A DNA stretch of 64,000 nt, from positions 124,001 through 188,000 of the forward strand of contig NZ_FNUM01000005.1 in NCBI RefSeq assembly GCF_900107995.1, given 5' to 3'. The notes beneath the pieces were generated by a model. It was not told the DNA's origin. It made no database searches and saw nothing but the letters and a program-made list of their open reading frames with translations. Position 1 is the stretch's first letter. Every line of letters starts with the position of its first letter. Both the position numbers and the translations under genes were made by a program. This stretch comes from Alcanivorax sp. DSM 26293 (lineage in GTDB: Bacteria; Pseudomonadota; Gammaproteobacteria; Pseudomonadales; Alcanivoracaceae). Shown here in pieces: positions 1 through 64,000 of the stretch.

Positions 1-1907
1 TGGAAGCTGGAGCGTTCCCGCTCGTTTTCTTCCAGATCCCATTGGGCTTCAGTGTAGAGGTACCAGTCGCGGGCAAAGTTCCATCGGGCGTCGCCCACCA
101 GTGGTGTCTGGTCATCGGTGGGGTCTTCCACGGTCTGTTCGGTGGTTACCTTGCGATCTTCGAAGTAGAACCCCTGGGCCACCCGCAGCCGCAGCTGTTC
201 CCGGCCGGTGGCATCATGGAGGAAACGGCTGGTCAGGCCCAGCGCCAGTTTTTCCTCATCGCCGATGCGGTCATAGCCGATAAAACGGTTTTCCCGGAAC
301 AGGGAGTTGTAGGAAAAGGTGAGCTCGCGGCTGTCAAAGTTGGGCAGGAAGTCCTGATTCTTGTAGGCCACCTTGTTGACGAACAGACGCGGTTCCAGGG
401 TCTGGGTGTAATCCTCGCCGAGCCAGCGGCTGGGGCGCTCGAAGAACAGACCGGAGTCCAGGCTGGCGCCCCAGGTAGTGATATCCGGATTGTCCTCGGC
501 GTTGGCGTCCACGCTGTCCAGCTCATAACGGGTGTGATATAGCCGGGCGCGGGGTTCCAGATAGCCCCAGGGCTTCTGCAGGCGCAGGTTCAGGGCCGGG
601 GCCGCGTGGGCGCGCAGGCCGGTGGCCTTGCCGCTGTCATCGGAACCGCTGCGCTCGAAGGAGGTGATGTCCGACAGCCACAGACCCTTGAGAGGGCCAT
701 ACAGGGTGGGATCGCCGGTGAGCTGCAGCTGGGGCAGACGGCGGTAGGGCAGGTCCTGATCCTCCAGGGTCGGGTCGATGGTCTGCCAGGACTGCATGCG
801 CCCCAGTACCTGCCAGGTGCGACCGTAATAGCGGGCTTCCGCCAGTCGGGGCAGGTGCGTCTGGGAGCTGATCTCCAGACCGGTATCCAGATCCTTGAAG
901 TAGAAGTCGTCCGACACATAGTTGAAGTCGGTCTTCAGGTTCCAGCGGTTGATATTGCCCCGGTGGCTCCAGCGGGCCACCTGGCGGTCTTCATCGTCAA
1001 ACTTGCGGTCGTTGAACAGCACCCCGTAGCTGATGTCGCCTTCGCCCCAGGGCGTCAGATAGCGGAATTCGGAGTCCACCCCTTCGCCGCGGCCATCAAT
1101 AAAGCGGGGCCCGATGGTGGCATCCAGCTGTGGGTGGATGTTCACGTAGATCGGTTGGGTAATATCCAGGCCGCCGCTGCTGTCGCCGATGGCGATGGTG
1201 GGGAACAGCAGGCCGGTCTTGCGCCGGTCATCAATGGGGAAGGTCAGCCAGGGCAGCCAGAAAATCGGCATGCTTTTGACTTTCAGCACCACATTGTTGG
1301 CTTCGCCCCAGCCCTTTTCCCGGTCCAGGAAAATCCGCTCCCCTTCCAGTGACCAGCCATTGGAGCCTGGCGCACAGGTGGTATAGGAGCCACGGGTAAT
1401 GGTGGTGGTGGTCTCATTGAGGAAGATGTAGTCGGCGCTGCCCCGTGCGGCGGTGTTGAACAGGGAATAGCGCACCCCCAGCAGGCTGCCTTCCTTGCGG
1501 CGGGTCTGGCCGCTCATGCTGGAGGCAATAAAGGTGGCCTGGTCGCTTTCCAGACGCATGCCGTTTTCCAGCTGGAACTTGCCCGTGGCCTGGTCCAGTT
1601 GGGCGCTGTCGGTGGTAATGCGGCTGCCGGGCTGTTCGATCAGCACGTCGCCATCCAGCTCGATCAGGCCATTCTGCGACATGGTGGAGTGGTCAGCGGT
1701 GACCACGGTGTCGCTGCCTTCCACAGGAATGCCCACGGCGGGGTTATAGTAGATGCCGCCACACCATTCCGGAATGCTGCGCTGTTGCACGGCGGGGAAC
1801 GTGGCCATTTCTTCGCGGTCAACCCAGTTGAGGTCGTTGTCCGCGGTACTGGTGCCTGCCAGAAGCAGCAGGCCAGGGATCAGAATTCGTTGTACGGGCA
1901 GTGGCAT
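1..1907 (-). CDS. lptD: LPS-assembly protein LptD, C-terminal part beyond window edge
   Basis: Outer-membrane beta-barrel of the Lpt machine that inserts lipopolysaccharide into the outer leaflet, acting with lipoprotein LptE. Translating the minus strand from the ATG at 1907 gives MPLPVQRILIPGLLLLAGTS, a signal peptide, then a periplasmic OstA-type jellyroll (ELDGDVLIEQPG, GSADYIFLNE, TRGSYTTCAPGSNGWSLEGE) and the start of the barrel (GLLFPTIAIGDSSGGLDITQ, RLYHTRYELD). The frame stays open through about 635 codons to the left edge, so the 3' end is missing. A Cys in the TRGSYTTCAPG segment fits the disulfide-bearing N-domain. It is divergent from amgK, a linkage conserved in pseudomonads. 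Confidence 0.93.
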   Translation of the reverse strand, partial: MPLPVQRILIPGLLLLAGTSTADNDLNWVDREEMATFPAVQQRSIPEWCGGIYYNPAVGIPVEGSDTVVTADHSTMSQNGLIELDGDVLIEQPGSRITTDSAQLDQATGKFQLENGMRLESDQATFIASSMSGQTRRKEGSLLGVRYSLFNTAARGSADYIFLNETTTTITRGSYTTCAPGSNGWSLEGERIFLDREKGWGEANNVVLKVKSMPIFWLPWLTFPIDDRRKTGLLFPTIAIGDSSGGLDITQPIYVNIHPQLDATIGPRFIDGRGEGVDSEFRYLTPWGEGDISYGVLFNDRKFDDEDRQVARWSHRGNINRWNLKTDFNYVSDDFYFKDLDTGLEISSQTHLPRLAEARYYGRTWQVLGRMQSWQTIDPTLEDQDLPYRRLPQLQLTGDPTLYGPLKGLWLSDITSFERSGSDDSGKATGLRAHAAPALNLRLQKPWGYLEPRARLYHTRYELDSVDANAEDNPDITTWGASLDSGLFFERPSRWLGEDYTQTLEPRLFVNKVAYKNQDFLPNFDSRELTFSYNSLFRENRFIGYDRIGDEEKLALGLTSRFLHDATGREQLRLRVAQGFYFEDRKVTTEQTVEDPTDDQTPLVGDARWNFARDWYLYTEAQWDLEENERERSSF

Positions 1908-1996
1908 CGGCTGCTCAGAACAGGTAAAAAGGCCGTTTTGCACCGCGCGGATAACTGGCGCGGTAAAAGCGGCAGTGTAATGGAACAAGGAAGGCA
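1908..1996. promoter_or_regulatory. Divergent lptD/amgK promoter region
   Basis: An 89-bp gap separates the two divergent starts, so both promoters should lie here or reach into the genes. The only clear element is a purine-rich ribosome-binding site, AAGGAAGG (about 1986-1993), just before the amgK ATG. No confident -35/-10 pair was identified. Confidence 0.4.
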
Positions 1997-2995
1997 ATGC
2001 AGCCTGATAAAAGTAATTCTCACGTAGATCTGCGTAAGCAGGCTCTCGATCAGTGGGTAAGCGCTCACATTGGCGCTGAGCTGGCGGGTGTGCCGGCCTC
2101 TGCGGACGCCAGCTTTCGCCGCTATTTCCGTTATCAGCACGATGGCCGCAGCCTGATCGCCATGGATGCGCCACCGGCCCAGGAAGATTGCCGCCCCTTT
2201 ATTGATGTGGCCCGGCGTCTTCAGCGTGCCGGCCTGCATGTGCCGGAAATCGTTCATCAGGATCTGCAGCAGGGCTTCCTGTTGCTCACCGACATGGGCA
2301 ATGAGACCTGGCTCACCGCCCTCAATGAGGGTAATGCGGATGCCTGGTACAGCGCCGCCATCGACACCCTGATTACCCAGCAATTGCATACCGATGTGGC
2401 CGGTCTGCCGGTCTATGACGAGGCCCTGCTGCAGCGGGAACTGGAGCTGTTCCCCCAATGGTACCTGTTTCGCCACCGGGAAAAGGTGGTCACCGGCGAG
2501 CTGCGCCAGCGTCTGGACCGGGTGTTTACCGTGCTGATCGAATCGGCCCTGGCCCAGCCGCAGGTGTTCGTGCACCGGGACTACATGCCCCGCAACCTGA
2601 TGGTGTCCGACCCCAACCCCGGGGTGCTGGACTTCCAGGACGCGGTGGCCGGGCCCATCAGTTATGACGTGATCAGCCTGTTCAAGGATGCCTTTATCAG
2701 CTGGCCGGAAGCGCGGGTGCTGGGTTGGCTGCGGGAGTATTTCGACAAGGCCACCGCCGCAGGCCTGCCGGTGCCGGCGGAGTTCGATACCTTCCTGCGC
2801 GATTGCGACCTGATGGGCGCCCAGCGCCATCTCAAGGTGATCGGCATCTTTGCGCGCATCTGCCACCGGGACGGCAAACCCAAATACCTGGGCGATGTAG
2901 CCCGGTTCTTCGCCTACCTGCGCACCGTCATCGCCCGCCGTCCGGAGCTGGCGGACCTGGAATGGATCCTGGATCAGCTCGAGGACAACGAGTGA
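1997..2995 (+). CDS. amgK: N-acetylmuramate/N-acetylglucosamine kinase AmgK
   Basis: Anomeric sugar kinase of the peptidoglycan recycling route that converts MurNAc to MurNAc-1-phosphate in the cytoplasm. The 332-residue protein has the aminoglycoside-phosphotransferase fold: a catalytic-loop motif [14 protein letters not shown] (H-x-D-x4-N type) followed by a metal-binding DFQDAVAGP where kinases have DFG. A good Shine-Dalgarno lies just upstream. Its stop overlaps the next gene's GTG (GTGA), so murU is probably translationally coupled. The position beside lptD matches Pseudomonas, where this pair lets cells bypass de novo UDP-MurNAc synthesis. The older annotation would be a generic phosphotransferase. 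Confidence 0.88.
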
Positions 2996-3657
2996 AGGCG
3001 ATGATCCTGGCCGCCGGCTACGGCAAGCGCATGCGGCCCCTCACCGATCACACCCCCAAGCCCCTGCTGCAGGCGGGGGGCAAGGCGCTGATCGAATACC
3101 ACATCGAGAAACTGCGCGATGGGGGCATCGATTCCCTGGTGATCAACACCGGCTGGCTGGGCGACCGGCTGGCCGCCACCCTGGGCGATGGTCGGCGCTT
3201 TGGCATTCCCATCGTCTATTCCCATGAAGGTACCCCGCTGGAAACCGCCGGCGGCATTCGCCGGGCGCTGCCCTTGCTGGGGGATGCTCCCTTTGTGCTG
3301 GTCAACGGCGATATCTGGACCGACTTTGACCTGTCCCGGTTGGTGACCGAGCGGCCCGACCCGGTGCATCTGGTGCTGGTGGATAACCCGGACCACCACC
3401 CGGGTGGGGATTTTCATCTGACAGAGGGGGGGCGGGTGCGCGATAATGACGAACCCAGGCTGACCTATGCGGGCATCGGGCGGTTCGATCCGGCCCTGTT
3501 CCGGGGTCTGCCCGATGGCGAAGCGAAACTGGCGCCGCTGCTACGCGCCGCCATGGCCGACGATGCTGTCAGCGGTGAGCACCACCCGGGTCAATGGTGG
3601 GACATCGGCACCCCGGAGCGCCTGGAGGAACTGGATCGGTTACTCAAGAGCCCCTGA
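2992..3657 (+). CDS. murU: N-acetylmuramate-1-phosphate uridylyltransferase MurU
   Basis: Nucleotidyltransferase that makes UDP-MurNAc from MurNAc-1-phosphate, the step after AmgK. The GTG start at 2992 overlaps the amgK stop and yields [20 protein letters not shown]. LAAGxGxRMxPLT with the following KPLL is the nucleotide-binding signature of the family. [10 protein letters not shown] carries the metal-binding Asp, and [13 protein letters not shown] is the usual C-terminal motif. At 221 residues it is the short single-domain form typical of MurU and lacks the extra C-terminal domain of GlmU. Starting at the internal ATG (3001) would trim only three residues. Confidence 0.88.
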
Positions 3658-3678
3658 TCCAGCGCCGAAAATGGTTTT

Positions 3679-3802
3679 GTAGGAGCGTCGCTGGCGGCGC
3701 GATCACTGGGTTTCGAGTTGCGAGCAACGCGTTTCGAAAGGCCAAACCGGCGCTTTTGATTTTGCTTTTCGCCACTCGAAACTCCTTACTCGCAACTGTC
3801 TT
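3679..3802. repeat. Intergenic hairpin repeats between murU and rpe
   Basis: A REP-like unit (TGTAGGAGCGTCGCTGGCGG, from about 3679) is followed by an inverted-repeat block of the TTTCGAAAGGC family: a GAGTTGCGAGCAACGCGTTTCG arm region near 3715-3745 is complemented by TTTTCGCCACTCGAAACTCC near 3774-3793. Related arms recur at 23280-23355 and 42795-42870. The block probably ends the murU transcript and insulates rpe. Confidence 0.6.
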
Positions 3803-3817
3803 TACTGAGGAATCTTC

Positions 3818-4492
3818 ATGCCCAAGCAGGATTATCTGATCGCCCCCTCCATTCTCGCGGCCAACTTCGCCCGTCTCGGGGAAGAATGCGATAACGTGCT
3901 GGCCGCCGGGGCGGACGTGATCCACTTCGACGTGATGGACAACCACTACGTGCCCAACCTGACCATCGGCCCCATGGTCTGCAAGGCCCTGCGCGACCAC
4001 GGCATCACCGCCCCCATCGACGTGCACCTGATGGTCAGCCCGGTGGACGACCTGATCGGCATGTTCGCCGAGGCCGGCGCCAGCTACATCACCTTTCACC
4101 CGGAAGCCAGCCAGCACGTGGATCGCTCCCTGCAACTGATCAAAAGCTACGGCTGCAAAGCTGGCCTGGTGCTCAATCCGGCCACCCGTCCTGACTGCCT
4201 GGAATACGTCATGGACAAGCTGGACATGATCCTGCTGATGAGCGTGAACCCGGGCTTCGGTGGCCAGAAGTTCATCCCCTCCACCCTGGACAAGACCCGC
4301 GCCGTGCGCCAGATGATCGATGCCAGCGGCTACGACATCCGTCTGGAAGTGGATGGCGGCGTCTCTGAAAAGAACATCCGTGACGTGGCCGCCGCCGGCG
4401 CCGACACCTTCGTGGCGGGCTCCGCCATCTTCGGCAAGGACGACTACGCCGCCGTCATCCAGCAAATGCGCGAGGAGCTGGCGCAGGCCTGA
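3818..4492 (+). CDS. rpe: Ribulose-phosphate 3-epimerase
   Basis: Interconverts ribulose-5-phosphate and xylulose-5-phosphate in the pentose phosphate pathway. The 224-residue protein is a complete TIM barrel with family signatures in order: [16 protein letters not shown] near the N-terminus, [17 protein letters not shown] with metal ligands, DVHLMV, a phosphate-contacting segment [16 protein letters not shown], and [19 protein letters not shown] with FVAGSAIF at the C-terminus. Length is normal for the family. It is preceded by an AGGAATC-type ribosome-binding site. In many relatives rpe precedes gph and trpE; here trpE is about 20 kb away, so that cluster has been split. Confidence 0.96.
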
Positions 4493-4520
4493 GGGCCTAC
4501 ACCGCTCAGGAGGGAACCGA

Positions 4521-5126
4521 ATGGCCCTGCCGCTGCCTTATCCCTCCATGCGCTACGCGACCCTGCTATTCACCTGTCTGATGCTCCTGCTGGCCGGCTG
4601 TGCCAGCAGGTCGCCCGTTGCCCCGGAATCCATGACCGAGGCTCCGGCGGCAATCCGTGCCAAGCAGAAAGCCCGCTCAGGCAATAGCGCCCCGGATTTG
4701 CAGGCCCAGCAGGAAATGGATGCACTGGTGGCAGACGTGATGGCCGAAGTGCCACCCCTGCGCGTGTCCCTGGAAGCCCAGCACGAAGACTGGAAAGGTG
4801 TTCCCTACCGCTACGGCGGCTTGAGTCCTCGCGGCGTGGACTGCTCCGGTTTTGTCTATCTCACCTTCCTGTCCCGCCTGGGCATGGAAGTGCCGCGCAC
4901 TACCACTGAATTGCTGCAAAGTGGCGAAAAGGTCAAACGTGACGAGATTCAGGTGGGCGACCTGGTGTTCTTCCGCACCGGCCCCGGTAACCGCCATGTG
5001 GGCATCTACATGGGCAACGGCGATTTCTTGCATGCGTCCTCCAGCCAGGGCGTCATGACGTCCTCCCTGAGTAATCCTTATTGGCATCGGCGGTACTGGC
5101 AGGCTCGGCGGTTAGCCGGTTTGTAA
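4521..5126 (+). CDS. NlpC/P60 family cell-wall hydrolase lipoprotein
   Basis: Predicted outer-membrane lipoprotein with a papain-like NlpC/P60 endopeptidase domain, which in this family cuts peptide stems of peptidoglycan. I start it at 4521 because CAGGAGGG lies a few bases upstream. This gives an N-terminal hydrophobic stretch ending in the lipobox LLLAGC (Cys around residue 25). The C-terminal domain shows the catalytic Cys in GVDCSGFVYLTF, and the His in GNRHVGIYMGNGDFLHASS. Total length is about 201 residues, as for Spr/MepS-type enzymes. The exact bond cleaved cannot be told from sequence. Confidence 0.85.
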   Translation: MALPLPYPSMRYATLLFTCLMLLLAGCASRSPVAPESMTEAPAAIRAKQKARSGNSAPDLQAQQEMDALVADVMAEVPPLRVSLEAQHEDWKGVPYRYGGLSPRGVDCSGFVYLTFLSRLGMEVPRTTTELLQSGEKVKRDEIQVGDLVFFRTGPGNRHVGIYMGNGDFLHASSSQGVMTSSLSNPYWHRRYWQARRLAGL

Positions 5127-5429
5127 TACGCGCCATCTCGTGCGCGCCTGGCGTTACCGCACCTAACCCCTCTGCCAAACGAGTAGGGTGCACTGAGCCT
5201 AAGGTGAACTGCACCATTTCCCGCCCACGCGGTGCAGTTCGCCCCAGGCTCAGTGCACCCTACGCAAACCGCAATTCATCCGTTGTGCCCGAAACCTTCC
5301 ACTTATTGTCGGCCTGATATGTGGCCACTGCACCGCCCGTTTTCACCCACGCGCAAGTTGGATTTGTAGGATATGACTTACATATTTTTTTAAGTTGCTG
5401 AGATAAAGTGAATTTTCATTTGCATAGCA
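5127..5429. repeat. Intergenic region with a long hairpin repeat
   Basis: A 303-bp gap without a gene. Its main content is a near-perfect hairpin: an 18-bp arm at 5183-5200 (GTAGGGTGCACTGAGCCT) pairs exactly with 5246-5263, and an inner 10-bp arm at 5206-5215 (GAACTGCACC) pairs with 5231-5240. Downstream the sequence becomes AT-rich, marking the entry to the accessory patch. It may act as a terminator or barrier for the preceding lipoprotein gene. Confidence 0.6.
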
Positions 5430-5909
5430 GTGCGGGTTGCGCTGCGTTTTTTGCGCGATTTTTTTGGGGAGATTCATGCGTTTCTTGGTTTTTTTGTAGC
5501 ATTCCTTGCTGGTTGTTCGACTTCGCCAGCGATGAATAACCGGGTTCAGCAATTCAATGCCGCACAGGAAGCGCAATACTCACCTACACGGGCAGAGCTT
5601 AAGGAGCTTCCGGGTGGCGTCTCCAATCTAGAGTTCGGAGTCTGGGCGGGTGTTCCCGGCGAGTCTGCGGCTAACGCAGCGTACCGGAAAAGAATTTTCG
5701 ATAGCTTTAGAACCCAATGTGGTTTTGACGAAAGCCAATTGAAGGAGGTGCGGATTGTTAAGCATGATCCTCCAATCTGGTACGAAGTTTGGGTATTTAA
5801 TAATCCAGAGTCTCAGCGCCCTGATAATACATCCGGCCTTTCCGTGGTCATGAGATTTAATCCAATGACAAATATTACCAACACCTCCTTCCGTGGGGAT
5901 TGTGATTGA
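5430..5909 (+). CDS. Putative lipoprotein of unknown function, possible frameshift at its start
   Basis: I do not recognise the family. The open frame from a GTG at 5430 has a lipobox FLAGCS and then a soluble domain of about 125 residues (GVWAGVPGESAANAAYRKR, MRFNPMTNITNTSFRGDCD) with a Cys near each end of the domain. That GTG has no ribosome-binding site. A better start, ATG at 5476 preceded by GGGGAG, encodes MRFLVF and then hits TAG after a run of seven T (5489-5495). One extra T would join it to VAFLAGCS, a perfect short lipoprotein signal. So either this copy is frameshifted, or the T-run slips. Base composition is AT-richer than the flanks. Confidence 0.55.
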   Translation: MRVALRFLRDFFGEIHAFLGFFVAFLAGCSTSPAMNNRVQQFNAAQEAQYSPTRAELKELPGGVSNLEFGVWAGVPGESAANAAYRKRIFDSFRTQCGFDESQLKEVRIVKHDPPIWYEVWVFNNPESQRPDNTSGLSVVMRFNPMTNITNTSFRGDCD

Positions 5910-5985
5910 TGGGGGTTGAGGGAAGGGGAAATGAAGGCCTGCCTTGTTGCTAGTCGCTTATTGTTTTTTATAAATGGAGGTGATC

Positions 5986-6408
5986 ATGAAGGTTTCAATT
6001 TTTGGGGTTTTGTTGTCTGGATCCCTTTTTATGTGCAGTCATGCCTTTGCTGAATATTCCGGTAAGGGTGGTATGGCAGCATATGATATTAGTTCTGAGG
6101 TTTATGAATACCATTACAAACATGGTTTTACGGGGGAGGATGCTATGGGCTGGGACCCTAATCTACAGTACGCCTGGTCAAGAGTTGGTGCCGCGATGAC
6201 CTGCAATGTTGATATGGATAAGGCGCTAGTTTTAAAGGGGCTGAGTAATGAATTTGGCAATGATCCATTTATTCATGACATGAACGGCGTTGGCTTTCAT
6301 CATATGCAAAGCAAGAATATTGAAGGTTTTTGCTCGCCAGAGCGCGTTGATGAGATTAAGGATTTGATTCCGAATATGGAGGCCGGAGAGTTTCCTGAGA
6401 AATTCTAA
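5986..6408 (+). CDS. Small secreted protein of unknown function
   Basis: About 140 residues, family not recognised. The start at 5986 is chosen because GGAGGTGATC lies immediately upstream; an in-frame ATG at 5974 lies within that ribosome-binding region. The N-terminus MKVSIFGVLLSGSLFMCSHA followed by FAEYS is a Sec signal peptide with an AFA-E cleavage site. The mature part has two Cys residues (MTCNVD, GFCSPERVDE) that could form a disulfide, suggesting a periplasmic protein. Codon usage is AT-rich, like the neighbouring small genes, which points to acquired DNA. Confidence 0.6.
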   Translation: MKVSIFGVLLSGSLFMCSHAFAEYSGKGGMAAYDISSEVYEYHYKHGFTGEDAMGWDPNLQYAWSRVGAAMTCNVDMDKALVLKGLSNEFGNDPFIHDMNGVGFHHMQSKNIEGFCSPERVDEIKDLIPNMEAGEFPEKF

Positions 6409-6449
6409 AAAAACGGGATTGAAAATTGTGAACACGGGGCCGTAATAAC

Positions 6450-6478
6450 ATTGGGTCAGGTCTCCCAATCCCCATCAG
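6450..6478 (+). repeat. GGGTCAGGT element end
   Basis: Contains TTGGGTCAGGTCTCCCAAT. The same GGGTCAGGT signature appears in the opposite orientation at about 7108-7116. From memory, this signature marks ends of small palindromic elements associated with IS200-type/REP-associated transposases. No transposase is present here. Confidence 0.4.
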
Positions 6479-6532
6479 CCTGGAAAATGGTTGGCATGCA
6501 GCTGTTGGCTAAATGAAGATAGTGGTAATCAT

Positions 6533-6826
6533 ATGCATCCGATTTTTCTGTATTGCCTGGGAATGCTTTTCGCTTGGGTGCTGTTGGAGTTTCTGGCGAG
6601 AAGCGGCCTGATGGCGTCTTCAAATGCAGCCTTGATGCTTGCTTTGGGTGTCATGCTGGCCATCGTTAGTTTGGTTGATTGGCAGCTGAATAGTCCTATG
6701 GTAAATGCTAGGACGGGTGACAATGTGACACTGGACGATTACATTGAGATTAATGGAGTAGTGGTTGTGTTTGCATTTTTAGTGTCAATTATTCTTGAGG
6801 TCAGGAAAAGACAGAGTGGGAAATAA
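6533..6826 (+). CDS. Small membrane protein of unknown function
   Basis: 97 residues starting MHPIFLYCLGMLFAWVLLEF. Three hydrophobic segments are visible: residues about 4-20, 28-46 (AALMLALGVMLAIVSLV) and 72-88 (INGVVVVFAFLVSIILEV), with a polar loop VNARTGDNVTLDDYIE between the second and third and a basic tail RKRQSGK. The family is not recognised. An in-frame upstream GTG/ATG extension is possible but lacks a signal. The gene lies between two oppositely oriented GGGTCAGGT motifs and could be cargo of a small mobile element. Confidence 0.5.
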   Translation: MHPIFLYCLGMLFAWVLLEFLARSGLMASSNAALMLALGVMLAIVSLVDWQLNSPMVNARTGDNVTLDDYIEINGVVVVFAFLVSIILEVRKRQSGK

Positions 6827-6895
6827 GGGAAAATGTGACTGGGGCATGCCTTAGGGCACTGTGGCAGGTCTTTCCTTTCCCAAAGCGTGTGGCAG

Positions 6896-7048
6896 TCAGC
6901 CCTCTGAAAGCTTTCCCAAAACCCGACTAATATTTTCCCCCGCAGACACTTCGAATCGCTCGCTTAAGTCAGCCGTGTGGTAAAGCGCCCCCTGACCCAG
7001 AAAACCCTCCAGCACCGCACTCCGCCCTTTCCGAAACACCGCCTCCGG
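6896..7048 (-). pseudogene. Remnant duplicate of the phosphohydrolase gene 3' end
   Basis: Read on the minus strand, this stretch encodes EAVFRKGRSAVLEGFLGQGA, followed by a segment with YHTADLSERFEVSA and ending NISRVLGKLSEG-stop. It aligns without gaps to the last 50 or so residues of the intact phosphohydrolase at 8697-9326 (EEAFRKGRSAVLQSFLDQAV ... NLSRALGTLSED-stop). Similarity even continues past the stop codon (CCCAAAGCG in both). The 5' part of the gene is absent and is replaced by a palindromic element. It is therefore a truncated, diverged partial duplication and not a functional gene. Confidence 0.82.
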
Positions 7049-7058
7049 GGTCGGGAAT

Positions 7059-7116
7059 GGGGTCGGGCCTCCCATTTCCCATTAAACCTAAGCCTGGGAA
7101 ATAGTATACCTGACCC
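7059..7116. mobile_element. MITE-like palindrome with GGGTC ends
   Basis: Two imperfect inverted arms, 7059-7081 (GGGGTCGGGCCTCCCATTTC start) and 7096-7116 (GGGAAATAGTATACCTGACC), flank a short AT-rich loop. The arms share the GGGTC(A/G)GG and ATTTCCC blocks. It abuts the broken end of the phosphohydrolase remnant, so it probably marks the breakpoint of the rearrangement. No coding capacity. Confidence 0.5.
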
Positions 7117-7132
7117 TCAATGGCTGCACTCG

Positions 7133-7843
7133 CTATTGTTGTGCTGCAAGATCCATAGAGCGTGAAATGAACTCTACTGCCTGACCATGTAGCTTTGGCC
7201 AATTTCGAAGCTCTGGTGTATGAAACTTGAATTCATAACCAAGCTGACGGTCTGGAAGAGTGCCTATCATTTTGCAAAAGCCCTGGAATCGGCCCAGACA
7301 CTCAATCCTGAATTCTGTGTCGCCGCGGACAAAGTAATACCAAGAGGAGTCCGCTGTTAGCTGCTTCCGATATACTTTATATTCGCCATATTTATCCCAG
7401 AGGCCAGTATCTTTCGTCTTTTCATCTAAGCCATAATCAAAATAGCGCGTCCCAAGTAGATAAATTTCACCATGAAAGCGCTCCTCTTTTTCCCAGTGTT
7501 CCTTGCAAGCATTCCAACCTGGTAGACATAAATGCACGTTTATTTTTCGGGCTTCTCTCTTTTTTCGCAGGCTAGGAACCCAGCTAGAGTCAGAGTCTTC
7601 AAGACATGCGTCAGAGATCAAAAAGCTAGCCTCTCTCCTGTCGGCGCAAGCGGTCTTGACACATTGGTTTTCTACATTCGTGTAAGCCGCGCAGTAGCCA
7701 ATCGAAATTGGCTTGGCCTGCCCCGATAGACAATCGTAATGAAGCGCCTCTGAATCATCTGCAGCTTGGCTTTCTAATGGCGCCCCCAAATACAAGACGA
7801 TCAGTAGTGGCTGAGCGAAGCGCCAGCGGTTACTCCTTTTCAT
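7133..7843 (-). CDS. Exported protein of unknown function
   Basis: 236 residues from the ATG at 7843. The N-terminus MKRSNRWRFAQPLLIVLYLG followed by APLESQAADD is a Sec signal peptide with cleavage likely after SQA. The mature part is rich in Cys (CLSGQAKPISIGYC, CVKTACADR, CLPGWNACKEHW, IECLGRFQGFCKMIG), suggesting several disulfides in the periplasm. The start overlaps the stop of the upstream lipoprotein gene by 14 bp, so the two are co-transcribed. Its C-terminal third resembles that of the partner (C-x(n)-C-x-I ... W-x-x-L ... F-I-x-x-S-M/I). Function is unknown; the base composition is AT-richer than the flanks. Confidence 0.62.
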   Translation of the reverse strand: MKRSNRWRFAQPLLIVLYLGAPLESQAADDSEALHYDCLSGQAKPISIGYCAAYTNVENQCVKTACADRREASFLISDACLEDSDSSWVPSLRKKREARKINVHLCLPGWNACKEHWEKEERFHGEIYLLGTRYFDYGLDEKTKDTGLWDKYGEYKVYRKQLTADSSWYYFVRGDTEFRIECLGRFQGFCKMIGTLPDRQLGYEFKFHTPELRNWPKLHGQAVEFISRSMDLAAQQ

Positions 7844-8486
7844 TATCAATTTTTTCCTGCGTGGCTTTAAATTTAGCAACTCTGATTGACTGGGCCACAA
7901 ATTGATCCAGTGACGCCATCAAGGCCTGCCAGTCATAATCCTGGAATCTTCCTGGATAAGTCAGTCGATAGCTGACGCTTTTCCCCGCATTCGCTTCGAT
8001 ATGACAAAGGGACCAGCCAGGCTCACTTTCACTGCAACTGCCATGGAACAATTTTCCCTTCCGGGAAAAGAAATATATCCGCCTACCTTTCTTGTAAAAA
8101 GAAAATGGGCCAATGTCCCTAAGGTACTCACCTTTCATGGCCGACATCTGAAGACCATGAGTTATTTCATCCCGTCTAGGGAACTGATAGCGAACAAATA
8201 ATGCGCCATATTCCTGGCACGGCAAGGCCTGCCCGGGACAGAATACCATCACAGGAAAATCGCCATTTCCACTAAACATTGACGTCCCTGTAACCTCTTC
8301 CTGATAGAGGCAGTTTTTGTTAATAGCCAGCGAGGAATAGTGTTTTTCTTTGTAAGATATATCTCTAACAATTAGGTCGCCTTCTAGACACTCCTGTAGT
8401 GCAACAGCGTACTCGTCATTAATTCCTCGACTTTGGCATGCGCTTAGCAAAATTAAAAATGACAGCATAGCCAGCAATGATTTCAT
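7830..8486 (-). CDS. Lipoprotein of unknown function
   Basis: 218 residues when started at 8486, chosen because GGGGA lies upstream and the N-terminus becomes MKSLLAMLSFLILLSACQSR with a clean lipobox (LLSAC). The remaining domain contains paired Cys residues (CLEGDLI, NKNCLYQ, CPGQALPCQEYG, GSCSESEPGWSLCHIE) and ends in a lysine/glutamate-rich tail. I do not recognise the family. It is the first gene of a two-gene unit with the exported protein downstream (14-bp overlap), and the two look distantly paralogous in their C-terminal halves. Context suggests an acquired cell-envelope pair. Confidence 0.62.
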   Translation of the reverse strand: MKSLLAMLSFLILLSACQSRGINDEYAVALQECLEGDLIVRDISYKEKHYSSLAINKNCLYQEEVTGTSMFSGNGDFPVMVFCPGQALPCQEYGALFVRYQFPRRDEITHGLQMSAMKGEYLRDIGPFSFYKKGRRIYFFSRKGKLFHGSCSESEPGWSLCHIEANAGKSVSYRLTYPGRFQDYDWQALMASLDQFVAQSIRVAKFKATQEKIDNEKE

Positions 8487-8696
8487 TTTATTTTCCCCTG
8501 AGTCGCCTCTCCCGGAGCGAGACATGTAATAACAGAATCCGCTGCTGAAAGTGGAAACATTCATGCCTATTATCGCAGCGCTGTAAATCCTATTTGCTTG
8601 TAAGCTATTTCTTACATGGTGTTTTTGGAGGCTATTGCGGGCTCATCGTTGGGCGATCCGTGGGCAGCTCGCGAGCTTCCCAAAGCGGGCTGCCAC

Positions 8697-9326
8697 TCAG
8701 TCCTCGGAAAGCGTCCCCAAAGCCCGGCTAAGGTTGTTGCGCGCCGACACTTCCAGTTGCTCCCTCAACTCTACCGTGTGATAAATCACAGCCTGATCCA
8801 GAAAACTCTGCAACACCGCACTACGCCCTTTCCGAAACGCTTCTTCCGGCACAAACTCATATTCCTGCCGAATCCACCCTTCATACCGGTCATACAACTC
8901 AACATCTGCCCCAAGAATACTCAGGTCGATATCCTGCAGCAGGGCCATGTCCGGGTCCGTGGGTGGGTGCGGGTGGATGGTGGCCAGGATGAGTTCGTGT
9001 ACTCGGGCGCGCTGTTGGTCGGTCAGCGTGCTATCAGCAAACTGCTGGGCAAACCAGTCTGCACTGCGAGCTTCGTTATCGCTGGCGCGGGGATCGTAAA
9101 TCACATCGTGGGCCCACAGGGCCAGTTCCAGGCAAAGGGGATCTGCGGCGAGATGGCGATAGTGGTCTAGCCATCCGAGGCAGGCGGCGATGTGGTCCAG
9201 GGTGTGATAGTGGCGATGGGGTTCGCTGTAGTGGGTGGTGAGTTGTTGCCAGGTGGACTCCGGGTCAGGGAGTAGCGGGGCGACGACGGCCCGCCATCGT
9301 TGGTGCAGGGCTGACGCGGTGGTCAT
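8697..9326 (-). CDS. Predicted HD-superfamily metal-dependent phosphohydrolase
   Basis: 209-residue cytosolic protein of the HD-like predicted metal-dependent hydrolase family often annotated as N-methyl-D-aspartate receptor NMDAR2C-like. Visible metal ligands are HRHYHTLDHI (residues about 37-46) and the HD dyad in ALWAHDVIYDP, followed by NEARSADW. The substrate is unknown. The ATG overlaps the stop of the HxlR regulator gene (ATGA), so the two form an operon. A degraded second copy of its 3' end lies 1.8 kb downstream, which shows that the intervening DNA arose by an insertion or duplication at this gene's end. Confidence 0.8.
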   Translation of the reverse strand: MTTASALHQRWRAVVAPLLPDPESTWQQLTTHYSEPHRHYHTLDHIAACLGWLDHYRHLAADPLCLELALWAHDVIYDPRASDNEARSADWFAQQFADSTLTDQQRARVHELILATIHPHPPTDPDMALLQDIDLSILGADVELYDRYEGWIRQEYEFVPEEAFRKGRSAVLQSFLDQAVIYHTVELREQLEVSARNNLSRALGTLSED

Positions 9327-9793
9327 CCAGCTTCCTCCAGCGGCTTCCCATCTTCATCCACAAAACGCACATCCCGCACGGTGAGGGTCTGACCCTGCTG
9401 GTTCTGGACGGTAACCGGCGCCAGCGGCTCTCCGGTCTGGCGGTCCACCAGCTGCATGCTGTCTTTCTCGCCATTCCAGCGTTCGCTCCACTGGCGCAGG
9501 GCGGTGACTACCGTAAACAGGTCGCGGCCCTTGTCGGTGAGGCGGTATTCGTAGCGCTTGCCGTGCTCGCCCACGTCCACGCGCACCATGACGCCGTTGT
9601 CCACCAGCCGGGTCAGGCGGTTGCAGAGGATGTTCTTGGCTATGCCCAGGTTGTGCTGGAAATCCACAAAGCGGCGGGTGCCCAGCATGGCCTGCTTGAC
9701 CACCAGCAGGGACCACCAGTCACCAACCTCATTGAGGGCGCAGGCCACCGAGCAGCCCATTTCATCGAAGCGTTTGCGTGTCATGGGTGGCAT
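9323..9793 (-). CDS. HxlR-family winged-helix transcriptional regulator
   Basis: Small DNA-binding regulator, 156 residues from the ATG at 9793 (an alternative ATG at 9784 drops three residues). The HxlR core is clear: GCSVACALNEVGDWWSLLVV, then LGTRRFVDFQHNLGIAKNIL and the winged-helix LCNRLTRLVDNGVMVRVDVG, with TDKGRDLF typical of the family. A Cys at the N-terminus (MGCSVAC) is a frequent redox-sensing position in HxlR proteins. A longer reading from 9814 would bury one of two operator-like boxes in the coding region, so I prefer 9793. It is divergent from the flavin oxidoreductase, which is probably its target. Confidence 0.85.
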   Translation of the reverse strand: MPPMTRKRFDEMGCSVACALNEVGDWWSLLVVKQAMLGTRRFVDFQHNLGIAKNILCNRLTRLVDNGVMVRVDVGEHGKRYEYRLTDKGRDLFTVVTALRQWSERWNGEKDSMQLVDRQTGEPLAPVTVQNQQGQTLTVRDVRFVDEDGKPLEEAG

Positions 9794-9806
9794 TGTACGC
9801 CAGAAA

Positions 9807-9846
9807 GGTTGCATAACGAAACCAAATAAGGTTTTATAACGCAACC
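9807..9846. promoter_or_regulatory. Two tandem operator-like boxes for the HxlR regulator
   Basis: Two 17-bp imperfect palindromes, GGTTGCATAACGAAACC (9807-9823) and GGTTTTATAACGCAACC (9830-9846), lie 23 bp apart, about two helical turns, between the divergent regulator and oxidoreductase genes. Each has GGTT and AACC half-sites around a shared ATAACG core. Position and symmetry suit binding of a dimeric winged-helix repressor controlling both genes. Binding itself is inferred. Confidence 0.65.
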
Positions 9847-9942
9847 AAATTGAGGGCCGTCGATTGGTGGCCTCGCTGATTCTGTTGTTTTTTATCGCGC
9901 TCGCTTGAGCGCCAGAGTGAAACAAAATTCGGGAGAGTAACA

Positions 9943-11052
9943 ATGAGTGGTTCCCTGGACAGTCTGCTGCGCCCTTTTGCGCACAAATCCCTGAACCTGC
10001 GTAACCGGGTGGCCATGGCCCCCATGACCCGCACCTTCTCGCCGGGCTATGTGCCCAATGACGAGGTGGTGGGTTACTACCGCCGCCGAGCCGAGGGTGA
10101 GGTGGGCCTGATCATCACCGAAGGCACCTTTGTGGGCCACAAGGCGGCCAACGGCTATGAGCGGGTGCCGGCCATTTATGGCGATGCCGCCATGGCGGGC
10201 TGGAAGAAGGTGGTGGATGCGGTCCACGAGGCTGGTGGCCAGATCATCCCGCAGCTCTGGCACGTGGGCTCGGTGCGCAAGCCCGGGATTGGTCCGGACA
10301 AGGACGTGCCCGGGCATTCGCCGTCCGGCCTGTTCAAGCCGGGCAAGGAAAATGGCCACGCCATGACCCATGAGGATATCCAGGACGTGGTGCAGGCTTT
10401 TGCTGACTCCGCCAGGGCCGCCAAAGCGGTGGGCTTTGACGGGGTAGAGATTCATGGTGCCCACGGCTATCTGCTGGACCAGTTCTTCTGGGAAGGCACC
10501 AACCAGCGCGATGACGAGTACGGTGGCTCCATCGAGAACCGCGCCCGCTTCGGCGTGGAGATCGTCAAGGCGGTCCGTGAAGCGGTAGGTGAGGAGTTCG
10601 CCATTGTGCTGCGCTTTTCCCAATGGAAGCAGCAGGATTACGACGCCAAGCTGGCCGAGAACCCGGAAGAGCTGGAGCGCTTCCTGATGCCGTTCGTGGA
10701 AGCCGGCGTGGATATTTTCCATGCCTCCACACGACGTTTCTGGCTGCCGGAGTTCGAGGGTTCCGACCTGAACCTGGCCGGCTGGACCAAGAAGATCACC
10801 GGCAAGCCCACCATTTCCGTGGGCAGCGTGGGTCTGGATGGGGATTTCCTGAACAGCCCGGAAGGCATGGGCGGTACCGCCAACCCGGCGGCGCTGGATG
10901 AGCTGACCCGACGCATGGATAACGACGAGTTCGACATGATCGCCGTGGGCCGGGCGCTGCTGCAGGACCCGAACTGGCTGCTGAAGGTGAAGGAAGGGCG
11001 TGAGGAAGAGATCGCGCCGTTTACCAAGAAGGCGTTGGGAAGTTTGAGTTAA
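9943..11052 (+). CDS. NADH:flavin oxidoreductase, old yellow enzyme family
   Basis: FMN-dependent TIM-barrel ene-reductase of 369 residues. Recognisable parts: LRNRVAMAPMTRTFS near the N-terminus, the catalytic region EIHGAHGYLLDQFFWEGTNQ, followed by RDDEYGGSIENRARF, and the C-terminal phosphate-binding VGSVGLDGDF and IAVGRALLQDPNW. A GGGAGAG ribosome-binding site precedes the ATG. Family members reduce electrophilic alkenes or nitro compounds; the physiological substrate cannot be assigned. Divergent HxlR gene plus two palindromes in the promoter suggest induction by a reactive electrophile. Confidence 0.9.
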   Translation: MSGSLDSLLRPFAHKSLNLRNRVAMAPMTRTFSPGYVPNDEVVGYYRRRAEGEVGLIITEGTFVGHKAANGYERVPAIYGDAAMAGWKKVVDAVHEAGGQIIPQLWHVGSVRKPGIGPDKDVPGHSPSGLFKPGKENGHAMTHEDIQDVVQAFADSARAAKAVGFDGVEIHGAHGYLLDQFFWEGTNQRDDEYGGSIENRARFGVEIVKAVREAVGEEFAIVLRFSQWKQQDYDAKLAENPEELERFLMPFVEAGVDIFHASTRRFWLPEFEGSDLNLAGWTKKITGKPTISVGSVGLDGDFLNSPEGMGGTANPAALDELTRRMDNDEFDMIAVGRALLQDPNWLLKVKEGREEEIAPFTKKALGSLS

Positions 11053-11328
11053 GAGCTACAAGCTCCAAGCTGCAAGCTACAACGCGGATCCGGGTTTGCC
11101 GGATCCGATAGGAAAGAGGCCGCGTCCAGAGTCTGGGTGCGGCCTCTTTGCGTTCTACGGAGCCGCTGTAGGAGCGCCTCTTGAGGCGCGAACCGAGCGA
11201 CAGCGAGGAAAGGGCCAGAAATGGCACCCGATCCCGTATGGGGCTGACGGCGGGTTTCTGATCGTCCGCCGGACGATTCCGCGTTTACACGCGGTTCGCA
11301 CCTCAAGAGGTGCTCCTACAGGTGGTTA
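11053..11328. repeat. Composite hairpin repeat after the OYE gene
   Basis: This gap holds an AGCTACAAGCTCCAAGCTGC arm fragment (about 11050-11070), a terminator-like hairpin of the GAGGCCGCG...CGCGGCCTC family (about 11115-11148), and a long REP-like inverted pair: 11166-11194 (CTGTAGGAGCGCCTCTTGAG) against 11293-11321. It lies between convergent genes and likely terminates both transcripts. Confidence 0.65.
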
Positions 11329-12627
11329 TTAATCCTCCCCCTGATCCACCAGGGTCTGGTTCACCGCCAACGCCAGCAGGGTGCAGATGACGCCGGAGAG
11401 CAAGTAGACGGTGACCGACAGCAGGCCGAATTTGGCGGACAGGCCCAGGGCCACCAGCGGAGCGAAGGCGGCGCCGAACAGCCAGGCGAAGTCGGAGGTC
11501 AGGGCGGCACCGGTGTAGCGGAAGCGGCGCTCGAAGTTGGCGGTGACGGTGCCGGAGGCCTGGCCGTAGGAAATCCCCAGCAGGGCAAAGCCGAGCAGGA
11601 TAAAGGTGTCCTGCATGGCCGGGCTGCCCCCCATCAATAGCGGGGTGAGCAGGCTGAAGACGCCGATCACCGCCGCCAGGGCGCCCACGGTGGTGCGCTT
11701 GCCGATGCGCGCGGCGATCCAGCCGGAGCCGATGGTGGCAATAATGCCCACGATGCCGCCGACGATCTGTACGGTCAGCACCTGGCCGGTGGTCTGGCTG
11801 CCCTGCAGGGCGATCCAGGACAGCGGGAAGATGGTCACCAGGTGGAACAGGGCATAGCTGGCCAGGGCGGCGAAGGAGCCGATAAAGATGTTGTAGCCCT
11901 GCTTGCGCACCATCTCGGTGGTGCCGATGGGCTCCAGCTCGCTTTCTTCCAGGGCTTCGGTGTATTCCTCGGTGAGCACCAGACGCAGGCGGGCGAACAG
12001 GGCGACCACGTTGATGGCGAAGGCCACGAAGAACGGGTAGCGCCAGCCCCAGCCCAGGAAATCCGGGGCGCTCAGGCTGTTATAGAGAAACAGGAACAGG
12101 GCGCTGGCAATGACGAACCCCAGCGGCGCGCCCAGCTGACCGATCATGGCGTACCAGCTGCGCTTTTCCTTTGGCGCGTTCAGGGCCAGCAGCGACGGCA
12201 GACCATCCCAGGAGCCGCCGAAAGCCACCCCCTGCATGATACGGAACAGGGCCAGCAGGGTAATGGCGTAGCCACCCAGCTTCTCGTACCCGGGCAGGAA
12301 GGCGATGCCGGCGGTGGCGGTCCCCAGCAGGAACAGGGCTGCGGTGAGTTTGATGCCGCGACCCCAGTGGCGCTGGATCGTCATGAACAGGGCGGTACCG
12401 AAGGGCCGGGCCACAAACGCCAGGGCAAACAGGGAGAAGGAATAGAGCATGCCCTGTAGCGGGTCGGCGAAGGGGAAAAACACCTGCGGGAAGATCAGTA
12501 CCGAGGCGATGCCATAGACAAAGAAGTCGAAGTATTCGGAAGTCCGGCCGATGACCACACCGACGGCGATTTCATTGGGCGCCACCGGGGCATGGCTGGA
12601 ACCGTGGGACTGCTGGGGCTGGGACAT
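11329..12627 (-). CDS. MFS transporter, metabolite:H+ symporter (MHS) type
   Basis: Inner-membrane carrier of 432 residues, started at 12627 (MSQPQQSHGSSHAP) since upstream in-frame codons form an unstructured polar extension across a repeat. It has about 12 hydrophobic segments. The sequence GRTSEYFDFFVYGIASVLIF near the N-terminus is a variant of the MHS motif (D/E)xxDF(F/Y)xYG, and GIKLTAALFLLG fits the loop after helix 2 region. The pattern resembles citrate/alpha-ketoglutarate/shikimate-type transporters, but the substrate is unknown. The gene stands alone, bounded by hairpin repeats on both sides. Confidence 0.83.
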   Translation of the reverse strand: MSQPQQSHGSSHAPVAPNEIAVGVVIGRTSEYFDFFVYGIASVLIFPQVFFPFADPLQGMLYSFSLFALAFVARPFGTALFMTIQRHWGRGIKLTAALFLLGTATAGIAFLPGYEKLGGYAITLLALFRIMQGVAFGGSWDGLPSLLALNAPKEKRSWYAMIGQLGAPLGFVIASALFLFLYNSLSAPDFLGWGWRYPFFVAFAINVVALFARLRLVLTEEYTEALEESELEPIGTTEMVRKQGYNIFIGSFAALASYALFHLVTIFPLSWIALQGSQTTGQVLTVQIVGGIVGIIATIGSGWIAARIGKRTTVGALAAVIGVFSLLTPLLMGGSPAMQDTFILLGFALLGISYGQASGTVTANFERRFRYTGAALTSDFAWLFGAAFAPLVALGLSAKFGLLSVTVYLLSGVICTLLALAVNQTLVDQGED

Positions 12628-12692
12628 GTTGTGCGCTCTTGTTCTGCCTGGGCTAAAGAGCCCGTTCAGTGATGGATGCGGATGTGTCTTCC

Positions 12693-12760
12693 CTGTAGGA
12701 GCCATGCTTGCATGGCGAACCGGGCTGGCACCTTTCGCCATGCAAGCATGGCTCCTACAG
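12693..12760. repeat. REP-like perfect inverted pair
   Basis: Two 27-bp arms, 12693-12719 (CTGTAGGAGCCATGCTTGCA start) and 12734-12760, are exact reverse complements separated by 14 bp. They share the GTAGGAGC end with repeats at 3679, 11166, 19873, 28366, 30952. The pair lies upstream of the MFS gene and of cyoA, so it may be transcribed in either leader. Confidence 0.75.
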
Positions 12761-12875
12761 GGTTAGGGTCCACTCCCCTAGCACTTTAAGGCTATGGGAC
12801 AAAATGTCCAATACCCGCTTCCCATTGCCTTGGCTAGAGTTCTCCTATCCCATAAGCCAACCAGAATAGCCGCCA

Positions 12876-13859
12876 ATGCAAATATTCAAATACTTGCGTG
12901 GAGTGTCGCTGACGTTGCTTGTCGCTGCCCTGCTGTCGGGTTGCGATGCAGTCGTGATGTCCCCCTCTGGTGATGTGGCAGTGCAACAGCGGGACCTGCT
13001 TGTCTGGTCCACCATCCTGATGCTGCTGGTCATCGTTCCCGTCATCGTGCTGACGCTGTGGTTCGCCTGGCGTTATCGCGCATCCAATACCGAGGCCACC
13101 TACAAGCCTGACTGGACCCATTCCACCGTGCTGGAACTGGTGATCTGGGCGGTGCCGTTGCTGATCATCATCGCCCTGGGGGCGATGACCTGGGTGTATA
13201 CCCACAAGCTGGACCCCTACCGGCCGCTGGATCGCATTGATGCCAGCACCCCGGTGCCGGCGGATCTGGAGCCGCTCACCGTGGAAGTGGTGGCGCTGGA
13301 CTGGAAATGGCTGTTCATCTACCCGGAGCAGGGCATCGCCACGGTGAATGAGCTGGCGGCGCCGGTGGATCATCCGATCCGCTTCAAGATCACCGCGTCC
13401 ACCATGATGAACTCCTTCTTCATCCCCGCCATGGCCGGGCAGATCTATGCCATGGCCGGCATGGAGACCAAGCTGCACGGCGTGATCAATGAGCCGGGCG
13501 TCTACCAGGGCTTCTCCGCCAACTACAGTGGTGCCGGCTACTCGCATATGAAGTTCCAGTTCCACGGGCTCAGCGAGGCAGATTTCCAGGCCTGGGTGGA
13601 CAAGAACAAGGCCAGCGGCAATACCCTCAGCCGCGAGGTCTACAAGGAGCTGGAAGTGCCCAGCATCAAGGACCCGGTGACCCGCTATGGCAGCGTCGAT
13701 CCGACCCTCTACCACGCCATTCTCAATCGCTGCGTGGACCCGGGCACCGTGTGCATGGAAGACATGATGTACCACAGCGGCCATGGCAAGCAGGAGGCGA
13801 GCGAAACGGGGCACGATGCCCACGCCGGCCATGCCCAGCATGGAGGCCACCATGAATAA
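12876..13859 (+). CDS. cyoA: Cytochrome bo3 quinol oxidase subunit II
   Basis: Membrane-anchored periplasmic subunit of the terminal quinol oxidase. The 327-residue precursor starts with a lipoprotein signal (LLVAALLSGCDAVV), has two transmembrane helices (STILMLLVIVPVIVLTLWFA; ELVIWAVPLLIIIALGAMTW) and a cupredoxin-like domain (VEVVALDWKWLFIYPEQGIA). The CuA-binding Cys residues of cytochrome c oxidases are absent, as expected for a quinol oxidase. A His/Gly-rich tail (HAGHAQHGGHHE) extends the C-terminus. It is first of cyoABCD and lies 38 bp before cyoB. Confidence 0.94.
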   Translation: MQIFKYLRGVSLTLLVAALLSGCDAVVMSPSGDVAVQQRDLLVWSTILMLLVIVPVIVLTLWFAWRYRASNTEATYKPDWTHSTVLELVIWAVPLLIIIALGAMTWVYTHKLDPYRPLDRIDASTPVPADLEPLTVEVVALDWKWLFIYPEQGIATVNELAAPVDHPIRFKITASTMMNSFFIPAMAGQIYAMAGMETKLHGVINEPGVYQGFSANYSGAGYSHMKFQFHGLSEADFQAWVDKNKASGNTLSREVYKELEVPSIKDPVTRYGSVDPTLYHAILNRCVDPGTVCMEDMMYHSGHGKQEASETGHDAHAGHAQHGGHHE

Positions 13860-13897
13860 GCCTGTTTACCTGAATACTGTCGCAGTAGGTGTCGCCC

Positions 13898-15898
13898 ATG
13901 TTTGAAAACCTGGACCTGACCAAACTCATATTCGGACGTCTGACCTGGGACGCGATTCCGTTCCATGATCCGATCATTCTGGCTACCTTTGCGGTGGTGG
14001 CGGTAGGGGGTGTGGCCATGCTGGCGGCACTGACCCGCTACAAGCTGTGGGGCTACCTGTGGACCGAGTGGTTTACCTCCATCGACCACAAGAAGATCGG
14101 CATCATGTACATCATCCTGGGTCTGGTGATGCTGCTGCGCGGCTTCGCCGATGCCATCATGATGCGCCTGCAGCAGGCCATGGCCTTTGGCGACAACATG
14201 GGCTATCTGCCGCCTGATCACTACGACCAGATCTTCACCGCCCATGGCGTGATCATGATCTTCTTCGTGGCCATGCCGCTGGTGACCGGGATCATGAACT
14301 ACCTGATTCCGTTGCAGATCGGTACCCGTGATGTGGCCTTCCCGTTCCTGAACAACTTCAGCTTCTGGATGACCGCCGGTGGCGCCGCGCTGATGATGAT
14401 GTCCCTGTTCGTGGGCGAGTTTGCCAAGACCGGCTGGCTGGCTTATCCGCCACTATCGGGGATATTGCAGAGTCCCGGGGTGGGGGTGGATTACTACATC
14501 TGGTCGTTGCAGATCGCCGGGGTGGGGACCTTGTTATCGGGGATCAACCTGCTGGTGACCATCGTCAAGATGCGAGCCCCGGGCATGAGCCTGATGAAGA
14601 TGCCGGTATTCACCTGGACGTCCCTGTGCACCAACGTGCTGATCGTGGCTGCCTTCCCGGTACTGACCGCGGTACTGGGCATGCTCACCATGGACCGTTA
14701 TCTGGGCACCGCCTTCTTCACCAACGACATGGGCGGCAACGCCATGATGTACGTGAACCTGATCTGGATCTGGGGTCACCCGGAGGTGTACATCCTGATC
14801 CTGCCGGTGTTCGGTATCTTCTCCGAGATCGTGGCCACCTACAGCCGCAAGCCGCTGTTCGGGTACACCTCCATGGTCTATGCCACCGTGGTGATCACCG
14901 TGCTGTCCTACCTGGTATGGCTGCACCACTTTTTCACCATGGGCTCCGGGGCCAGTGTGAACTCGTTCTTCGGGATCACCACCATGATTATTTCGATCCC
15001 GACAGGTGCGAAGATCTTCAACTGGCTGTTCACCATGTTCCGTGGCCGCATCAAGTTTGATGTGCCCATGCTGTGGACCGTGGGCTTTATGGTCACCTTC
15101 GTGATCGGTGGTATGACCGGGGTGCTGCTGGCGGTACCGCCGGTGGACTTCGTGCTGCACAACAGCCTGTTCCTGATCGCCCACTTCCATAACGTGATAA
15201 TCGGTGGCGTGCTGTTCGGTCTGTTTGCGGGTATCACCTACTGGTTCCCCAAGGCCACCGGTTACAAGCTGGACGAGTTCTGGGGCAAGATGTCCTTCTG
15301 GTTCTGGTTGATCGGTTTCTACTTCGCCTTCATGCCGCTGTACGTGCTCGGCCTGATGGGCGTGACCCGTCGTGTCAGCCACTTCGAGGATCAGTCCCTG
15401 CAGATCTGGTTCCAGATTGCCGCCTTCGGTGCGGTCCTGATCGCTGTAGGTATCGCCGCCTTTGTGATCCAGCTGGTGGTGAGCTTCAAGCGTCGCGAAG
15501 CGCTCAAGGACGAAACCGGCGACCCGTGGGATGGCCGCACCCTGGAGTGGTCCACCTCCTCGCCGCCACCGCCGTACAACTTTGCGTTTACTCCGCGCGT
15601 ACATGATCTGGACGCCTGGTGGCAGATGAAACAGCACGGCTTCAAGCGCCCGGAATCCGGTTTCATCCCGATTCACATGCCCAAGGGCACCTGGGCGGGC
15701 GTCGTGCTGTCGGCGATCAGCGTGGCCTGTGGCTTCGCCCTGATCTGGCACATGTGGCTGGCGGCGGCGGTGACCTTTGTGGCTCTGATCGGCACGGCCA
15801 TCTACCACACCTTCAATTACGACCGTGATTACTACATTCCTGCCGAGGAAGTAGAGCGGATTGAAGCTGAACGAACCAAGGTGCTTGCCAATGTCTGA
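13898..15898 (+). CDS. cyoB: Cytochrome bo3 quinol oxidase subunit I
   Basis: Catalytic heme-copper subunit that reduces O2 and pumps protons using ubiquinol. From the ATG at 13898 (TAGGTG upstream) it is 666 residues. Seen motifs: GFADAIMMR and [10 protein letters not shown], which match the quinone-site region of the E. coli enzyme; [12 protein letters not shown] with the CuB His and proton-channel Glu; [10 protein letters not shown] with the paired CuB His; and HFHNVIIGG near the heme ligands. Length matches CyoB. Its end overlaps cyoC by 8 bp. Confidence 0.96.
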
Positions 15899-16526
15899 AG
15901 CAACCATGACCGCTGACGGGAAAACCCAGGACGGCCAGCTGGAGTTCCTGGTGAAGGGGGATCATCACCCCCAGAACGGTACCCTGCTGGGTTTCTGGCT
16001 CTACCTGATGAGCGACTGCCTGATCTTCGCAGCGCTGTTCGCCACCTACGGGGTACTGGCACGCAGCTATGCCGGTGGCCCCACCGGGATGGAAGTGTTC
16101 GACCTGACACTGGTGGCCATCAACACCTCCATGCTGCTGCTGTCCTCCATCACCTATGGCTTCGCCATGCTGGAGATGCAGGCCAACCGCCTGAAGGGCA
16201 CGCTGATCTGGCTGGGTATTACCGGCCTGCTGGGCGCGGGCTTTCTGGCGGTGGAACTGTATGAGTTCTATCACCTGATCCACATCGGTGCGACGCCGCA
16301 GACCAGTGGTTTCCTGACCGCCTTCTTTGCGCTGGTTGGCACCCACGGCCTGCACGTGCTGTTCGGTATCGTGTGGCTGGTGACCCTGTTGTTCCAGCTC
16401 AAGAAGCACGGCCTGATCCCCGCCAACAAACGCCGGGTGTTCTGCCTGTCCATGTTCTGGCACTTCCTGGATGTGGTCTGGGTGGGTGTCTTTACCTTCG
16501 TTTACCTGATGGGAGTGCTGCCATGA
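15891..16526 (+). CDS. cyoC: Cytochrome bo3 quinol oxidase subunit III
   Basis: 211-residue membrane subunit of the quinol oxidase. The ATG at 15891 overlaps the cyoB stop. The sequence [20 protein letters not shown] starts the first helix and matches the CyoC/COX3 family, as do [20 protein letters not shown] and [20 protein letters not shown] at the C-terminus. Five hydrophobic helices are visible. It overlaps cyoD by the four bases ATGA, so the operon is tightly coupled. Confidence 0.94.
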
Positions 16527-16876
16527 GTGAGCATACACACGATCACGATCATCACGAGGCGGAAGGCCCCCACGTTTCCCTGAAGGAATACGTGACCGGC
16601 TTTGTGCTGGCGGTGATCCTCACCGTGATTCCGTTCTGGGTGGTAATGGGCAATGTGTTTGAAAGCTCTACCACCACAGCACTGGTGATCCTGTCTTTCA
16701 TGGTGGTGCAGATCTTTGTCCACATGGTGTTCTTCCTGCACATGAACTTCCATTCGGAAGGGGGCTGGAACATGCTGGCGTTGATCTTCACCCTGGTGCT
16801 GGTGTTCATCACCCTGGCCGGTTCCCTGTGGGTGATGATCAGCCTGAACAACAACATGATGCCGGGCATGATGTAG
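16523..16876 (+). CDS. cyoD: Cytochrome bo3 quinol oxidase subunit IV
   Basis: 117-residue small subunit with three transmembrane helices, assisting CuB assembly in subunit I. The His/Asp-rich N-terminus ([14 protein letters not shown]) is followed by SLKEYVTGFVLAVILTVIPF and FVHMVFFLHMNFHSEGGWNM, both diagnostic for CyoD. It is last of the oxidase subunits. No cyoE heme O synthase follows; a SURF1-like gene does, after a long inverted repeat. Confidence 0.93.
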   Translation: MSEHTHDHDHHEAEGPHVSLKEYVTGFVLAVILTVIPFWVVMGNVFESSTTTALVILSFMVVQIFVHMVFFLHMNFHSEGGWNMLALIFTLVLVFITLAGSLWVMISLNNNMMPGMM

Positions 16877-17057
16877 GGGGCGTCTCTGCATGCCCCCTTG
16901 CATGCTCAGTCATTCTGACCCGAGGGCGCGGCCTGAAGCGCGCATCTGTTGCGCCTTGTCTCTAGGAAAGGGAGCCACCCTGCCCGTCGAGACAAGACAC
17001 AACAGCTGCACACTTCAGACCACGCTGAGCACGCAAGGGGGCATGCAGAAACGCCCC
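16876..17057. repeat. 182-bp nested inverted repeat after cyoD
   Basis: Outer arms at 16876-16909 and 17025-17057 are reverse complements with about two mismatches over 33 bp (GGGGCGTCTCTGCATGCCCC in the left arm). Nested inside, 16947-16962 (TGTTGCGCCTTGTCTC) pairs with 16989-17004 at 14 of 16 positions. It occupies most of the gap between cyoD and the SURF1-like gene and could reduce read-through or stabilise cyo mRNA. Confidence 0.75.
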
Positions 17058-17175
17058 ATGCGTCGGACAAAAGCTTTTTCATCACAGACTTCACTGAGTA
17101 AAACCGCTTAATCTCAGTGTTCTCTGTGGTGAAAAGGGTTTAACGATCTTTCCCCACGTTTGAAGAGGCATTGCC

Positions 17176-17886
17176 ATGGCTCGTCGGCGTCTTCTTTCTT
17201 TCCTGTTTCTGCTGTTGTGCGTGGCGGCCTTTGCCGGCTTTGTCGCCCTGGGCGTCTGGCAGGTGCAGCGCCTGGCCTGGAAAGAGGATCTGATCGCCCG
17301 GGTGGATGCCCGCGTCCATGCCGCCCCGGTGACGGCCCCAGCTCCGGTCGACTGGGCCAGCGTGAGCAAGGATGTCCACGAATATCGGCGCGTTCAGTTA
17401 ACGGGTGAATACCGGGTCGACGGCCTCTCCCTGGTGGCGGCGGCCACGGAAGAGGGGCAGGGTTACTGGGTGATGGTGCCCTTGCAGCGGGCGGATGGCA
17501 GCCGGGTTTACATCAACCGTGGCTTCGTGCCCCAGCGCTTGCGCGAGCAGGCTGCCCGGGGGGACTTCACTCCACGCGGCCAGGTCTCGGTGACCGGCCT
17601 GCTGCGGCTCAACCAACCGGGTGGCGGGGTGCTGCGCGACAATGTGCCCACCGAGAACCGCTGGTATTCCCGGGATGTGCAGGCCATGGCCGAACTGCAC
17701 GGCCTGGCGCCGGTGGCGCCGTACTTTGTTGATGCGGAGACCAGCACGCAGCCCGGACCCATCGGTGGGCTTACCGTGATCCGCTTCCCCAATAACCATC
17801 GGGTCTATGCCATCACCTGGTTTGCCCTGGCGCTGGGCGTGATGCTGGCGGCCTGGCTGGTGGTGCGCGAACAGCGCAAGGGCTGA
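17176..17886 (+). CDS. SURF1-family oxidase assembly protein
   Basis: 236-residue inner-membrane protein of the SURF1 family, which helps insert heme into subunit I of heme-copper oxidases. The architecture is canonical: N-terminal helix (FLFLLLCVAAFAGFVALGVW) running into the signature GVWQVQRLAWKEDLI, a periplasmic domain with VHEYRRVQLTGEY and VYINRGFVPQRLR, and a C-terminal helix ending AITWFALALGVMLAAWLVV. SURF1 is usually tied to cytochrome c oxidase; here it follows a quinol oxidase operon, as in some alphaproteobacteria. This suggests a role in CyoB maturation. Confidence 0.85.
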   Translation: MARRRLLSFLFLLLCVAAFAGFVALGVWQVQRLAWKEDLIARVDARVHAAPVTAPAPVDWASVSKDVHEYRRVQLTGEYRVDGLSLVAAATEEGQGYWVMVPLQRADGSRVYINRGFVPQRLREQAARGDFTPRGQVSVTGLLRLNQPGGGVLRDNVPTENRWYSRDVQAMAELHGLAPVAPYFVDAETSTQPGPIGGLTVIRFPNNHRVYAITWFALALGVMLAAWLVVREQRKG

Positions 17887-17964
17887 AAGCGTTGTTTGTT
17901 GAAGCCATGCTTGCATGGCGAACTGCCTCACACCTTCACGCCGAAGTCGGTAAACTGACTGGCC

Positions 17965-19293
17965 ATGGATAAACTGACTATGACAGCCCCCGCCGGCACG
18001 GCCCCCCTGGCGGCCATTCGCCGTTCCAGTGAGGATGTGGCCGGTCGCAAGAATTTGCAGCTGCTGATCCAGTTGCGCTGGATCGCCATGGGCGGGCAGC
18101 TGGCCACCATCCTGCTGGTGCACTACGGTTTCGGTATCACGCTGCCGCTGGGGCAGATGCTGGTGGTGCTGTTTGGCTTGTTGCTGCTGAACGCGGTGAG
18201 CCTGCTGCGCCTGAAATTGCCGAAAAGCATCGGCAATACCGAGTTGTTCCTGTCGCTGCTGATTGATGTGGCGACGCTGACCATCCTGCTCTATCTCAGT
18301 GGCGGGGCCACCAACCCCTTCGTATTTCTCTATCTGTTACAGGTGATTCTCGGGGCCGTGCTGCTCAAGGTGTGGTCCACCTGGGTGATCCTGATCACTA
18401 CTACCTTTTGCTTTGCCTGGCTGGCCTGGTCGGGCAAGCCGCTGCCGCTGCCGCTGGATCATTCCAAGGGTCTGTTCAGCCTGTATATCGAGGGGATGAT
18501 CATCTGCTTTGTGCTCAACGGGGTGCTGCTGGTGATCTTTATCAACCGCATCACCCGTAACCGTCGCCAGCGCGACGAGCACCTGGCGGAGCTTCGTCAA
18601 CGGGCCGCGGAGGAGGAGCACATCGTGCGCATGGGGCTGCTGGCCTCCGGCGCCGCCCACGAACTGGGCACCCCGCTGGCCACCCTGTCGGTGATTCTTG
18701 GCGACTGGCGGCACATGGAGCCGTTCAAGTCTGATCCGGACATGGCCCAGGAAATCGGCGAGATGCAGACCCAGGTGCTGCGTTGCAAGTCCATCGTCAG
18801 CGGCATCCTGCTGTCTGCCGGTGAGGCACGGGGCGAGTCGTCGGAGGAAACCACTGCCCGGGAATTCCTGGATGACCTGGTGGCGGAATGGCGGGAAACC
18901 CGCCCGGTGAAGGATTTCATTTACCTGAATGATTTTGGCCAGGACCTGAGCATCGTTTCCGACTCGGCCCTGAAGCAGAGCATCCATAACGTGCTCGATA
19001 ACGCCCTGGAGGCATCGCCGAAATGGGTGCGCCTGGATGTACATCGCCATGACGATAACCTGGTGATTTCGGTGACCGACCGGGGCCCCGGCTTCCCGGC
19101 GGCCATGCTGGAAAGCCTGGGGCGCCCCTACCAGTCCAGCAAGGGCCGACCGGGTAGCGGCCTGGGGTTGTTCCTGGTCATGAATGTGCTGCGTACCCTG
19201 GGGGGGAATCTGCGCGCCCGGAATCTGGTGCAGGGTGGGGCCGTGGTGATGCTGTCGTTACCCCTGTCCGCCGTCACGCTGGAAGAGGAATAG
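17965..19293 (+). CDS. regB: Redox-sensing histidine kinase RegB/PrrB family
   Basis: Membrane histidine kinase of 442 residues reporting on the respiratory redox state. Six hydrophobic segments precede a short linker. The loop GGATNPFVFLYLLQVILGAV contains the GGxxNPF element linked to quinone sensing in RegB. The H-box AAHELGTPLATLSVI is the RegB-specific form. The ATPase domain shows NVLDNALEASP, DRGPGFP and GSGLGLFLVMNVL. A GTG-started response regulator follows after 3 bp. Its place directly behind cyoABCD-surf1 implies control of terminal oxidase genes, the known role of this family. Confidence 0.9.
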   Translation: MDKLTMTAPAGTAPLAAIRRSSEDVAGRKNLQLLIQLRWIAMGGQLATILLVHYGFGITLPLGQMLVVLFGLLLLNAVSLLRLKLPKSIGNTELFLSLLIDVATLTILLYLSGGATNPFVFLYLLQVILGAVLLKVWSTWVILITTTFCFAWLAWSGKPLPLPLDHSKGLFSLYIEGMIICFVLNGVLLVIFINRITRNRRQRDEHLAELRQRAAEEEHIVRMGLLASGAAHELGTPLATLSVILGDWRHMEPFKSDPDMAQEIGEMQTQVLRCKSIVSGILLSAGEARGESSEETTAREFLDDLVAEWRETRPVKDFIYLNDFGQDLSIVSDSALKQSIHNVLDNALEASPKWVRLDVHRHDDNLVISVTDRGPGFPAAMLESLGRPYQSSKGRPGSGLGLFLVMNVLRTLGGNLRARNLVQGGAVVMLSLPLSAVTLEEE

Positions 19294-19296
19294 GTT

Positions 19297-19848
19297 GTGA
19301 GTGAGTTGGAGCAACAGACCGAGCGGTTGCTGCTGATCGTGGAAGACGACGAGGCCTTTGCCCGTACCTTGAGTCGTTCCTTTGAACGGCGCGGCTATAC
19401 CGTGATCCATGCGTCGGGAATGGACGAGATGGAGGTGTTGCTGGAGGACCATGATCCGGGCTACGCGGTAGTGGATCTGAAACTGAAAGGCGAGGCGTCC
19501 GGTCTGGCCTGTGTGCAGATGCTCAATCAGCATAACGAGGACATGCTGATTGTAGTGCTCACCGGTTACGCCAGCATTGCCACGGCGGTGGAAGCGGTGA
19601 AGCTGGGCGCCTGCCATTACCTGGCCAAACCCTCCAACACCGATGATATCGAAGCGGCCTTCCTGCGCGCCGAGGGCGACGTGGACGTGGCTCTGACCGC
19701 CCGGGAAACCGACCTGAAAACCCTGGAATGGGAACGCATCCACGAAACCCTGGCGGAAACCGGCTTTAATATCTCCGAAACCGCCCGCCGGCTTGGCATG
19801 CATCGACGGACCCTGGCCAGGAAGCTGGGCAAGCAGCGGGTTAAATAA
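19297..19848 (+). CDS. regA: Response regulator RegA/PrrA family
   Basis: 183-residue two-domain regulator paired with the upstream kinase. The GTG start lies 3 bp after the regB stop. The receiver domain has acidic pocket EDDE, phospho-acceptor Asp in YAVVDLKLKGEASGL, and Lys in HYLAKPSNTDDIEAAF. The C-terminal Fis-type helix-turn-helix (ISETARRLGMHRRTLARKLG) is the almost invariant RegA DNA-binding sequence. Family members adjust respiration genes to oxygen and redox state. The gene ends just before a perfect REP-like inverted pair. Confidence 0.92.
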   Translation: MSELEQQTERLLLIVEDDEAFARTLSRSFERRGYTVIHASGMDEMEVLLEDHDPGYAVVDLKLKGEASGLACVQMLNQHNEDMLIVVLTGYASIATAVEAVKLGACHYLAKPSNTDDIEAAFLRAEGDVDVALTARETDLKTLEWERIHETLAETGFNISETARRLGMHRRTLARKLGKQRVK

Positions 19849-19872
19849 TCTCGCAGTTCTCAATAACGCCGC

Positions 19873-19936
19873 GTAGGAGCGTCGCTGGCGGCGCGATAAC
19901 CACCCTATGGAATCGCGCCGCCAGCGACGCTCCTAC
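19873..19936. repeat. REP-like perfect inverted pair after regA
   Basis: Arms at 19873-19897 (GTAGGAGCGTCGCTGGCGGC start) and 19912-19936 are exact 25-bp reverse complements with a 14-bp loop. The same unit occurs singly at 3679. It likely forms a stable hairpin at the end of the regBA transcript. Confidence 0.78.
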
Positions 19937-20015
19937 AAAAATTGGGGGGGCTGTCGAAAAACGGTCACCCCAATCGATTAACTATGGAAAGCCAATTCCT
20001 TCAAGGAGAGAAGCC

Positions 20016-20438
20016 ATGTCGGAAGTCCGTCTTAATCCCTATCTGAATTTCCCGGGCAATTGCCGGGAAGCCTTTGATTTTTATGCCGGTGTCCTGCAGG
20101 CCGAGATCAGTTTCCTGATCACCATGGGCGAATCGCCCATGGCCAGTGAGGTGCCGGCAGAAAGCCACCATCACATCTGCCATGTCTGCCTGGAGGGGGA
20201 GGGCATCGTATTGATGGGGTCGGATTGCCCGCCGGATACGTATGAAAAACCGCAAGGCACCATCATCAATGTGCAGGCGGAAACCTCCGAGCGGGCGGAA
20301 GCCATCTTTGCGGCGTTGAGCGACGGCGGCGAGATTCGCATGCCCATGGAGGAAACCTTCTGGGCGAAGCGCTTTGGCATGTGCATCGACCGCTTCGGGG
20401 TGCCCTGGATGCTCAATTGCGACAAACCCATGCCGTAG
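20016..20438 (+). CDS. VOC-superfamily PhnB-like protein
   Basis: 140-residue glyoxalase/bleomycin-resistance fold protein of the PhnB (3-demethylubiquinone methyltransferase-like) group. LNPYLNFPGNCREAFDFYAG, QAEISFLITMGE and FWAKRFGMCIDRFGVPWMLN are the standard motifs. A strong AAGGAGAG site precedes the ATG. Such proteins occur widely and their substrates are mostly unknown. The neighbouring genes give no functional hint. Confidence 0.85.
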   Translation: MSEVRLNPYLNFPGNCREAFDFYAGVLQAEISFLITMGESPMASEVPAESHHHICHVCLEGEGIVLMGSDCPPDTYEKPQGTIINVQAETSERAEAIFAALSDGGEIRMPMEETFWAKRFGMCIDRFGVPWMLNCDKPMP

Positions 20439-20521
20439 TGTGGCTGTGGCATTCGGGCTGCGGAGGCCTGGGCGTGTGGATGCAGCGTGCCTGCCTGCAC
20501 ACGCCCCCGTATACTTGTGCC

Positions 20522-21532
20522 ATGAGCAATATACCTGCCAGCGATAACGGTACTTTTCTGTGGATGACCTACCAGGCCATGAGCAAGGCCGGCCTGGACT
20601 GCGCCGCCATCTTTGCCAGTGTCGGTATGCCTGACGAACCGCCGGATCGCTCCCAGCGGCGTATCAACTCTCCCCAGCAACGCTTCTGGGATGCGGCCGA
20701 AAAGGTTAGCGGCGATCCGGATATCGGGCTGCGCATCGGCGGTATGCTGCCGGCATGGCGGGGGCAGGTTCTCGAGTATCTGTTTCTCAGTAGCCCCACT
20801 TTCGGCGAGGGCCTGGAGCGGGCACTGCGTTACAGCCGGCTGATGACCGACGCCATGCAATTCCAGCTGCGGGTGGAGGGCGAGAGGGCAATCCTGTCCG
20901 GGCTCAGTCATCCGGTTCGTCATTATCTGGAATGTGCGACCTGCATTGTTCTGCGCTTCCTGCGCCATGTCTCCGAGAGCGACTTCCAGCCACAGCATAT
21001 CCAGTTTGAACATGCCGAAGGCGCCAGTGGGACCCTTTACGAAAGTGTTTACCGGTGTCCGGTGGTCTTGGGGGCAGAAGAGGGGGCGCTGGTGTTCCCC
21101 GCTGCCCTGCTGGACCGGGCCTCGCCTGCGGCGGAGCCGGAGCTGCTGGCGGTGCATGAAAAACTGGCCTTGCAGAAGATGGCCGATCTGGCACGCCAGG
21201 ATTTCCTGCTCACCCTGGAGCGGGAGCTGGGCAGCTTGCTGGAGCAGGGCGATGCGTCCCTGGATGCGCTGGCTGCGCGGGTTGGCCGCAAGCCTCGGGC
21301 GCTGCGGGCGGAGCTTGAGGAGGCCGGGACCAGCTTCAAACAGCTGCTGACCGGTTACCGGGAGCGTCTGTCCCGGCGCTTGCTGGCGCGCACCCAGGAA
21401 CCCATCGACCAGATTCTCTACCTCACCGGGTTCTCCGAACCGGCGGCATTTACCCGCGCCTTCAAGCGCTGGACCGGGGAAACCCCCTCCGCCTATCGCA
21501 AACGCAAGCAGTCGGAAAACCCGGATTCTTGA
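20522..21532 (+). CDS. AraC-family regulator with PF12625-type N-terminal domain
   Basis: 336-residue transcription factor. The N-terminal two thirds (YQAMSKAGLDCAAIFASVGM, YSRLMTDAMQFQLRVEG) match the arabinose-binding-like sensor domain seen in OruR/ArgR-type AraC regulators of gammaproteobacteria. The C-terminal DNA-binding part includes IDQILYLTGFSEPAAFTRAF and KRWTGETPSAYRKRK. I use the ATG at 20522 (MSNIPASDNG); a longer reading would cross the previous gene. The ligand is unknown. It could control the following fatty-acid-hydroxylase-like gene, which starts 93 bp downstream. Confidence 0.86.
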   Translation: MSNIPASDNGTFLWMTYQAMSKAGLDCAAIFASVGMPDEPPDRSQRRINSPQQRFWDAAEKVSGDPDIGLRIGGMLPAWRGQVLEYLFLSSPTFGEGLERALRYSRLMTDAMQFQLRVEGERAILSGLSHPVRHYLECATCIVLRFLRHVSESDFQPQHIQFEHAEGASGTLYESVYRCPVVLGAEEGALVFPAALLDRASPAAEPELLAVHEKLALQKMADLARQDFLLTLERELGSLLEQGDASLDALAARVGRKPRALRAELEEAGTSFKQLLTGYRERLSRRLLARTQEPIDQILYLTGFSEPAAFTRAFKRWTGETPSAYRKRKQSENPDS

Positions 21533-21625
21533 TCCTGGTGACGGCGATTACTGCCCTGCGGATCAAATCGATCGGAGTGGAATTGGGCAGGATAGCCGGC
21601 AACAGGTTATCCATGAGGTCTTCCC

Positions 21626-22258
21626 ATGCTCGGTTTTCCCGTCGCATTGCTTAGCGTTAACGCCTTCGAGTGGTACGCCCACAAGGTGTGGTTGCACGAA
21701 TTCCCGCGAAAGCACCGGAATAGTCCGTTCTTTACCCATATTCGCCACCACAAGCGTGCCCGCCTTAATGGTTTCGAGGACGAGGGTTACACCCAATCCA
21801 TGTGGAAAGACCAGGAAATGTTCAATGAAAAGGCGGCGCTGATCGGACTCTGTGTCGTGTTCACGCCTACCGTGGTGGTGGCGCCCTTTTTTACCGTCGG
21901 CGTGTACTATGGCGCCTGGCAATACTGGCATAAGCACAGCAAGGCGCATCTGGACCCGGAATGGGCGAAAGCAAACCTGCCCTGGCATTACGACCACCAC
22001 ATGAACACCAACCAGGACGCCAACTGGTGTGTGACGCGGCCCTGGTTCGACTACATCATGGGCACCCGGGTTATTGGTGAGTCGGATATCGCAGAAACCA
22101 ACCCCCTGGGTATGAACCTCCCCCAGTGGCTGGAAAAGCCCGTTAACCGGGTGGTCCGCCGTGTTTTGCCGAAGGCCTTTACCCGGCTGGATGAAAACCG
22201 CGAGCTGGAAGCGCAGCGTCTGCACGATAGCCAGGCGACCGAGGTGGATGCGGCCTAG
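21626..22258 (+). CDS. Fatty acid hydroxylase/sterol desaturase-like di-iron protein
   Basis: 210-residue probable membrane protein with clustered His motifs typical of non-heme di-iron hydroxylases: HKVWLH (residues 19-24), HIRHHKR (about 39-45), HKHSKAH and WHYDHHMN. One hydrophobic stretch (ALIGLCVVFTPTVVVAPFFT) lies between. Motif order matches the fatty acid hydroxylase superfamily, though spacing is compact and there are fewer helices than in CrtZ or sterol desaturases. The substrate is unknown. It lies downstream of an AraC-type regulator. Confidence 0.65.
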   Translation: MLGFPVALLSVNAFEWYAHKVWLHEFPRKHRNSPFFTHIRHHKRARLNGFEDEGYTQSMWKDQEMFNEKAALIGLCVVFTPTVVVAPFFTVGVYYGAWQYWHKHSKAHLDPEWAKANLPWHYDHHMNTNQDANWCVTRPWFDYIMGTRVIGESDIAETNPLGMNLPQWLEKPVNRVVRRVLPKAFTRLDENRELEAQRLHDSQATEVDAA

Positions 22259-22273
22259 GGTTGTTAACAGGGT

Positions 22274-22615
22274 TTAATGGATCTGATCCGGTGGAGGGGT
22301 AAAGCGGTGGGGCGGTAGCTCCACCCGCTGTACCTGGCCTCCCTGCACATAGGTGTGGCCCGGGTAGCGCTCGCCGCCAGTGACGGTGAATTCGAAGCGG
22401 TAGATGCGGGTGATACGCCGTTTGCCGTGGCGGTCTTTGATCAGCGCCAGTTTTTCCGGCCCCACGGTATCATCCAGAAACTCCACTTCTTCCCGCTCGC
22501 AAAATCGCCGGGTGTAGATCAGCGCCCGCTCACGGATGCCATGGGAACGCCAGAACAGGGCGGCGATCACTATCACGGCAGTGACCAGGCCGATGTCGGT
22601 CAGATCCAGATTCAT
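22274..22615 (-). CDS. DUF3301 family protein
   Basis: 113 residues with an N-terminal membrane helix (LTDIGLVTAVIVIAALFWRS) and a conserved soluble part GIRERALIYTRRFCEREEVE, followed by RITRIYRFEFTVTGGERYPG and PPHRF, characteristic of DUF3301. Its start overlaps the stop of the upstream DUF1415 gene (ATGA), so the two are co-transcribed. Function is unknown. Confidence 0.8.
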   Translation of the reverse strand: MNLDLTDIGLVTAVIVIAALFWRSHGIRERALIYTRRFCEREEVEFLDDTVGPEKLALIKDRHGKRRITRIYRFEFTVTGGERYPGHTYVQGGQVQRVELPPHRFTPPPDQIH

Positions 22616-23178
22616 GGAGCCCGTCCTGTCAGGTTGCCGAACAGGCTGCGCCACTGGTCGTCACTGAGGCCGTTGAGAGTGGCGATGTTGCGCTCGGGAA
22701 TCTGCTCCGGGTCCGGGTAGCTGGCCAGGCCCCGGTCCAGGCTGGCTTCTCGGAGGATATGCAGGATCGGGTAGGGGGCCCGGTTGGTGAAGTTCTCGCG
22801 GTCGTCCACCTGCGTATCGGCAAACTGATAGGCCGGATGGAAACTGGCAATCTGAAAGGTGCCTTCCCAGCCCTGCTGTTCCAGCAGGCCGTCGGCCAGA
22901 TCGAGCATGTCGTTGTAGTCGAGAAAATCATCCAGCTGATCCGGAATGATCAGCAGGGTGGTGTCGATCTGCTCGGCGGGGGTGCGATCCAGCCGTTCCA
23001 GCTCGTCATAAAGATCCACCAGCAGGGTTTCCACATTGCGGCTGTCGCTGACGGCAAAGTGCACCTGCCCGGCGTTCAGGGGTTTACGGGCAAAGGGGCA
23101 CAGGTTCAGGCCGACGACGATCTGTTCCAGCCACTGGCGAGTGTCGGCGATGATGGTATCGGAAGCAGGCATGTTCAT
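22612..23178 (-). CDS. DUF1415 family protein
   Basis: 188-residue cytosolic protein. TRQWLEQIVVGLNLCPFARK near the N-terminus, TTLLIIPDQLDDFLDYNDML, and FQIASFHPAYQFADTQVDDR with YPILHILRE are family hallmarks. The LCPFA Cys is conserved in my recollection of the family, but no activity has been assigned. The ATG at 23178 is selected over upstream codons that would run into an inverted repeat. It forms an operon with the DUF3301 gene. Confidence 0.83.
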   Translation of the reverse strand: MNMPASDTIIADTRQWLEQIVVGLNLCPFARKPLNAGQVHFAVSDSRNVETLLVDLYDELERLDRTPAEQIDTTLLIIPDQLDDFLDYNDMLDLADGLLEQQGWEGTFQIASFHPAYQFADTQVDDRENFTNRAPYPILHILREASLDRGLASYPDPEQIPERNIATLNGLSDDQWRSLFGNLTGRAP

Positions 23179-23278
23179 TGGGCTACGAGGTAGTAAAAGG
23201 GCGAGGGTAGCATGGATTCGTGTGGCCGTCGGGCGGAATGCGTAATGCGAGAGGAGGCACCGGTTTGATGACTCAGCA

Positions 23279-23357
23279 GCGAGGTCTGAGGTACGAGTTT
23301 CGAAAGGCAAACTGCCGTTGGTTTTCGCTCCTCGAAACTCGCTTCTCGCGACGGGCT
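23279..23357. repeat. TTTCGAAAGGC-family inverted repeat
   Basis: An arm beginning GCGAGGTCTGAGGTACGAGT (about 23280) continues into TTTCGAAAGGCAAA and is complemented by TTTTCGCTCCTCGAAACTCG through about 23350. The same word set forms hairpins at 3715-3800 and 42795-42870. It separates the DUF1415 and MOSC genes and probably acts as a terminator or insulator. Confidence 0.6.
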
Positions 23358-23376
23358 GTTAGTTGCCCCAGAGGCT

Positions 23377-23838
23377 TCAGGCGTCTTCAGGCGTCACAAT
23401 AGGGTCGCCCACCCGCACTACGCCGCTGGAGAGGATTTCACAACGCAGGCCGCCCCGGCCGAGCAGGGCCTTTACCACCTGGGGTGGGGTCAGGTCGCCG
23501 GCCAGCAGCTTGCCCACCACGGAGCAGGGCTCGCACAGTTCGATGCCCCGCAGGCGGATGTTGCCGAGCAAAAACTCCCGGCCTTCCAGGGCATTCAGGT
23601 CCACCCCTTCGGTGAGCACATTGCGGCGCAGAATGTGGGGTTCAACCCGCTGCTGATGATCCCGGTTGAAGTCGGCGATGGCTTCGGATTCGATCAGGGT
23701 AATCTGTTCGGCGGGCTTTGCATTGCGCCGGTAATGCCGATCGCCAACGATGCCGCAACCGGCGCGCAATTGCACGGCGGGCTGGCTTTCTACCGGGCCG
23801 CGGGATTCGCTGGCGGTGAACAAGGCGAGGACTTTCAT
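23377..23838 (-). CDS. MOSC domain protein
   Basis: 153 residues forming one MOSC (molybdenum cofactor sulfurase C-terminal) domain. GIVGDRHYRR, ITLIESEAI, HILRRNVLTEGVDLNALEGR and the Cys in GIELCEPCSVVGKLLAG match the YiiM/MOSC beta-barrel with its conserved Cys. The start at 23838 is preceded by AGGAG. Single-domain MOSC proteins are thought to bind or transfer molybdopterin-linked sulfur or detoxify N-hydroxylated bases; which applies here is unknown. Confidence 0.85.
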   Translation of the reverse strand: MKVLALFTASESRGPVESQPAVQLRAGCGIVGDRHYRRNAKPAEQITLIESEAIADFNRDHQQRVEPHILRRNVLTEGVDLNALEGREFLLGNIRLRGIELCEPCSVVGKLLAGDLTPPQVVKALLGRGGLRCEILSSGVVRVGDPIVTPEDA

Positions 23839-23933
23839 GGGGCTCCTGGGTTCTGGCCGGAGGCTGACACGGGCATTCGAGCGATAGTCTATCAAAACGC
23901 GCCTGAATCCACCGTTGTTAAGGGGGCGATAGC

Positions 23934-24017
23934 CGTTGGAGCCTTGCTCGCAAGGCGAAGGGATGAATCCGTCCTGGTGCCCACTGAAACCTTCGCCTTG
24001 CGAGCAAGGCTCCAACG
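23934..24017. repeat. REP-like perfect inverted pair upstream of trpE
   Basis: Arms 23934-23961 (CGTTGGAGCCTTGCTCGCAA start) and 23990-24017 are exact 28-bp reverse complements. A single related unit is found at 60114. They belong to the same general plan as the GTAGGAGC pairs but with a different core. Confidence 0.75.
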
Positions 24018-24291
24018 GGGGCATGCCTGGGGGGAGTGTCTGGCGTCGGGCGCTGTCATTCGCTAGAATTCTCTCCATCTTCACGTTTGAGAAAGGACGT
24101 CCCCCTTGGACCGTGCCCTGATCAACAGCTTTGCCTTCCTTTCCTCACCCGCCAGCTGGCGATGGTGACGCTCCCCTTGTGACTGTGCCCGGTGCACGGA
24201 CACGCCCTTTTTGCCTTGTTTTTCCTCTACAATCGTTGCACTTGTCGGCCTGTGCGTTTGAATGGCCGAGCGAAGACCAATAGGGACAACC

Positions 24292-25785
24292 ATGTCACAA
24301 CAGCAACTGGATCGTTATGCCCAAGAGGGCTATACCCGGGTGCCGCTGGTACGCGAGGTGCTGGCGGATCTGGATACGCCGCTGACCGCCTACCGCAAAC
24401 TGGCCCAGGGGCCTTACAGCTACCTGTTTGAATCCGTTCAGGGCGGCGAGCGCTGGGGGCGCTATTCCATTCTCGGGCTGCCGGCCACGGAAGTGATCCG
24501 CATCACCGGCCAGACCGTCAATGTCAGCAATGAACAGGGCGAGACCACCACCGAGGTCGCCGACCCGATCCAGTGGATTGAAGACTACCGTCAGCAGTAT
24601 CGCTCACCGGAAATCCCCGGGCTGCCCCGTTTCAACGGTGGCCTGGTGGGCTACTTCGGTTATGACAGCGTGCGCTATTTCGAGCCGCGGCTGGGTCCGG
24701 CCCCCGGTGAGGATGTGCTCGGCGTGCCGGATATCCTGCTGATGCGCTCCGAAGAAGTGGTGGTGTTCGATAATCTGCGCGGTGCCCTGTTCCTGGTGGT
24801 GCATGTGGACCCCCGTGACGGGGATGCGGGCAAGCAGGCGGCACAGCGTCTGGATGCGCTGCAGGCGCAGCTGCGTGCGCCCCTGCCGGAGCCGGAGCAT
24901 ACCGTGTACGGCGAGCCGGTGGACGAAAGCGATTTCCGCAGCGAATTCCCGGAAGACCAGTTCAAGGCCGGCGTGGAGAAGGTGCGTGAGTATATTCTCG
25001 CCGGCGACGTGATGCAGGTGGTGCCGGCCCAGCGCATGAGCTGCCCGTTCCAGGCGCCGGCGCTGGATCTGTACCGGGCACTGCGTTATCTGAACCCGTC
25101 GCCGTACATGTTCTATCTGGATCTGGGCGATTTCCATATTGCCGGCTCTTCCCCGGAGATTCTCACCCGGGCGGAGCAGGGATCGGTCACGGTTCGGCCC
25201 ATCGCCGGTACGCGCAAGCGCGGTGCCAACAGCGAGGAAGACCAGGCTCTGGAAGCGGACCTGCTGGCGGACCCCAAGGAAATCGCCGAGCACCTGATGC
25301 TGATTGATCTGGGCCGTAACGATGTGGGCCGGGTGGCGAAACCGGGCAAGGTCACGCTCACCGACAAGATGGTGGTGGAACGCTACTCCCACGTGATGCA
25401 TATCGTGTCCAATGTGGAAGGCGAGTTGCGTGATGGCCTGGGGCCGTTGGACGTACTGCGTGCCACCTTCCCGGCAGGCACCCTGAGCGGAGCACCGAAG
25501 ATCCGCGCCATGGAAATCATCGACGAACTGGAACCCACCAAGCGTGGCATCTACGGCGGCGCCGTGGGCTATATCGGTTTCAACGGCGACATGGATACCG
25601 CCATCGCCATCCGCACCGCCGTGGTCAAGGACCAGCGCCTCTACGTACAGGCCGGCGCAGGCATTGTGGCCGACTCGGTGCCCCAGTCCGAATGGGACGA
25701 GACCATGAACAAGGCCCGGGCCGTGTTCCGGGCAGTGAATCTGGCACTGGGTGGCCTCAACCTGGAAGACGGAGGGCAGCGGTAA
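24292..25785 (+). CDS. trpE: Anthranilate synthase component I
   Basis: Converts chorismate plus ammonia (from TrpG) to anthranilate, the first committed tryptophan step. 497 residues from the ATG at 24292. The N-terminal region [20 protein letters not shown] holds the tryptophan feedback site. The catalytic half shows [65 protein letters not shown] and [20 protein letters not shown]. The stop overlaps the trpG ATG (TAATG). I looked for a Trp-rich leader peptide and attenuator in 24018-24291 and saw none. Confidence 0.97.
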
Positions 25786-26387
25786 TGCGTGTGCTGATGA
25801 TCGACAACTACGACAGCTTTACCTACAACCTGGTGCAGTACCTGCAGGAACTGGGTGCCGAGGTGCTGGTCCACCGCAATGATCAGATCACCATCGACGA
25901 GATCGAAGCGCTGAACCCGGATCGGCTGATGATTTCCCCCGGGCCCTGTACCCCCAATGAGGCGGGCATCTCCATTGCGGCGATTCAGCACTTTGCCGGC
26001 AAGCTGCCGATTCTGGGAGTCTGTCTGGGCCACCAGAGTATTGGCCAGGCCTTCGGTGGCAAGGTGGTGCGCGCCCGTCAGGTGATGCACGGCAAGACCT
26101 CACCCATTTACCACAGTGGCGTGGGCATTTTCCGCAACCTGCCGTCGCCCTATACGGCCACCCGTTATCACTCCCTGGTGGTGGAAAAGGACAGTCTGCC
26201 GGATTGCCTGGAAATGACCGCCTGGACCTGCCACGAAGATGGTAGCGTGGACGAGGTCATGGGCATGCGCCACAAGACCCTGCCTATCGAAGGGGTGCAG
26301 TATCATCCCGAATCCATTTTGAGTGAGCATGGCCATGCCCTGCTTGAGAACTTCCTGAACAACGAACAACAAGGGGACGCCGCATGA
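25785..26387 (+). CDS. trpG: Anthranilate synthase glutamine amidotransferase component
   Basis: Supplies ammonia from glutamine to TrpE. 200 residues, class I amidotransferase: [20 protein letters not shown] at the N-terminus, oxyanion segment [11 protein letters not shown], nucleophile Cys in [16 protein letters not shown], and the His-Glu pair in [12 protein letters not shown]. The ATG shares a base with the trpE stop and its own stop overlaps trpD (ATGA), giving coupled translation of the complex. Confidence 0.97.
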
Positions 26388-27427
26388 ATATCCAGCAGGC
26401 CCTGGCCAAGGTGGTCGAGCAGATTGATCTGAGCGTGGACGAGATGCAGGAGGTGATGCGTCAGATCATGACCGGTGGCGCCACCGACGCCCAGATTGGC
26501 GGCTTCCTGGTGGCCCTGCGCATGAAAAGCGAGTCCCTGGATGAGATTACCGGAGGCGTGCAGGTCATGCGTGAGCTGGTGACCGCCGTGCCGGTGCAGA
26601 ATCGCCAGTATCTGGTGGATATTGTCGGTACCGGCGGTGACGGTGCCAACCTGTTCAACGTGTCTTCCGCCAGTGCCTTTGTGGCGGCGGCGGCGGGGGC
26701 CCGGGTGGCCAAGCACGGCGGGCGTTCGGTGAGCTCAAAAAGCGGCTCGGCGGACCTGCTGGAAACCGCCGGTATTGCCCTGGATCTGACCCCGGAACAG
26801 ATCGGCAGCTGCGTGGACAATGTGGGCGTCGGCTTCATGTTTGCCCCCAATCACCACAAGGCCATGAAGTACGCCGTGGGGCCGCGCAAGGAGCTGGGCA
26901 TGCGCACCCTGTTCAACATCCTCGGGCCCATGACCAACCCGGCCGGCGTCCAGCGCCTGGTGTTGGGGGTCTTCTCCGAGAAGCTGTGCCGACCCATGGC
27001 GGAAGTCATGGGCCGTCTCGGTGCCGAGCACGTGATGGTGGTGCACAGCAAGGATGGCCTGGACGAGATCAGCCTGGCCACCCGGACCCATGTGGCGGAA
27101 TTCCGTAACGGGGAAATCAGCGAATACGCGGTGACCCCGGAAGACCTGGGGCTGGACTCTGATTCACTGGTGGGCCTGGATGTGACCGACTCCGATGCCT
27201 CCCTGGCCCTGATTCGCGACGCCTTTGGCAAGCGCAGCAGCGATGCCGCCCGCAAGGCGGCGGACATGATTGCCCTGAACGCCGGGGCGGCCATCTATGT
27301 GAGCGGGATTACCCGGACCCATAAAGAGGGGGTACGCATGGCGGAAGACTTGATCCACAATGGAGAGGCAGCGGAGCGCATGCGTGAGCTGGCCCAGTTT
27401 TCCACGGCACTGACTGCTGCAGACTGA
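26384..27427 (+). CDS. trpD: Anthranilate phosphoribosyltransferase
   Basis: Joins anthranilate to phosphoribosyl pyrophosphate. 347 residues. Seen motifs: [19 protein letters not shown], the glycine-rich PRPP site [60 protein letters not shown] and [15 protein letters not shown]. Length is normal for the monofunctional enzyme. It follows trpG with a four-base overlap and precedes trpC by 14 bp. Confidence 0.97.
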
Positions 27428-27441
27428 TAAGGAGAGCGGTT

Positions 27442-28236
27442 ATGAGCACAGGCACCATTCTCGACAAGATCATTGCCCGCAAGCAGGAAGAAATCGCCGT
27501 CGGCAAAAACAACTACACCCTGGGCGAGCTGGAGGCCATGGCCGACAACGAGCGCAAGGCCAGGGGCTTTATCGCCAGCCTGTTTGACCGGGTGCGCGAC
27601 CACCAACCGGCGGTGATCGCGGAGATCAAGAAAGCCTCTCCCAGCAAGGGTGTAATCCGGGATGATTTCGATCCGGTGGAGATTGCCCGCAGCTATGAGA
27701 AAAACGGTGCCGCCTGCCTGTCGGTGCTCACCGACAAGGACTTCTTCCAGGGGGATGAACACTACCTGCGCGCCGCCCGCAACGCGGTGAACCTGCCGGT
27801 GCTGCGCAAGGACTTCATGATCGACCCCTGGCAGATCTTCGAGTCCCGGGCCATGGGGGCCGACGCCATTTTGCTGATCGCGGCAGCCCTGTCGGATGCG
27901 CAGATGAGCGAGCTCTATCACGCCGCCCAGCAGGCCGGCTGCGATGTGCTGGTGGAGGTGCATACCGAGGAAGAGCTGGAGCGGGCAGTGAATCTCAATG
28001 CTGAGCTGATCGGCATCAACAACCGTAACCTGCACACCTTCGAGACCAGCCTGAACACTACCCTGGCGTTGGCGGAAAAAGTGCCCGGCGACCGCATGAT
28101 CGTCACCGAAAGCGGCATCCACACCCCGGAGGACGTGAAGCTGATGCGCAAGAATGGCATCAATGCGTTCCTGGTGGGCGAAGCCTTTATGCGGGCGGAG
28201 GATCCGGGGGCGGCGCTGAAGTCGCTGTTTTTTTAG
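27442..28236 (+). CDS. trpC: Indole-3-glycerol phosphate synthase
   Basis: Closes the indole ring in tryptophan synthesis. 264 residues, TIM barrel: [35 protein letters not shown] with the catalytic Lys, [57 protein letters not shown] and [21 protein letters not shown] site precedes the ATG. It is the monofunctional form, with no TrpF fused. The stop adjoins a composite repeat that probably ends the trp operon. Confidence 0.97.
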
Positions 28237-28523
28237 TTAACAGTTAACAGTGAATAGTTAACAGCTGCGCGGGGCCTGGTTGGTGCCGGGCAGAGAATGT
28301 TTGAGGCCGCGCCCATTAAGTGGGTGCGGCCTTTCTGTTTGAACAACCCTTACCTGCGAAGCCGCTGTAGGAGTTCCCTTCCAGGGGACGAACCGAGCGA
28401 CAGCGAGGCAGGGTGCCAGATACAACAAGGCCGCGCCCATCATCTGGGCGCGGCCTCTTGGTTTTCCGTACCTGAAGGTGTTCGACGCGCAGCTATTAAC
28501 TATTCATTATTAACTGTTAATTG
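28236..28523. repeat. Composite nested hairpin element between trpC and vfr
   Basis: Outer arms of the TTAACAGTTAACAGTGAATA type (28236-28271 and 28486-28521) are near-perfect reverse complements ending in GCTGCGCG. Inside are two terminator-like stems of the AGGCCGCGCCC...GGGCGCGGCCT family (about 28303-28332 and 28428-28458) and a REP-like GTAGGAGTTCCC unit at 28368. It sits between convergent genes and likely terminates both. Confidence 0.75.
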
Positions 28524-28527
28524 CTCT

Positions 28528-29157
28528 TCACCGCGTCCCGTAAACCACCATGGTCTTGCCTTTCACGGACACCAGGCCCTGTTCTTCCAGGTTCTTCAGA
28601 ACCCGGCCGACCATTTCCCGGGAGCAGCCGACGATGCGGCCGATTTCCTGGCGGGTGACCTTGATCTGCATGCCGTCCGGGTGAGTCATGGCGTCGGGCT
28701 GTTTGCACAGGTCCAGCAGGGTGCCGGCCACGCGGCCAGTGACATCCAGAAACGCCAGGTCGCCCACCTTGCGGGTGGTGGCGCGCAGGCGGCCGGCGAT
28801 CTGGGCGGAGACGGCGAACAGGATGTCGGCGTCTTCCCGGGCCAGCTGTTTGAACTTGCCGTAGCTGACTTCCGCGACTTCGCACTCGCTCTTGGCTTTC
28901 ACCCAGGCCGAACGGGAGGGATCATTCTCGAACAACCCCATCTCACCGAAGAAATCCCCTTCATTCAGGTAGGCCATGATCATTTCGCGACCATCGTCGT
29001 CTTCGATCATGACCGTCACGGAGCCCTTCAGAATGTAGTAAAGCGCATCCGATTCATCACCCGCATAAATGATAGTGCTCTTCGCCGGATACTTGCGGCG
29101 ATGGCAGTGGGCCAGAAACTGGTCCAGATTTGGAATAATTTTGTTGCCGTCAGTCAT
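28528..29157 (-). CDS. vfr: cAMP-activated global regulator, CRP/Vfr family
   Basis: 209-residue CRP-family transcription factor. The nucleotide-binding fold includes [20 protein letters not shown] and [20 protein letters not shown], with the Glu and the Arg-Ser of the cAMP pocket. The C-terminal helix-turn-helix is [20 protein letters not shown], followed by [10 protein letters not shown]. The position between trpC and osmC/speD is the same as for Pseudomonas vfr, which is the reason for that symbol over crp. In this group it controls motility, secretion and carbon use. Confidence 0.92.
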
Positions 29158-29457
29158 GGGCGCTCAATATTAAGCCAGAAAAATGTCTTAGCTGATAAGC
29201 GTAAGGATATTGCCTGTTTTTATCATTGATGCCAAGGGAACTGGCTCTCACTCTCAATTTTCACAGGCTCAACGGTGGCTTATGGCTGACCGGCACCGGA
29301 TAGGCAGGGGATGGATCGGGGGGCCGGGCAGGAAAAATTATCTGCGATCCGGCCCCCTGAGGGGGTGGCGGCGCCCCCGCGCTATGGTACTCTGCGCCCC
29401 CTTTCGGGGCTGGAAAATACCGGCCCGGAGCGGTGACTGGAAGCTGGGAGATTCCCC
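29158..29457. promoter_or_regulatory. vfr/osmC divergent intergenic region
   Basis: A 300-bp gap holding both promoters. It contains a strong hairpin: GGGGGCCGG at 29319-29327 pairs with CCGGCCCCC at 29349-29357 around an AT-rich loop. This is followed by the osmC leader with GGGAG at 29446-29450. I did not find a clear TGTGA-N6-TCACA site that would indicate vfr autoregulation. Confidence 0.4.
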
Positions 29458-29883
29458 ATGAAAGCAGTGGTTAAATGGCAGGGCGAAGCCTGCTATGAAG
29501 CGCAGACAGAAAGCGGCCATACGGTGCTCATGGATGGACCGCCGGACCATGGTGGCCAGAATCGCGGGCCGCGTCCCATGGAGACCCTGTTACTGGGTGT
29601 CGGCGGCTGCTCTTCCTTTGATGTGGTACATATCCTCAAGAAGTCCCGCCAGGACGTGACAGACTGCCGTTGCGAGCTGACCGCGGAGCGTGTGGATGAG
29701 GGGCCGGCGGTATTCAGCAAGATTCATCTGCACTTCATCGTCAGCGGTAATAACCTGAAAGAGGCCCAGGTGAAGCGGGCCGTGGAGCTGTCGGCGGAGA
29801 AGTATTGCTCGGCCAGCATTATGCTGACCCGAGGTGGTGTTGAGATCACCCATAGTTATACCATTGAGGGCCAGGAAGCTTGA
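29458..29883 (+). CDS. OsmC-family protein
   Basis: 141-residue OsmC/Ohr-fold protein (YhfA-like subgroup). GPRPMETLLLGVGGCSSFDV carries the first reactive-type Cys, and SAEKYCSASIMLTRGGVEIT the second (KYC-S). In OsmC enzymes this pair reduces organic hydroperoxides; YhfA-like members have no proven substrate. The TGA stop is part of the first stem-loop of the speD leader, so osmC and speD may share a transcript. Confidence 0.88.
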   Translation: MKAVVKWQGEACYEAQTESGHTVLMDGPPDHGGQNRGPRPMETLLLGVGGCSSFDVVHILKKSRQDVTDCRCELTAERVDEGPAVFSKIHLHFIVSGNNLKEAQVKRAVELSAEKYCSASIMLTRGGVEITHSYTIEGQEA

Positions 29884-30007
29884 CCCCTGGCCGGTCAAGG
29901 TGTCCGGCGCAAGCCGGAGAGACCATGAGGTCTCGCAAACAGGTAACCGCAGACGCTGCGGTGGTGTGTTGGTTCTATTGTGGCGGTGACGCCTACGGGG
30001 TACAGCT
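29880..30007 (+). ncRNA. Structured 5' leader of speD with five stem-loops
   Basis: Between osmC and speD five short perfect stems follow each other: SL1 TTGACC/GGTCAA (29880-29885, 29893-29898); SL2 TCCGGC-GCAA-GCCGGA (29903-29918, GNRA tetraloop); SL3 GAGACC-ATGA-GGTCTC (29919-29934, start codon of an upstream ORF in the loop); SL4 ACCGCAG-ACG-CTGCGGT (29946-29962); SL5 GGCG-GTGA-CGCC (29982-29993, GNRA tetraloop). SL2 and SL3 abut. The density of perfect stems in 114 bases is hard to see as chance. I know of no named RNA family here. Regulatory function is inferred from position and the coupled ORF. Confidence 0.6.
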
Positions 30008-30014
30008 GTGGTGA
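29925..30014 (+). CDS. Upstream ORF (leader peptide) coupled to speD
   Basis: A 29-codon frame too short for usual gene calling. GGAG at 29916-29919 is five bases before the ATG, which itself sits in the loop of a 6-bp hairpin. The peptide starts MRSRKQV and ends [15 protein letters not shown], rich in aromatic residues and Cys. Its TGA (30012-30014) overlaps the speD GTG start at 30011 as GTGA, the classical arrangement for translational coupling. Such a uORF could sense polyamines or S-adenosylmethionine through ribosome stalling, as for other polyamine-gene leaders. There is no direct evidence of translation. Confidence 0.5.
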
Positions 30015-30814
30015 AAGATCCCAATCCCAAGATTACGGTTCATGGTTTCAACAACCTGACCAAATCCTTGAGTTTCAATATTTTCGATATCGCCTATGCG
30101 AAGACGGAACAGCATCGCAAGGAGTACATTGAGTATATTGACGAGCTGTATAATGCCGAGCGGCTCACGGAGATTCTCACCAATGTGACCAAGATTATCG
30201 GTGCCAACGTGCTCAACGTGGCTCGTCAGGATTACGATCCCCAGGGCGCCAGTGTGACCATGCTGATCGCTGAGCATGAGACGCCGCCGGACGGTACCGA
30301 CTGGGATGAGGAAGCGCCGGGTCCGCTGCCGGATTCCGTGGTGGCGCATCTGGACAAGAGCCATGTGACGGTGCACACCTATCCGGAATCCCATCCGGAT
30401 AACGGCATTTCCACCTTCCGGGTGGATGTGGATGTGTCCACCTGCGGGGTGATTTCTCCGCTGCGTGCCCTGAACTACCTGATTCACAGCTTCGACTCCG
30501 ATATCGTCACCATCGACTACCGGGTGCGGGGCATGACCCGGGATCTGGACGGCACCAAGCACTACATTGATCACGACATCAATTCGATCCAGAACTTCCT
30601 GACCGAAGACACCCAGAACGCCTATCAGATGATCGACGTGAACGTGTACCAGGAGAACATCTTCCATACCAAGATGCTGCTCAAGGACTTCGACATCGAC
30701 AACTATCTGTTCGGTGCCGGCAGCGACGAGTTCGACAAGGAAGAACTGGAGCAGATCGAGGAGCGCCTGCGCACCGAGATGCTGGAGATCTTCTACAGCC
30801 GTAATATGGGATAA
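30011..30814 (+). CDS. speD: S-adenosylmethionine decarboxylase proenzyme
   Basis: Pyruvoyl enzyme that makes decarboxylated SAM, the aminopropyl donor for spermidine. 267 residues, the large gram-negative type close in size to E. coli SpeD. Self-cleavage to form the pyruvoyl group should occur at the Lys-Ser bond in [15 protein letters not shown] (about residues 116-117). [19 protein letters not shown] and [20 protein letters not shown] are conserved. Tandem GTG codons at 30008 and 30011 could start it; I prefer 30011, which overlaps the leader ORF stop. No speE is in the window, so the aminopropyltransferase must be elsewhere. Confidence 0.93.
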
Positions 30815-30822
30815 GAAGGGCA

Positions 30823-31101
30823 GTTAACAGTTAATAGTGAATAGTTAACAGTTCGCGCCCATCGTCAGTTGTAGTAGAAAGCAAAGAGGCCGCGCCCACA
30901 GGTTGGGCGCGGCCTCTTGCGTTTTATGGACATGCTCCTCTTTCGAAGCCGCTGTAGGAGCGCCTCTTGAGGCGCGAACCGTGCGAAGCACGGGAGATCA
31001 AACACTCCAGACCGTGACAGAGTTTCGATAGAGAGATCAGTAGGGTTTTGAAGGGTTGCCTCGCCAAGGCTCGGTTCGCGCCTCAAGAGGCGCTCCTACA
31101 G
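30823..31101. repeat. Composite hairpin element between speD and coq7
   Basis: The 307-bp gap holds one TTAACAGTTAATAGTGAATA-type arm (30823-30852), a terminator-like stem AGAGGCCGCGCCCA/TGGGCGCGGCCTCT (30884-30917) and a long REP-like inverted pair (30952-30980 with 31073-31101, exact 29-bp complements). A 45-bp core starting AGCAAAGAGGCCGCG is identical to one at about 55809-55853. No gene is seen. It lies between convergent genes. Confidence 0.72.
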
Positions 31102-31121
31102 GTGCTTTTTCAGCGCGCCGA

Positions 31122-31781
31122 TCAGATTCTGTAAGTCGTGAACGTCATCACCTTGCTCATCAGCGTCATGGCGTGGCGCACTGGTGGGGGGAGCTCGGCG
31201 CCGCCGGCGTCCTTGGCGGTGACTGCGTGTTTGAGTTCGTCGCTTTTCATCTGTTCCAGAATGGCGCGGGTGCGCAGGTCGCTTTCCGGAACCTGGAACA
31301 GGTGGGACTCCAGGTGTCTGACCACCTGATTTTCCGTTTCCGACACAAAGCCCAGGCTCCAGCGATCACCGACCAGGCCGGCGGTGGCGCCCACCGCATA
31401 GCTCATGGCGTAGAACAGCGGGTTCAGTTTGCTGGGGACGCCGCCCAGTTCGCGAATGCGTTCTTCGCACCAGGCCAGGTGGTCTTCTTCCTCGCGGGCC
31501 GCTTCCTCCATGGCATGGCGCACATGGGGCAGGCTGGCGGTGCTGGCCTGTCCCTGATACAGGGCCTGGGCACAGACTTCGCCGGTATGGTTGATGCGCA
31601 TGAGCCCCAGCACATGGCGGCGTTTGTCCGTGGGCAGGGTGCCGGCCTCCGGGGCATCCGGCGCCGGGGAGGCATGGGCGGGTTTCCGTTCCGCCTGGAT
31701 GGTGCCTGGCGTCAACGTGCGCAGGGCGTTATCGGCCCGGGCCAGCAGTTTATCCAGCGGTGACAGTCGACGTTCGCTCAT
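31122..31781 (-). CDS. coq7: 3-demethoxyubiquinol hydroxylase, Coq7 family
   Basis: Di-iron monooxygenase of ubiquinone biosynthesis, replacing UbiF in pseudomonads. 219 residues from the ATG at 31781. The metal ligands are visible as [17 protein letters not shown] (Glu), [20 protein letters not shown] (Glu and ExxH), [19 protein letters not shown] and [12 protein letters not shown] (ExxH). The order vfr-osmC-speD-coq7 is the same as in Pseudomonas. It probably associates with the inner membrane. Confidence 0.93.
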
Positions 31782-31904
31782 GGGGGCTTCCAATACGGTT
31801 TGCCACGGCATACACCTCGGGGTGCAGGTATCGTGGCGCTACAAAACAGTGTCAGTCTTCATGCTAGCATAGCGCTGACAGTGACCTGTGAAGAATGATA
31901 ACAA

Positions 31905-33380
31905 ATGAGTGACCTGAACGACCTGAAAATGCTGCTGGAATCCCGCTACCCCATCGTGGTCATCGAGACCTGGGAGGAGTTGCGGGCCCTGGACCTGATA
32001 CGCCGTTTGGGGATGCGTGAGGGGCGACCGGTGTTTGCCTGGAATGTGGTGGATGGTCTGCGGCGGCTGGAGTTTGAAGATGCCCCCAGTCAGAAACACA
32101 CCGTGGAACCGGATGCGCTGCTGGGACAGATTCGCGGTACCAATGAACCGGGCATCTACGCCCTGTGCGATCTGCATCCGTTTCTGAAGGACGAGCCGCG
32201 TCATACCCGGTTGCTGAAAGAGATCGCCCTGCACCATGAGCGGTTGCACCACACCCTGGTGTTGATCAGCCACCAGTTTTCCATTCCCCCGGAGATTCGC
32301 CGTTATTGCACCCGGTTTTCCCTGTCCATGCCCGACGAGAAGCAGCTGGAACACATCGTTCAGGATGAGGCCCGTCGTTTCAAACAGGAGAAAGGCGAGC
32401 GAGTGCGGGCAGACCGTGCCTCGCTGGATCGTCTGGTGCGCAATCTGCGCGGTTTGAGCGTGGAGGACGCCCGCAAACTGGCCCGGGGTGCCATTATCCA
32501 TGATGGAGCCATCACCGAGGCGGACTTGCCGGACATCAACAAGGCCAAGTTTGCCCTGATGGAAATGGACGGCGTCCTCAGCTACGAGTACGACACGGAA
32601 AGCTTCGCCAGCGTGGGGGGGCTGCAAGGGCTGAAGGACTGGCTGGGGAAACGGGAGAAAGCGTTTCATGGCCAGAATGGGATCGACAGCCCCCGCGGCA
32701 TCATGCTGGTGGGCGTGCAGGGCGGTGGCAAGAGCCTGGCGGCCAAGGCGGTGGCCGGGTTGTGGGGGCTGCCGCTGCTGCGCATGGACATGGGCGCCAT
32801 CTACAACAAGTTTTTCGGTGAGTCCGAGCGTAACGTGCGCGAGGCGCTGGAGCTGGCGGAGACCATGTCACCCTGTGTGTTGTGGATCGACGAAATCGAA
32901 AAGGGCATCGCCGTGGGTGACAATGATGGCGGTACCTCCCGGCGTGTGCTCGGCACCCTGCTCACCTGGATGGCGGAAAATAAGAGCCAGGTGTTTCTGG
33001 TGGCCACGGCCAATGATATCGAACGGCTGCCACCGGAACTGATTCGTAAGGGCCGTCTCGACGAGATCTTCTTTGTGGACCTGCCGTCGCCGGCGGTTCG
33101 CGAGGTGATTTTCCAGATCCATCTGGAAAAACGCGGCCTGTCAGTGGATTGGTTCGATTTGCCTGCCCTGTCTGAGCACAGCGACGGGTTTACCGGAGCA
33201 GAAATCGAGCAGGCTGTGGTGGCCGGTCTCTACAGCGCAGGGGCTGCTGACGGGGTTCTGGATCAGGCGCTGCTGGAAGCGGAACTGGCGGCCACCGTAC
33301 CGCTGTCGGTGACCATGGCAGAATCCCTGGCGCGCCTGCGTCAGTGGTGCCAGGGCAGGGCGGTCCATGCCGGTGCTTGA
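31905..33380 (+). CDS. AAA ATPase of the Ycf46-like family
   Basis: 491-residue ATPase. The N-terminal half (SRYPIVVIETWEELRALDLI, SHQFSIPPEIRRYCTRFSLS) is a degenerate AAA-like module; the C-terminal half is a complete AAA module with Walker A GVQGGGKSLAAKAVA, Walker B CVLWIDEIEKG, sensor FLVATANDIERLPPELIRKG and arginine-finger RKGRLDEIFFVDLP, followed by a lid with SDGFTGAEIEQAVVAGL. This two-part plan is typical of Ycf46, linked in cyanobacteria to inorganic carbon use, but the bacterial role is unsettled. It overlaps an AraC regulator by 14 bp. Confidence 0.85.
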   Translation: MSDLNDLKMLLESRYPIVVIETWEELRALDLIRRLGMREGRPVFAWNVVDGLRRLEFEDAPSQKHTVEPDALLGQIRGTNEPGIYALCDLHPFLKDEPRHTRLLKEIALHHERLHHTLVLISHQFSIPPEIRRYCTRFSLSMPDEKQLEHIVQDEARRFKQEKGERVRADRASLDRLVRNLRGLSVEDARKLARGAIIHDGAITEADLPDINKAKFALMEMDGVLSYEYDTESFASVGGLQGLKDWLGKREKAFHGQNGIDSPRGIMLVGVQGGGKSLAAKAVAGLWGLPLLRMDMGAIYNKFFGESERNVREALELAETMSPCVLWIDEIEKGIAVGDNDGGTSRRVLGTLLTWMAENKSQVFLVATANDIERLPPELIRKGRLDEIFFVDLPSPAVREVIFQIHLEKRGLSVDWFDLPALSEHSDGFTGAEIEQAVVAGLYSAGAADGVLDQALLEAELAATVPLSVTMAESLARLRQWCQGRAVHAGA

Positions 33381-34398
33381 CCCCGGCCTGGCCGGGTCCG
33401 ACCAGAGCCTGAGCGCTGCCTATGTGGATGCGGTGTTGCCACCGCTACTGGCGCATTACGGTTTGTCCCGGGACGTGGTGCTGCAGCAGGCCGGGCTCAG
33501 CGAAGCGCCATTCTCTGAGCCGGGACAATTGTTGCCACTGGTGGATGTGCTGCGACTGTTTCTGGTGATCCTGCAGGCCAGTGGCGATGCGGGCCTGGGT
33601 TTCGAAATCGGCAAGCGGGTGAAGCCCCGCTCCTATCAGGTGCTCGGTTACGTGATTCTGGCCAGCCGTGATCTGTGTCAGGCCATTGACCGGTTGATTC
33701 GCTTTGAAAGCCTGTCCGGCAAGCTGGGGGAGACCCGGCTTTCTCACCATGGAGACAGGGTCCGCCTGAGCTGGCAATGCCCTCTGGCCGGTGAGCCTGC
33801 CCGTTATCTCACCGAGGCGGCCGTGACCGGTTGGGTGGCGTTCATGCGCCCGCTGATAGCCCGGGAGCTGGCCCCCAGTCAGGTCTGCTTTCGGCACGGG
33901 GCCCCGGATGATGAACAGCGTTATCGGGCATTTTTCGATGCGCCGGTGGGGTTCTCGGCAGACTTCGACGGGGTGGAATTGCCCGCGGAGTATCTGGCGT
34001 TGCCGCTGGAATCGGCGGATCCGGGGTTGTCGTTGATGATGGAGCGGGAAGCCCGTGACCTGCTCGCCGATTTCGACATCAATAGCAATCTGGTCAGTGC
34101 CGTGCGTGCGCGGATTTATCAGCAGCTGGCGGATGGGGAGCCGTCGCTGGAATCCGTGGCGGACAGTCTGGGCATGGCGGCCCGCACGCTCAGCGCCCGG
34201 CTGGCACGACGCTCCCTGCGCTTTGCGGACATTCTGGACGGCTTACGTCAGAGTCTGGCGGAGTTGTATCTTCAGGATTCGGCCCTGTCGCTCACCGAGA
34301 TCGCACTGTTGCTGGGCTTTGCCGAGTCCAGCTCGTTCAGTCGGGCATTTCGTCGCTGGCGAGGGACAAGTCCGAATCAGTGGCGTCGGGGCGGGTAA
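33367..34398 (+). CDS. AraC-family regulator with PF12625-type N-terminal domain
   Basis: 343 residues. The sensor-like domain spans about residues 15-210 (RSYQVLGYVILASRDLCQAI) and the C-terminal DNA-binding domain includes SLESVADSLGMAARTLSARL and LTEIALLLGFAESSSFSRAF with RRWRGTSPNQWR. It begins inside the end of the Ycf46-like gene (14-bp overlap), so the two are co-expressed. Its last 62 bp overlap the end of the convergent kinase gene on the other strand, an unusual amount for coding 3' ends. The inducer is unknown. Confidence 0.84.
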   Translation: MPVLDPGLAGSDQSLSAAYVDAVLPPLLAHYGLSRDVVLQQAGLSEAPFSEPGQLLPLVDVLRLFLVILQASGDAGLGFEIGKRVKPRSYQVLGYVILASRDLCQAIDRLIRFESLSGKLGETRLSHHGDRVRLSWQCPLAGEPARYLTEAAVTGWVAFMRPLIARELAPSQVCFRHGAPDDEQRYRAFFDAPVGFSADFDGVELPAEYLALPLESADPGLSLMMEREARDLLADFDINSNLVSAVRARIYQQLADGEPSLESVADSLGMAARTLSARLARRSLRFADILDGLRQSLAELYLQDSALSLTEIALLLGFAESSSFSRAFRRWRGTSPNQWRRGG

Positions 34399-37132
34399 AG
34401 CGCACCAGGGTTTCCCGGAGCACGTTAAGCTCCACCGGCTTGGGCAGGTGGGCGTTCATGCCCGCCGCCAGGCTGCGCTCCTTGTGTTCGCGCAGGATAT
34501 GGGCGGTGAGCGCGACGATGGGGACCGCCGGCAGCCCCTGCTTCTGCTCGAACTGGCGAATGCGCCGGGTGGCTTCGAAGCCGTCCATCTCCGGCATTTC
34601 GCAATCCATCAGGATCAGGTCATAGCGGTGTTTTTCCGCCAGTGACAGGGCTTCCTGGCCATCCGAGGCAATGTCGGCTTTCAGGCCCAGCTTGCCAAGC
34701 ATGCCGCGAATCACCTTCTGGCTCAGGTAATGGTCTTCTGCCACCAGGATGCGCAGTTGCGGGTCCGGTTTGTGCTCGGTCTTGCCGGGAACCGGTCGAT
34801 GGCCCTGACCCAGCTCCTCGGCCAGTACCTGACGCAGGCGAGGGGAGGAAACCGGTTTGGACAGCACACGGTGGATGCCCACGTTGCGGGCCTGGGTCGC
34901 ACTGGGTGCCAGACTGACACCGGTCAGCATCACCAGCACGGTGGGGTGCATGATCACCGGGTCTTCATGGATGCGGGCGGCCAGTTGCATTCCGTCCATG
35001 CCGGGCATGTTGTGGTCGAGCACCACCACGTCGAAAGGCTCGTTGATGTTGGCCTGGGTTCGCAGGGAGGCCAGTGCTTCGCGGGGATCGTGGCAGGCAG
35101 TGACCCGCATTCCCCAGGACAGGGCATGGTGACGAAGCACCCGGGTCACGGTGCTGGAATCGTCCACCACCAGCAGGCTTTTCCCTTCCAGGGTACGGGT
35201 ATCCACCATGGCTGGTGGGGGAGCCTCGCTGGTTTCTGCCGGCAGGGGAACCACAAACCAGTAATGGGCGCCGCGCTGGTCTTGCAGGGTGCCCATGCGG
35301 CCTTGCAGGGCTTCCACCAGCTGCTCTGCGATGGCCAGGCTCAGATGACTGCTTTCCGGCTGGTTTTGGGTGTTGCGCAGGCGTTTGAGGATGTCGTCGT
35401 TGAGGGCACTGCCGGAGAAGCCGAAGCGAACCCGGTCTGCCTGGCCGGTGGGCTCCATGGACACATCCACCACCAGTTCTCCGTGGCTGCCATGGCGTAC
35501 CAGGGCGCCCATCAGGTTGGTGAGGATCTGCCGTAGCCGGCCGGCGTCGCCAATCACCCGGGTGGGGACATTGGTGTGCACATGGGTGATCAGCTCAATC
35601 TGCTTTTCCTCGGCCTTTTCCTTGAACAGGTCTATGGCTTCCATGACCAGATCATGGATGTCCAGGGTGCTGTGGTTGATGTCTGTGCCCTGGGTAGAGA
35701 GCTGGGAGTGCTCCAGCACATCATTGATGATGCGCAGCAGGTTGTCGCCGGCATTCTGTATGGCGCCCACGCACTCGCGCTGGTTGGGTGTCAGTGGCGT
35801 GTCGCCAAGGATTTCCGCCATGCCAAGGATGCCGCTCAGCGGGGTACGAATGTCATGGCCGATCCGGGACAGGGTTTCCCGGCGAGTGCTGTCCACGGTC
35901 TCGGCAATGGCTTCTGAGCGTTTCCTTTCGATCTTCAGGCGCGCCTGCTGGCTGTATTGCAGTCGCAATCCGATCCCCAGGGTCACAGCCTCCAGCACCG
36001 TGGCTCCCAGTAACCACTGGGGCAGTTCCGCCCCGGTCTGCACTACCCCCAGGCACGCCAGGCATACCACCAGGGCCGGGATGCTGATCAGCAGGGAGGT
36101 GAGAAAAAACAGTCCTCCCCCGGTGATTTCCCGGTGCCAGGCGGTGTAGCCCATGGTGAGCAGAAACAGGGTGGCCAGGGTGACCAGAGCAAAGCTGATG
36201 TAGCCGGCGGCGGCCAGCGGCAGCATGATGGTCAAGGGCAGATTGATCAGGGCCAGTACCTGCAGCAGGCGGGTAGAGTATTGCAGCCAGCCGGTCTGTT
36301 CGGACAGGTTGAAGAAGCTGCGCGAGAGACCGTTCGCCGACCACATTGCCAGCATCATGCCGGCAAAAAGCAGCCGCGGGTGCAGCAGGTTGTTTTCACT
36401 CAGATCCCCGGGGAGCAGGTCCGCCAGGGTCAGCCCGATCATCAGGATGCTGAGGATAAAGCCGCAGTGGTAGTAGTAAGTGGCGCCGCCACGCAGGGCG
36501 CCCACAATCAGGTTATAAAATGCCAGCATCAGCAGGGCGCCGGCCAGCAACATGTAGATTGTGTTTTGCTGTTGCTGGGTCTGAAGCAAGCCGTTGACGG
36601 TGGTCAGTGTCAGTCCGTAAGTCAGGTAGGCCCGGGGAGGCAATTGCAGATAGACAAGCTGGGTGTCGCCGGTGGGCAGGTCTATCCGGAAGCTGCTGCC
36701 GCGGCCGCTAATGCGCTGCTGGGGGGGCAGTTGGCGGTACCCCTCGTTGCCATCCGGCAGGTAGAGGGTTGCTGCCGGATTGCCACGCAGATGCAGGGCG
36801 AAGGTGCTCTGGTTGCCCAGCTCGTTCTTGATGGCAACGCGGACCCACCAGTATCCATTGCGGATACCCAGACGCTCGATATAGCGGGTGGCCGGCTGAA
36901 AACCGGCCGTGGCGGGATGCTGGCTGACTGCCTGGATATCCAGCTCACCGGAGGGGTCGCGCAGGTACTCGGAGTAGATGGTAATGCGGGCCTGATCCGG
37001 CAGGCTGTGGATCACAAAGGGGGGCGGCGGTTCCGGGTTGGCCCGACAGAGGCTGCCAACCATGGCCAGCAGAAGAATCAGCGCTCCTCTGAATAAAAAC
37101 GAATCAGGCCACTTCCGTTGGTTCTTTTGCAT
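34337..37132 (-). CDS. Hybrid 7TMR-DISM histidine kinase with two receiver domains
   Basis: 931 residues from ATG 37132. Order: signal/helix (LILLLAMVGSLCRA), periplasmic 7TMR-DISM extracellular domain (about 30-180), seven transmembrane helices (about 195-390), HisKA with His426 (LSRIGHDIRTPLSGILGMAE), an ATPase domain, receiver 1 (Asp706, VVVLDHNMPGMDG) and receiver 2 (Asp843, LILMDCEMPEMDG; Lys in AHLPKPVEL). The ATPase domain keeps an N-box-like RQILTNLMGALVRHG but lacks the second Asn and the D-x-G-x-G box (FGFSGSALND instead), so catalysis is doubtful. It overlaps the upstream cyclic-nucleotide/rhodanese gene by 29 bp. No Hpt domain or output domain is present. Confidence 0.87.
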   Translation of the reverse strand: MQKNQRKWPDSFLFRGALILLLAMVGSLCRANPEPPPPFVIHSLPDQARITIYSEYLRDPSGELDIQAVSQHPATAGFQPATRYIERLGIRNGYWWVRVAIKNELGNQSTFALHLRGNPAATLYLPDGNEGYRQLPPQQRISGRGSSFRIDLPTGDTQLVYLQLPPRAYLTYGLTLTTVNGLLQTQQQQNTIYMLLAGALLMLAFYNLIVGALRGGATYYYHCGFILSILMIGLTLADLLPGDLSENNLLHPRLLFAGMMLAMWSANGLSRSFFNLSEQTGWLQYSTRLLQVLALINLPLTIMLPLAAAGYISFALVTLATLFLLTMGYTAWHREITGGGLFFLTSLLISIPALVVCLACLGVVQTGAELPQWLLGATVLEAVTLGIGLRLQYSQQARLKIERKRSEAIAETVDSTRRETLSRIGHDIRTPLSGILGMAEILGDTPLTPNQRECVGAIQNAGDNLLRIINDVLEHSQLSTQGTDINHSTLDIHDLVMEAIDLFKEKAEEKQIELITHVHTNVPTRVIGDAGRLRQILTNLMGALVRHGSHGELVVDVSMEPTGQADRVRFGFSGSALNDDILKRLRNTQNQPESSHLSLAIAEQLVEALQGRMGTLQDQRGAHYWFVVPLPAETSEAPPPAMVDTRTLEGKSLLVVDDSSTVTRVLRHHALSWGMRVTACHDPREALASLRTQANINEPFDVVVLDHNMPGMDGMQLAARIHEDPVIMHPTVLVMLTGVSLAPSATQARNVGIHRVLSKPVSSPRLRQVLAEELGQGHRPVPGKTEHKPDPQLRILVAEDHYLSQKVIRGMLGKLGLKADIASDGQEALSLAEKHRYDLILMDCEMPEMDGFEATRRIRQFEQKQGLPAVPIVALTAHILREHKERSLAAGMNAHLPKPVELNVLRETLVRFTRPDATDSDLSLASDEMPD

Positions 37133-38159
37133 CCGTCGCTTTTCCCCGGTCCAGCACATAGGCGTTGAGGCCTGCTTCCGAGAGGATATAGGCTCCCAGC
37201 TCACTACGTCGACCATCACCGCACACCACATAGAAAAAATCCTTTTCCAGCGTGTGCACTTCGCGGCGCAATTCGTTGAGTGGCAGGTTGCGGGCACCGG
37301 GGGTGCGGTCGTGGCGAAACTCCATGGGCAACCGCACATCCACCAGAATGCAGGCGGTTTCCGCTTCCAGCACCATGGTGTCCAGCTCATCCTCACTGAG
37401 GTGGCGAATGACCGAGTCTTGCAGGATGGATTGAAAGTCCTTCTTGCCAAGGCACATCAGGGTGCCGTCACTGGTCATGGTAATGGTGGCGTTGCGGGGG
37501 CTGTCGCTGATCAGGGCGTCTTCACCGAAGAAGCGACCGGCGGAGAGGGCTGCCAGGGTTTCCTGTTTGGCGCCTTTGGCGCGGGTGACCATGGCCTTGC
37601 CCTGCTTGATCACGAAGAAGGTATCGCCATCCTCGCCCTCGCGCACCACCGTTTCGCCGAGCTGCACTTCCCGTTCCTCGAATTTCACGAACAGGCTGTG
37701 AATCATGGCCGGCGGGATGGCGGAAAACAGCTCTGAAGACAGCAGCGCATCCATCCAGTCCCGCTCGCTCTCGTCATCATCCTCGTCGAGCATGGATTCG
37801 GCTGCCTGGGTCCAGGTCATCAGCAGATCCAGCTTGTTGCGGTCGATGGCGTAGAGGGTCGTGGTTTCCGCGCTGATGGCGTTGATGGTGTGTTCCGGGT
37901 AATTGTCCAGCGCCAGGTAATTCTCGTCATCGTCGGCGGTAAAGTGCCGCACCTGGAAGCTGGCGTCGGTCAGGTCCAGGGAGCCTTCCACCAGAAAATA
38001 GGCCTTGTCACTGGTCTGGCCACGTTTGAACAGCAATCGCCCCGGACCGATCTTGATGACGTCGATCTGGCCCTGGATTTCCTTCAGGTGTGATTCGCCC
38101 AGGCAGTCAAAGGGAATGAAATTCTCGAGACGAGACATGTCGGCGACGACATCGCTCAT
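37104..38159 (-). CDS. Tandem cyclic-nucleotide-binding plus rhodanese protein
   Basis: 351 residues without membrane segments. Residues about 1-120 form a divergent cNMP-binding domain (IKIGPGRLLFKRGQTSDKAY), about 145-250 a second with the phosphate-cassette-like GRFFGEDALISDSPRNATIT, and about 255-340 a rhodanese domain (CILVDVRLPMEFRHDRTPGA) whose catalytic loop is VVCGDGRRSELGAYIL with Cys in place. Cassette residues R-N replace the usual R-S/T-A, so the ligand may not be cAMP. It is co-transcribed with the hybrid kinase and may couple a nucleotide signal to sulfur or redox chemistry. Confidence 0.85.
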   Translation of the reverse strand: MSDVVADMSRLENFIPFDCLGESHLKEIQGQIDVIKIGPGRLLFKRGQTSDKAYFLVEGSLDLTDASFQVRHFTADDDENYLALDNYPEHTINAISAETTTLYAIDRNKLDLLMTWTQAAESMLDEDDDESERDWMDALLSSELFSAIPPAMIHSLFVKFEEREVQLGETVVREGEDGDTFFVIKQGKAMVTRAKGAKQETLAALSAGRFFGEDALISDSPRNATITMTSDGTLMCLGKKDFQSILQDSVIRHLSEDELDTMVLEAETACILVDVRLPMEFRHDRTPGARNLPLNELRREVHTLEKDFFYVVCGDGRRSELGAYILSEAGLNAYVLDRGKATDAKEPTEVA

Positions 38160-38241
38160 TGCTAACCCCCGGCAGTATAAACGTGCAGCATTGGTGGATG
38201 AGCCCTGCCGGGCTCACCCTTACTTCTTAGTTGCTACTACT

Positions 38242-39528
38242 TTATGACTTTTCGCGGGCCACTGCACGGTAACCGATGTCTTTGCGGTGGTAGGCGTTGC
38301 GCCATGTGATCTGCTTCACACCGGCATAGGCGTTGGCCTGGGCTTCACCGACGGTGTCGCCGACACCGGTCACGCAGAGTACCCGGCCGCCGCTGGTGAC
38401 CACCTGGCCGTCTTTCTCGGCGGTGCCAGCATGGAAGACTTTGACGGTGTCGGAATCCGCCCGGTCCAGGCCGTCGATCACGTCGCCCTTGTCGTAGCTG
38501 TCCGGGTAGCCGCCGGCGGCCATGACCACACCCAGGGTGGGGCGCGGGTCCCACTGGATCTCGGTCTGGTCCAGCTTGCCGTCCAGGGCCGCCAGGCACA
38601 GGGCAGCCAGGTCGGATTGCAGGCGCATCATGATCGGCTGGGTTTCCGGGTCGCCGAAGCGGCAGTTGTATTCGATGACCTTGGGGGCGCCTTCCGGGTT
38701 GATCATCAGCCCGGCGTAAAGAAAGCCGGTGTAGGGCATGCCCTCGGCGGCCATCCCTTCCACGGTGGGGGTGATCACCTCGTCCATGATGCGCTGGTAG
38801 ACCGCATCAGTGACCACCGGCGCCGGGGAGTAGGCGCCCATGCCGCCGGTGTTGGGGCCGGTATCGCCGTCGCCGACGCGCTTGTGGTCCTGACTGGTGG
38901 CCATGGGCAATACGTTCTTGCCGTCCACCATGACGATAAAGCTGGCTTCCTCGCCTTCCAGAAATTCCTCCACCACCACGCGGTGGCCGGCGTCGCCGAA
39001 CTTGTTACCGTCCAGCATGTCGCGTACGGCGTCTTCGGCTTCTTCCAGAGTCATGGCCACAATCACGCCTTTACCGGCGGCCAGGCCATCGGCCTTGATG
39101 ACGATGGGGGCACCCTGTTTACGGACATAGGCCAGGGCCTCGTCCATGTCGGTGAAGTTGCCGTAGGCGGCGGTGGGGATGTGATGGCGAGCCAGGAAAT
39201 CCTTGGTAAAGGCTTTTGAGCCCTCCAGCTGGGCGGCGAGCTTGCTGGGGCCAAAACACTTCAGGTTGTTGTCCTGGAAGGTATCCACCAGGCCTTCCAC
39301 CAGCGGCGCTTCCGGCCCGACGATGGTCAGGTCGATGCCGTTGTCCTTGGCGAAGGCCAGCAGGGCAGGTTGGTCCAGCACGTCGATGGCTACGTTTTCC
39401 ACCCCGGCTTCCCGGGCGGTGCCGGCATTGCCGGGTGCCACGAACACTTTTTCTACCTGCTCAGCCTGAGCCACTTTCCAGGCCAGCGCATGCTCGCGGC
39501 CACCGCCGCCAATGATCAGAACTTTCAT
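38242..39528 (-). CDS. purD: Phosphoribosylamine-glycine ligase
   Basis: ATP-grasp enzyme of purine synthesis that joins glycine to phosphoribosylamine. 428 residues: [20 protein letters not shown] at the N-terminus, [72 protein letters not shown], and [20 protein letters not shown]. Normal length. It is downstream of purH on the same strand, with a hairpin repeat in the 111-bp gap. Confidence 0.97.
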
Positions 39529-39545
39529 TGAGGTTACTGCCTCTT

Positions 39546-39638
39546 CTGACGTTGTCTCTATTGGAGACGGGTCAGACGTCGGACGTCGGACGCTAACCCG
39601 GTTTTGTCGTCAGACGTCCGACTTCAGACGTCCGACCG
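39546..39638. repeat. GACGTCCGAC-type inverted repeat between purH and purD
   Basis: A left block with GTCAGACGTCGGACGTCGGA (about 39570-39590) is complemented by GTCAGACGTCCGACTTCAGA-type sequence (about 39610-39636). Words AGACGTC and TCGGACG recur several times in each arm, so alternative registers can pair. It separates two pur genes of one direction and could attenuate purD relative to purH. Confidence 0.55.
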
Positions 39639-39639
39639 C

Positions 39640-41208
39640 TTAATGTCTGAAATGACGCATGCCGGTGAAGACCATGGCCATGCCGGCTTCGTCGGCGGCG
39701 GCAATGACTTCTTCGTCGCGGATCGAGCCGCCCGGCTGGATCACGCAGCTGATGCCTACCTTGGCGGCATTGTCGATACCGTCGCGGAACGGGAAGAAGG
39801 CGTCGGAGGCCATCACCGACCCTTCCACCTGCAGGCCGGCATGCTCGGCCTTGATGGCGGCAATGCGGGCGGAGTTGACGCGGCTCATCTGGCCGGCGCC
39901 CACGCCCACGGTCTGGCGGTTCTTGGCGTAGACGATGGCGTTGGATTTGACGAACTTGGCCACTTTCCAGGCGAAGATCAGGTCGTGCATCTCGGCTTCC
40001 GTAGGGGCGCGCTTGGTGACCACTTTCAACTCGCCTTCGGTGATCATGCCGATGTCGCGGTCCTGCACCAGCAGGCCACCGTTGACGCGCTTGTAGTCCA
40101 GGCCTTCTGTCGCCGGGCCGTCGATCTCGCCACACACCAGTACCCGTACGTTTTTCTTGGCAGTGGTAATGGCCAGTGCCTCATCGGTGGCAGACGGGGC
40201 GATAATCACTTCCACAAACTGACGATCGACAATGGCCTGGGCGGTGGCGGCATCCAGCTCTCGGTTGAAGGCGATGATGCCGCCGAAGGCAGATTCGGTA
40301 TCCGTTTCGAAGGCCAGGTCGTAAGCCTTGCCGATGCCGTCCAGGCTAACGGCCACACCACAGGGGTTGGCGTGTTTGACGATCACACAGGCGGGCTTGG
40401 TGAAGGACTTCACACACTCCAGCGCCGCGTCGGTGTCGGCGATGTTGTTGTAGCTCAGTTCCTTGCCCTGCAGTTGCTTGGCCGTAGCAATGGAGGCCGG
40501 TGCCGGATTGCGTTCGGTGTAGAAGGCCGCTTTCTGGTGCGGGTTCTCGCCGTAGCGCATGTTCTGGGTCTTTTCGAAGTTCAGGTTGATGGTGCGCGGG
40601 AAGTCGTCATTGTTTTCACCGACTTTCTTGCCGAAGTAGTTGGCAATGGCGCTGTCGTAAGCGGCGGTGTGTTCGAAGGCCTTGATGGCCAGATCGAATC
40701 GCAGGGTGTCGGACAGGGCGCCGTTGTTGGCTGCCATGTCGTCCAGAACGCGCTGGTAATCTGCAGCGGCGGTCACAATGCCGACGCTGGCATTGTTCTT
40801 GGCGGCGGAACGTACCATGGTGGGGCCGCCAATATCGATGTTTTCGATGGCGTCTTCCAGGGAGCAATCCGGGTTGGCTACGGTGGCCTCGAAGGGGTAC
40901 AGGTTGACCACCACCAGATCAATGCGGCTGATGTCGTTGTCCGCCATTACCTGCTCGTCCTGGCCGCGACGGCCCAGGATGCCGCCGTGCACTTTCGGGT
41001 GCAGGGTCTTCACCCGGCCGGCCATCATTTCCGGGAAACCGGTGTAGTCGGAGACTTCGCGTACCGCGATGCCCTCGTCCTGCAGCTTCTTGTAGGTGCC
41101 GCCCGTGGAGAGGATCTCCACGCCTTGCTCGGCCAGGGCCTTTGCAAATTCGACGATACCTGTCTTGTCGGAAACACTGATCAGTGCACGTTCAACCGCG
41201 TTGCTCAT
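39640..41208 (-). CDS. purH: Bifunctional AICAR formyltransferase/IMP cyclohydrolase
   Basis: Performs the last two steps to IMP. 522 residues. N-terminal cyclohydrolase: [57 protein letters not shown]-terminal transformylase: [25 protein letters not shown] with the conserved Lys-His, and [18 protein letters not shown] near the end. Normal length. It follows fis after 91 bp, with the fis terminator in between. Confidence 0.97.
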
Positions 41209-41249
41209 GGGGTTTCACCAAGTTACGTTCTGGAATAAGTGGTTCATTT

Positions 41250-41282
41250 AAAAACAAAAAAAGGGCAGTAAGGACTGCCCTT
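41250..41282 (-). terminator. Intrinsic terminator of the dusB-fis operon
   Basis: On the minus strand AAGGGCAGT and ACTGCCCTT (41274-41282 and 41261-41269) form a 9-bp stem with a four-base loop, followed by a run of T broken by one G. This is a textbook Rho-independent terminator just after the fis stop. Confidence 0.88.
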
Positions 41283-41299
41283 CATCTTCGCGGTCGTGC

Positions 41300-41629
41300 T
41301 TACAGCAGACCGTACTGCTTGAGTTTCTTGCGCAGGGTGCCACGGTTCAGGCCCAACAGCTCGGCGGCCTTGGTCTGGTTGCCGCGGGTGTACTCGAGCA
41401 CTTTCTCAAGCAGCGGAATTTCCATTTCCGCCAGCACCATCTGGTAAAGCTCGCTCACCGGCTCGCCGTCCAGCTGGTTGAAATAATCGTTTAACGAACG
41501 TCGCACACAATTGCGCAGGGTGTCGTGAGTTTCACTGCGCGCAATGGTCAGGTGCGGCTTTCGTGCTTCAGCGGTGTTCATTTCAGTGAGTGTCCGTGCA
41601 GCGGCTGTGTTAACTGAAGAAAGGGTCAT
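41300..41629 (-). CDS. fis: DNA-binding protein Fis
   Basis: Nucleoid-associated protein and global regulator of growth-phase genes. The C-terminal 90 residues match Fis: [40 protein letters not shown] and the helix-turn-helix [20 protein letters not shown]. Started at 41629 it is 109 residues and overlaps the dusB stop by ATGA; an ATG at 41581 would give 93 residues, closer to E. coli Fis at 98. The dusB-fis order is conserved across gammaproteobacteria. Confidence 0.94.
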
Positions 41630-42666
41630 GCGGCCAAGGCTCCGTTTTTCTTCCGGGCAGACACCTCGCCATAGCGACCGAATCGTACCCGGTCGGTAGT
41701 GGCGTTTATCTGTTGGAAAAACTGCTCGATTGCCAACCGTTGATCGGTGGCATTTTCCAGTGTGTTAAATCCGCGCCGGAAGTCTTCCCCACCGGGCAGG
41801 TTTTGCGTGTACCAGCCCAGATGTTTACGCGCGATACGCACTCCCATGAACTCTCCATAGAACTGGTGGAGTTCGGCGAGGTGCTGTTGCACGCAATCGT
41901 GGACTTCCGTTACTAACGGCGCTGCGGCTAGCGAGCCGTGCTCGAGGTAATGCAGGGTATCCCGGAAGATCCACGGGTTCCCCTGTGCAGCGCGGCCGAT
42001 CATGATACCACCCGCGCCGGTGGATTCCAGTACCCGTTTAGCTTTTTCCGGGCTATCCACGTCACCGTTAGCCATAACGGGAATATTGACTGCGGCCACC
42101 ACCCGGGCGATGGAGTCATACTCGGCGTCGCCGTTGAACTTGTCCGCGCGGGTGCGGCCATGGATGGCCAGGGCCTGGATGCCCGCCGCTTCGGCGATTC
42201 GAGCGATCTCCACGGCGTTGCGATGATCGCGATCGGGGCCGGTACGAATCTTCAGGGTTACCGGTACGTCCACAGCAGCGACCACCGCATCCAGGATGCG
42301 GGCCACCAGCTCCGGGTCGGCCAGCAGGGCGGAACCTGCGGCGCGTTTGCACACTTTCTTTGCCGGGCAGCCCATATTGATATCAATGATCTGGGCGCCA
42401 TGATCCACATTGGCGCGGGCCGCGTCGGCCAGCATGGCCGGCTCGCCGCCGGCAATCTGCACCGACACCGGCCCGGGCTCACCACTGTGATCCAGTCGTT
42501 GGCGTGACTTTCGAGAGTTCCACAGACGGGTGTCCGAGGTCACCATTTCCGATACCAGCAGGCCGGCACCCAGATCCCGGCACAGACGCCGGAAAGGACG
42601 ATCCGTGACGCCGGCCATGGGGGCCAGAATCAGCGAATTGGGCAAGGTGTATGGGCCGATTTGCAT
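41626..42666 (-). CDS. dusB: tRNA-dihydrouridine synthase B
   Basis: FMN enzyme reducing uridine at position 17 of tRNA in the DusB class. 346 residues: [20 protein letters not shown], catalytic Cys in [60 protein letters not shown] and [12 protein letters not shown] with [15 protein letters not shown]. It is the first gene of the dusB-fis operon, and the translation-coupled overlap suggests joint expression. Confidence 0.95.
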
Positions 42667-42794
42667 AGGGGCGGAATGGCATGTGTTTAAGGGGGGCTAA
42701 TGATAGTGAGCGGCGCGCGGGGATGAAAGGGCGCAGGGTAAAAAATGCGCAATTTCGGGCTCAGGCGGGTGCGGTGGTGTTATCTGAGTGGTTA

Positions 42795-42871
42795 GTTGCG
42801 AGGAGCGAGGTACGAGTCTCGAAAGGCAAAACCGGTTTGGCTTTTCGAGACTCGTACCTCGTTACTCGCTG
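42795..42871. repeat. TTTCGAAAGGC-family long inverted repeat
   Basis: A left arm with GCGAGGAGCGAGGTACGAGT (from about 42798) running into CTCGAAAGG is matched by CTTTTCGAGACTCGTACCTC (from 42841) and GTTACTCGC. The stem is about 30 bp with few mismatches and a short loop. Related repeats lie at 3715-3800 and 23280-23355. It separates the dusB and zinc-ribbon gene transcripts. Confidence 0.68.
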
Positions 42872-42913
42872 ATCCTGCCGGGGGCGTCTGGCGTCGGCAT
42901 CGGGTCAGGGCCG

Positions 42914-44116
42914 CTATCGCTGGCTCACCCGTTCCTTGGCATCCACGGCTGGCAGCAGGCGCAGGTTATAGTTCACCGCCTGCTCGCCCGGATCGACAAT
43001 TTCCAGGGAGATGTGCAGCGGAGTGTTCACCGGCATGGCCTCCATGTTTGTCAGATCTCCCCGTAGATATTCCGCCGGGCTGAAGCGACGGCTGGCGACG
43101 GGATTACCATTGAGGGCGCTGAAGCTCAGTTCCAGTTCTGGAAACGGCTGCGGGTAACGGGCTTCGTTGAACAGGATGGCGTCCACGATCAGGGCGTTGG
43201 TGTAGTCGGGATGGCTGCGGACGACCAGATTGGCACCGCGCAGTTTACTGATATCCGTGCGGTTGGGCAGCCGGCAGCCCAGCACGCCGCAGGCCTGTTG
43301 GTAGAGGGGGCGCCATTGCGGGGTACGGGCCAGATCATCGAAATTGAAGTAGGCGTATTGTGCTACCAGTACCACCAGGGCCAGGGCTGACAGACCGCCC
43401 CATTTGAGCATCCCCGTCCAGTCGTGTTGCTGGCGGAAGGGCGTATCGCGCTCACGTACCGGCTGCGACAATGGGACCGGTTCTTCGGTCAGGTCGTCGC
43501 CAAACAGGTCCAGGCCGCCGAACAGGCTGTCATCATCGTCATCCTGTGGCGGTTTGGGGGCCGGTTTTTTCTTGGCCTGTGGCGGTTGTGCCGTGGCTTT
43601 CGGCGGGCTGGCCTGGCTGTCCCGGGGGGCAAAACTGGCGGGTTGGCTGGCGGTCTGTTTCGCTGGCGGATCGTCTTCGTTTTCCAGTTCCTTGAGCAGG
43701 GCCTCGGCCCAGGCCTCATCCGCATTGTCGTTATGACTGGCGCGGCCAGCGCCCTGCATGTCGGAAAAATCTTCCCCGAGCCCGGAGTCGGCGGCATCTT
43801 CATCCAGATTGATGAAGGAGTCGCTCAGCTCCATACCTTCAATGCTGAGGCTGGAGGTGGCCCCGTCATCGTCATCATCGAACGTCTGCCGAGAGTCTTC
43901 GCTGGCGTTGCCTGCATTGCTTTCCAGGGCGCCTGCCCAGCGATCGTCGGCGGCGTCCTGTTTGGCCGGGGGGCCATCAATCAGGTAGTCACTGGCCTGA
44001 AAAATCTGCAGGCAGGAGCCGCAGCGTACCGCGCCGCGGGCCTGCTTCAGGTGTTCTTCGGTGATCTTGAACTGGGCTGCACAGTGTGGGCAGCGGGTTT
44101 TGTATTGGGCGGCCAT
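42914..44116 (-). CDS. Zinc-ribbon and DUF3426 domain membrane protein
   Basis: 400 residues. An N-terminal MJ0042-type zinc ribbon (KTRCPHCAAQFKITEEHL and VRCGSCLQIFQASDYL, two CxxC pairs) is followed by a long acidic, low-complexity linker (about 50-230, PKATAQPPQAKKKPAPKPPQ), one transmembrane helix (LSALALVVLVAQYAYFNF) and a periplasmic DUF3426 domain (VVRSHPDYTNALIVDAILFN, QPFPELELSFSALNGNPVAS). This arrangement is widespread next to prmA in proteobacteria; the function is unknown. It lies just downstream of prmA on the same strand. Confidence 0.88.
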   Translation of the reverse strand: MAAQYKTRCPHCAAQFKITEEHLKQARGAVRCGSCLQIFQASDYLIDGPPAKQDAADDRWAGALESNAGNASEDSRQTFDDDDDGATSSLSIEGMELSDSFINLDEDAADSGLGEDFSDMQGAGRASHNDNADEAWAEALLKELENEDDPPAKQTASQPASFAPRDSQASPPKATAQPPQAKKKPAPKPPQDDDDDSLFGGLDLFGDDLTEEPVPLSQPVRERDTPFRQQHDWTGMLKWGGLSALALVVLVAQYAYFNFDDLARTPQWRPLYQQACGVLGCRLPNRTDISKLRGANLVVRSHPDYTNALIVDAILFNEARYPQPFPELELSFSALNGNPVASRRFSPAEYLRGDLTNMEAMPVNTPLHISLEIVDPGEQAVNYNLRLLPAVDAKERVSQR

Positions 44117-44247
44117 GGCTTTCGCCTGATTGTTATTGGTGATGAGACGCTAGGCGCTGCACGGACCAGACTATGACGCAGCCACAAATCAGGGCCGTGT
44201 GCGCAAATATGTTTTACAGAAAAAGCGGGACAGGCCGCAAGGACCTG

Positions 44248-45132
44248 TCACTCAGTTTTACGTCGTACTCCGTCGATCCGCACCCAGTCGCCCTGTTGAG
44301 TGGTGGGATTCAAATCAAACCAGGGGGCGTAGGCGTTGCGGACGGATTCGGCCTGTTCGGCCAGAATGCCGGACAGGGCCAGGGAGCCCCCCGGGCGACA
44401 ATAGCTGGCCAGCTGACCGGCCAGCTCCACCAGCGGGCCGGCCAGGATGTTGGCCACAAGTACGTCGCAGCGATAGTCCGCCGGCAGATTTTCCGGCAGG
44501 TAGAGTCGGAGTGCGTCGGCGACACCGTTGTTGCGGGCGTTGTCTTCGCTGGCGGTCAGTGCCTGGGGATCGATGTCGGTGCCGGTGGCATTGCCGGCCC
44601 CCAGCAGCAGGGCGGCGATGGCCAGCACCCCGGAGCCACACCCGAAATCCAGTACCGCCTTGCCGGTCAGGTCGGCCCGGTCCAGCCATTCCAGACACAG
44701 GGCTGTGGTTTCATGGGTGCCGGTGCCGAAGGCCAGCCCCGGATCCAGTTTCAGATTTACCGCCTGGGGATCCGGCGAGGCACTCCAGCTGGGGACGATC
44801 CACAGCCGTTCACCAAAGCGCATGGGCGCAAAATCATCCATCCAGGCCCGTTCCCAGACCTGATCATCCAGCGTCTCGTGATGATGGGCCTGGGCCTCCA
44901 GCCCCTGTTGTTGCAGGGCAGCGAGGATCAATGCCGGGTCACGGTCCGCATCGAACAGGGCGCTGACCACGGTGTTCTGCCACAGGGGGCGAGCACCGGG
45001 CGGTGGCTCGAAGACTGGCTGATCGGCGCCGTCGGTGAGCGTAACCGCGCAGGCGCCCATGTCTTCCAGTGCGGATTGAAAGGCATCCGCATGGGCTTCG
45101 GTGGTGGCGAGGTGGAGCTGGAGCCAGGCCAT
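44248..45132 (-). CDS. prmA: Ribosomal protein L11 methyltransferase
   Basis: SAM-dependent enzyme trimethylating L11. 294 residues: N-terminal substrate domain ([20 protein letters not shown]), then the Rossmann methyltransferase with [60 protein letters not shown] and [20 protein letters not shown]. Order of motifs and length are standard. It lies between composite repeats and the zinc-ribbon gene. Confidence 0.95.
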
Positions 45133-45149
45133 GGTTTCGCTTCGCTCTA

Positions 45150-45318
45150 GTTGAGAGTTAACAGTTGATAGTTGACAGCTCGCGGGGTGGGCGGTGCTGG
45201 GCTTCTAACGCAGAAGGCCGCGCACAGGTGCCGGGCGCGGCCTCCGAGGCTAATGGTAACAGCGAACAGTGATCGCGAGCTATTCGCTGTCAACTGTCAG
45301 CTGTCCACTATCAACTGC
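45150..45318. repeat. Composite nested hairpin element between accC and prmA
   Basis: Outer arms of GAGTTAACAGTTGATAGTTG type (about 45151-45185) pair with TCAACTGTCAGCTGTCCACT-type sequence (about 45288-45316), inner CTCGCG/CGCGAG, and an internal stem AGGCCGCGC/GCGCGGCCT (about 45212-45243). It has the same design as the elements at 28236 and 55747. Confidence 0.68.
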
Positions 45319-45320
45319 TT

Positions 45321-46667
45321 TTATTCCTGTCCCAGCTTTTTCTCGAGGTGGTGAATATCCACGCCGCCGGCAATGAAGGCCTTGTCCCTGAAGATCTTGT
45401 TGCGGTGCAGTTCCACATTGGTCTTGATGCCCTCCACCACGATTTCGTCCAGCGCATTCTTCATGCGGGCGAAGGCGATTTCGCGATTTTCTCCCCAGGT
45501 GATCAGCTTGCCGATCAGGGAATCGTAGAAGGGGGGTACGGTGTAGCCGCTGTAGATATGGGAGTCCACACGGACGCCGTTGCCACCCGGCGCGTGGAAA
45601 TAGGTGATCTTGCCGGGGCAGGGGGTGAAGCGGACCGGATCTTCCGCGTTAACACGGACCTCGATGGCATGCCCCTGGAAGGTGATGTCTGACTGTTGCA
45701 GCTGCAGGCCTTCGTCGCTGGCGATGCGCAGTTGCTCCTTGACGATGTCGACACCGGTGATCATTTCGGTCACCGGGTGCTCTACCTGTACACGGGTATT
45801 CATCTCGATGAAGTAGAACCCTTCATTTTCGTACAGGAATTCGAAGGTGCCGGCACCCCGGTAATTGATTTCCTTGCAGGCGTTGACGCAACGCTCGGCC
45901 ACTTCATCTTTCAGGTGTTGGGGAATGCCCGGCGCGGGGGCTTCTTCCACCACCTTTTGGTGACGACGTTGCAGGGAACAGTCCCGGTCGCCCAGATGGA
46001 TGGCATGGCCGGCGCCATCCGCCAGGACCTGGACTTCCACGTGACGGGGTTTCTGCAGGAACTTTTCCATGTAAACGGTGGCGTCACCGAAGGCATTCTT
46101 GGCTTCAGAGCGGGTCAGGGTGATGGCATTGAGCAGGTGCTTGGCGTCTTCCACCACGCGCATGCCACGGCCGCCGCCGCCGGCAGCGGCCTTGATGATC
46201 ACCGGGTAGCCGATCTTCTCGGCCATGGCCAGGGAGGCATCGCCGTCGTCCCCCAGGGGGCCATCGGAGCCGGGCACGGTGGGAACACCGGCTTTCTTCA
46301 TGGCTTCAATGGCGGCGACCTTGTTGCCCATCAAACGGATGGTCTCCGCCTTGGGGCCGATAAAGGTGAAGCCGGAGCGTTCCACGCTTTCGGCAAAATC
46401 CGCATTTTCGGCGAGGAAACCGTAACCCGGGTGAATGGCGTCGGCGTCGGTGACTTCCGCCGCACTGATAATCGCCGGGATGTTCAGGTAGGACTCGGTG
46501 GACGAGGCCGGGCCGATGCAGACCGCTTCGTCGGCCAGCCGTACGTGCATCAGATCCCGGTCAGCCTTGGAATAAACCGCCACGGTGCGAATGCCCAGCT
46601 CCTTGCAGGCACGCAGGATGCGCAGGGCGATTTCGCCGCGGTTGGCAATGACAACCTTTTCCAGCAT
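45321..46667 (-). CDS. accC: Acetyl-CoA carboxylase, biotin carboxylase subunit
   Basis: ATP-dependent carboxylation of biotin on AccB, the first step of fatty acid synthesis. 448 residues, ATP-grasp fold: [60 protein letters not shown] with the glycine-rich loop, [40 protein letters not shown], and [20 protein letters not shown]. It follows accB by 12 bp. Confidence 0.97.
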
Positions 46668-46679
46668 GAGATGCCTCCG

Positions 46680-47138
46680 TTAAACGATGGAGAACAGAGG
46701 CTGATCGAATTCAACCGGTTCGCCGTCTTCCACAAGGATGGCATCAATGGTGCCGGACTTGTCCGCTTCGATCTGGTTCATCATCTTCATGGCTTCGACG
46801 ATGCACAGCACGTCGCCGGCCTGGACCTTCTTGCCCACCTCCACAAAGGAAGACGCACCCGGTGACGGGGAGCGGTAGAAAGTGCCAACCATGGGGGAGC
46901 GCACCAGATGACCACTGGGGGTGTTGTCGGCCGGTGCGGGAGTGTCAGCGGCTGGCGCCTGCGCCGGAGCGGGCGCCGGTGCAGGTGCCTGCGGAGCCGC
47001 ATAGTAGTGCGCGGGCGCCGCAGGGTGACGGGAGCCGCGGCTGATGCGCACGGATTCTTCCCCTTCACAGATCTCCAGCTCTTCGATGCCGGATTCTTCC
47101 AGCAGCTCAATCAGTTTCTTGATCTTGCGAATATCCAT
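46680..47138 (-). CDS. accB: Biotin carboxyl carrier protein
   Basis: Carrier for CO2-biotin in acetyl-CoA carboxylase. 152 residues: N-terminal [20 protein letters not shown], an Ala/Pro-rich flexible linker (about residues 45-72), and a biotinyl domain with [19 protein letters not shown] and the biotin-accepting Lys in [18 protein letters not shown]. It overlaps no gene but is only 3 bp from aroQ, so aroQ-accB-accC form an operon as in pseudomonads. Confidence 0.96.
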
Positions 47139-47141
47139 GTA

Positions 47142-47582
47142 TTAACCATCCAGTTGTTCAAGGGCGGCGGTCAGCGCCAGCGTGTAGCCGGTGGCGCCGA
47201 GCCCGCAGATCACGCCCCGGGCAATATCAGAAAAATAGGAGTGATGGCGGAAGCTTTCCCGAGCATGCACATTGGAGAGGTGCACCTCGATAAAGGGGAT
47301 GTCCACCGCCAGCAGGGCGTCACGCAGGGCCACGCTGGTATGGGTGAAGGCCGCCGGATTGATAATGATGAAGTCGATGCCCTCGGTGCGGGCATCGTGG
47401 ATCCGTTCAACCAGCTCGTATTCCGCGTTGCTTTGCAGGTGCTGCAAGTGGTGGCCGGCATCGCTGGCCTGGGTCTGCAGTTGCTGGTTGATATCGGCCA
47501 GGGTGACATGGCCGTACTTGTCCGGCTCACGGGTGCCGAGCAGATTCAGGTTTGGGCCATGTAAGACCAGAATGGAAGCCAA
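47142..47582 (-). CDS. aroQ: 3-dehydroquinate dehydratase, type II
   Basis: Shikimate pathway enzyme, third step. 146 residues: [20 protein letters not shown] with the catalytic Tyr region, [40 protein letters not shown] and [20 protein letters not shown], ending [15 protein letters not shown]. Standard size for the dodecameric type II enzyme. It is the first gene of aroQ-accB-accC. Confidence 0.96.
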
Positions 47583-47812
47583 AACGGGTCCCCCTGGGGA
47601 ATTTGTCGTTATCTACCGTGAACGTGCAGGAAATGCACCGGTTATCCCGGTGTTTCTGGCACTTGTGCAATACTAGGGGGAAATCATGACAGAAAAAAGG
47701 GTTTTACAACATTCGTTACAAGTTGCCGGAAGATGCCGTGCAATCGGTACTGTTTCACGATTTTTGGTTAGGCGGAGCTCCTACGGCAAGGGCATGGGGT
47801 CGTGGAGGGGCA
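47583..47812. other. Intergenic region between dsbD and aroQ
   Basis: 230 bp that must include the aroQ-acc promoter. The sequence TTACAACATTCGTTACAAGT region around 47703-47722 is AT-richer than the surroundings. I saw no conserved FabR/FapR-like palindrome and no gene. Confidence 0.35.
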
Positions 47813-49684
47813 TCAAAGCCCCGGCATCACCCGTTGGTCCAGATGCTCCAGGAACCTCGCTGGTTTCATTTCCCCCAGTACCCGGGATTCCGGTAGCTCC
47901 GTGCCTGCCGGGGTAAAGAACACCAATGCCGGCAGGCCGAGGATGTTGTACTGCTCCATGATGGCCTGGCTGTCGGCGTTAATCTCGGTGATGTCCACCC
48001 GATAAAGGTCGAAGTCTTCCATGGCTGCCAGTACCTGGGGATCGCTGAGGGTGGTTTCCTCCAGCACCTTGCAGGCCACGCACCACTCAGCAAAGAAATC
48101 CACCAGCACCGGCTTGCCGGCCCGGCGGGAATCGGCCAGGGCCGTGGTGAGATTGTCGCGGCCCAGGATGGTCTGCCAGGGACCGTGGTCGCCGGGAGAG
48201 CTGACGGTGTCAGTCACCGGTGCCGGTTGTGTCATCGGCGCCAGGGGTTGCAGTGGGTCGTCGCCACCGCTGAGTGCCCCGACGATCATTACCGAACCAT
48301 AGAGGGCCAGCACCAGAGCGATACCCCGCTTGAGTCGGGCCATTCCCTCGCCGGCGGATTCCAGGGCGCCGAGCTGCACCCCGTAGATCGCCAGCAGCAG
48401 ACCGTAAAGGCCCAGGGTAAGGGTGCCGTTGATGATGCGGTCCAGCAGCCAGATGGCGACGCCCAGCATGACCACACCAAAGAAGCGTTTGATTTCTTCC
48501 ATCCACATGCCGGCCCGGGGCAGCAGGCTGCCGCCGCCGGTACCGAAAATGATCAGCGGCACCCCCATGCCCATGGACAGGGCGAACAGGGAAGCCGCAC
48601 CGGTCAGGGCATCGCCGCTGGCGGCCACATAGATCAGTGCTCCGGCCAGAATCGGGGTCACACAGGGAGAGACCACCAGGGCGGAGATGGTGCCCATGAT
48701 GGCGGCACCAAGCAGATTGCCCCGTTGGCTGTCGCCGGGCTGGTGCAGCTTGTTACGCAAGAAAGCAGGCAGTTGCAGCTCGTAGAGACCGAACATGGAC
48801 AGGGCCAGTAACACGAAGACCACCGTGGAGGTGATGATGGCTGCCGGTTGTTGCAGCAGGACCTGAAGATTCAGGCCGGCGCCAAATACCGCAACCAGCA
48901 GCCCGGCCAGGGTATAGGGCACCGCCATGCCCAGCACATAGCTGGTACTGAGCACAAAGCCGCGACTGGCGCTGGGTTCCTTTTCGCCGGCGATGATCCC
49001 GGAAAGGATCGGCACCATGGGGAAGACGCAGGGCGTGAACGCCAGTAGCAGGCCGCCCACGAAGAACAGGCCGATGATCAGTCCCAGGGAGCGGTCGGTC
49101 ATCCACCGGTTGAAGGCGTTGGCGTCTTCGGATTGCAGGGTGCTGAGAAAACCGCCGTCATCATTGCGGGTGCTGGGGGACTCAGCGGGAGTGGCCGCGG
49201 TCGCGGCCGGGGACTTTTTTGCCGGTGCCGGATTGGCCAGCGGGATAACCTTCTTGGTGGGCGGATAGCACAGGGTGTCCTCAATACAGCCCTGGTAACG
49301 GACTTCCAGCTCGGTGGCCACCAGCGGTACGCTGGCGACCGGCAGGGTCAGGGAAAGCCGGTCGTAGTAAACCTGCACATCCCCGAAAATTTCGTCGGTC
49401 TTGTCCTTGCCGGGGGGGAGGGTGTAGTCGGCGAAATCCTCCAGCACATTGCCATTCTGGTCTCGCAAGCTGAAGCCGAAACGGTGCTGGTACAGATAAA
49501 CGTCGTCGATCAGCTCGAAATCCAGCAGCAGTTGCTGGCTGTCCCAGTCGGCATCGGTTACCAACTGGATGGCTTCATCTACGGTAGGAAGGCGGTCTTC
49601 ACCGAAAAAATCCTGCGCCAGGGTAGCGGAACATGCCAGCAGCAGTGTCAGGGCGAACCCCAGTCGTAGCCAGGTTTTTTGCAT
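47813..49684 (-). CDS. dsbD: Thiol:disulfide interchange protein DsbD
   Basis: Carries electrons from cytosolic thioredoxin to periplasmic thiol proteins. 623 residues: signal peptide (LGFALTLLLACSATLAQDFF), N-terminal DsbD-alpha domain with YQGCIEDTLCYPPTKKVIPL (catalytic Cys pair), eight-helix membrane domain with FTPCVFPMVPILSG and VVSPCVTPILAGALIYVAAS (paired Cys), and a C-terminal thioredoxin domain with FFAEWCVACKVLEETTL. All three Cys pairs are present, so it should be functional. It is divergent from a thioredoxin-like gene across 147 bp, which suggests a partnership. Confidence 0.95.
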   Translation of the reverse strand: MQKTWLRLGFALTLLLACSATLAQDFFGEDRLPTVDEAIQLVTDADWDSQQLLLDFELIDDVYLYQHRFGFSLRDQNGNVLEDFADYTLPPGKDKTDEIFGDVQVYYDRLSLTLPVASVPLVATELEVRYQGCIEDTLCYPPTKKVIPLANPAPAKKSPAATAATPAESPSTRNDDGGFLSTLQSEDANAFNRWMTDRSLGLIIGLFFVGGLLLAFTPCVFPMVPILSGIIAGEKEPSASRGFVLSTSYVLGMAVPYTLAGLLVAVFGAGLNLQVLLQQPAAIITSTVVFVLLALSMFGLYELQLPAFLRNKLHQPGDSQRGNLLGAAIMGTISALVVSPCVTPILAGALIYVAASGDALTGAASLFALSMGMGVPLIIFGTGGGSLLPRAGMWMEEIKRFFGVVMLGVAIWLLDRIINGTLTLGLYGLLLAIYGVQLGALESAGEGMARLKRGIALVLALYGSVMIVGALSGGDDPLQPLAPMTQPAPVTDTVSSPGDHGPWQTILGRDNLTTALADSRRAGKPVLVDFFAEWCVACKVLEETTLSDPQVLAAMEDFDLYRVDITEINADSQAIMEQYNILGLPALVFFTPAGTELPESRVLGEMKPARFLEHLDQRVMPGL

Positions 49685-49831
49685 TAGTTACTCCTCAATC
49701 CCCAAAAGCAAAAGACGGCATCGTTTCGATGACGGAATGACCGATAAGTTTCAGGGCGGATTATTAACGGTGCCTTAAGATTGCTTTAAGGCATCCGTAG
49801 GAAGCTGTGGTCTCAATAACAGGAGAACCTT

Positions 49832-50275
49832 ATGCGCTTTCTACGGGTACTTGTACTGCTGGCCGTTCCCTGGCTGGCCATTGCCCAGCCCCCATTTTCC
49901 CCCGAGCTGCAGGCAGACGCAAAAGTCATTTATGTGGACTTCTGGGCCAGCTGGTGCGGGCCGTGTCGGCGTTCCTTTCCCTGGCTCAATCATATGCAGG
50001 CCAAATACGGAGAAAAGGGCTTCACCGTGATTGGCGTCAACGTGGATCCCAGCCGGGAAGACGCCCAGTTGTTCCTGGACAAATACCCGGCCACCTTCCC
50101 GCTGGTGTACGACCCGGACGGCGAGCTGGCCACCCGTTACGCCCTGCAGGGCATGCCCAGCTCCATCCTGTTGGGTGCCGATGGTGAAGAGCTGTCGCGC
50201 CATATCGGCTTCTCCGAAAAGCACAAGGATGACTACGAGCAGGAAATCGTTCGGTTACTGGAGGCAAAACAATGA
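49832..50275 (+). CDS. Periplasmic TlpA-like thioredoxin-fold protein
   Basis: 147 residues with a signal peptide (MRFLRVLVLLAVPWLAIAQP) and a TlpA/ResA fold. The active site is DFWASWCGPCRRSFPWL (CGPC), with IGVNVDPSREDAQLFLDKYP and the cis-Pro loop LQGMPSSILLGADG. It begins a compact cluster: its last bases overlap the DUF4266 gene (ATGA). With dsbD divergent, it probably receives electrons from DsbD and keeps a Cys-containing client reduced, possibly the Cys-rich DUF4266 lipoprotein. Confidence 0.88.
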   Translation: MRFLRVLVLLAVPWLAIAQPPFSPELQADAKVIYVDFWASWCGPCRRSFPWLNHMQAKYGEKGFTVIGVNVDPSREDAQLFLDKYPATFPLVYDPDGELATRYALQGMPSSILLGADGEELSRHIGFSEKHKDDYEQEIVRLLEAKQ

Positions 50276-50499
50276 AAAGGCTGATCAGTCTTGTGGCCGT
50301 GATGACGGCCCTGGGTGCCCTTGCCGGGTGCCAGAACTTGGGGGTGCAACCGTGGGAGCGTGATCTGCTGGCCAAGCCGGTGATGACACCGGGGGCGGCA
50401 GACGGTCTCGATGATGCGCTGGATGATCACATCTATTTCAGCAAGGAAGCGTCCAGTGGCGGGCGCGGTTTTGGCGGCGGCGGCTGCGGCTGCAACTGA
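50272..50499 (+). CDS. DUF4266 small lipoprotein
   Basis: 75 residues: lipoprotein signal (VAVMTALGALAGCQNLG, lipobox LAGC), a short conserved core VQPWERDLLAKPVM, then DALDDHIYFSKEASSGGRGF and a glycine/Cys tail GGGGCGCN at the very C-terminus. This is the DUF4266 pattern. The two closely spaced terminal Cys residues could bind metal, form a disulfide, or be a redox site for the adjacent TlpA-like protein. It lies between the TlpA-like and DUF3570 genes (11-bp gap to the latter). Confidence 0.85.
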   Translation: MKRLISLVAVMTALGALAGCQNLGVQPWERDLLAKPVMTPGAADGLDDALDDHIYFSKEASSGGRGFGGGGCGCN

Positions 50500-50509
50500 G
50501 GGACGAACC

Positions 50510-51778
50510 ATGAAAAAAATGTTAGACGGAAAGAAGATTGGTGCGGGCCTGGCAGCGGCAACGTGTTCCCTGCTGGGGCAACCAGCCATAGCTCAGGATA
50601 GCACCGATGCGTGGCAATTTGATTCTGCCGTGCTGTATTACAGTGAGCAGGATAGGGTGACGGCAGTGGAGCCCGTGGTTCGTGCCAAAAAGCAGTTCCA
50701 GGACGAGAGTGAACTGGAAATGAAATTGACCCTGGATACACTTACCGGGGCCTCTCATAACGGCGCCATCACTTCTGACAAGCCACAGACCTTTACCTCT
50801 CCTTCCGGGAACAGTTCCTATCAAGTGACCAATGAGGTTCCCCTTGATGATGCCTTCAAGGACACCCGGGTAGCCGCCAACATGCAATATACCCGTCCGT
50901 TCACCCGCAACCTGCGCTGGACCGGCGGTCTCAACTTTTCCAATGAGTATGACTTTACCTCCCTGGGGCTGAATGCCGGTCTGTTGTGGGACCTGAACAA
51001 CAAGAACACCACGCTGACGTTTGGGGTGGCCCATGAGGCGGACACCATTGACCCGGTGGGTGGGTCGCCGGTCGGGCTGACTTTCCAGAGTGACGAGGAC
51101 AAGACCGATGGCAGTGAAGACAAGTCGATCAATGACTTTCTGATCGGCATGACGCAGGTGATCAACCGCCGCTGGATCATGCAGTTGAACTACAACCTGT
51201 CCATATCAGATGGGTATCACACCGACCCGTACAAGATTGTCACGGTGGTGGATGCCAACGGCGATCCGCTGGAAGCGGAAAGTTTCGGCGCCAACGATAT
51301 TGGTGCCGGCGACGCACAGGTTTTCGAGTTGCGACCGGATTCGCGGACCAAGAATGCCTTGTACTGGGAGAACCGTTACCACTTCAACCGGGATGTGCTG
51401 GCGGTGGGCTATCGTTTCATGTCCGATGACTGGGGTATCACGTCCCATACCCTGGATGTGAAGTACCGTTTCCAGTTCGATAACGGCTGGTACCTGCAGC
51501 CCCATGTGCGCTGGTACGACCAGAGCCAGGCAGACTTCTATAAGGAATCCATTACGGCTTCCGAGCTGACATCACTGCAGAACAGCCAGGGCGAAGTTTC
51601 GGCGGATTACCGTTTGGGTAACCTCACGGATACCACCTATGGGTTCAAGGTCGGCAAGGAGTGGGCCAACAACCAGCAGCTGAGCCTGCGGGTGGAGAGC
51701 TTCACCCAGAGTGGCGACAGCGATGCCTCGGAACTGGATGCACTCATCACTCAGGTCGGTTATACCTTCTACTGGTAA
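50510..51778 (+). CDS. DUF3570 outer-membrane beta-barrel protein, probable ApbE substrate
   Basis: 422 residues from ATG 50510 (GGGACGA region upstream). Signal peptide ends near PAIAQD. Alternating aromatic/polar strands (WIMQLNYNLSISDGY, YWENRYHFNRDVLAVGYRFM, LDVKYRFQFDNGWYLQPHVR) and a terminal aromatic residue (VGYTFYW) indicate an outer-membrane beta-barrel. Residues 76-82 read D-T-L-T-G-A-S, matching the Dxx(S/T)GA(S/T) flavinylation consensus of NqrC/RnfG-type ApbE substrates; Ser82 would carry FMN. The following gene encodes ApbE. No enzymatic role is known. Confidence 0.85.
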   Translation: MKKMLDGKKIGAGLAAATCSLLGQPAIAQDSTDAWQFDSAVLYYSEQDRVTAVEPVVRAKKQFQDESELEMKLTLDTLTGASHNGAITSDKPQTFTSPSGNSSYQVTNEVPLDDAFKDTRVAANMQYTRPFTRNLRWTGGLNFSNEYDFTSLGLNAGLLWDLNNKNTTLTFGVAHEADTIDPVGGSPVGLTFQSDEDKTDGSEDKSINDFLIGMTQVINRRWIMQLNYNLSISDGYHTDPYKIVTVVDANGDPLEAESFGANDIGAGDAQVFELRPDSRTKNALYWENRYHFNRDVLAVGYRFMSDDWGITSHTLDVKYRFQFDNGWYLQPHVRWYDQSQADFYKESITASELTSLQNSQGEVSADYRLGNLTDTTYGFKVGKEWANNQQLSLRVESFTQSGDSDASELDALITQVGYTFYW

Positions 51779-51803
51779 CCGATTTGACGATGGTGGAGCC
51801 CGG

Positions 51804-52724
51804 ATGAAGCAGGGCAGAGATGAAATGTACAAGGCCCTTACCCTGGAGCAGGACGGCCCCCTTTGGCGGGGCCGTTTTGTTGCCATGGCCAGCCCCTGTG
51901 AATGTCTGGTCAGGGGTGTTGATGAAAGCCTGGCACGTGAGGTGGCGGAGTCTGTGGCTGCGGAAGCCTGGCGCATTGAACACAAGTATTCCCGCTATCG
52001 TGACGACAATCTGGTCGCGGCAATCAATGCCGGTGATCAACAATGGGTGACGCTCGACGAGGAGACGGTCAGGTTGCTGGATTTTGCTGACCAGTGCTGG
52101 CGTCTCAGTGCTGGCGCCTTTGACATCACCTCCGGGGTTCTGCGTCGCGCCTGGCGGTTTGATGGTTCTGATCAAGTGCCCCAGCCGGAACAGGTGCATG
52201 CCCTGTTGCCACTGGTGGGTTGGGACAAGGTGGAGCGGGAGGCCGGCTGTATTCGGTTGCAAAAAGGCATGGAGCTGGATCTGGGCGGTATCGGCAAGGA
52301 ATATGCCGTGGACAGTGCTTTTCAGCGGGCAGGTAAACTGACTGATGCCGATCTGCTGGTGAACTTCGGCGGTGATCTGGTGGCTCGTGCTGCCACATCT
52401 CCCTGGCAGGTGGGTATGGAAGGTACCGCAAGGCCCATGGCCGGCCAGTTACGGTTCACCACCGGGGCACTGGCTACCAGTGGTGACAGCCGGCGTTATC
52501 TGCTGCGTAATGGTATTCGATACAGCCATGTGCTGGATCCGCGCAGCGGTTGGCCTGTGGCCGATGCGCCGCGTGCAGTCACTGTGTTTGGGCAGCAATG
52601 TACCCAGGCGGGGTTATTGTCCACGCTGGCCTTGCTGCAAGGCCGGGATGCGGAAACCATGCTGCGCGGTGCTGGTGTACAGTACTGGATTCAATGGGGA
52701 GATGATGCGGCTGCTACTGGTTGA
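51804..52724 (+). CDS. apbE: FAD:protein FMN transferase (ApbE family)
   Basis: 306 residues, started at 51804 behind GGAG (51795-51798). ApbE family motifs are present: RGRFVAMASPCECLVRG, HKYSRYRDDNLVAAINAG, LDLGGIGKEYAVDSAF, LVNFGGDLVA, TGALATSGDSRRYLLRNG and YSHVLDPRSGWPV with catalytic/metal-binding residues. The usual AMGT segment is AMASPCE here. No signal peptide or lipobox is visible at either plausible start, odd for an enzyme that would modify an exported substrate. It likely attaches FMN to the DUF3570 protein encoded just upstream. The end overlaps the response regulator by 20 bp. Confidence 0.88.
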   Translation: MKQGRDEMYKALTLEQDGPLWRGRFVAMASPCECLVRGVDESLAREVAESVAAEAWRIEHKYSRYRDDNLVAAINAGDQQWVTLDEETVRLLDFADQCWRLSAGAFDITSGVLRRAWRFDGSDQVPQPEQVHALLPLVGWDKVEREAGCIRLQKGMELDLGGIGKEYAVDSAFQRAGKLTDADLLVNFGGDLVARAATSPWQVGMEGTARPMAGQLRFTTGALATSGDSRRYLLRNGIRYSHVLDPRSGWPVADAPRAVTVFGQQCTQAGLLSTLALLQGRDAETMLRGAGVQYWIQWGDDAAATG

Positions 52725-53370
52725 AGATGATGCGCTGCTGGCGGATGGCCTGCAGCGTGCCCTCCGCGCGGAAGGGTATACCGTCGATCTGGTTGATCGT
52801 GGAGACCTGGTCTTGCCTGCGTTGGCTGCAGGCGGGTTTGAGCTGGTGCTGCTTGATTTGGGGTTGCCAGGGCTGGATGGCATGGCTGCATTACGTGCCT
52901 TGCGTCAGCAGGACAAACAGATTCCCGTGATCATCATCAGTGCCCGGGATGCGCTTGATGACCGCATTACAGGCCTGGATAGCGGAGCAGACGACTATCT
53001 GGTGAAGCCGTTTTCCGCGGTGGAGCTGATTGCCCGTATTCGTGCCCGGCTGCGTCGTCGGGAAGCACCAGGTAGTGAAATACTGACGGTGGGGGATTTG
53101 GCGATTGATGCAGCCCGCTTCAGCGTGACCCGTGGTGGAGAGCCGGTCAATCTATCCCGGCGGGAAATGAGCGTGCTGCTGCAACTGGTGCGTCACCGTG
53201 GCCGTGTGCTTACCCGTGATCAGCTCGAACAAGGGCTATATGGCTGGAATGAGGATGTGGAGAGCAATGCGCTGGAAGTGCATATCCATCACTTGCGCAA
53301 AAAGCTCGGCAGCGGTCTTATCCGCACGGTAAGAGGCGTTGGCTACAGTCTCAGCGGAGATCAGGAATGA
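52705..53370 (+). CDS. OmpR-family response regulator (QseB/PmrA-like)
   Basis: 221 residues. ATG 52705 gives MRLLLVEDDALLADGLQRAL; an ATG at 52702 adds one Met. GGGGAG lies immediately upstream. Receiver Asp is in LVLLDLGLPGLDG and Lys in DDYLVKPFSAVELIARI. The winged-helix output has NLSRREMSVLLQLVRHRGRV, SNALEVHIHHLRKKLG and IRTVRGVGYSL. It overlaps both apbE (20 bp) and the sensor kinase gene (4 bp), so the regulator is part of the flavinylation operon and may be autoregulated. Confidence 0.9.
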   Translation: MRLLLVEDDALLADGLQRALRAEGYTVDLVDRGDLVLPALAAGGFELVLLDLGLPGLDGMAALRALRQQDKQIPVIIISARDALDDRITGLDSGADDYLVKPFSAVELIARIRARLRRREAPGSEILTVGDLAIDAARFSVTRGGEPVNLSRREMSVLLQLVRHRGRVLTRDQLEQGLYGWNEDVESNALEVHIHHLRKKLGSGLIRTVRGVGYSLSGDQE

Positions 53371-54707
53371 CTTTCTCCATTCGTCGTTTTCTGGTTGCTT
53401 CCATCTTGATGGTGATCCTCGGTGGAGGACTGCTGCTGGGGATTCTTACCTATCGCACGATCTATCATGAACTGGATGAGCAGTACGATGCCGAACTGGT
53501 GCAGAGTGCTCACTTGTTGGCGGGTTTCTGGCAGGATGGTCACCCACCGGAGACCTCCCTTTCTGCGCTGGATAGTCAGGAATCCCGCTATCTGCGCTAT
53601 TTTATCTACCAGCTATGGCAGAGCGGCAAACTGGTTTCTGCCAGTGAAGGCTCTCCCGAATCTCCCCTGGTTGCGCTCAATGAGCGGCCCCATTACGAGG
53701 AAATCAAAGGCTGGCACGCCTATTCGTTACCCCTTTCGAATAATCGCTGGCTGATCCTGGCAGAGAGTGACTATGCCCGCCATTCCATGGTGAAAAATGT
53801 GGCGGGTTCTCTGCTCGCCCCGTACTTGATCAGTGTGCCTTTCGTGATGTTGCTGGTGTGGCTGGCGATTCGTCTTGGTCTGTCGCCGTTGTCGGATCTT
53901 GCCCGCTCGGTGAGCCGCCGATCCACGGATAACCTGACGCCGTTAACGGGGGGCAAGCAGGTACGTGAATTGGAACCGGTGAAAGAGGCGATCAATGCCT
54001 TGTTGCAACGCCTGGACGCTGGTATCGAGCGTGAAAAGCGGTTTACTGCAGATGCTGCCCATGAGTTAAGGACCCTGCTGATGGTGCTGCGATTGCACGC
54101 TGAGAACGCCCGTTCCCTGTCGGATCCGCAACTACGGGACGAATCCCTGCAAGGGCTGCAGGAAGCGGTAGGGCGCGCTGAGCGAATGCTTGAGCAGTTG
54201 CTGGTGCTGGCGCGGCTTGATCCTGCTCAGGGCCCACCTGAGCAGGGTGCCTGTGCAGATATCCTCAGGGTGGCAAGGGATACGTTGGCCTCGCTGGTGC
54301 CCCTGGGGGACCGTTTCAACCAGCAGCTTGTGTTGTGTCTGGAGGAATCCCTTCTGGTGGCAATGCCTGAGGAAGCCCTGCAGCTGGTGCTGCGTAACCT
54401 GATCGACAACGCCTGCCGCTATGCCTCGCCTGGCGTGATACAGGTGAATGCGGAGCGGCAGGGCCGTCAGGTCTCTATTGAAATCTCAGATAGTGGTGAG
54501 GGGTTGAGCGAAGAGCAATGGCAGCGCTATCGGGAACGTTTCAGTCGGGGGCATTCGGATAGCGATGGAGCCGGGCTGGGTTTGTCCATCGTCAATGGTC
54601 TGCTCTCTCTTTATGGCGGTAGTCTGACTTACCGTAAACGGTGTGCGCAGACTCCCGCAGCTGCTATCGTGTTACTCCCTGCCGCAACTCAGAAGCCTGG
54701 GCTATAG
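53367..54707 (+). CDS. QseC-like sensor histidine kinase
   Basis: 446 residues, two transmembrane helices (FLVASILMVILGGGLLLGIL; LLAPYLISVPFVMLLVWLAI) around a periplasmic sensor of about 135 residues. The H-box is FTADAAHELRTLLMVLRLHA: the near-invariant Pro after HELRT is Leu here. The ATPase domain is complete (LVLRNLIDNACRYASPG, EISDSGEGLSEEQWQRY, GAGLGLSIVNGL). It pairs with the upstream regulator. Its signal is unknown; context suggests envelope redox or metal stress. Confidence 0.88.
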   Translation: MTFSIRRFLVASILMVILGGGLLLGILTYRTIYHELDEQYDAELVQSAHLLAGFWQDGHPPETSLSALDSQESRYLRYFIYQLWQSGKLVSASEGSPESPLVALNERPHYEEIKGWHAYSLPLSNNRWLILAESDYARHSMVKNVAGSLLAPYLISVPFVMLLVWLAIRLGLSPLSDLARSVSRRSTDNLTPLTGGKQVRELEPVKEAINALLQRLDAGIEREKRFTADAAHELRTLLMVLRLHAENARSLSDPQLRDESLQGLQEAVGRAERMLEQLLVLARLDPAQGPPEQGACADILRVARDTLASLVPLGDRFNQQLVLCLEESLLVAMPEEALQLVLRNLIDNACRYASPGVIQVNAERQGRQVSIEISDSGEGLSEEQWQRYRERFSRGHSDSDGAGLGLSIVNGLLSLYGGSLTYRKRCAQTPAAAIVLLPAATQKPGL

Positions 54708-54735
54708 TAGCGGTTCGTCGATCTTGGGAGTGATC

Positions 54736-55743
54736 ATGAGTAACGAGAAATTCACCGAAAAAATGGGCGACGCCATGCTCGACCCCCGTCATAACCGGAT
54801 CTGGAAGGGCGTTCTCTGGCTACTGGGGTTGTTACTGCTGGTGGACGTGCTGCTGAGCTGGTACTGGAGTCAGGAACCGGAGCTGCGTGAATTGCCCAGC
54901 CGTGACAATGCGGTTGCCGGTGAAACCATTGCCCGGGAGCTGATTTTCGTTGCGGACACCTTGCTGTCCAAACCGGGGGGTTATCTCAGTAATGACATAC
55001 TCCCGCATCGTCTTTGGATGGATAATATGCCGTCCTGGGAATACGGTGTTCTGGTTCAAGTCCGTGATTTCACCCGGGTGCTGCGTCGTGACATGAGCCG
55101 CTCCCAGTCCCAGAGCCAGGAAGACCGGGATCTGGCCATTGCCGAGCCCCAGTTCAATTTTGACGCGCAAAGCTGGGCCATGCCGGCCACAGAAAGCGAA
55201 TATCGCCGGGGTATCAAGGCGCTGCAGCGTTATCTGGAGCGTCTCACCGATGCCAACGAAGGGGACGGTACCTTCTATGCCCGGGCCGATAACCTCAACT
55301 ACTGGCTCAACGAAGTGCAGAGCCGGCTGGGTTCTCTCAGTTTGAAACTGAGCCAGAGTGTGGGGCGCAGTGAGCTGAATATGGATGTGGGCAGTGCCGA
55401 GTCCGTTGCCAAACCCGGCAATGAAGAAGACTTTGTGAAAACGCCCTGGTTGAAGATTGACGATGCATTTTATGAAGCGCGTGGAGCGACCTGGGCCCTG
55501 ACGCAGCTGATGCGTGCCGCCGAGGTGGATTTCGCCGAAGTGCTCCGTAAAAAGAATGCCACTGTCAGCTTCCGGCAAATGGTCCGGGAACTGGAAGCCA
55601 CCCAGGAAACCCTGTGGAGCCCGTTGATTCTCAACGGCGACGGCTTCGGCATGCTGGCCAACCATTCCCTGGTCATGGCCAACTATGTGACCCGCGCCAA
55701 TGCGGCCCTGGTGGATCTGCGGAAACTGTTGCAGGAAGGGTAA
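54736..55743 (+). CDS. DUF2333 family inner-membrane protein
   Basis: 335 residues starting behind GGGAG. One N-terminal transmembrane helix (VLWLLGLLLLVDVLLSWYWS) anchors a largely helical periplasmic domain with LSNDILPHRLWMDNMPSWEY, RDFTRVLRRDMSRSQSQSQE and ADNLNYWLNEVQSRLGSLS, all DUF2333 features. Function is unknown. It follows the kinase gene by 28 bp but the family is widely conserved on its own, so it need not belong to the flavin cluster. Confidence 0.85.
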   Translation: MSNEKFTEKMGDAMLDPRHNRIWKGVLWLLGLLLLVDVLLSWYWSQEPELRELPSRDNAVAGETIARELIFVADTLLSKPGGYLSNDILPHRLWMDNMPSWEYGVLVQVRDFTRVLRRDMSRSQSQSQEDRDLAIAEPQFNFDAQSWAMPATESEYRRGIKALQRYLERLTDANEGDGTFYARADNLNYWLNEVQSRLGSLSLKLSQSVGRSELNMDVGSAESVAKPGNEEDFVKTPWLKIDDAFYEARGATWALTQLMRAAEVDFAEVLRKKNATVSFRQMVRELEATQETLWSPLILNGDGFGMLANHSLVMANYVTRANAALVDLRKLLQEG

Positions 55744-55746
55744 AAA

Positions 55747-55906
55747 GGCAATTAATAGTTAACAGTTAGTAATTAATAGTTGCGCGCTCTGCGTCAGCTT
55801 TTACTCCAAGCAAAGAGGCCGCGCCCACAGGTTGGGCGCGGCCTCTTGCGTTTCAGACAAAACAAATCCTGTCCGCAGCGTTATTAATTATTCATTATTA
55901 ATTATG
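55747..55906. repeat. Composite nested hairpin element after the DUF2333 gene
   Basis: Outer arms of AATTAATAGTTAACAGTTAG type (about 55750-55785) pair with TTATTAATTATTCATTATTA (about 55883-55902). Inside is the stem AGAGGCCGCGCCCA/TGGGCGCGGCCTCT (55814-55847) in a 45-bp block identical to one after speD. It separates convergent genes. Confidence 0.72.
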
Positions 55907-55907
55907 T

Positions 55908-56771
55908 TTACGCCGCATTCTTTTCCTTCACTTGCGGCAGGCTGGCGCGCCATTTTTCGATCAGGGCGCTGTTGTCGTCTTCCCAGGGATGGAAACCGGG
56001 TTTCAGGTAACTGAACCAGGCGGGGATGACGCTGCTGATGACGCCACGGTAGCCGAAGCCTTTCCACAGGCCCTTGGCCAGGGTCAGGGGCTGGCGGTGG
56101 ATGCCGTCGCGTTTGAGCATTTGCCAGGTGAAGTAGGAGGTGAAGCCCACCAGGTAAGCAGAGCCGGACAGGAAGGTGCGCTGCCGCTCCAGATAGTTGT
56201 CGCTCACGTCCTTGTAGAGGTCGTAGGCCACGGCCTTGTGCTCGGTTTCCTCAATGGCATGCCAGACCCACAGGTTGCGCACCGAGGGATGCATTTTTTC
56301 CACCAGGTCCGGGCGACGCAGAATGGCATCGGCGAGAATCGCGGTGATGTGCTCCAGACCGGCCGTGGCTGCCAGCTGCTGCTGCTGGCTCATGTACTTG
56401 CGGGCGCCGGCCAGCAGTTTGCGGGTTACCGCCAGAGCATGATTGACGATATCGTCGTATTGGCCGTCGGCAATAAGATCATTGAAGGCCTGATGCTCCA
56501 GGGAGTGCATGGCTTCCTGGCCGATAAAACCGGAGATGTCTTTCTGGCGGTCCGGGCCTTTTGCCTGGTCGCGCAGGGCGCGAACGGAATCCACGAAGAA
56601 ACGTTCGCCATCCGGGAAGGTCAGCGACATCACGTTCAACACATGGGTGAGCACCGGGTCATTGTCGAACCAGTAGGGCTGGTCTTCCAGACCCTCGAAG
56701 GTGAACCCCATGCGACGAGGGGTGATGCTGATAGCCGGTGTTTTCCGTTTTTTGATCAGTCGTAGCTTCAT
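55908..56771 (-). CDS. PF10118-type predicted metal-dependent hydrolase
   Basis: 287 residues. The motif set E-x-x-H repeated through a helical domain is visible: FIGQEAMHSLEHQAFNDLIA, GLEHITAILADAILRRPDL, and WVWHAIEETEHKAVAYDLYK, as in ferritin-like di-iron/metal-dependent hydrolases of this family. Such genes are common in hydrocarbon-degrading and lipid-rich bacteria, but the reaction is unknown. It is divergent from an AraC regulator, with a perfect palindrome between them. Confidence 0.83.
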   Translation of the reverse strand: MKLRLIKKRKTPAISITPRRMGFTFEGLEDQPYWFDNDPVLTHVLNVMSLTFPDGERFFVDSVRALRDQAKGPDRQKDISGFIGQEAMHSLEHQAFNDLIADGQYDDIVNHALAVTRKLLAGARKYMSQQQQLAATAGLEHITAILADAILRRPDLVEKMHPSVRNLWVWHAIEETEHKAVAYDLYKDVSDNYLERQRTFLSGSAYLVGFTSYFTWQMLKRDGIHRQPLTLAKGLWKGFGYRGVISSVIPAWFSYLKPGFHPWEDDNSALIEKWRASLPQVKEKNAA

Positions 56772-56785
56772 TGGTGTCTCCTCAA

Positions 56786-56822
56786 GATGTCATTGCTGAC
56801 ATCAGTCAATGACATCTACTAT
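56786..56822. promoter_or_regulatory. Palindromic operator overlapping an AraC-gene promoter
   Basis: GATGTCATTG (56786-56795) and CAATGACATC (56807-56816) are exact reverse complements around CTGACATCAGT, which is itself nearly symmetric. TTGCTG (56793-56798) and TACTAT (56817-56822) are spaced 18 bp and would make a sigma70-type plus-strand promoter lying across the palindrome. This suggests control of the AraC gene and the divergent hydrolase by one dimeric regulator. Confidence 0.62.
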
Positions 56823-56864
56823 GCGAGGTCTTGCAGTCAAGGTCTTGTCGTGGAGGGCCAACAA

Positions 56865-57893
56865 ATGGTGAGTTCGGGCCGTCCCTGGGGAAATGCCGGC
56901 ATACCGGGTATTTATGTGGTGTTGCTCTATGATGTGCTGGCGGGCATGGGGCTGGATGCCCCGTCCCTGCTGGCAGGACTGGGAGTGAGCCGCGATGAGC
57001 TGCTGGCCCCGGACCGGCGGGTATCCATGTCCCTGGCCCAGACGGTGGCCGAGCGGGGGGTGGCCATGGTGGGAGAGCAGGGGCTGGGATTCCGCTATGC
57101 CCGGGCCATGAGCATTACCCTGCACGGCCCGGTGGGTCTACTGGCCCTGTCCAGCGCCAGCGCCCAGGATGCGCTGGATGCCGCGTGCCGGTTTCTGGGG
57201 CTGCGAGCTCCGTTTCTGGTCATTGACCAGACCCGCCAGGGAGAGCTTGCCCATCTGCAGCTACGCAGTACGGCAACCCTGGGCGTGGCCCATGATTTTG
57301 TTGTCGAAGCCATGCTGGTGGGCCTCGTGTTCATGATCGAGCAGTTGCTGGATGCGCCCCCGCAGGGCCTGGAGATTCGCCGCCGGGGGCCGGCGCCTGC
57401 CTATCTGTCGACCCTGAAACAGGAAGTGGGGGTGCCGGTGTTGTTCGACCAGGGTGAGGATGCCCTGGTTTTTCCCCAGTCAGCGCTGGCGGCCCGGCCT
57501 CGCTTGGCGGATCCCCAGGTGGCGGCCCTGGCTCGGGAGCAATGCGAGCTGGAATTCCGTCAGTGGCGTACCGAGGAGGATGGTGTCATGGCCGAGCGTA
57601 TCCGCAGTGCTCTCCAGGATCGTCCCGCGCCGTTACCCTCCCTGGAGACCATGGCAGAAAAACTGTCGGTGTCCCCCCGCACTCTCAAACGCCACCTGCA
57701 ACAGTCCGGACTCAGCTATCGCCAGCTCCAGGACGAGGAGCGTTATCGGCAGGCACAACGTCTGCTGGCCAAGCCGGATAACAGCATCAGCGAGGTGGCC
57801 TATACGCTGGGGTACAGCGATGTGGCCAACTTTTCCAAGGCGTTCAAGCGCTGGAGTGGGGCGACGCCACGGGCGTACCGGGAGCAGAGATAG
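56865..57893 (+). CDS. AraC-family regulator with PF12625-type N-terminal domain
   Basis: 342 residues from ATG 56865, chosen because GGAGGG (about 56852-56857) sits 7 bases upstream; starting at 56787 would place the operator inside the gene. N-terminal sensor domain: YARAMSITLHGPVGLLALSS, ACRFLGLRAPFLVIDQTRQG. C-terminal DNA-binding domain: ETMAEKLSVSPRTLKRHLQQ, ISEVAYTLGYSDVANFSKAF with KRWSGATPRAYR. Probably regulates the divergent PF10118 hydrolase; related regulators respond to fatty-acid-type or small organic ligands. Confidence 0.86.
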   Translation: MVSSGRPWGNAGIPGIYVVLLYDVLAGMGLDAPSLLAGLGVSRDELLAPDRRVSMSLAQTVAERGVAMVGEQGLGFRYARAMSITLHGPVGLLALSSASAQDALDAACRFLGLRAPFLVIDQTRQGELAHLQLRSTATLGVAHDFVVEAMLVGLVFMIEQLLDAPPQGLEIRRRGPAPAYLSTLKQEVGVPVLFDQGEDALVFPQSALAARPRLADPQVAALAREQCELEFRQWRTEEDGVMAERIRSALQDRPAPLPSLETMAEKLSVSPRTLKRHLQQSGLSYRQLQDEERYRQAQRLLAKPDNSISEVAYTLGYSDVANFSKAFKRWSGATPRAYREQR

Positions 57894-58098
57894 GAGTAAG
57901 CTTTAAGCTGCAAGCTACAAGGCGCGGGGAAGGCCTGGAGATGGGTGCTCTGCCGTGCCCGCGCATGGAGATCTGCCATGGAAATCAAGGCATCTGAAAA
58001 AGAAAAGGCCGCGCCCTGTTGAAGGGGCGCGGCCTCTTAGCTTTCTGCTTGCCGCGAAACTATCTCGCGTTGCAGCTTGAAGCTTGTGGCTTGCAGCT
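57894..58098. repeat. Composite hairpin element of the AAGCTGCAAGCT type
   Basis: Outer arms: AAGCTTTAAGCTGCAAGCTA (about 57900-57919) with TTGCAGCTTGAAGCTTGTGG (about 58071-58090), including inner CGCG. An internal stem AAGGCCGCGCCC/GGGGCGCGGCCTCT (about 58005-58038) is of the shared terminator-like family. It lies between convergent AraC and ppa genes. Confidence 0.68.
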
Positions 58099-58102
58099 CG
58101 CC

Positions 58103-58633
58103 TTACGCTTTTTCGTAGGCTTCCACAGACTTCAGGATCTCGGCCTTGGCGGCTTCGGCGCCGTCCCAGCCATCGACCTTCACCCACTTGCCCGCTTCCA
58201 GCTCTTTGTAGTGCTCGAAGAAGTGCTTGATCTGAGCCAGCAGCAGCTCGGGCAGATCGTTGATGTCTTTCACGTTGTCGTAGATCTTGGTCAGCTTGGT
58301 GTGCGGCACGGCAACCAGCTTGGCATCTTTGCCCGCTTCGTCAGTCATGTTCAGGATGCCGACCGGGCGACAACGGATCACGGAACCGGGAACCACCGGG
58401 TACGGGGTTACAACCAGCACGTCCAGCGGGTCGCCGTCTTCAGACAGGGTGTTGGGGATGTAGCCGTAGTTGGCCGGATAGAACATGGGGGTTGCCATGA
58501 AACGGTCGACGAATACGGCGTTGCTGTCTTTATCGATCTCGTACTTGATCGGGTCAGCATTGGCCGGGATCTCGATGGCCACGTAAATGTCTTCCGGAAT
58601 CTCTTTACCGGCGGGAACCTTAGCAAAATCCAT
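58103..58633 (-). CDS. ppa: Inorganic pyrophosphatase
   Basis: Soluble family I enzyme hydrolysing pyrophosphate. 176 residues: [40 protein letters not shown] and the metal-binding signature [14 protein letters not shown] with three Asp, plus [14 protein letters not shown]. Normal length. Ribosome-binding AGGAC precedes the ATG. Single-gene unit. Confidence 0.97.
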
Positions 58634-58757
58634 GGTCTGTCCTTCTCAAACAGGGTTGGTGGTGGGCGCGGATTATAGCAATGCAGGGCGGCTCCGGCTA
58701 ATGGCGCAAGGGCGTAACCCGGAGGGTGAGAAGAAAGGCTTTATGGTCAATGAGTTA

Positions 58758-58779
58758 GGGAGCCCGGGGCGGGGCTCCC
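58758..58779 (-). terminator. Strong hairpin downstream of the rhodanese gene
   Basis: GGGAGCCC (58758-58765) pairs with GGGCTCCC (58772-58779) just past the rhodanese stop. There is no U-run on either strand, so it may protect the mRNA 3' end instead of terminating by itself. Confidence 0.5.
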
Positions 58780-58795
58780 CGGGCGTCTTGCAATG

Positions 58796-59161
58796 TTATT
58801 GGGCGGCTTCCCAGCCGGGGTAGTTGCCTTCCAGCAGGCGGACTTTCTTGAAACCTGCGTCCTCCAGCAGGGTGGCGGCGGCGCTGGCGCGGCGGCCGGA
58901 CACGCAGTACAGCACGATTTCCTGCTTGCGGTATTGCTTGAGCATGTCCAGGTGCTGGTCCATCTGTTTGGCCGGTACCATGATGGCGCCGGGAATATGG
59001 CCGGCCAGGTATTCATCCTCATTTCGTACATCAATGATGATGGGCGCGCGATCGGCCTGCATGGCCTGTTTGAGCTCGTTGACGCTGATGCTGTCGGCAG
59101 CCCACAACGGGGTGCCAAGGACACTGAGCACTACAAGTAGAACCAGGTTGATACGTTTCAT
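58796..59161 (-). CDS. Exported single-domain rhodanese
   Basis: 121 residues with a signal peptide (MKRINLVLLVVLSVLGTPLW, cleavage near LWAAD) and one rhodanese domain: IIIDVRNEDEYLAGHIPGAI, active-site loop VLYCVSGRRASAAATLLEDA with the catalytic Cys, and RLLEGNYPGWEAAQ. Start 59161 is preceded by AGGAG. It acts in the periplasm, probably in sulfur transfer or thiol maintenance; the substrate is unknown. Confidence 0.88.
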   Translation of the reverse strand: MKRINLVLLVVLSVLGTPLWAADSISVNELKQAMQADRAPIIIDVRNEDEYLAGHIPGAIMVPAKQMDQHLDMLKQYRKQEIVLYCVSGRRASAAATLLEDAGFKKVRLLEGNYPGWEAAQ

Positions 59162-59477
59162 GACGTTGACTCCTGTCGGGTTTGCCATTCCTGCAACTCT
59201 TGTCACAGCCTGCCCGCACCTCTCACCATCCGGGGAATCGAGGGCTTGGCCGTGGGATGGGAAACACTTGCCGGGCGCGGCTGGCACGTTCATACACGAA
59301 CGTCTGGTTTAGACAACGCGTCGAGGCTTTTGCTCACGGGGTCTCCATTTATTTCTGACGCTACCACCGCGAGGCTGCGGAGAACAGTCAACCGGTGCAC
59401 GTCCGTGACTTTTGACGTGTAAACGGCACAATATCCGCCATCTGTATTCTGCCAGCCGGCCCCAAGGAGCGCGTGCC
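59162..59477. other. Divergent rhodanese/upp intergenic region
   Basis: 316 bp without a gene. It contains the small perfect palindrome ACGTTCATACACGAACGT (about 59287-59304) and TTGACG at 59412-59417, which could be the -35 element for upp although no well-spaced -10 is evident. No attenuator-like T-run before upp was found. Confidence 0.4.
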
Positions 59478-60104
59478 ATGTCTGTTCATGAAATCACTCA
59501 CCCTCTGGTCAAACACAAGCTGGGTCTGCTGCGTCAGCAGAGTCTGAGCACCCGCAGCTTTCGCCAGCTTACCGCGGAAGTGGGTAGCCTGCTGACCTAC
59601 GAGGCCACCAGTGATCTGGAGTTGGAGGATTATCAGGTGGACACCTGGATGGGACCGGCGCCGGCCCAGCGCATCAAGGGCAAGAAAGTGACGGTGGTGC
59701 CCATCCTTCGTGCCGGTATCGGCATGCTCGATGGGGTGCTGGAGCTGATTCCCAGCGCCAAGGTCAGCGTCGTGGGGGTCTATCGCAATGAAGACACCCT
59801 GGAACCGGTGGCCTACTTTGAAAAGCTGGCCCACGACATTGATGAACGTCTGGCGCTGGTGGTGGACCCCATGCTGGCGACGGGGGGCTCCCTGGTGGCC
59901 TGTATCGACATGCTGAAAAAGGCGGGTTGCCAACAGATCCGTGCCCTGGTGCTGGTGGCGGCGCCGGAGGGCATTGGGAGGGTCCGGGCTGCGCATCCGG
60001 ACGTGGACATCTACACCGCCTCGGTGGATCAGGGGCTCAACGACGATGGCTATATCGTGCCCGGCCTGGGAGATGCCGGGGACAAGATCTTCGGGACTCG
60101 CTAG
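59478..60104 (+). CDS. upp: Uracil phosphoribosyltransferase
   Basis: Salvages uracil to UMP with PRPP. 208 residues: [60 protein letters not shown], the PRPP-binding [20 protein letters not shown] and [20 protein letters not shown] at the C-terminus. AAGGAG precedes the ATG. It forms a pyrimidine salvage pair with uraA 82 bp downstream. Confidence 0.97.
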
Positions 60105-60186
60105 CCCTTCCCGCTGGAGCCTTGCGAGCAAGACTCCAGGGATCACTACCGTCATTGGTGTTCGCGGCCTTAAAGGAGCCATCGGC

Positions 60187-61485
60187 ATGCAACAGCCCGG
60201 ATTCTGGAACTGGAAAATTATCCTTATTGGTGCGCAGATGCTGTTCGTGGCCTTCGGCGCCATGGTGCTGATGCCGTTGCTCACCGGGCTGGACCCCAGC
60301 GTGGCCCTGTTCACCGCCGGTCTGGGTACGTTGTTGTTTCAGTGGATTACCCGCCGATCGGTGCCGGTGTTCCTGGCCTCCTCCTTTGTATTTGTGGCGC
60401 CTATTGCCCATGGGGTCGCACAGTGGGGCGTGTCCGCCACCATGGGCGCGCTGTTGTGCACCGCCGTGGTCTATGTGGTGCTGGGCGGGCTGGTCAAATG
60501 GCGTGGCCCGGGTTTCTTGCATCGTCTGATGCCGCCGGTGGTCACTGGCCCCATCATCATGGTGATTGGATTGAGTCTGGCGCCCACGGCGGTGAACTTT
60601 GCCATGGGTATGACCGGCAATGGCGCCGAGCGGCTCTTCCCCTACGGCGAGGCACTACTGGTGTCCATGGTGGCCCTGCTTGCCACTATGCTGGTGGCGA
60701 CCCTGGGGCGGGGACTATTCCGCCTATTGCCCATTCTTTGTGGTGTGGTCAGTGGGTACCTGGCAGCCCTGCTGATGGGGATGGTGGATTTCTCGGCGGT
60801 GGAAGAGGCGGGCTGGTTGGCCATGCCGGACTTTGTGGCGCCCAGTTTTCAATGGCAGGCGATCCTGTTCATGGTGCCGGTGGCCCTGGCCCCGGCCATC
60901 GAACACGTGGGGGATGTCCTGGCGATCAGCAGCGTCACCGGCAAGGATTACATCCGTAAACCCGGCCTGCATCGCACTCTGACCGGTGACGGTATTGCCA
61001 GCATGGCGGCGGCCCTGTTCGGTGGTCCGCCCAATACCACCTATTCGGAAGTTACCGGGGCGGTGATGCTGACCAAAGTGTTCAATCCGGTGGTGATGAC
61101 CTGGACCGCATTGTTTGCCATCAGCCTGGCCTTTATCGGCAAATTCGGATTGCTGTTGCAAAGCATCCCCACGCCAGTGATGGGGGGCATCCTGATTCTC
61201 ATGTTCGGCTCCATCGCCAGTGTGGGCATGAGTACCCTGATCAAGGCCCGGGTGGACCTTAACGCCCAACGCAACCTGGTCATTGTGGCAGTGACACTGA
61301 TCTTTGGTATTGGTGGCATGGTGATGGGCAATGGTGATTTCACTTTGCAGGGGATCAGCCTGTGCGGACTGGTGGCAGTGATTCTGAACCAGGTTCTGCC
61401 GGATCACACCGGCACAGAGGAAGATCTGGGTGAGGAGCATGCCTGCAAGGAGAACTGGTCAGAGCAGCGCAAGGACAGTCATTAA
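60187..61485 (+). CDS. uraA: Uracil/xanthine permease UraA family
   Basis: Proton-coupled nucleobase transporter of the NCS2/NAT family. 432 residues from ATG 60187 behind AAAGGAG. About 14 hydrophobic segments; MLFVAFGAMVLMPLLTGLDP, PVTGPIIMVIGLSLAPTAVN (given as PPVVTGPIIMVIG in the protein) and FGGPPNTTYSEVTGAVMLTK with ATxx/TTY-S-E match UraA. The upp-uraA pairing supports uracil uptake. C-terminal tail is charged. Confidence 0.92.
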   Translation: MQQPGFWNWKIILIGAQMLFVAFGAMVLMPLLTGLDPSVALFTAGLGTLLFQWITRRSVPVFLASSFVFVAPIAHGVAQWGVSATMGALLCTAVVYVVLGGLVKWRGPGFLHRLMPPVVTGPIIMVIGLSLAPTAVNFAMGMTGNGAERLFPYGEALLVSMVALLATMLVATLGRGLFRLLPILCGVVSGYLAALLMGMVDFSAVEEAGWLAMPDFVAPSFQWQAILFMVPVALAPAIEHVGDVLAISSVTGKDYIRKPGLHRTLTGDGIASMAAALFGGPPNTTYSEVTGAVMLTKVFNPVVMTWTALFAISLAFIGKFGLLLQSIPTPVMGGILILMFGSIASVGMSTLIKARVDLNAQRNLVIVAVTLIFGIGGMVMGNGDFTLQGISLCGLVAVILNQVLPDHTGTEEDLGEEHACKENWSEQRKDSH

Positions 61486-61706
61486 CTGGTACATCCGTGC
61501 CTTTATTGAGGCGTTATTCTCTTTTTCTTAAGCAAATGCTTTTCAGGATAAAAAGTTCTTTGCTTATTATTTTGCAAAATGATCTGAGCAAAATAATTTT
61601 TAAGCTATATTTTTGTAAAATTACATCTTTGTAACTGTTTCTGTCATTTTAATTGCGCATGGTTTGTTCCTGATGAACCAAGGAAGCTGTCAAAAGGGAA
61701 CAGACT
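61486..61706. promoter_or_regulatory. AT-rich leader of the repeat lipoprotein gene
   Basis: 221 bp markedly AT-rich compared with the rest of the window (TTATTATTTTGCAAAATGAT, TTTTTAAGCTATATTTTTGT). TTTGCAAAA is a small palindrome. The composition suggests a strong or curved promoter, possibly bound by nucleoid proteins. AAAGGGAACAG just before 61707 is the ribosome-binding region. Confidence 0.45.
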
Positions 61707-62783
61707 ATGAAACTTAATCGTCTTGTGTTGCCGGCCGTTGTCGCCGCTCTTGCCACCGGCTGTGCCAGCAATCAGACCGTTCAGGACACTGCCGAATATC
61801 AGTCGTTGCAAAGTCAACAGCAGCAGCTGGAGCAGGAAAACCAGCAGTTGCGCGCAGCGCTGAACTCCAGCCAACAGCAGCCCGCCCCAGCGCCGGCACC
61901 GTCAGAATCCGGTAATCAGCTACTTCCCCCCAATGCCAAGCCAGGCCATTGCTACGCACGGGTTGTGATTCCGGAAACCTACAAGACCGAAATGCAGCGG
62001 GTCATGGTGTCTCAGGAAGACAGCAAGATCACCACCACTCCCGCTCGCTATGAAACCGTTCAAGAGCGAGTGCTTGTCAGTGAAGCCTACGACAAGCTGA
62101 AAGTGATTCCTGCCACTTACAAGACAGTGACCGAGAAGGTGCTGGTGAAAGAGGCGACCACCAAGTTGATCACCAAGCCGGCGGAATATAAAACCGTCAC
62201 TGAGCAGGTGTTGGTAAAGCCCGCTTACACTACCTGGAAGAAAGGCCGTGGCCCCATCGAGAAAATCGATGATTCCACCGGTGAAATCATGTGTCTCGTG
62301 GAAGTGCCGGCGGAATACAAGACCGTTAGCCGTAAGGAACTGGTACAACCCGAGCGTACCGAGGAAGTGAAAATTCCTGCGGTGTACAAGACCGTCACCA
62401 AGAAAGTGGTGGATCAGCCTGCGCGCACTGAAAAAGTCACCGTGCCAGCGGTTTACAAGACCATTGATGTGGTCAAGCAGGTAGAACCGCCGAAAGAGAA
62501 GAAAACCATTATCCCCGCCGTCTACAAGGAAGTGCCCAAGCAGGTCAAGGTGACCGACGCGGATCTGGAATGGCGCGAAATTCTTTGTGAAACCAATACC
62601 ACCCAGGATGTGGTCCGCCGCCTTCAGAAAGCACTGGAAGACAAGGGCTACGACCCGGTATGGATTGATGGTGTCTATGGTCCGAAGACCCGCGCCGCCG
62701 TGGTCGCTTACCAGAAGGACAACGATTTGGCCTCCGGCCAGTTGACCATGCAGACGCTGGAGCACCTGGGCGTGGAATTGTAA
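61707..62783 (+). CDS. Lipoprotein with eight 23-residue repeats and a peptidoglycan-binding domain
   Basis: 358 residues. Lipobox LATGC (Cys19), a Gln-rich coiled-coil-like stretch (about 30-58), a PAPAPAPS linker, then eight tandem units of 23 residues beginning at about 89, each headed by P-A-x-Y-K-T-V (PATYKTVTEKVLVKEATTKL; PAVYKTVTKKVVDQPARTEK). The fourth unit has an extra 20-residue loop containing a Cys. Residues about 300-358 form a PG_binding_1 domain (DVVRRLQKALEDKGYDPVWI, DGVYGPKTRAAVVAYQ). It probably bridges the outer membrane and cell wall; the repeat family is not one I can name. Confidence 0.82.
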   Translation: MKLNRLVLPAVVAALATGCASNQTVQDTAEYQSLQSQQQQLEQENQQLRAALNSSQQQPAPAPAPSESGNQLLPPNAKPGHCYARVVIPETYKTEMQRVMVSQEDSKITTTPARYETVQERVLVSEAYDKLKVIPATYKTVTEKVLVKEATTKLITKPAEYKTVTEQVLVKPAYTTWKKGRGPIEKIDDSTGEIMCLVEVPAEYKTVSRKELVQPERTEEVKIPAVYKTVTKKVVDQPARTEKVTVPAVYKTIDVVKQVEPPKEKKTIIPAVYKEVPKQVKVTDADLEWREILCETNTTQDVVRRLQKALEDKGYDPVWIDGVYGPKTRAAVVAYQKDNDLASGQLTMQTLEHLGVEL

Positions 62784-62808
62784 CGCGCTGCTCCTTTCTG
62801 GTATTCAG

Positions 62809-62832
62809 GGCCGGCTTTTGCCGGCCTTTTTT
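62809..62832 (+). terminator. Intrinsic terminator of the repeat lipoprotein gene
   Basis: GGCCGGC (62809-62815) and GCCGGCC (62820-62826) form a perfect stem with a TTTT loop, followed directly by six T. A classical Rho-independent terminator 26 bp after the stop codon. Confidence 0.93.
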
Positions 62833-62988
62833 ATGTGTGCTCAGACTTGGCGTTAATAGCGAAGATACCCCGGTATTTCGCAGATGTTTCTGGCCAGAGA
62901 TTAAACGGTCTGTCGCAACACCGGTGAGGTTTGGTCAGGCCGGTCATGCCCCAACCAGCCCAAGTCTCCCTTTATCCCTGATGTTGGT

Positions 62989-63609
62989 TTATCGGGTGGC
63001 ACAGGCGCCGGCTTGATTGCCCTCGCGCAGCTGGCCCAGAACCTGGCCCGCAGTGAGGGTAAGAAAGGCACGTATCGGCAGTCCTGCTTCGCGCAAGCGC
63101 CTGGCGGTCCAGGTGTTGCAGGTATTGCTGAACCAGAAGGTGTCATTGGAAGGGAAGAAACGGCTATCGCCGTACAGACCCGGGTCGCCGGCGGGTAACC
63201 GCCCCTGCTCATCCAGTTGGAAATACCCGGCCAGACTCTCCTGTAACTGGCCGAGTTGCTCGGCACTCAGGCACAGTGGCTGCAAATCTGTATGGGGCAA
63301 CAGTTCCGGATGTCGCTCCAGTCCTACCACGTGCATTGCCGATCGGGTTGGCCACAGCATGGCCCGAACCCGTAGCCACCAGCTGTCATCCTGCCGATAA
63401 AAGGCATCATCCCCCCAGCCGAACTCGTAGAAAGACGGCTCACTGAAGTGCGGTTCAAGAAACCCCAGGGCAGGGGAGAGCCGGTCTGCCGGAAAGGCAA
63501 TACCGGTATGCCACCGGTGGCGTACCACCAGCACCGTCACGTCATCGGCCAGAGCCTGAGCCGGCAACGCCAATACCACCGTAAGAGAGATCGCCCATAA
63601 ACGCATCAT
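62989..63609 (-). CDS. DUF2459 family exported protein
   Basis: 206 residues from ATG 63609 (a second ATG at 63606). N-terminus MMRLWAISLTVVLALPAQAL is a signal peptide. Conserved segments: VVRHRWHTGIAFPADRL, FYEFGWGDDAFYRQDDSWWL, and near the C-terminus FWFSNTCNTWTARRLREAGL. These His, Asp and Cys-containing motifs look like a hydrolase-type active site, but the family has no known function. Upstream codons in frame to 63669 are unlikely to be used. Confidence 0.82.
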   Translation of the reverse strand: MMRLWAISLTVVLALPAQALADDVTVLVVRHRWHTGIAFPADRLSPALGFLEPHFSEPSFYEFGWGDDAFYRQDDSWWLRVRAMLWPTRSAMHVVGLERHPELLPHTDLQPLCLSAEQLGQLQESLAGYFQLDEQGRLPAGDPGLYGDSRFFPSNDTFWFSNTCNTWTARRLREAGLPIRAFLTLTAGQVLGQLREGNQAGACATR

Positions 63610-64000
63610 GGCTACAGTGTACCAAGCCATCGAGTCTCGCCGTGATATGTATTCGGTCCCATCAAGCATGCGGATTTGCCGACTTTCCTGTTTGAACTAT
63701 CTGTTTTTTGTTTTTATAGAACTGCAGCGTGGCTGGCACGATAATTCGCGTCGATACGTTGATGAAGCATATGCGCAGTCTGCTGTGATGGTGTGGTAGC
63801 CGGTTGGAATAGACCGTTTGCCAAGACGGCGAGGCCACCGTCGGCCAGATGTCATATTTGCGCCAGCAGGGTACGGGCAATTTGCATTAAAAGCAGGACA
63901 ATCTCTGGACAGAGCGGCTTGGAGGTAATCTGTGATCAGCGGACTTGCCTGGCGCAAGTCTTTCCCTGTTCGCATCCCGGTCGAGTACACTATCCAGCCA
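63610..64000. other. Right-edge region without a supported gene
   Basis: 391 bp upstream of the DUF2459 gene. A minus-strand open frame of about 97 codons (63697-63990) has no family resemblance, no signal and no clear ribosome-binding site, so I do not call it. Nothing else could be supported; a gene may begin beyond the edge. Confidence 0.4.

Follow-up and report, generated by a model that had tools for sequence, protein, structure and literature searches.

A structured RNA leader before speD in Alcanivorax, a narrowly distributed candidate cis-regulatory element

Introduction

In many organisms feedback acts on the synthesis of polyamines, often at the step of S-adenosylmethionine (SAM) decarboxylase, the product of speD. 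How speD is adjusted in Gram-negative bacteria is little described in the literature that we searched. Three RNA elements of other polyamine genes come closest to the one analysed here. The spermidine riboswitch is a variant of the SAM-I riboswitch that keeps the four-stem junction of SAM-I and stops transcription (PMC10853860). In the speF leader of Salmonella the switch is driven by translation of an upstream frame, orf34, which has a conserved domain (PMC6386406). The odc1 motif of alphaproteobacteria combines a conserved 11-residue upstream ORF with a single hairpin that contains a pseudoknot (PMC8632094).

We analysed the leader of speD in Alcanivorax, using a stretch of genomic DNA of 64,000 nucleotides (hereafter the window) and the corresponding loci of related genomes. 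The Alcanivorax leader resembles the spermidine riboswitch in being an RNA placed before polyamine-biosynthesis genes (PMC10853860), whereas it consists of tandem hairpins, matches no SAM-family model of Rfam and has no terminator-like site between osmC and speD; the four-stem SAM-I junction was not recovered with the SAM covariance models. It shares with speF/orf34 a long structured leader before a polyamine decarboxylase gene and a hidden ribosome-binding site, the latter being a prediction in Alcanivorax (PMC6386406), but its small ORF is conserved neither in frame nor in peptide. As in odc1, where the ribosome-binding site lies in the stem, there is a structured element at the start of a polyamine decarboxylase gene (PMC8632094), but gene, bacterial class and architecture differ, and among 16 Alcanivorax leaders, unlike in odc1, neither the length nor the peptide of an upstream ORF is constant. 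What the leader has in common with riboswitches in general is a conserved fold with a sequence-conserved core in front of a relevant gene.

A speD leader of this type was not found in the open-licence PMC literature. The main text of a survey of 104 candidate RNAs mentions neither speD nor Alcanivorax (PMC2864571), speD is absent from the main text of a small-RNA study of Alcanivorax dieselolei (PMC9788540) and from PMC5320573, and the accessible part of PMC11247311 names only speD2 of P. aeruginosa. In our view the Alcanivorax leader is a candidate cis-regulatory RNA that is new and has a narrow distribution.

Materials and Methods

The family search covered 46 genomes and speD was found in 45 of these. 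Seventeen belonged to the same genus as the window, and the gap between osmC and speD could be read in 16; the contig of the remaining genome (G012) begins inside speD and was excluded. Genomes were assigned to groups through contig ranges identical to those of named loci (L003 with L091, L004 with L095, L005 with L096, L006 with L097 and L007 with L107); L006 and L007 identify two of the 13 Alloalcanivorax genomes. Covariance model R1 was built from alignment A3, which has 14 rows (L091 and L085, which is near-identical to L084, were left out) and includes 16 coding bases. Model R2 was built from alignment A6, with 15 rows after L091 had been added back and with no coding bases, and alignment A4 holds all 16 rows. 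R2 was searched against even, partly overlapping samples of the order and of the class, and a further model (R3, see below) against the order, with the stricter filters of Infernal. In the tree-aware null, substitutions were replayed along a speD tree. The speD upstream regions of other genera were aligned in groups of 11 Pseudomonas/Azotobacter, 16 Marinobacter-type and 13 Halomonas-type loci, leaving out L013, L018, L027, L030, L035, L039, L060, L074 and L077, whose gaps were short or odd.

Results

The window is part of an Alcanivorax genome. Its SpeD is 97% identical to that of Alcanivorax hongdengensis, the nearest species-named protein, and 96% identical to those of Alcanivorax sp. DG881 and S6407; the highest identity (98%), above the named species, was to a Pseudomonadales MAG. 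The genes are arranged in the order crp (minus strand), an osmC-like gene, a gap of 124 bases, speD and a terminator-like hairpin at 30884-30918 (Table 1). The osmC gene lies directly 5' of speD in the same direction, an order that is kept in all 16 readable Alcanivorax genomes, where the speD start equivalent to that of the window is found 127-154 bases past the last aligned OsmC residue. No terminator-like site was found between the two genes in the window. The hairpin 3' of speD has 15 pairs and can be read on both strands, and GC-rich hairpins like it occur in the relatives. A candidate speE gene (spermidine-synthase N-terminal domain) is located on contig C15, unlinked to speD, and neither R1 nor R2 has a match on that contig.

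In half of the 16 genomes (L087, L088, L092-L096 and L101) an in-frame GTG or ATG is present at -24, within the loop of SL5, and a longer SpeD might be made there. Because the start-like codon in the SL5 loop of the window is out of frame with speD, GTG 30008 was retained as the start.

Two kinds of repeat were observed near the locus. A REP-like palindrome, TGTAGGAGCGCCTCTTGAGGCGCGAA, forms inverted pairs at 30953-30978 with 31075-31100 and at 11167-11192 with 11295-11320, and has 55 copies in the genome (25 forward and 30 reverse, at most 2 mismatches; none for the reversed control). An A/T-rich repeat, AACAGTTAATAGTGAATAGTTAACAG, has three copies in the window (28239-28264, 28493-28518 and 30826-30851), and stretches resembling it are found 3' of speD in relatives.

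Table 1. Features of the osmC-speD region in the window, and the leader of Pseudomonas/Azotobacter.
Feature	Position	Strand	Remarks
OsmC-family protein gene	29458..29883	+	NCBIfam NF008009, 157 bits (cut-off 138)
SL1, TTGACC/GGTCAA	29880..29898	+	5' arm includes the osmC stop codon, 29881-29883
R2 match (leader without coding bases)	29902..30007	+	102 bits
SL2, TCCGGC-GCAA-GCCGGA	29903..29918	+	GCAA loop in the window; loop variable in relatives
SL3, GAGACC-ATGA-GGTCTC	29919..29934	+	ATGA loop peculiar to the window genome
29-codon ORF of the sequence-only reading	29925..30014	+	present in the window, not conserved
SL4 domain, closing helix AACA 29938-29941 / TGTT 29967-29970	29938..29970	+	sequence-conserved core; 4x4 internal loop GGTA 29942-29945 / GGTG 29963-29966; hairpin 29946-29962
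SL4 hairpin, CCGCAG-ACG-CTGCGG	29947..29961	+	as read from the sequence
Linker, consensus nGTTCTAATGT (window GGTTCTATTGT)	29971..29981	+	conserved; possible anti-Shine-Dalgarno strand
SL5, GGCG-GTGA-CGCC	29982..29993	+	98.4% paired; 3 of 4 pairs invariant
GGGG, putative Shine-Dalgarno, -11 to -8 of speD	29997..30000	+	invariant in the 16 aligned rows
speD, S-adenosylmethionine decarboxylase, GTG start	30008..30814	+	TIGR03331, 466 bits (cut-off 256)
Pseudomonas/Azotobacter leader, consensus AATCGCCAnnGCGAAGAGGTGTnAACCGTCCTACGCAG-hairpin-CTGACGGGCATGC	within ~115 bases before speD		L053, L059, L061-L063, L066, L068, L070-L073

An earlier reading, made from the sequence of the window alone, had described five short hairpins before speD, and all of them are present at the places given. 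Judged within this genome, the leader fold is moderately unusual. The stretch 29880-30030 folds with a z of -1.71, and 17 of 200 shuffled sequences folded equally well; the z was -3.04 for the leader of 127 bases and -3.6 and -3.2 for SL1-SL3 folded locally. Values of -2.5 or lower were also reached by 6 of 35 crudely defined intergenic gaps of the same window. Given that the fold of a single genome is just moderately unusual, the case rests on the comparison with relatives.

In every one of the 16 Alcanivorax genomes that could be read, R1 gave a single strong match (above 70 bits), directly before speD; besides the speD leader it had no match above 20 bits in the genus. When the stretch from the end of osmC to the SL4 domain was folded locally, the mean z over the 16 leaders was -3.57 and p was at most 0.01 in 13 (dinucleotide shuffles); folds of L083, L084 and L085 were weaker (p 0.05-0.10), and for L091 the stretch folded ended before SL3. 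Whole-leader folds reached a mean z of just -2.1 over the 16. The hairpin at the 5' end (SL1) formed in 14 of the 16 local folds with its sequence free, and was absent in L084 and L085. The upstream hairpins are formed anew by strongly divergent sequences; the SL1 of L088, a perfect hairpin of 9 pairs, is one that differs from its counterpart in the window.

In a MAFFT-only alignment of 14 leaders, 92.6% of the cells were paired as proposed versus 37.9-53.9% with slid partners. In the model-fitted alignment of all 16, which leans towards the structure, the corresponding values for SL2-SL5 were 95.4% and 36.5-54.8%; both of these slid-partner controls favour a structure that was derived from the same sequences. 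Two-sided changes were seen in 9 of 26 pairs of the model-fitted alignment, and its covariation of 0.334 (0.153 when shuffled) was reached by none of 500 shuffles. The changes were frequent in SL3 (helix 2; 5 of 6 pairs, 96.9% of cells paired) and present in SL2 (helix 1; 3 of 6 pairs, 90.4% paired), and there is almost no variation in SL5 or in the helix that closes SL4, so that these carry little covariation information. RNAalifold, applied to a MAFFT alignment of the 16, called SL3-SL5 and missed SL1 and SL2.

The tree-aware null was more demanding. When only the proposed pairs were counted, 3 of 26 (A4) and 2 of 17 (A2) fell below 0.05, and when all column pairs were counted no proposed pair passed an E-value of 0.05 (best 2.5). 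Most of the top 25 column pairs were non-proposed (22 on A4, 24 on A2); the strongest is non-canonical, between columns 62 and 81 of A4 (E 0.06 over all pairs), and may point to a contact within the internal loop. Thus, with 16 related sequences, the comparison supports the hairpins clearly as a set and modestly pair by pair. The fold stands above chance because of its conservation in relatives, and on this comparative basis we take the RNA fold before Alcanivorax speD to be real. The structured leader claimed in the sequence-only reading is borne out by the strong model match in every readable genome and by the compensatory changes.

The same reading proposed that speD is controlled through a leader peptide, in which the translation of speD would be coupled to that of the 29-codon ORF, whose AUG is in the SL3 loop. 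The elements it named exist in the window: the ATG at 29925 is in the SL3 loop, GGAG is found at 29916-29919, and 29 sense codons end in a TGA (30012-30014) that overlaps GTG 30008 as GTGA. The stems are kept in relatives, unlike the small ORF. An ORF starting with ATG, GTG or TTG and ending at the GTGA overlap is found in 8 of the 16 leaders; the other 8 have no ORF that reaches the overlap and contain an in-frame TGA nine codons ahead of the overlap stop. The ORF starts with ATG in two leaders only, that of the window and that of L086, whose 41-codon frame encodes an unrelated peptide. At the start position the window has ATG and its three closest relatives have TTG, CTG and CTG; of the 5 further changes in the ORF among these four genomes, 4 are non-synonymous. 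This is the pattern that the sequences would be expected to have under constraint at the RNA level without coding constraint, and control by a leader peptide appears extremely unlikely.

The strongest sequence conservation was found in the SL4 hairpin with its 4x4 internal loop (GGUA/GGUG in the window) and closing CA/UG pairs, in the linker (nGUUCUAAUGU), in SL5 and in GGGGUACnGCU before the GTG; it was weakest in L091. The comparison shows that the helices of SL2-SL4 are kept by compensatory change and that the core SL4 domain, the linker, SL5 and GGGG are conserved in sequence. The finding that SL1-SL3 keep the hairpin and not its sequence would also suit a role as intercistronic hairpins of an osmC-speD transcript, which affect mRNA stability, processing or protein ratio only and sense nothing. 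Also in favour of this are the osmC stop codon inside SL1, the lack of a promoter-like site on the + strand in a simple sigma-70 scan of 29300-31000 and 29100-29500, and the short distance between osmC and speD, 31-39 bases, in 8 of 13 Alloalcanivorax genomes (L102, L103, L105-L110). Protection from decay alone, however, does not account for the sequence conservation of the core (SL4, the linker and SL5) beside the start codon, and we consider such a restricted role possible, though on the unlikely side.

GGGG is the only plausible Shine-Dalgarno sequence seen. When the 16 leaders were folded as ensembles together with 36 coding bases, three or more of the four G were predicted to be paired, at a probability of at least 0.69, in each genome, and the partners varied among genomes between CCC codons of speD, the linker and upstream parts of the leader. 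Extending SL5 by pairing GUUCU of the linker with GGGGUAC gave 93.2% paired cells versus 36-58% with slid partners; none of the pairs of the extended SL5 had a two-sided change and the covariation (0.129) was not above that of the shuffles (0.136). Synonymous diversity in codons 1-10 of speD was 0.01, compared with a mean of 0.29, and was the lowest of 258 windows of codons. This near-absence of synonymous change agrees with pairing of the early codons to the ribosome-binding site; it is not specific to the leader, because these codons are nearly invariant also in Alloalcanivorax without the leader. CAG (29940-29942) could pair with CUG at the start; this pairing is kept in 15 of 16 genomes with zero changes and is hence uninformative. 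Another candidate for an anti-Shine-Dalgarno pairing, that of AGCCG in the 5' strand of SL4 with CGGCU before the start, was rejected since by eye it is not kept across genomes. On this basis the leader probably controls translation of speD by hiding the ribosome-binding site.

The leader appeared confined to Alcanivorax in all samples searched. Among 293 genomes sampled from the order R2 matched 5, all of them Alcanivorax, in one place each, and among 369 sampled from the class it matched only the window's own genome, in one place; no genome of another genus matched the model (0 of 288 and 0 of 368, respectively). In Alloalcanivorax the gap between osmC and speD is 133-152 bases in L097-L100 and L104, with a sequence different from that of the Alcanivorax leader, and in the remaining family members it is up to about 490 bases. 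A leader may thus have disappeared or arisen within this genus, of which 8 of the 13 genomes have none of the Alcanivorax kind. R1, in a search of 80 of 126 sources (125 loci and the window), gave matches of 18-38 bits in Alloalcanivorax, to which the 16 coding bases of this model probably contribute. The best R2 match in Alloalcanivorax (13.1 bits, E 0.64; 49 sources) was at the right place and was discounted, as it scored below an unrelated match of 14.6 bits in L034.

A search for a known family was negative. Rfam 15 gave no match at the gathering threshold in the whole window, and no SAM-family model matched in 29800-30100 up to an E-value of 5 or in L087 and L094 up to 1. Laxer scans yielded no credible match: RAGATH-5 and ASdes scored far below their own gathering scores in 29800-30100, and seven matches in 17 of 20 selected loci (L010, L017 and L072 were left out for their size) were at or past the 3' end of speD and below gathering scores.

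The long conserved stretch between SL4 and SL5, unpaired in the basic model, is also what would be expected if a trans-acting protein or small RNA recognised the linker GUGUGUUnGUUCUAAUGU together with the SL4 loop and thereby regulated speD. As the model has a single strong match in a genome, which is the one at speD, the factor would have to be dedicated or to have other targets that are differently formed, and this possibility seems to us improbable.

In Pseudomonas and Azotobacter (11 loci) a different, strongly conserved structured leader precedes speD (Table 1), with 97.8% of the cells paired and two-sided changes in 4 of 21 pairs. Its covariance model, R3, matched 5 of the 293 genomes of the order, all of one family, and no Rfam match was obtained in L053, L061, L068 and L070. 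This Pseudomonadaceae leader is like that of Alcanivorax in being structured, in standing before speD and in having osmC upstream. The two models do not, however, recognise each other's leaders: R3 had no match in the window, L087 or L094 (43 sources searched) nor in five Alcanivorax genomes, and R2 had none in Pseudomonas L053, L061, L068, L070 and L072.

Conserved stretches of other kinds were observed further afield. The 16 Marinobacter-type loci (among L010-L033) have a block CCGCCGGTCTGCGCAAAAGGTGAACAACC...CGGTGGCGGC after a TGCATAATACGC box and before speD, followed by TCATCTCC, which could pair with the GGAGG ribosome site; L017 is without part of this. In the 13 Halomonas-type loci (among L034-L067) a hairpin GGTTCCGGCG-CTGGCT-CGTCGGGG is conserved near the speD start. 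In both groups the conserved stretches lie behind a TGCATAAT-like box, and their fold comes from RNAalifold only. In L060, L074 and L077 osmC ends 5 bases before the position that matches the speD start of the window.

The promoter-like TGCATAAT that is seen by eye between osmC and speD in other genera would be compatible with an element acting at the DNA level (for instance a promoter or a repressor site), of which the hairpins would be a by-product. Changes in SL2-SL4, however, preserve base pairs and not sequence, and the window has no promoter match, which makes a DNA-level element very unlikely. A possible -10 box in TTCTAAT was dismissed as it is not conserved (TTCTATT in the window, TGCAAAC in L091).

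Discussion

The reading that we favour, at about an even chance, is that a cis-acting structured RNA sets the translation of speD. This RNA would extend over roughly 105-119 bases, with SL2 at one end and the start codon of speD at the other, would be preceded by a 5' hairpin, and would be specific to Alcanivorax within the genomes searched. The core would fold into a domain that moves the GGGG ribosome-binding site from a hidden to an open state and back, the hiding strand being either the GUUCU linker, which would extend SL5, or the early CCC codons of speD. From the identity of the regulated gene, the domain might respond to a signal of the polyamine pathway and so provide feedback on speD. 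SL1-SL3 may insulate the core from translation of osmC and from mRNA decay.

A more specific version, rather unlikely in our estimation, is that the leader is a new class of riboswitch confined to Alcanivorax, in which the SL4 domain and linker bind spermidine, decarboxylated SAM or another compound of the polyamine pathway and gate the ribosome-binding site of speD, while Pseudomonas, Marinobacter and Halomonas would have evolved unrelated RNA sensors of their own for this gene.

Whichever version applies, a conserved RNA before speD in one genus, together with the other conserved leaders of neighbouring groups, would mean that RNA control has arisen repeatedly and independently at one enzyme.
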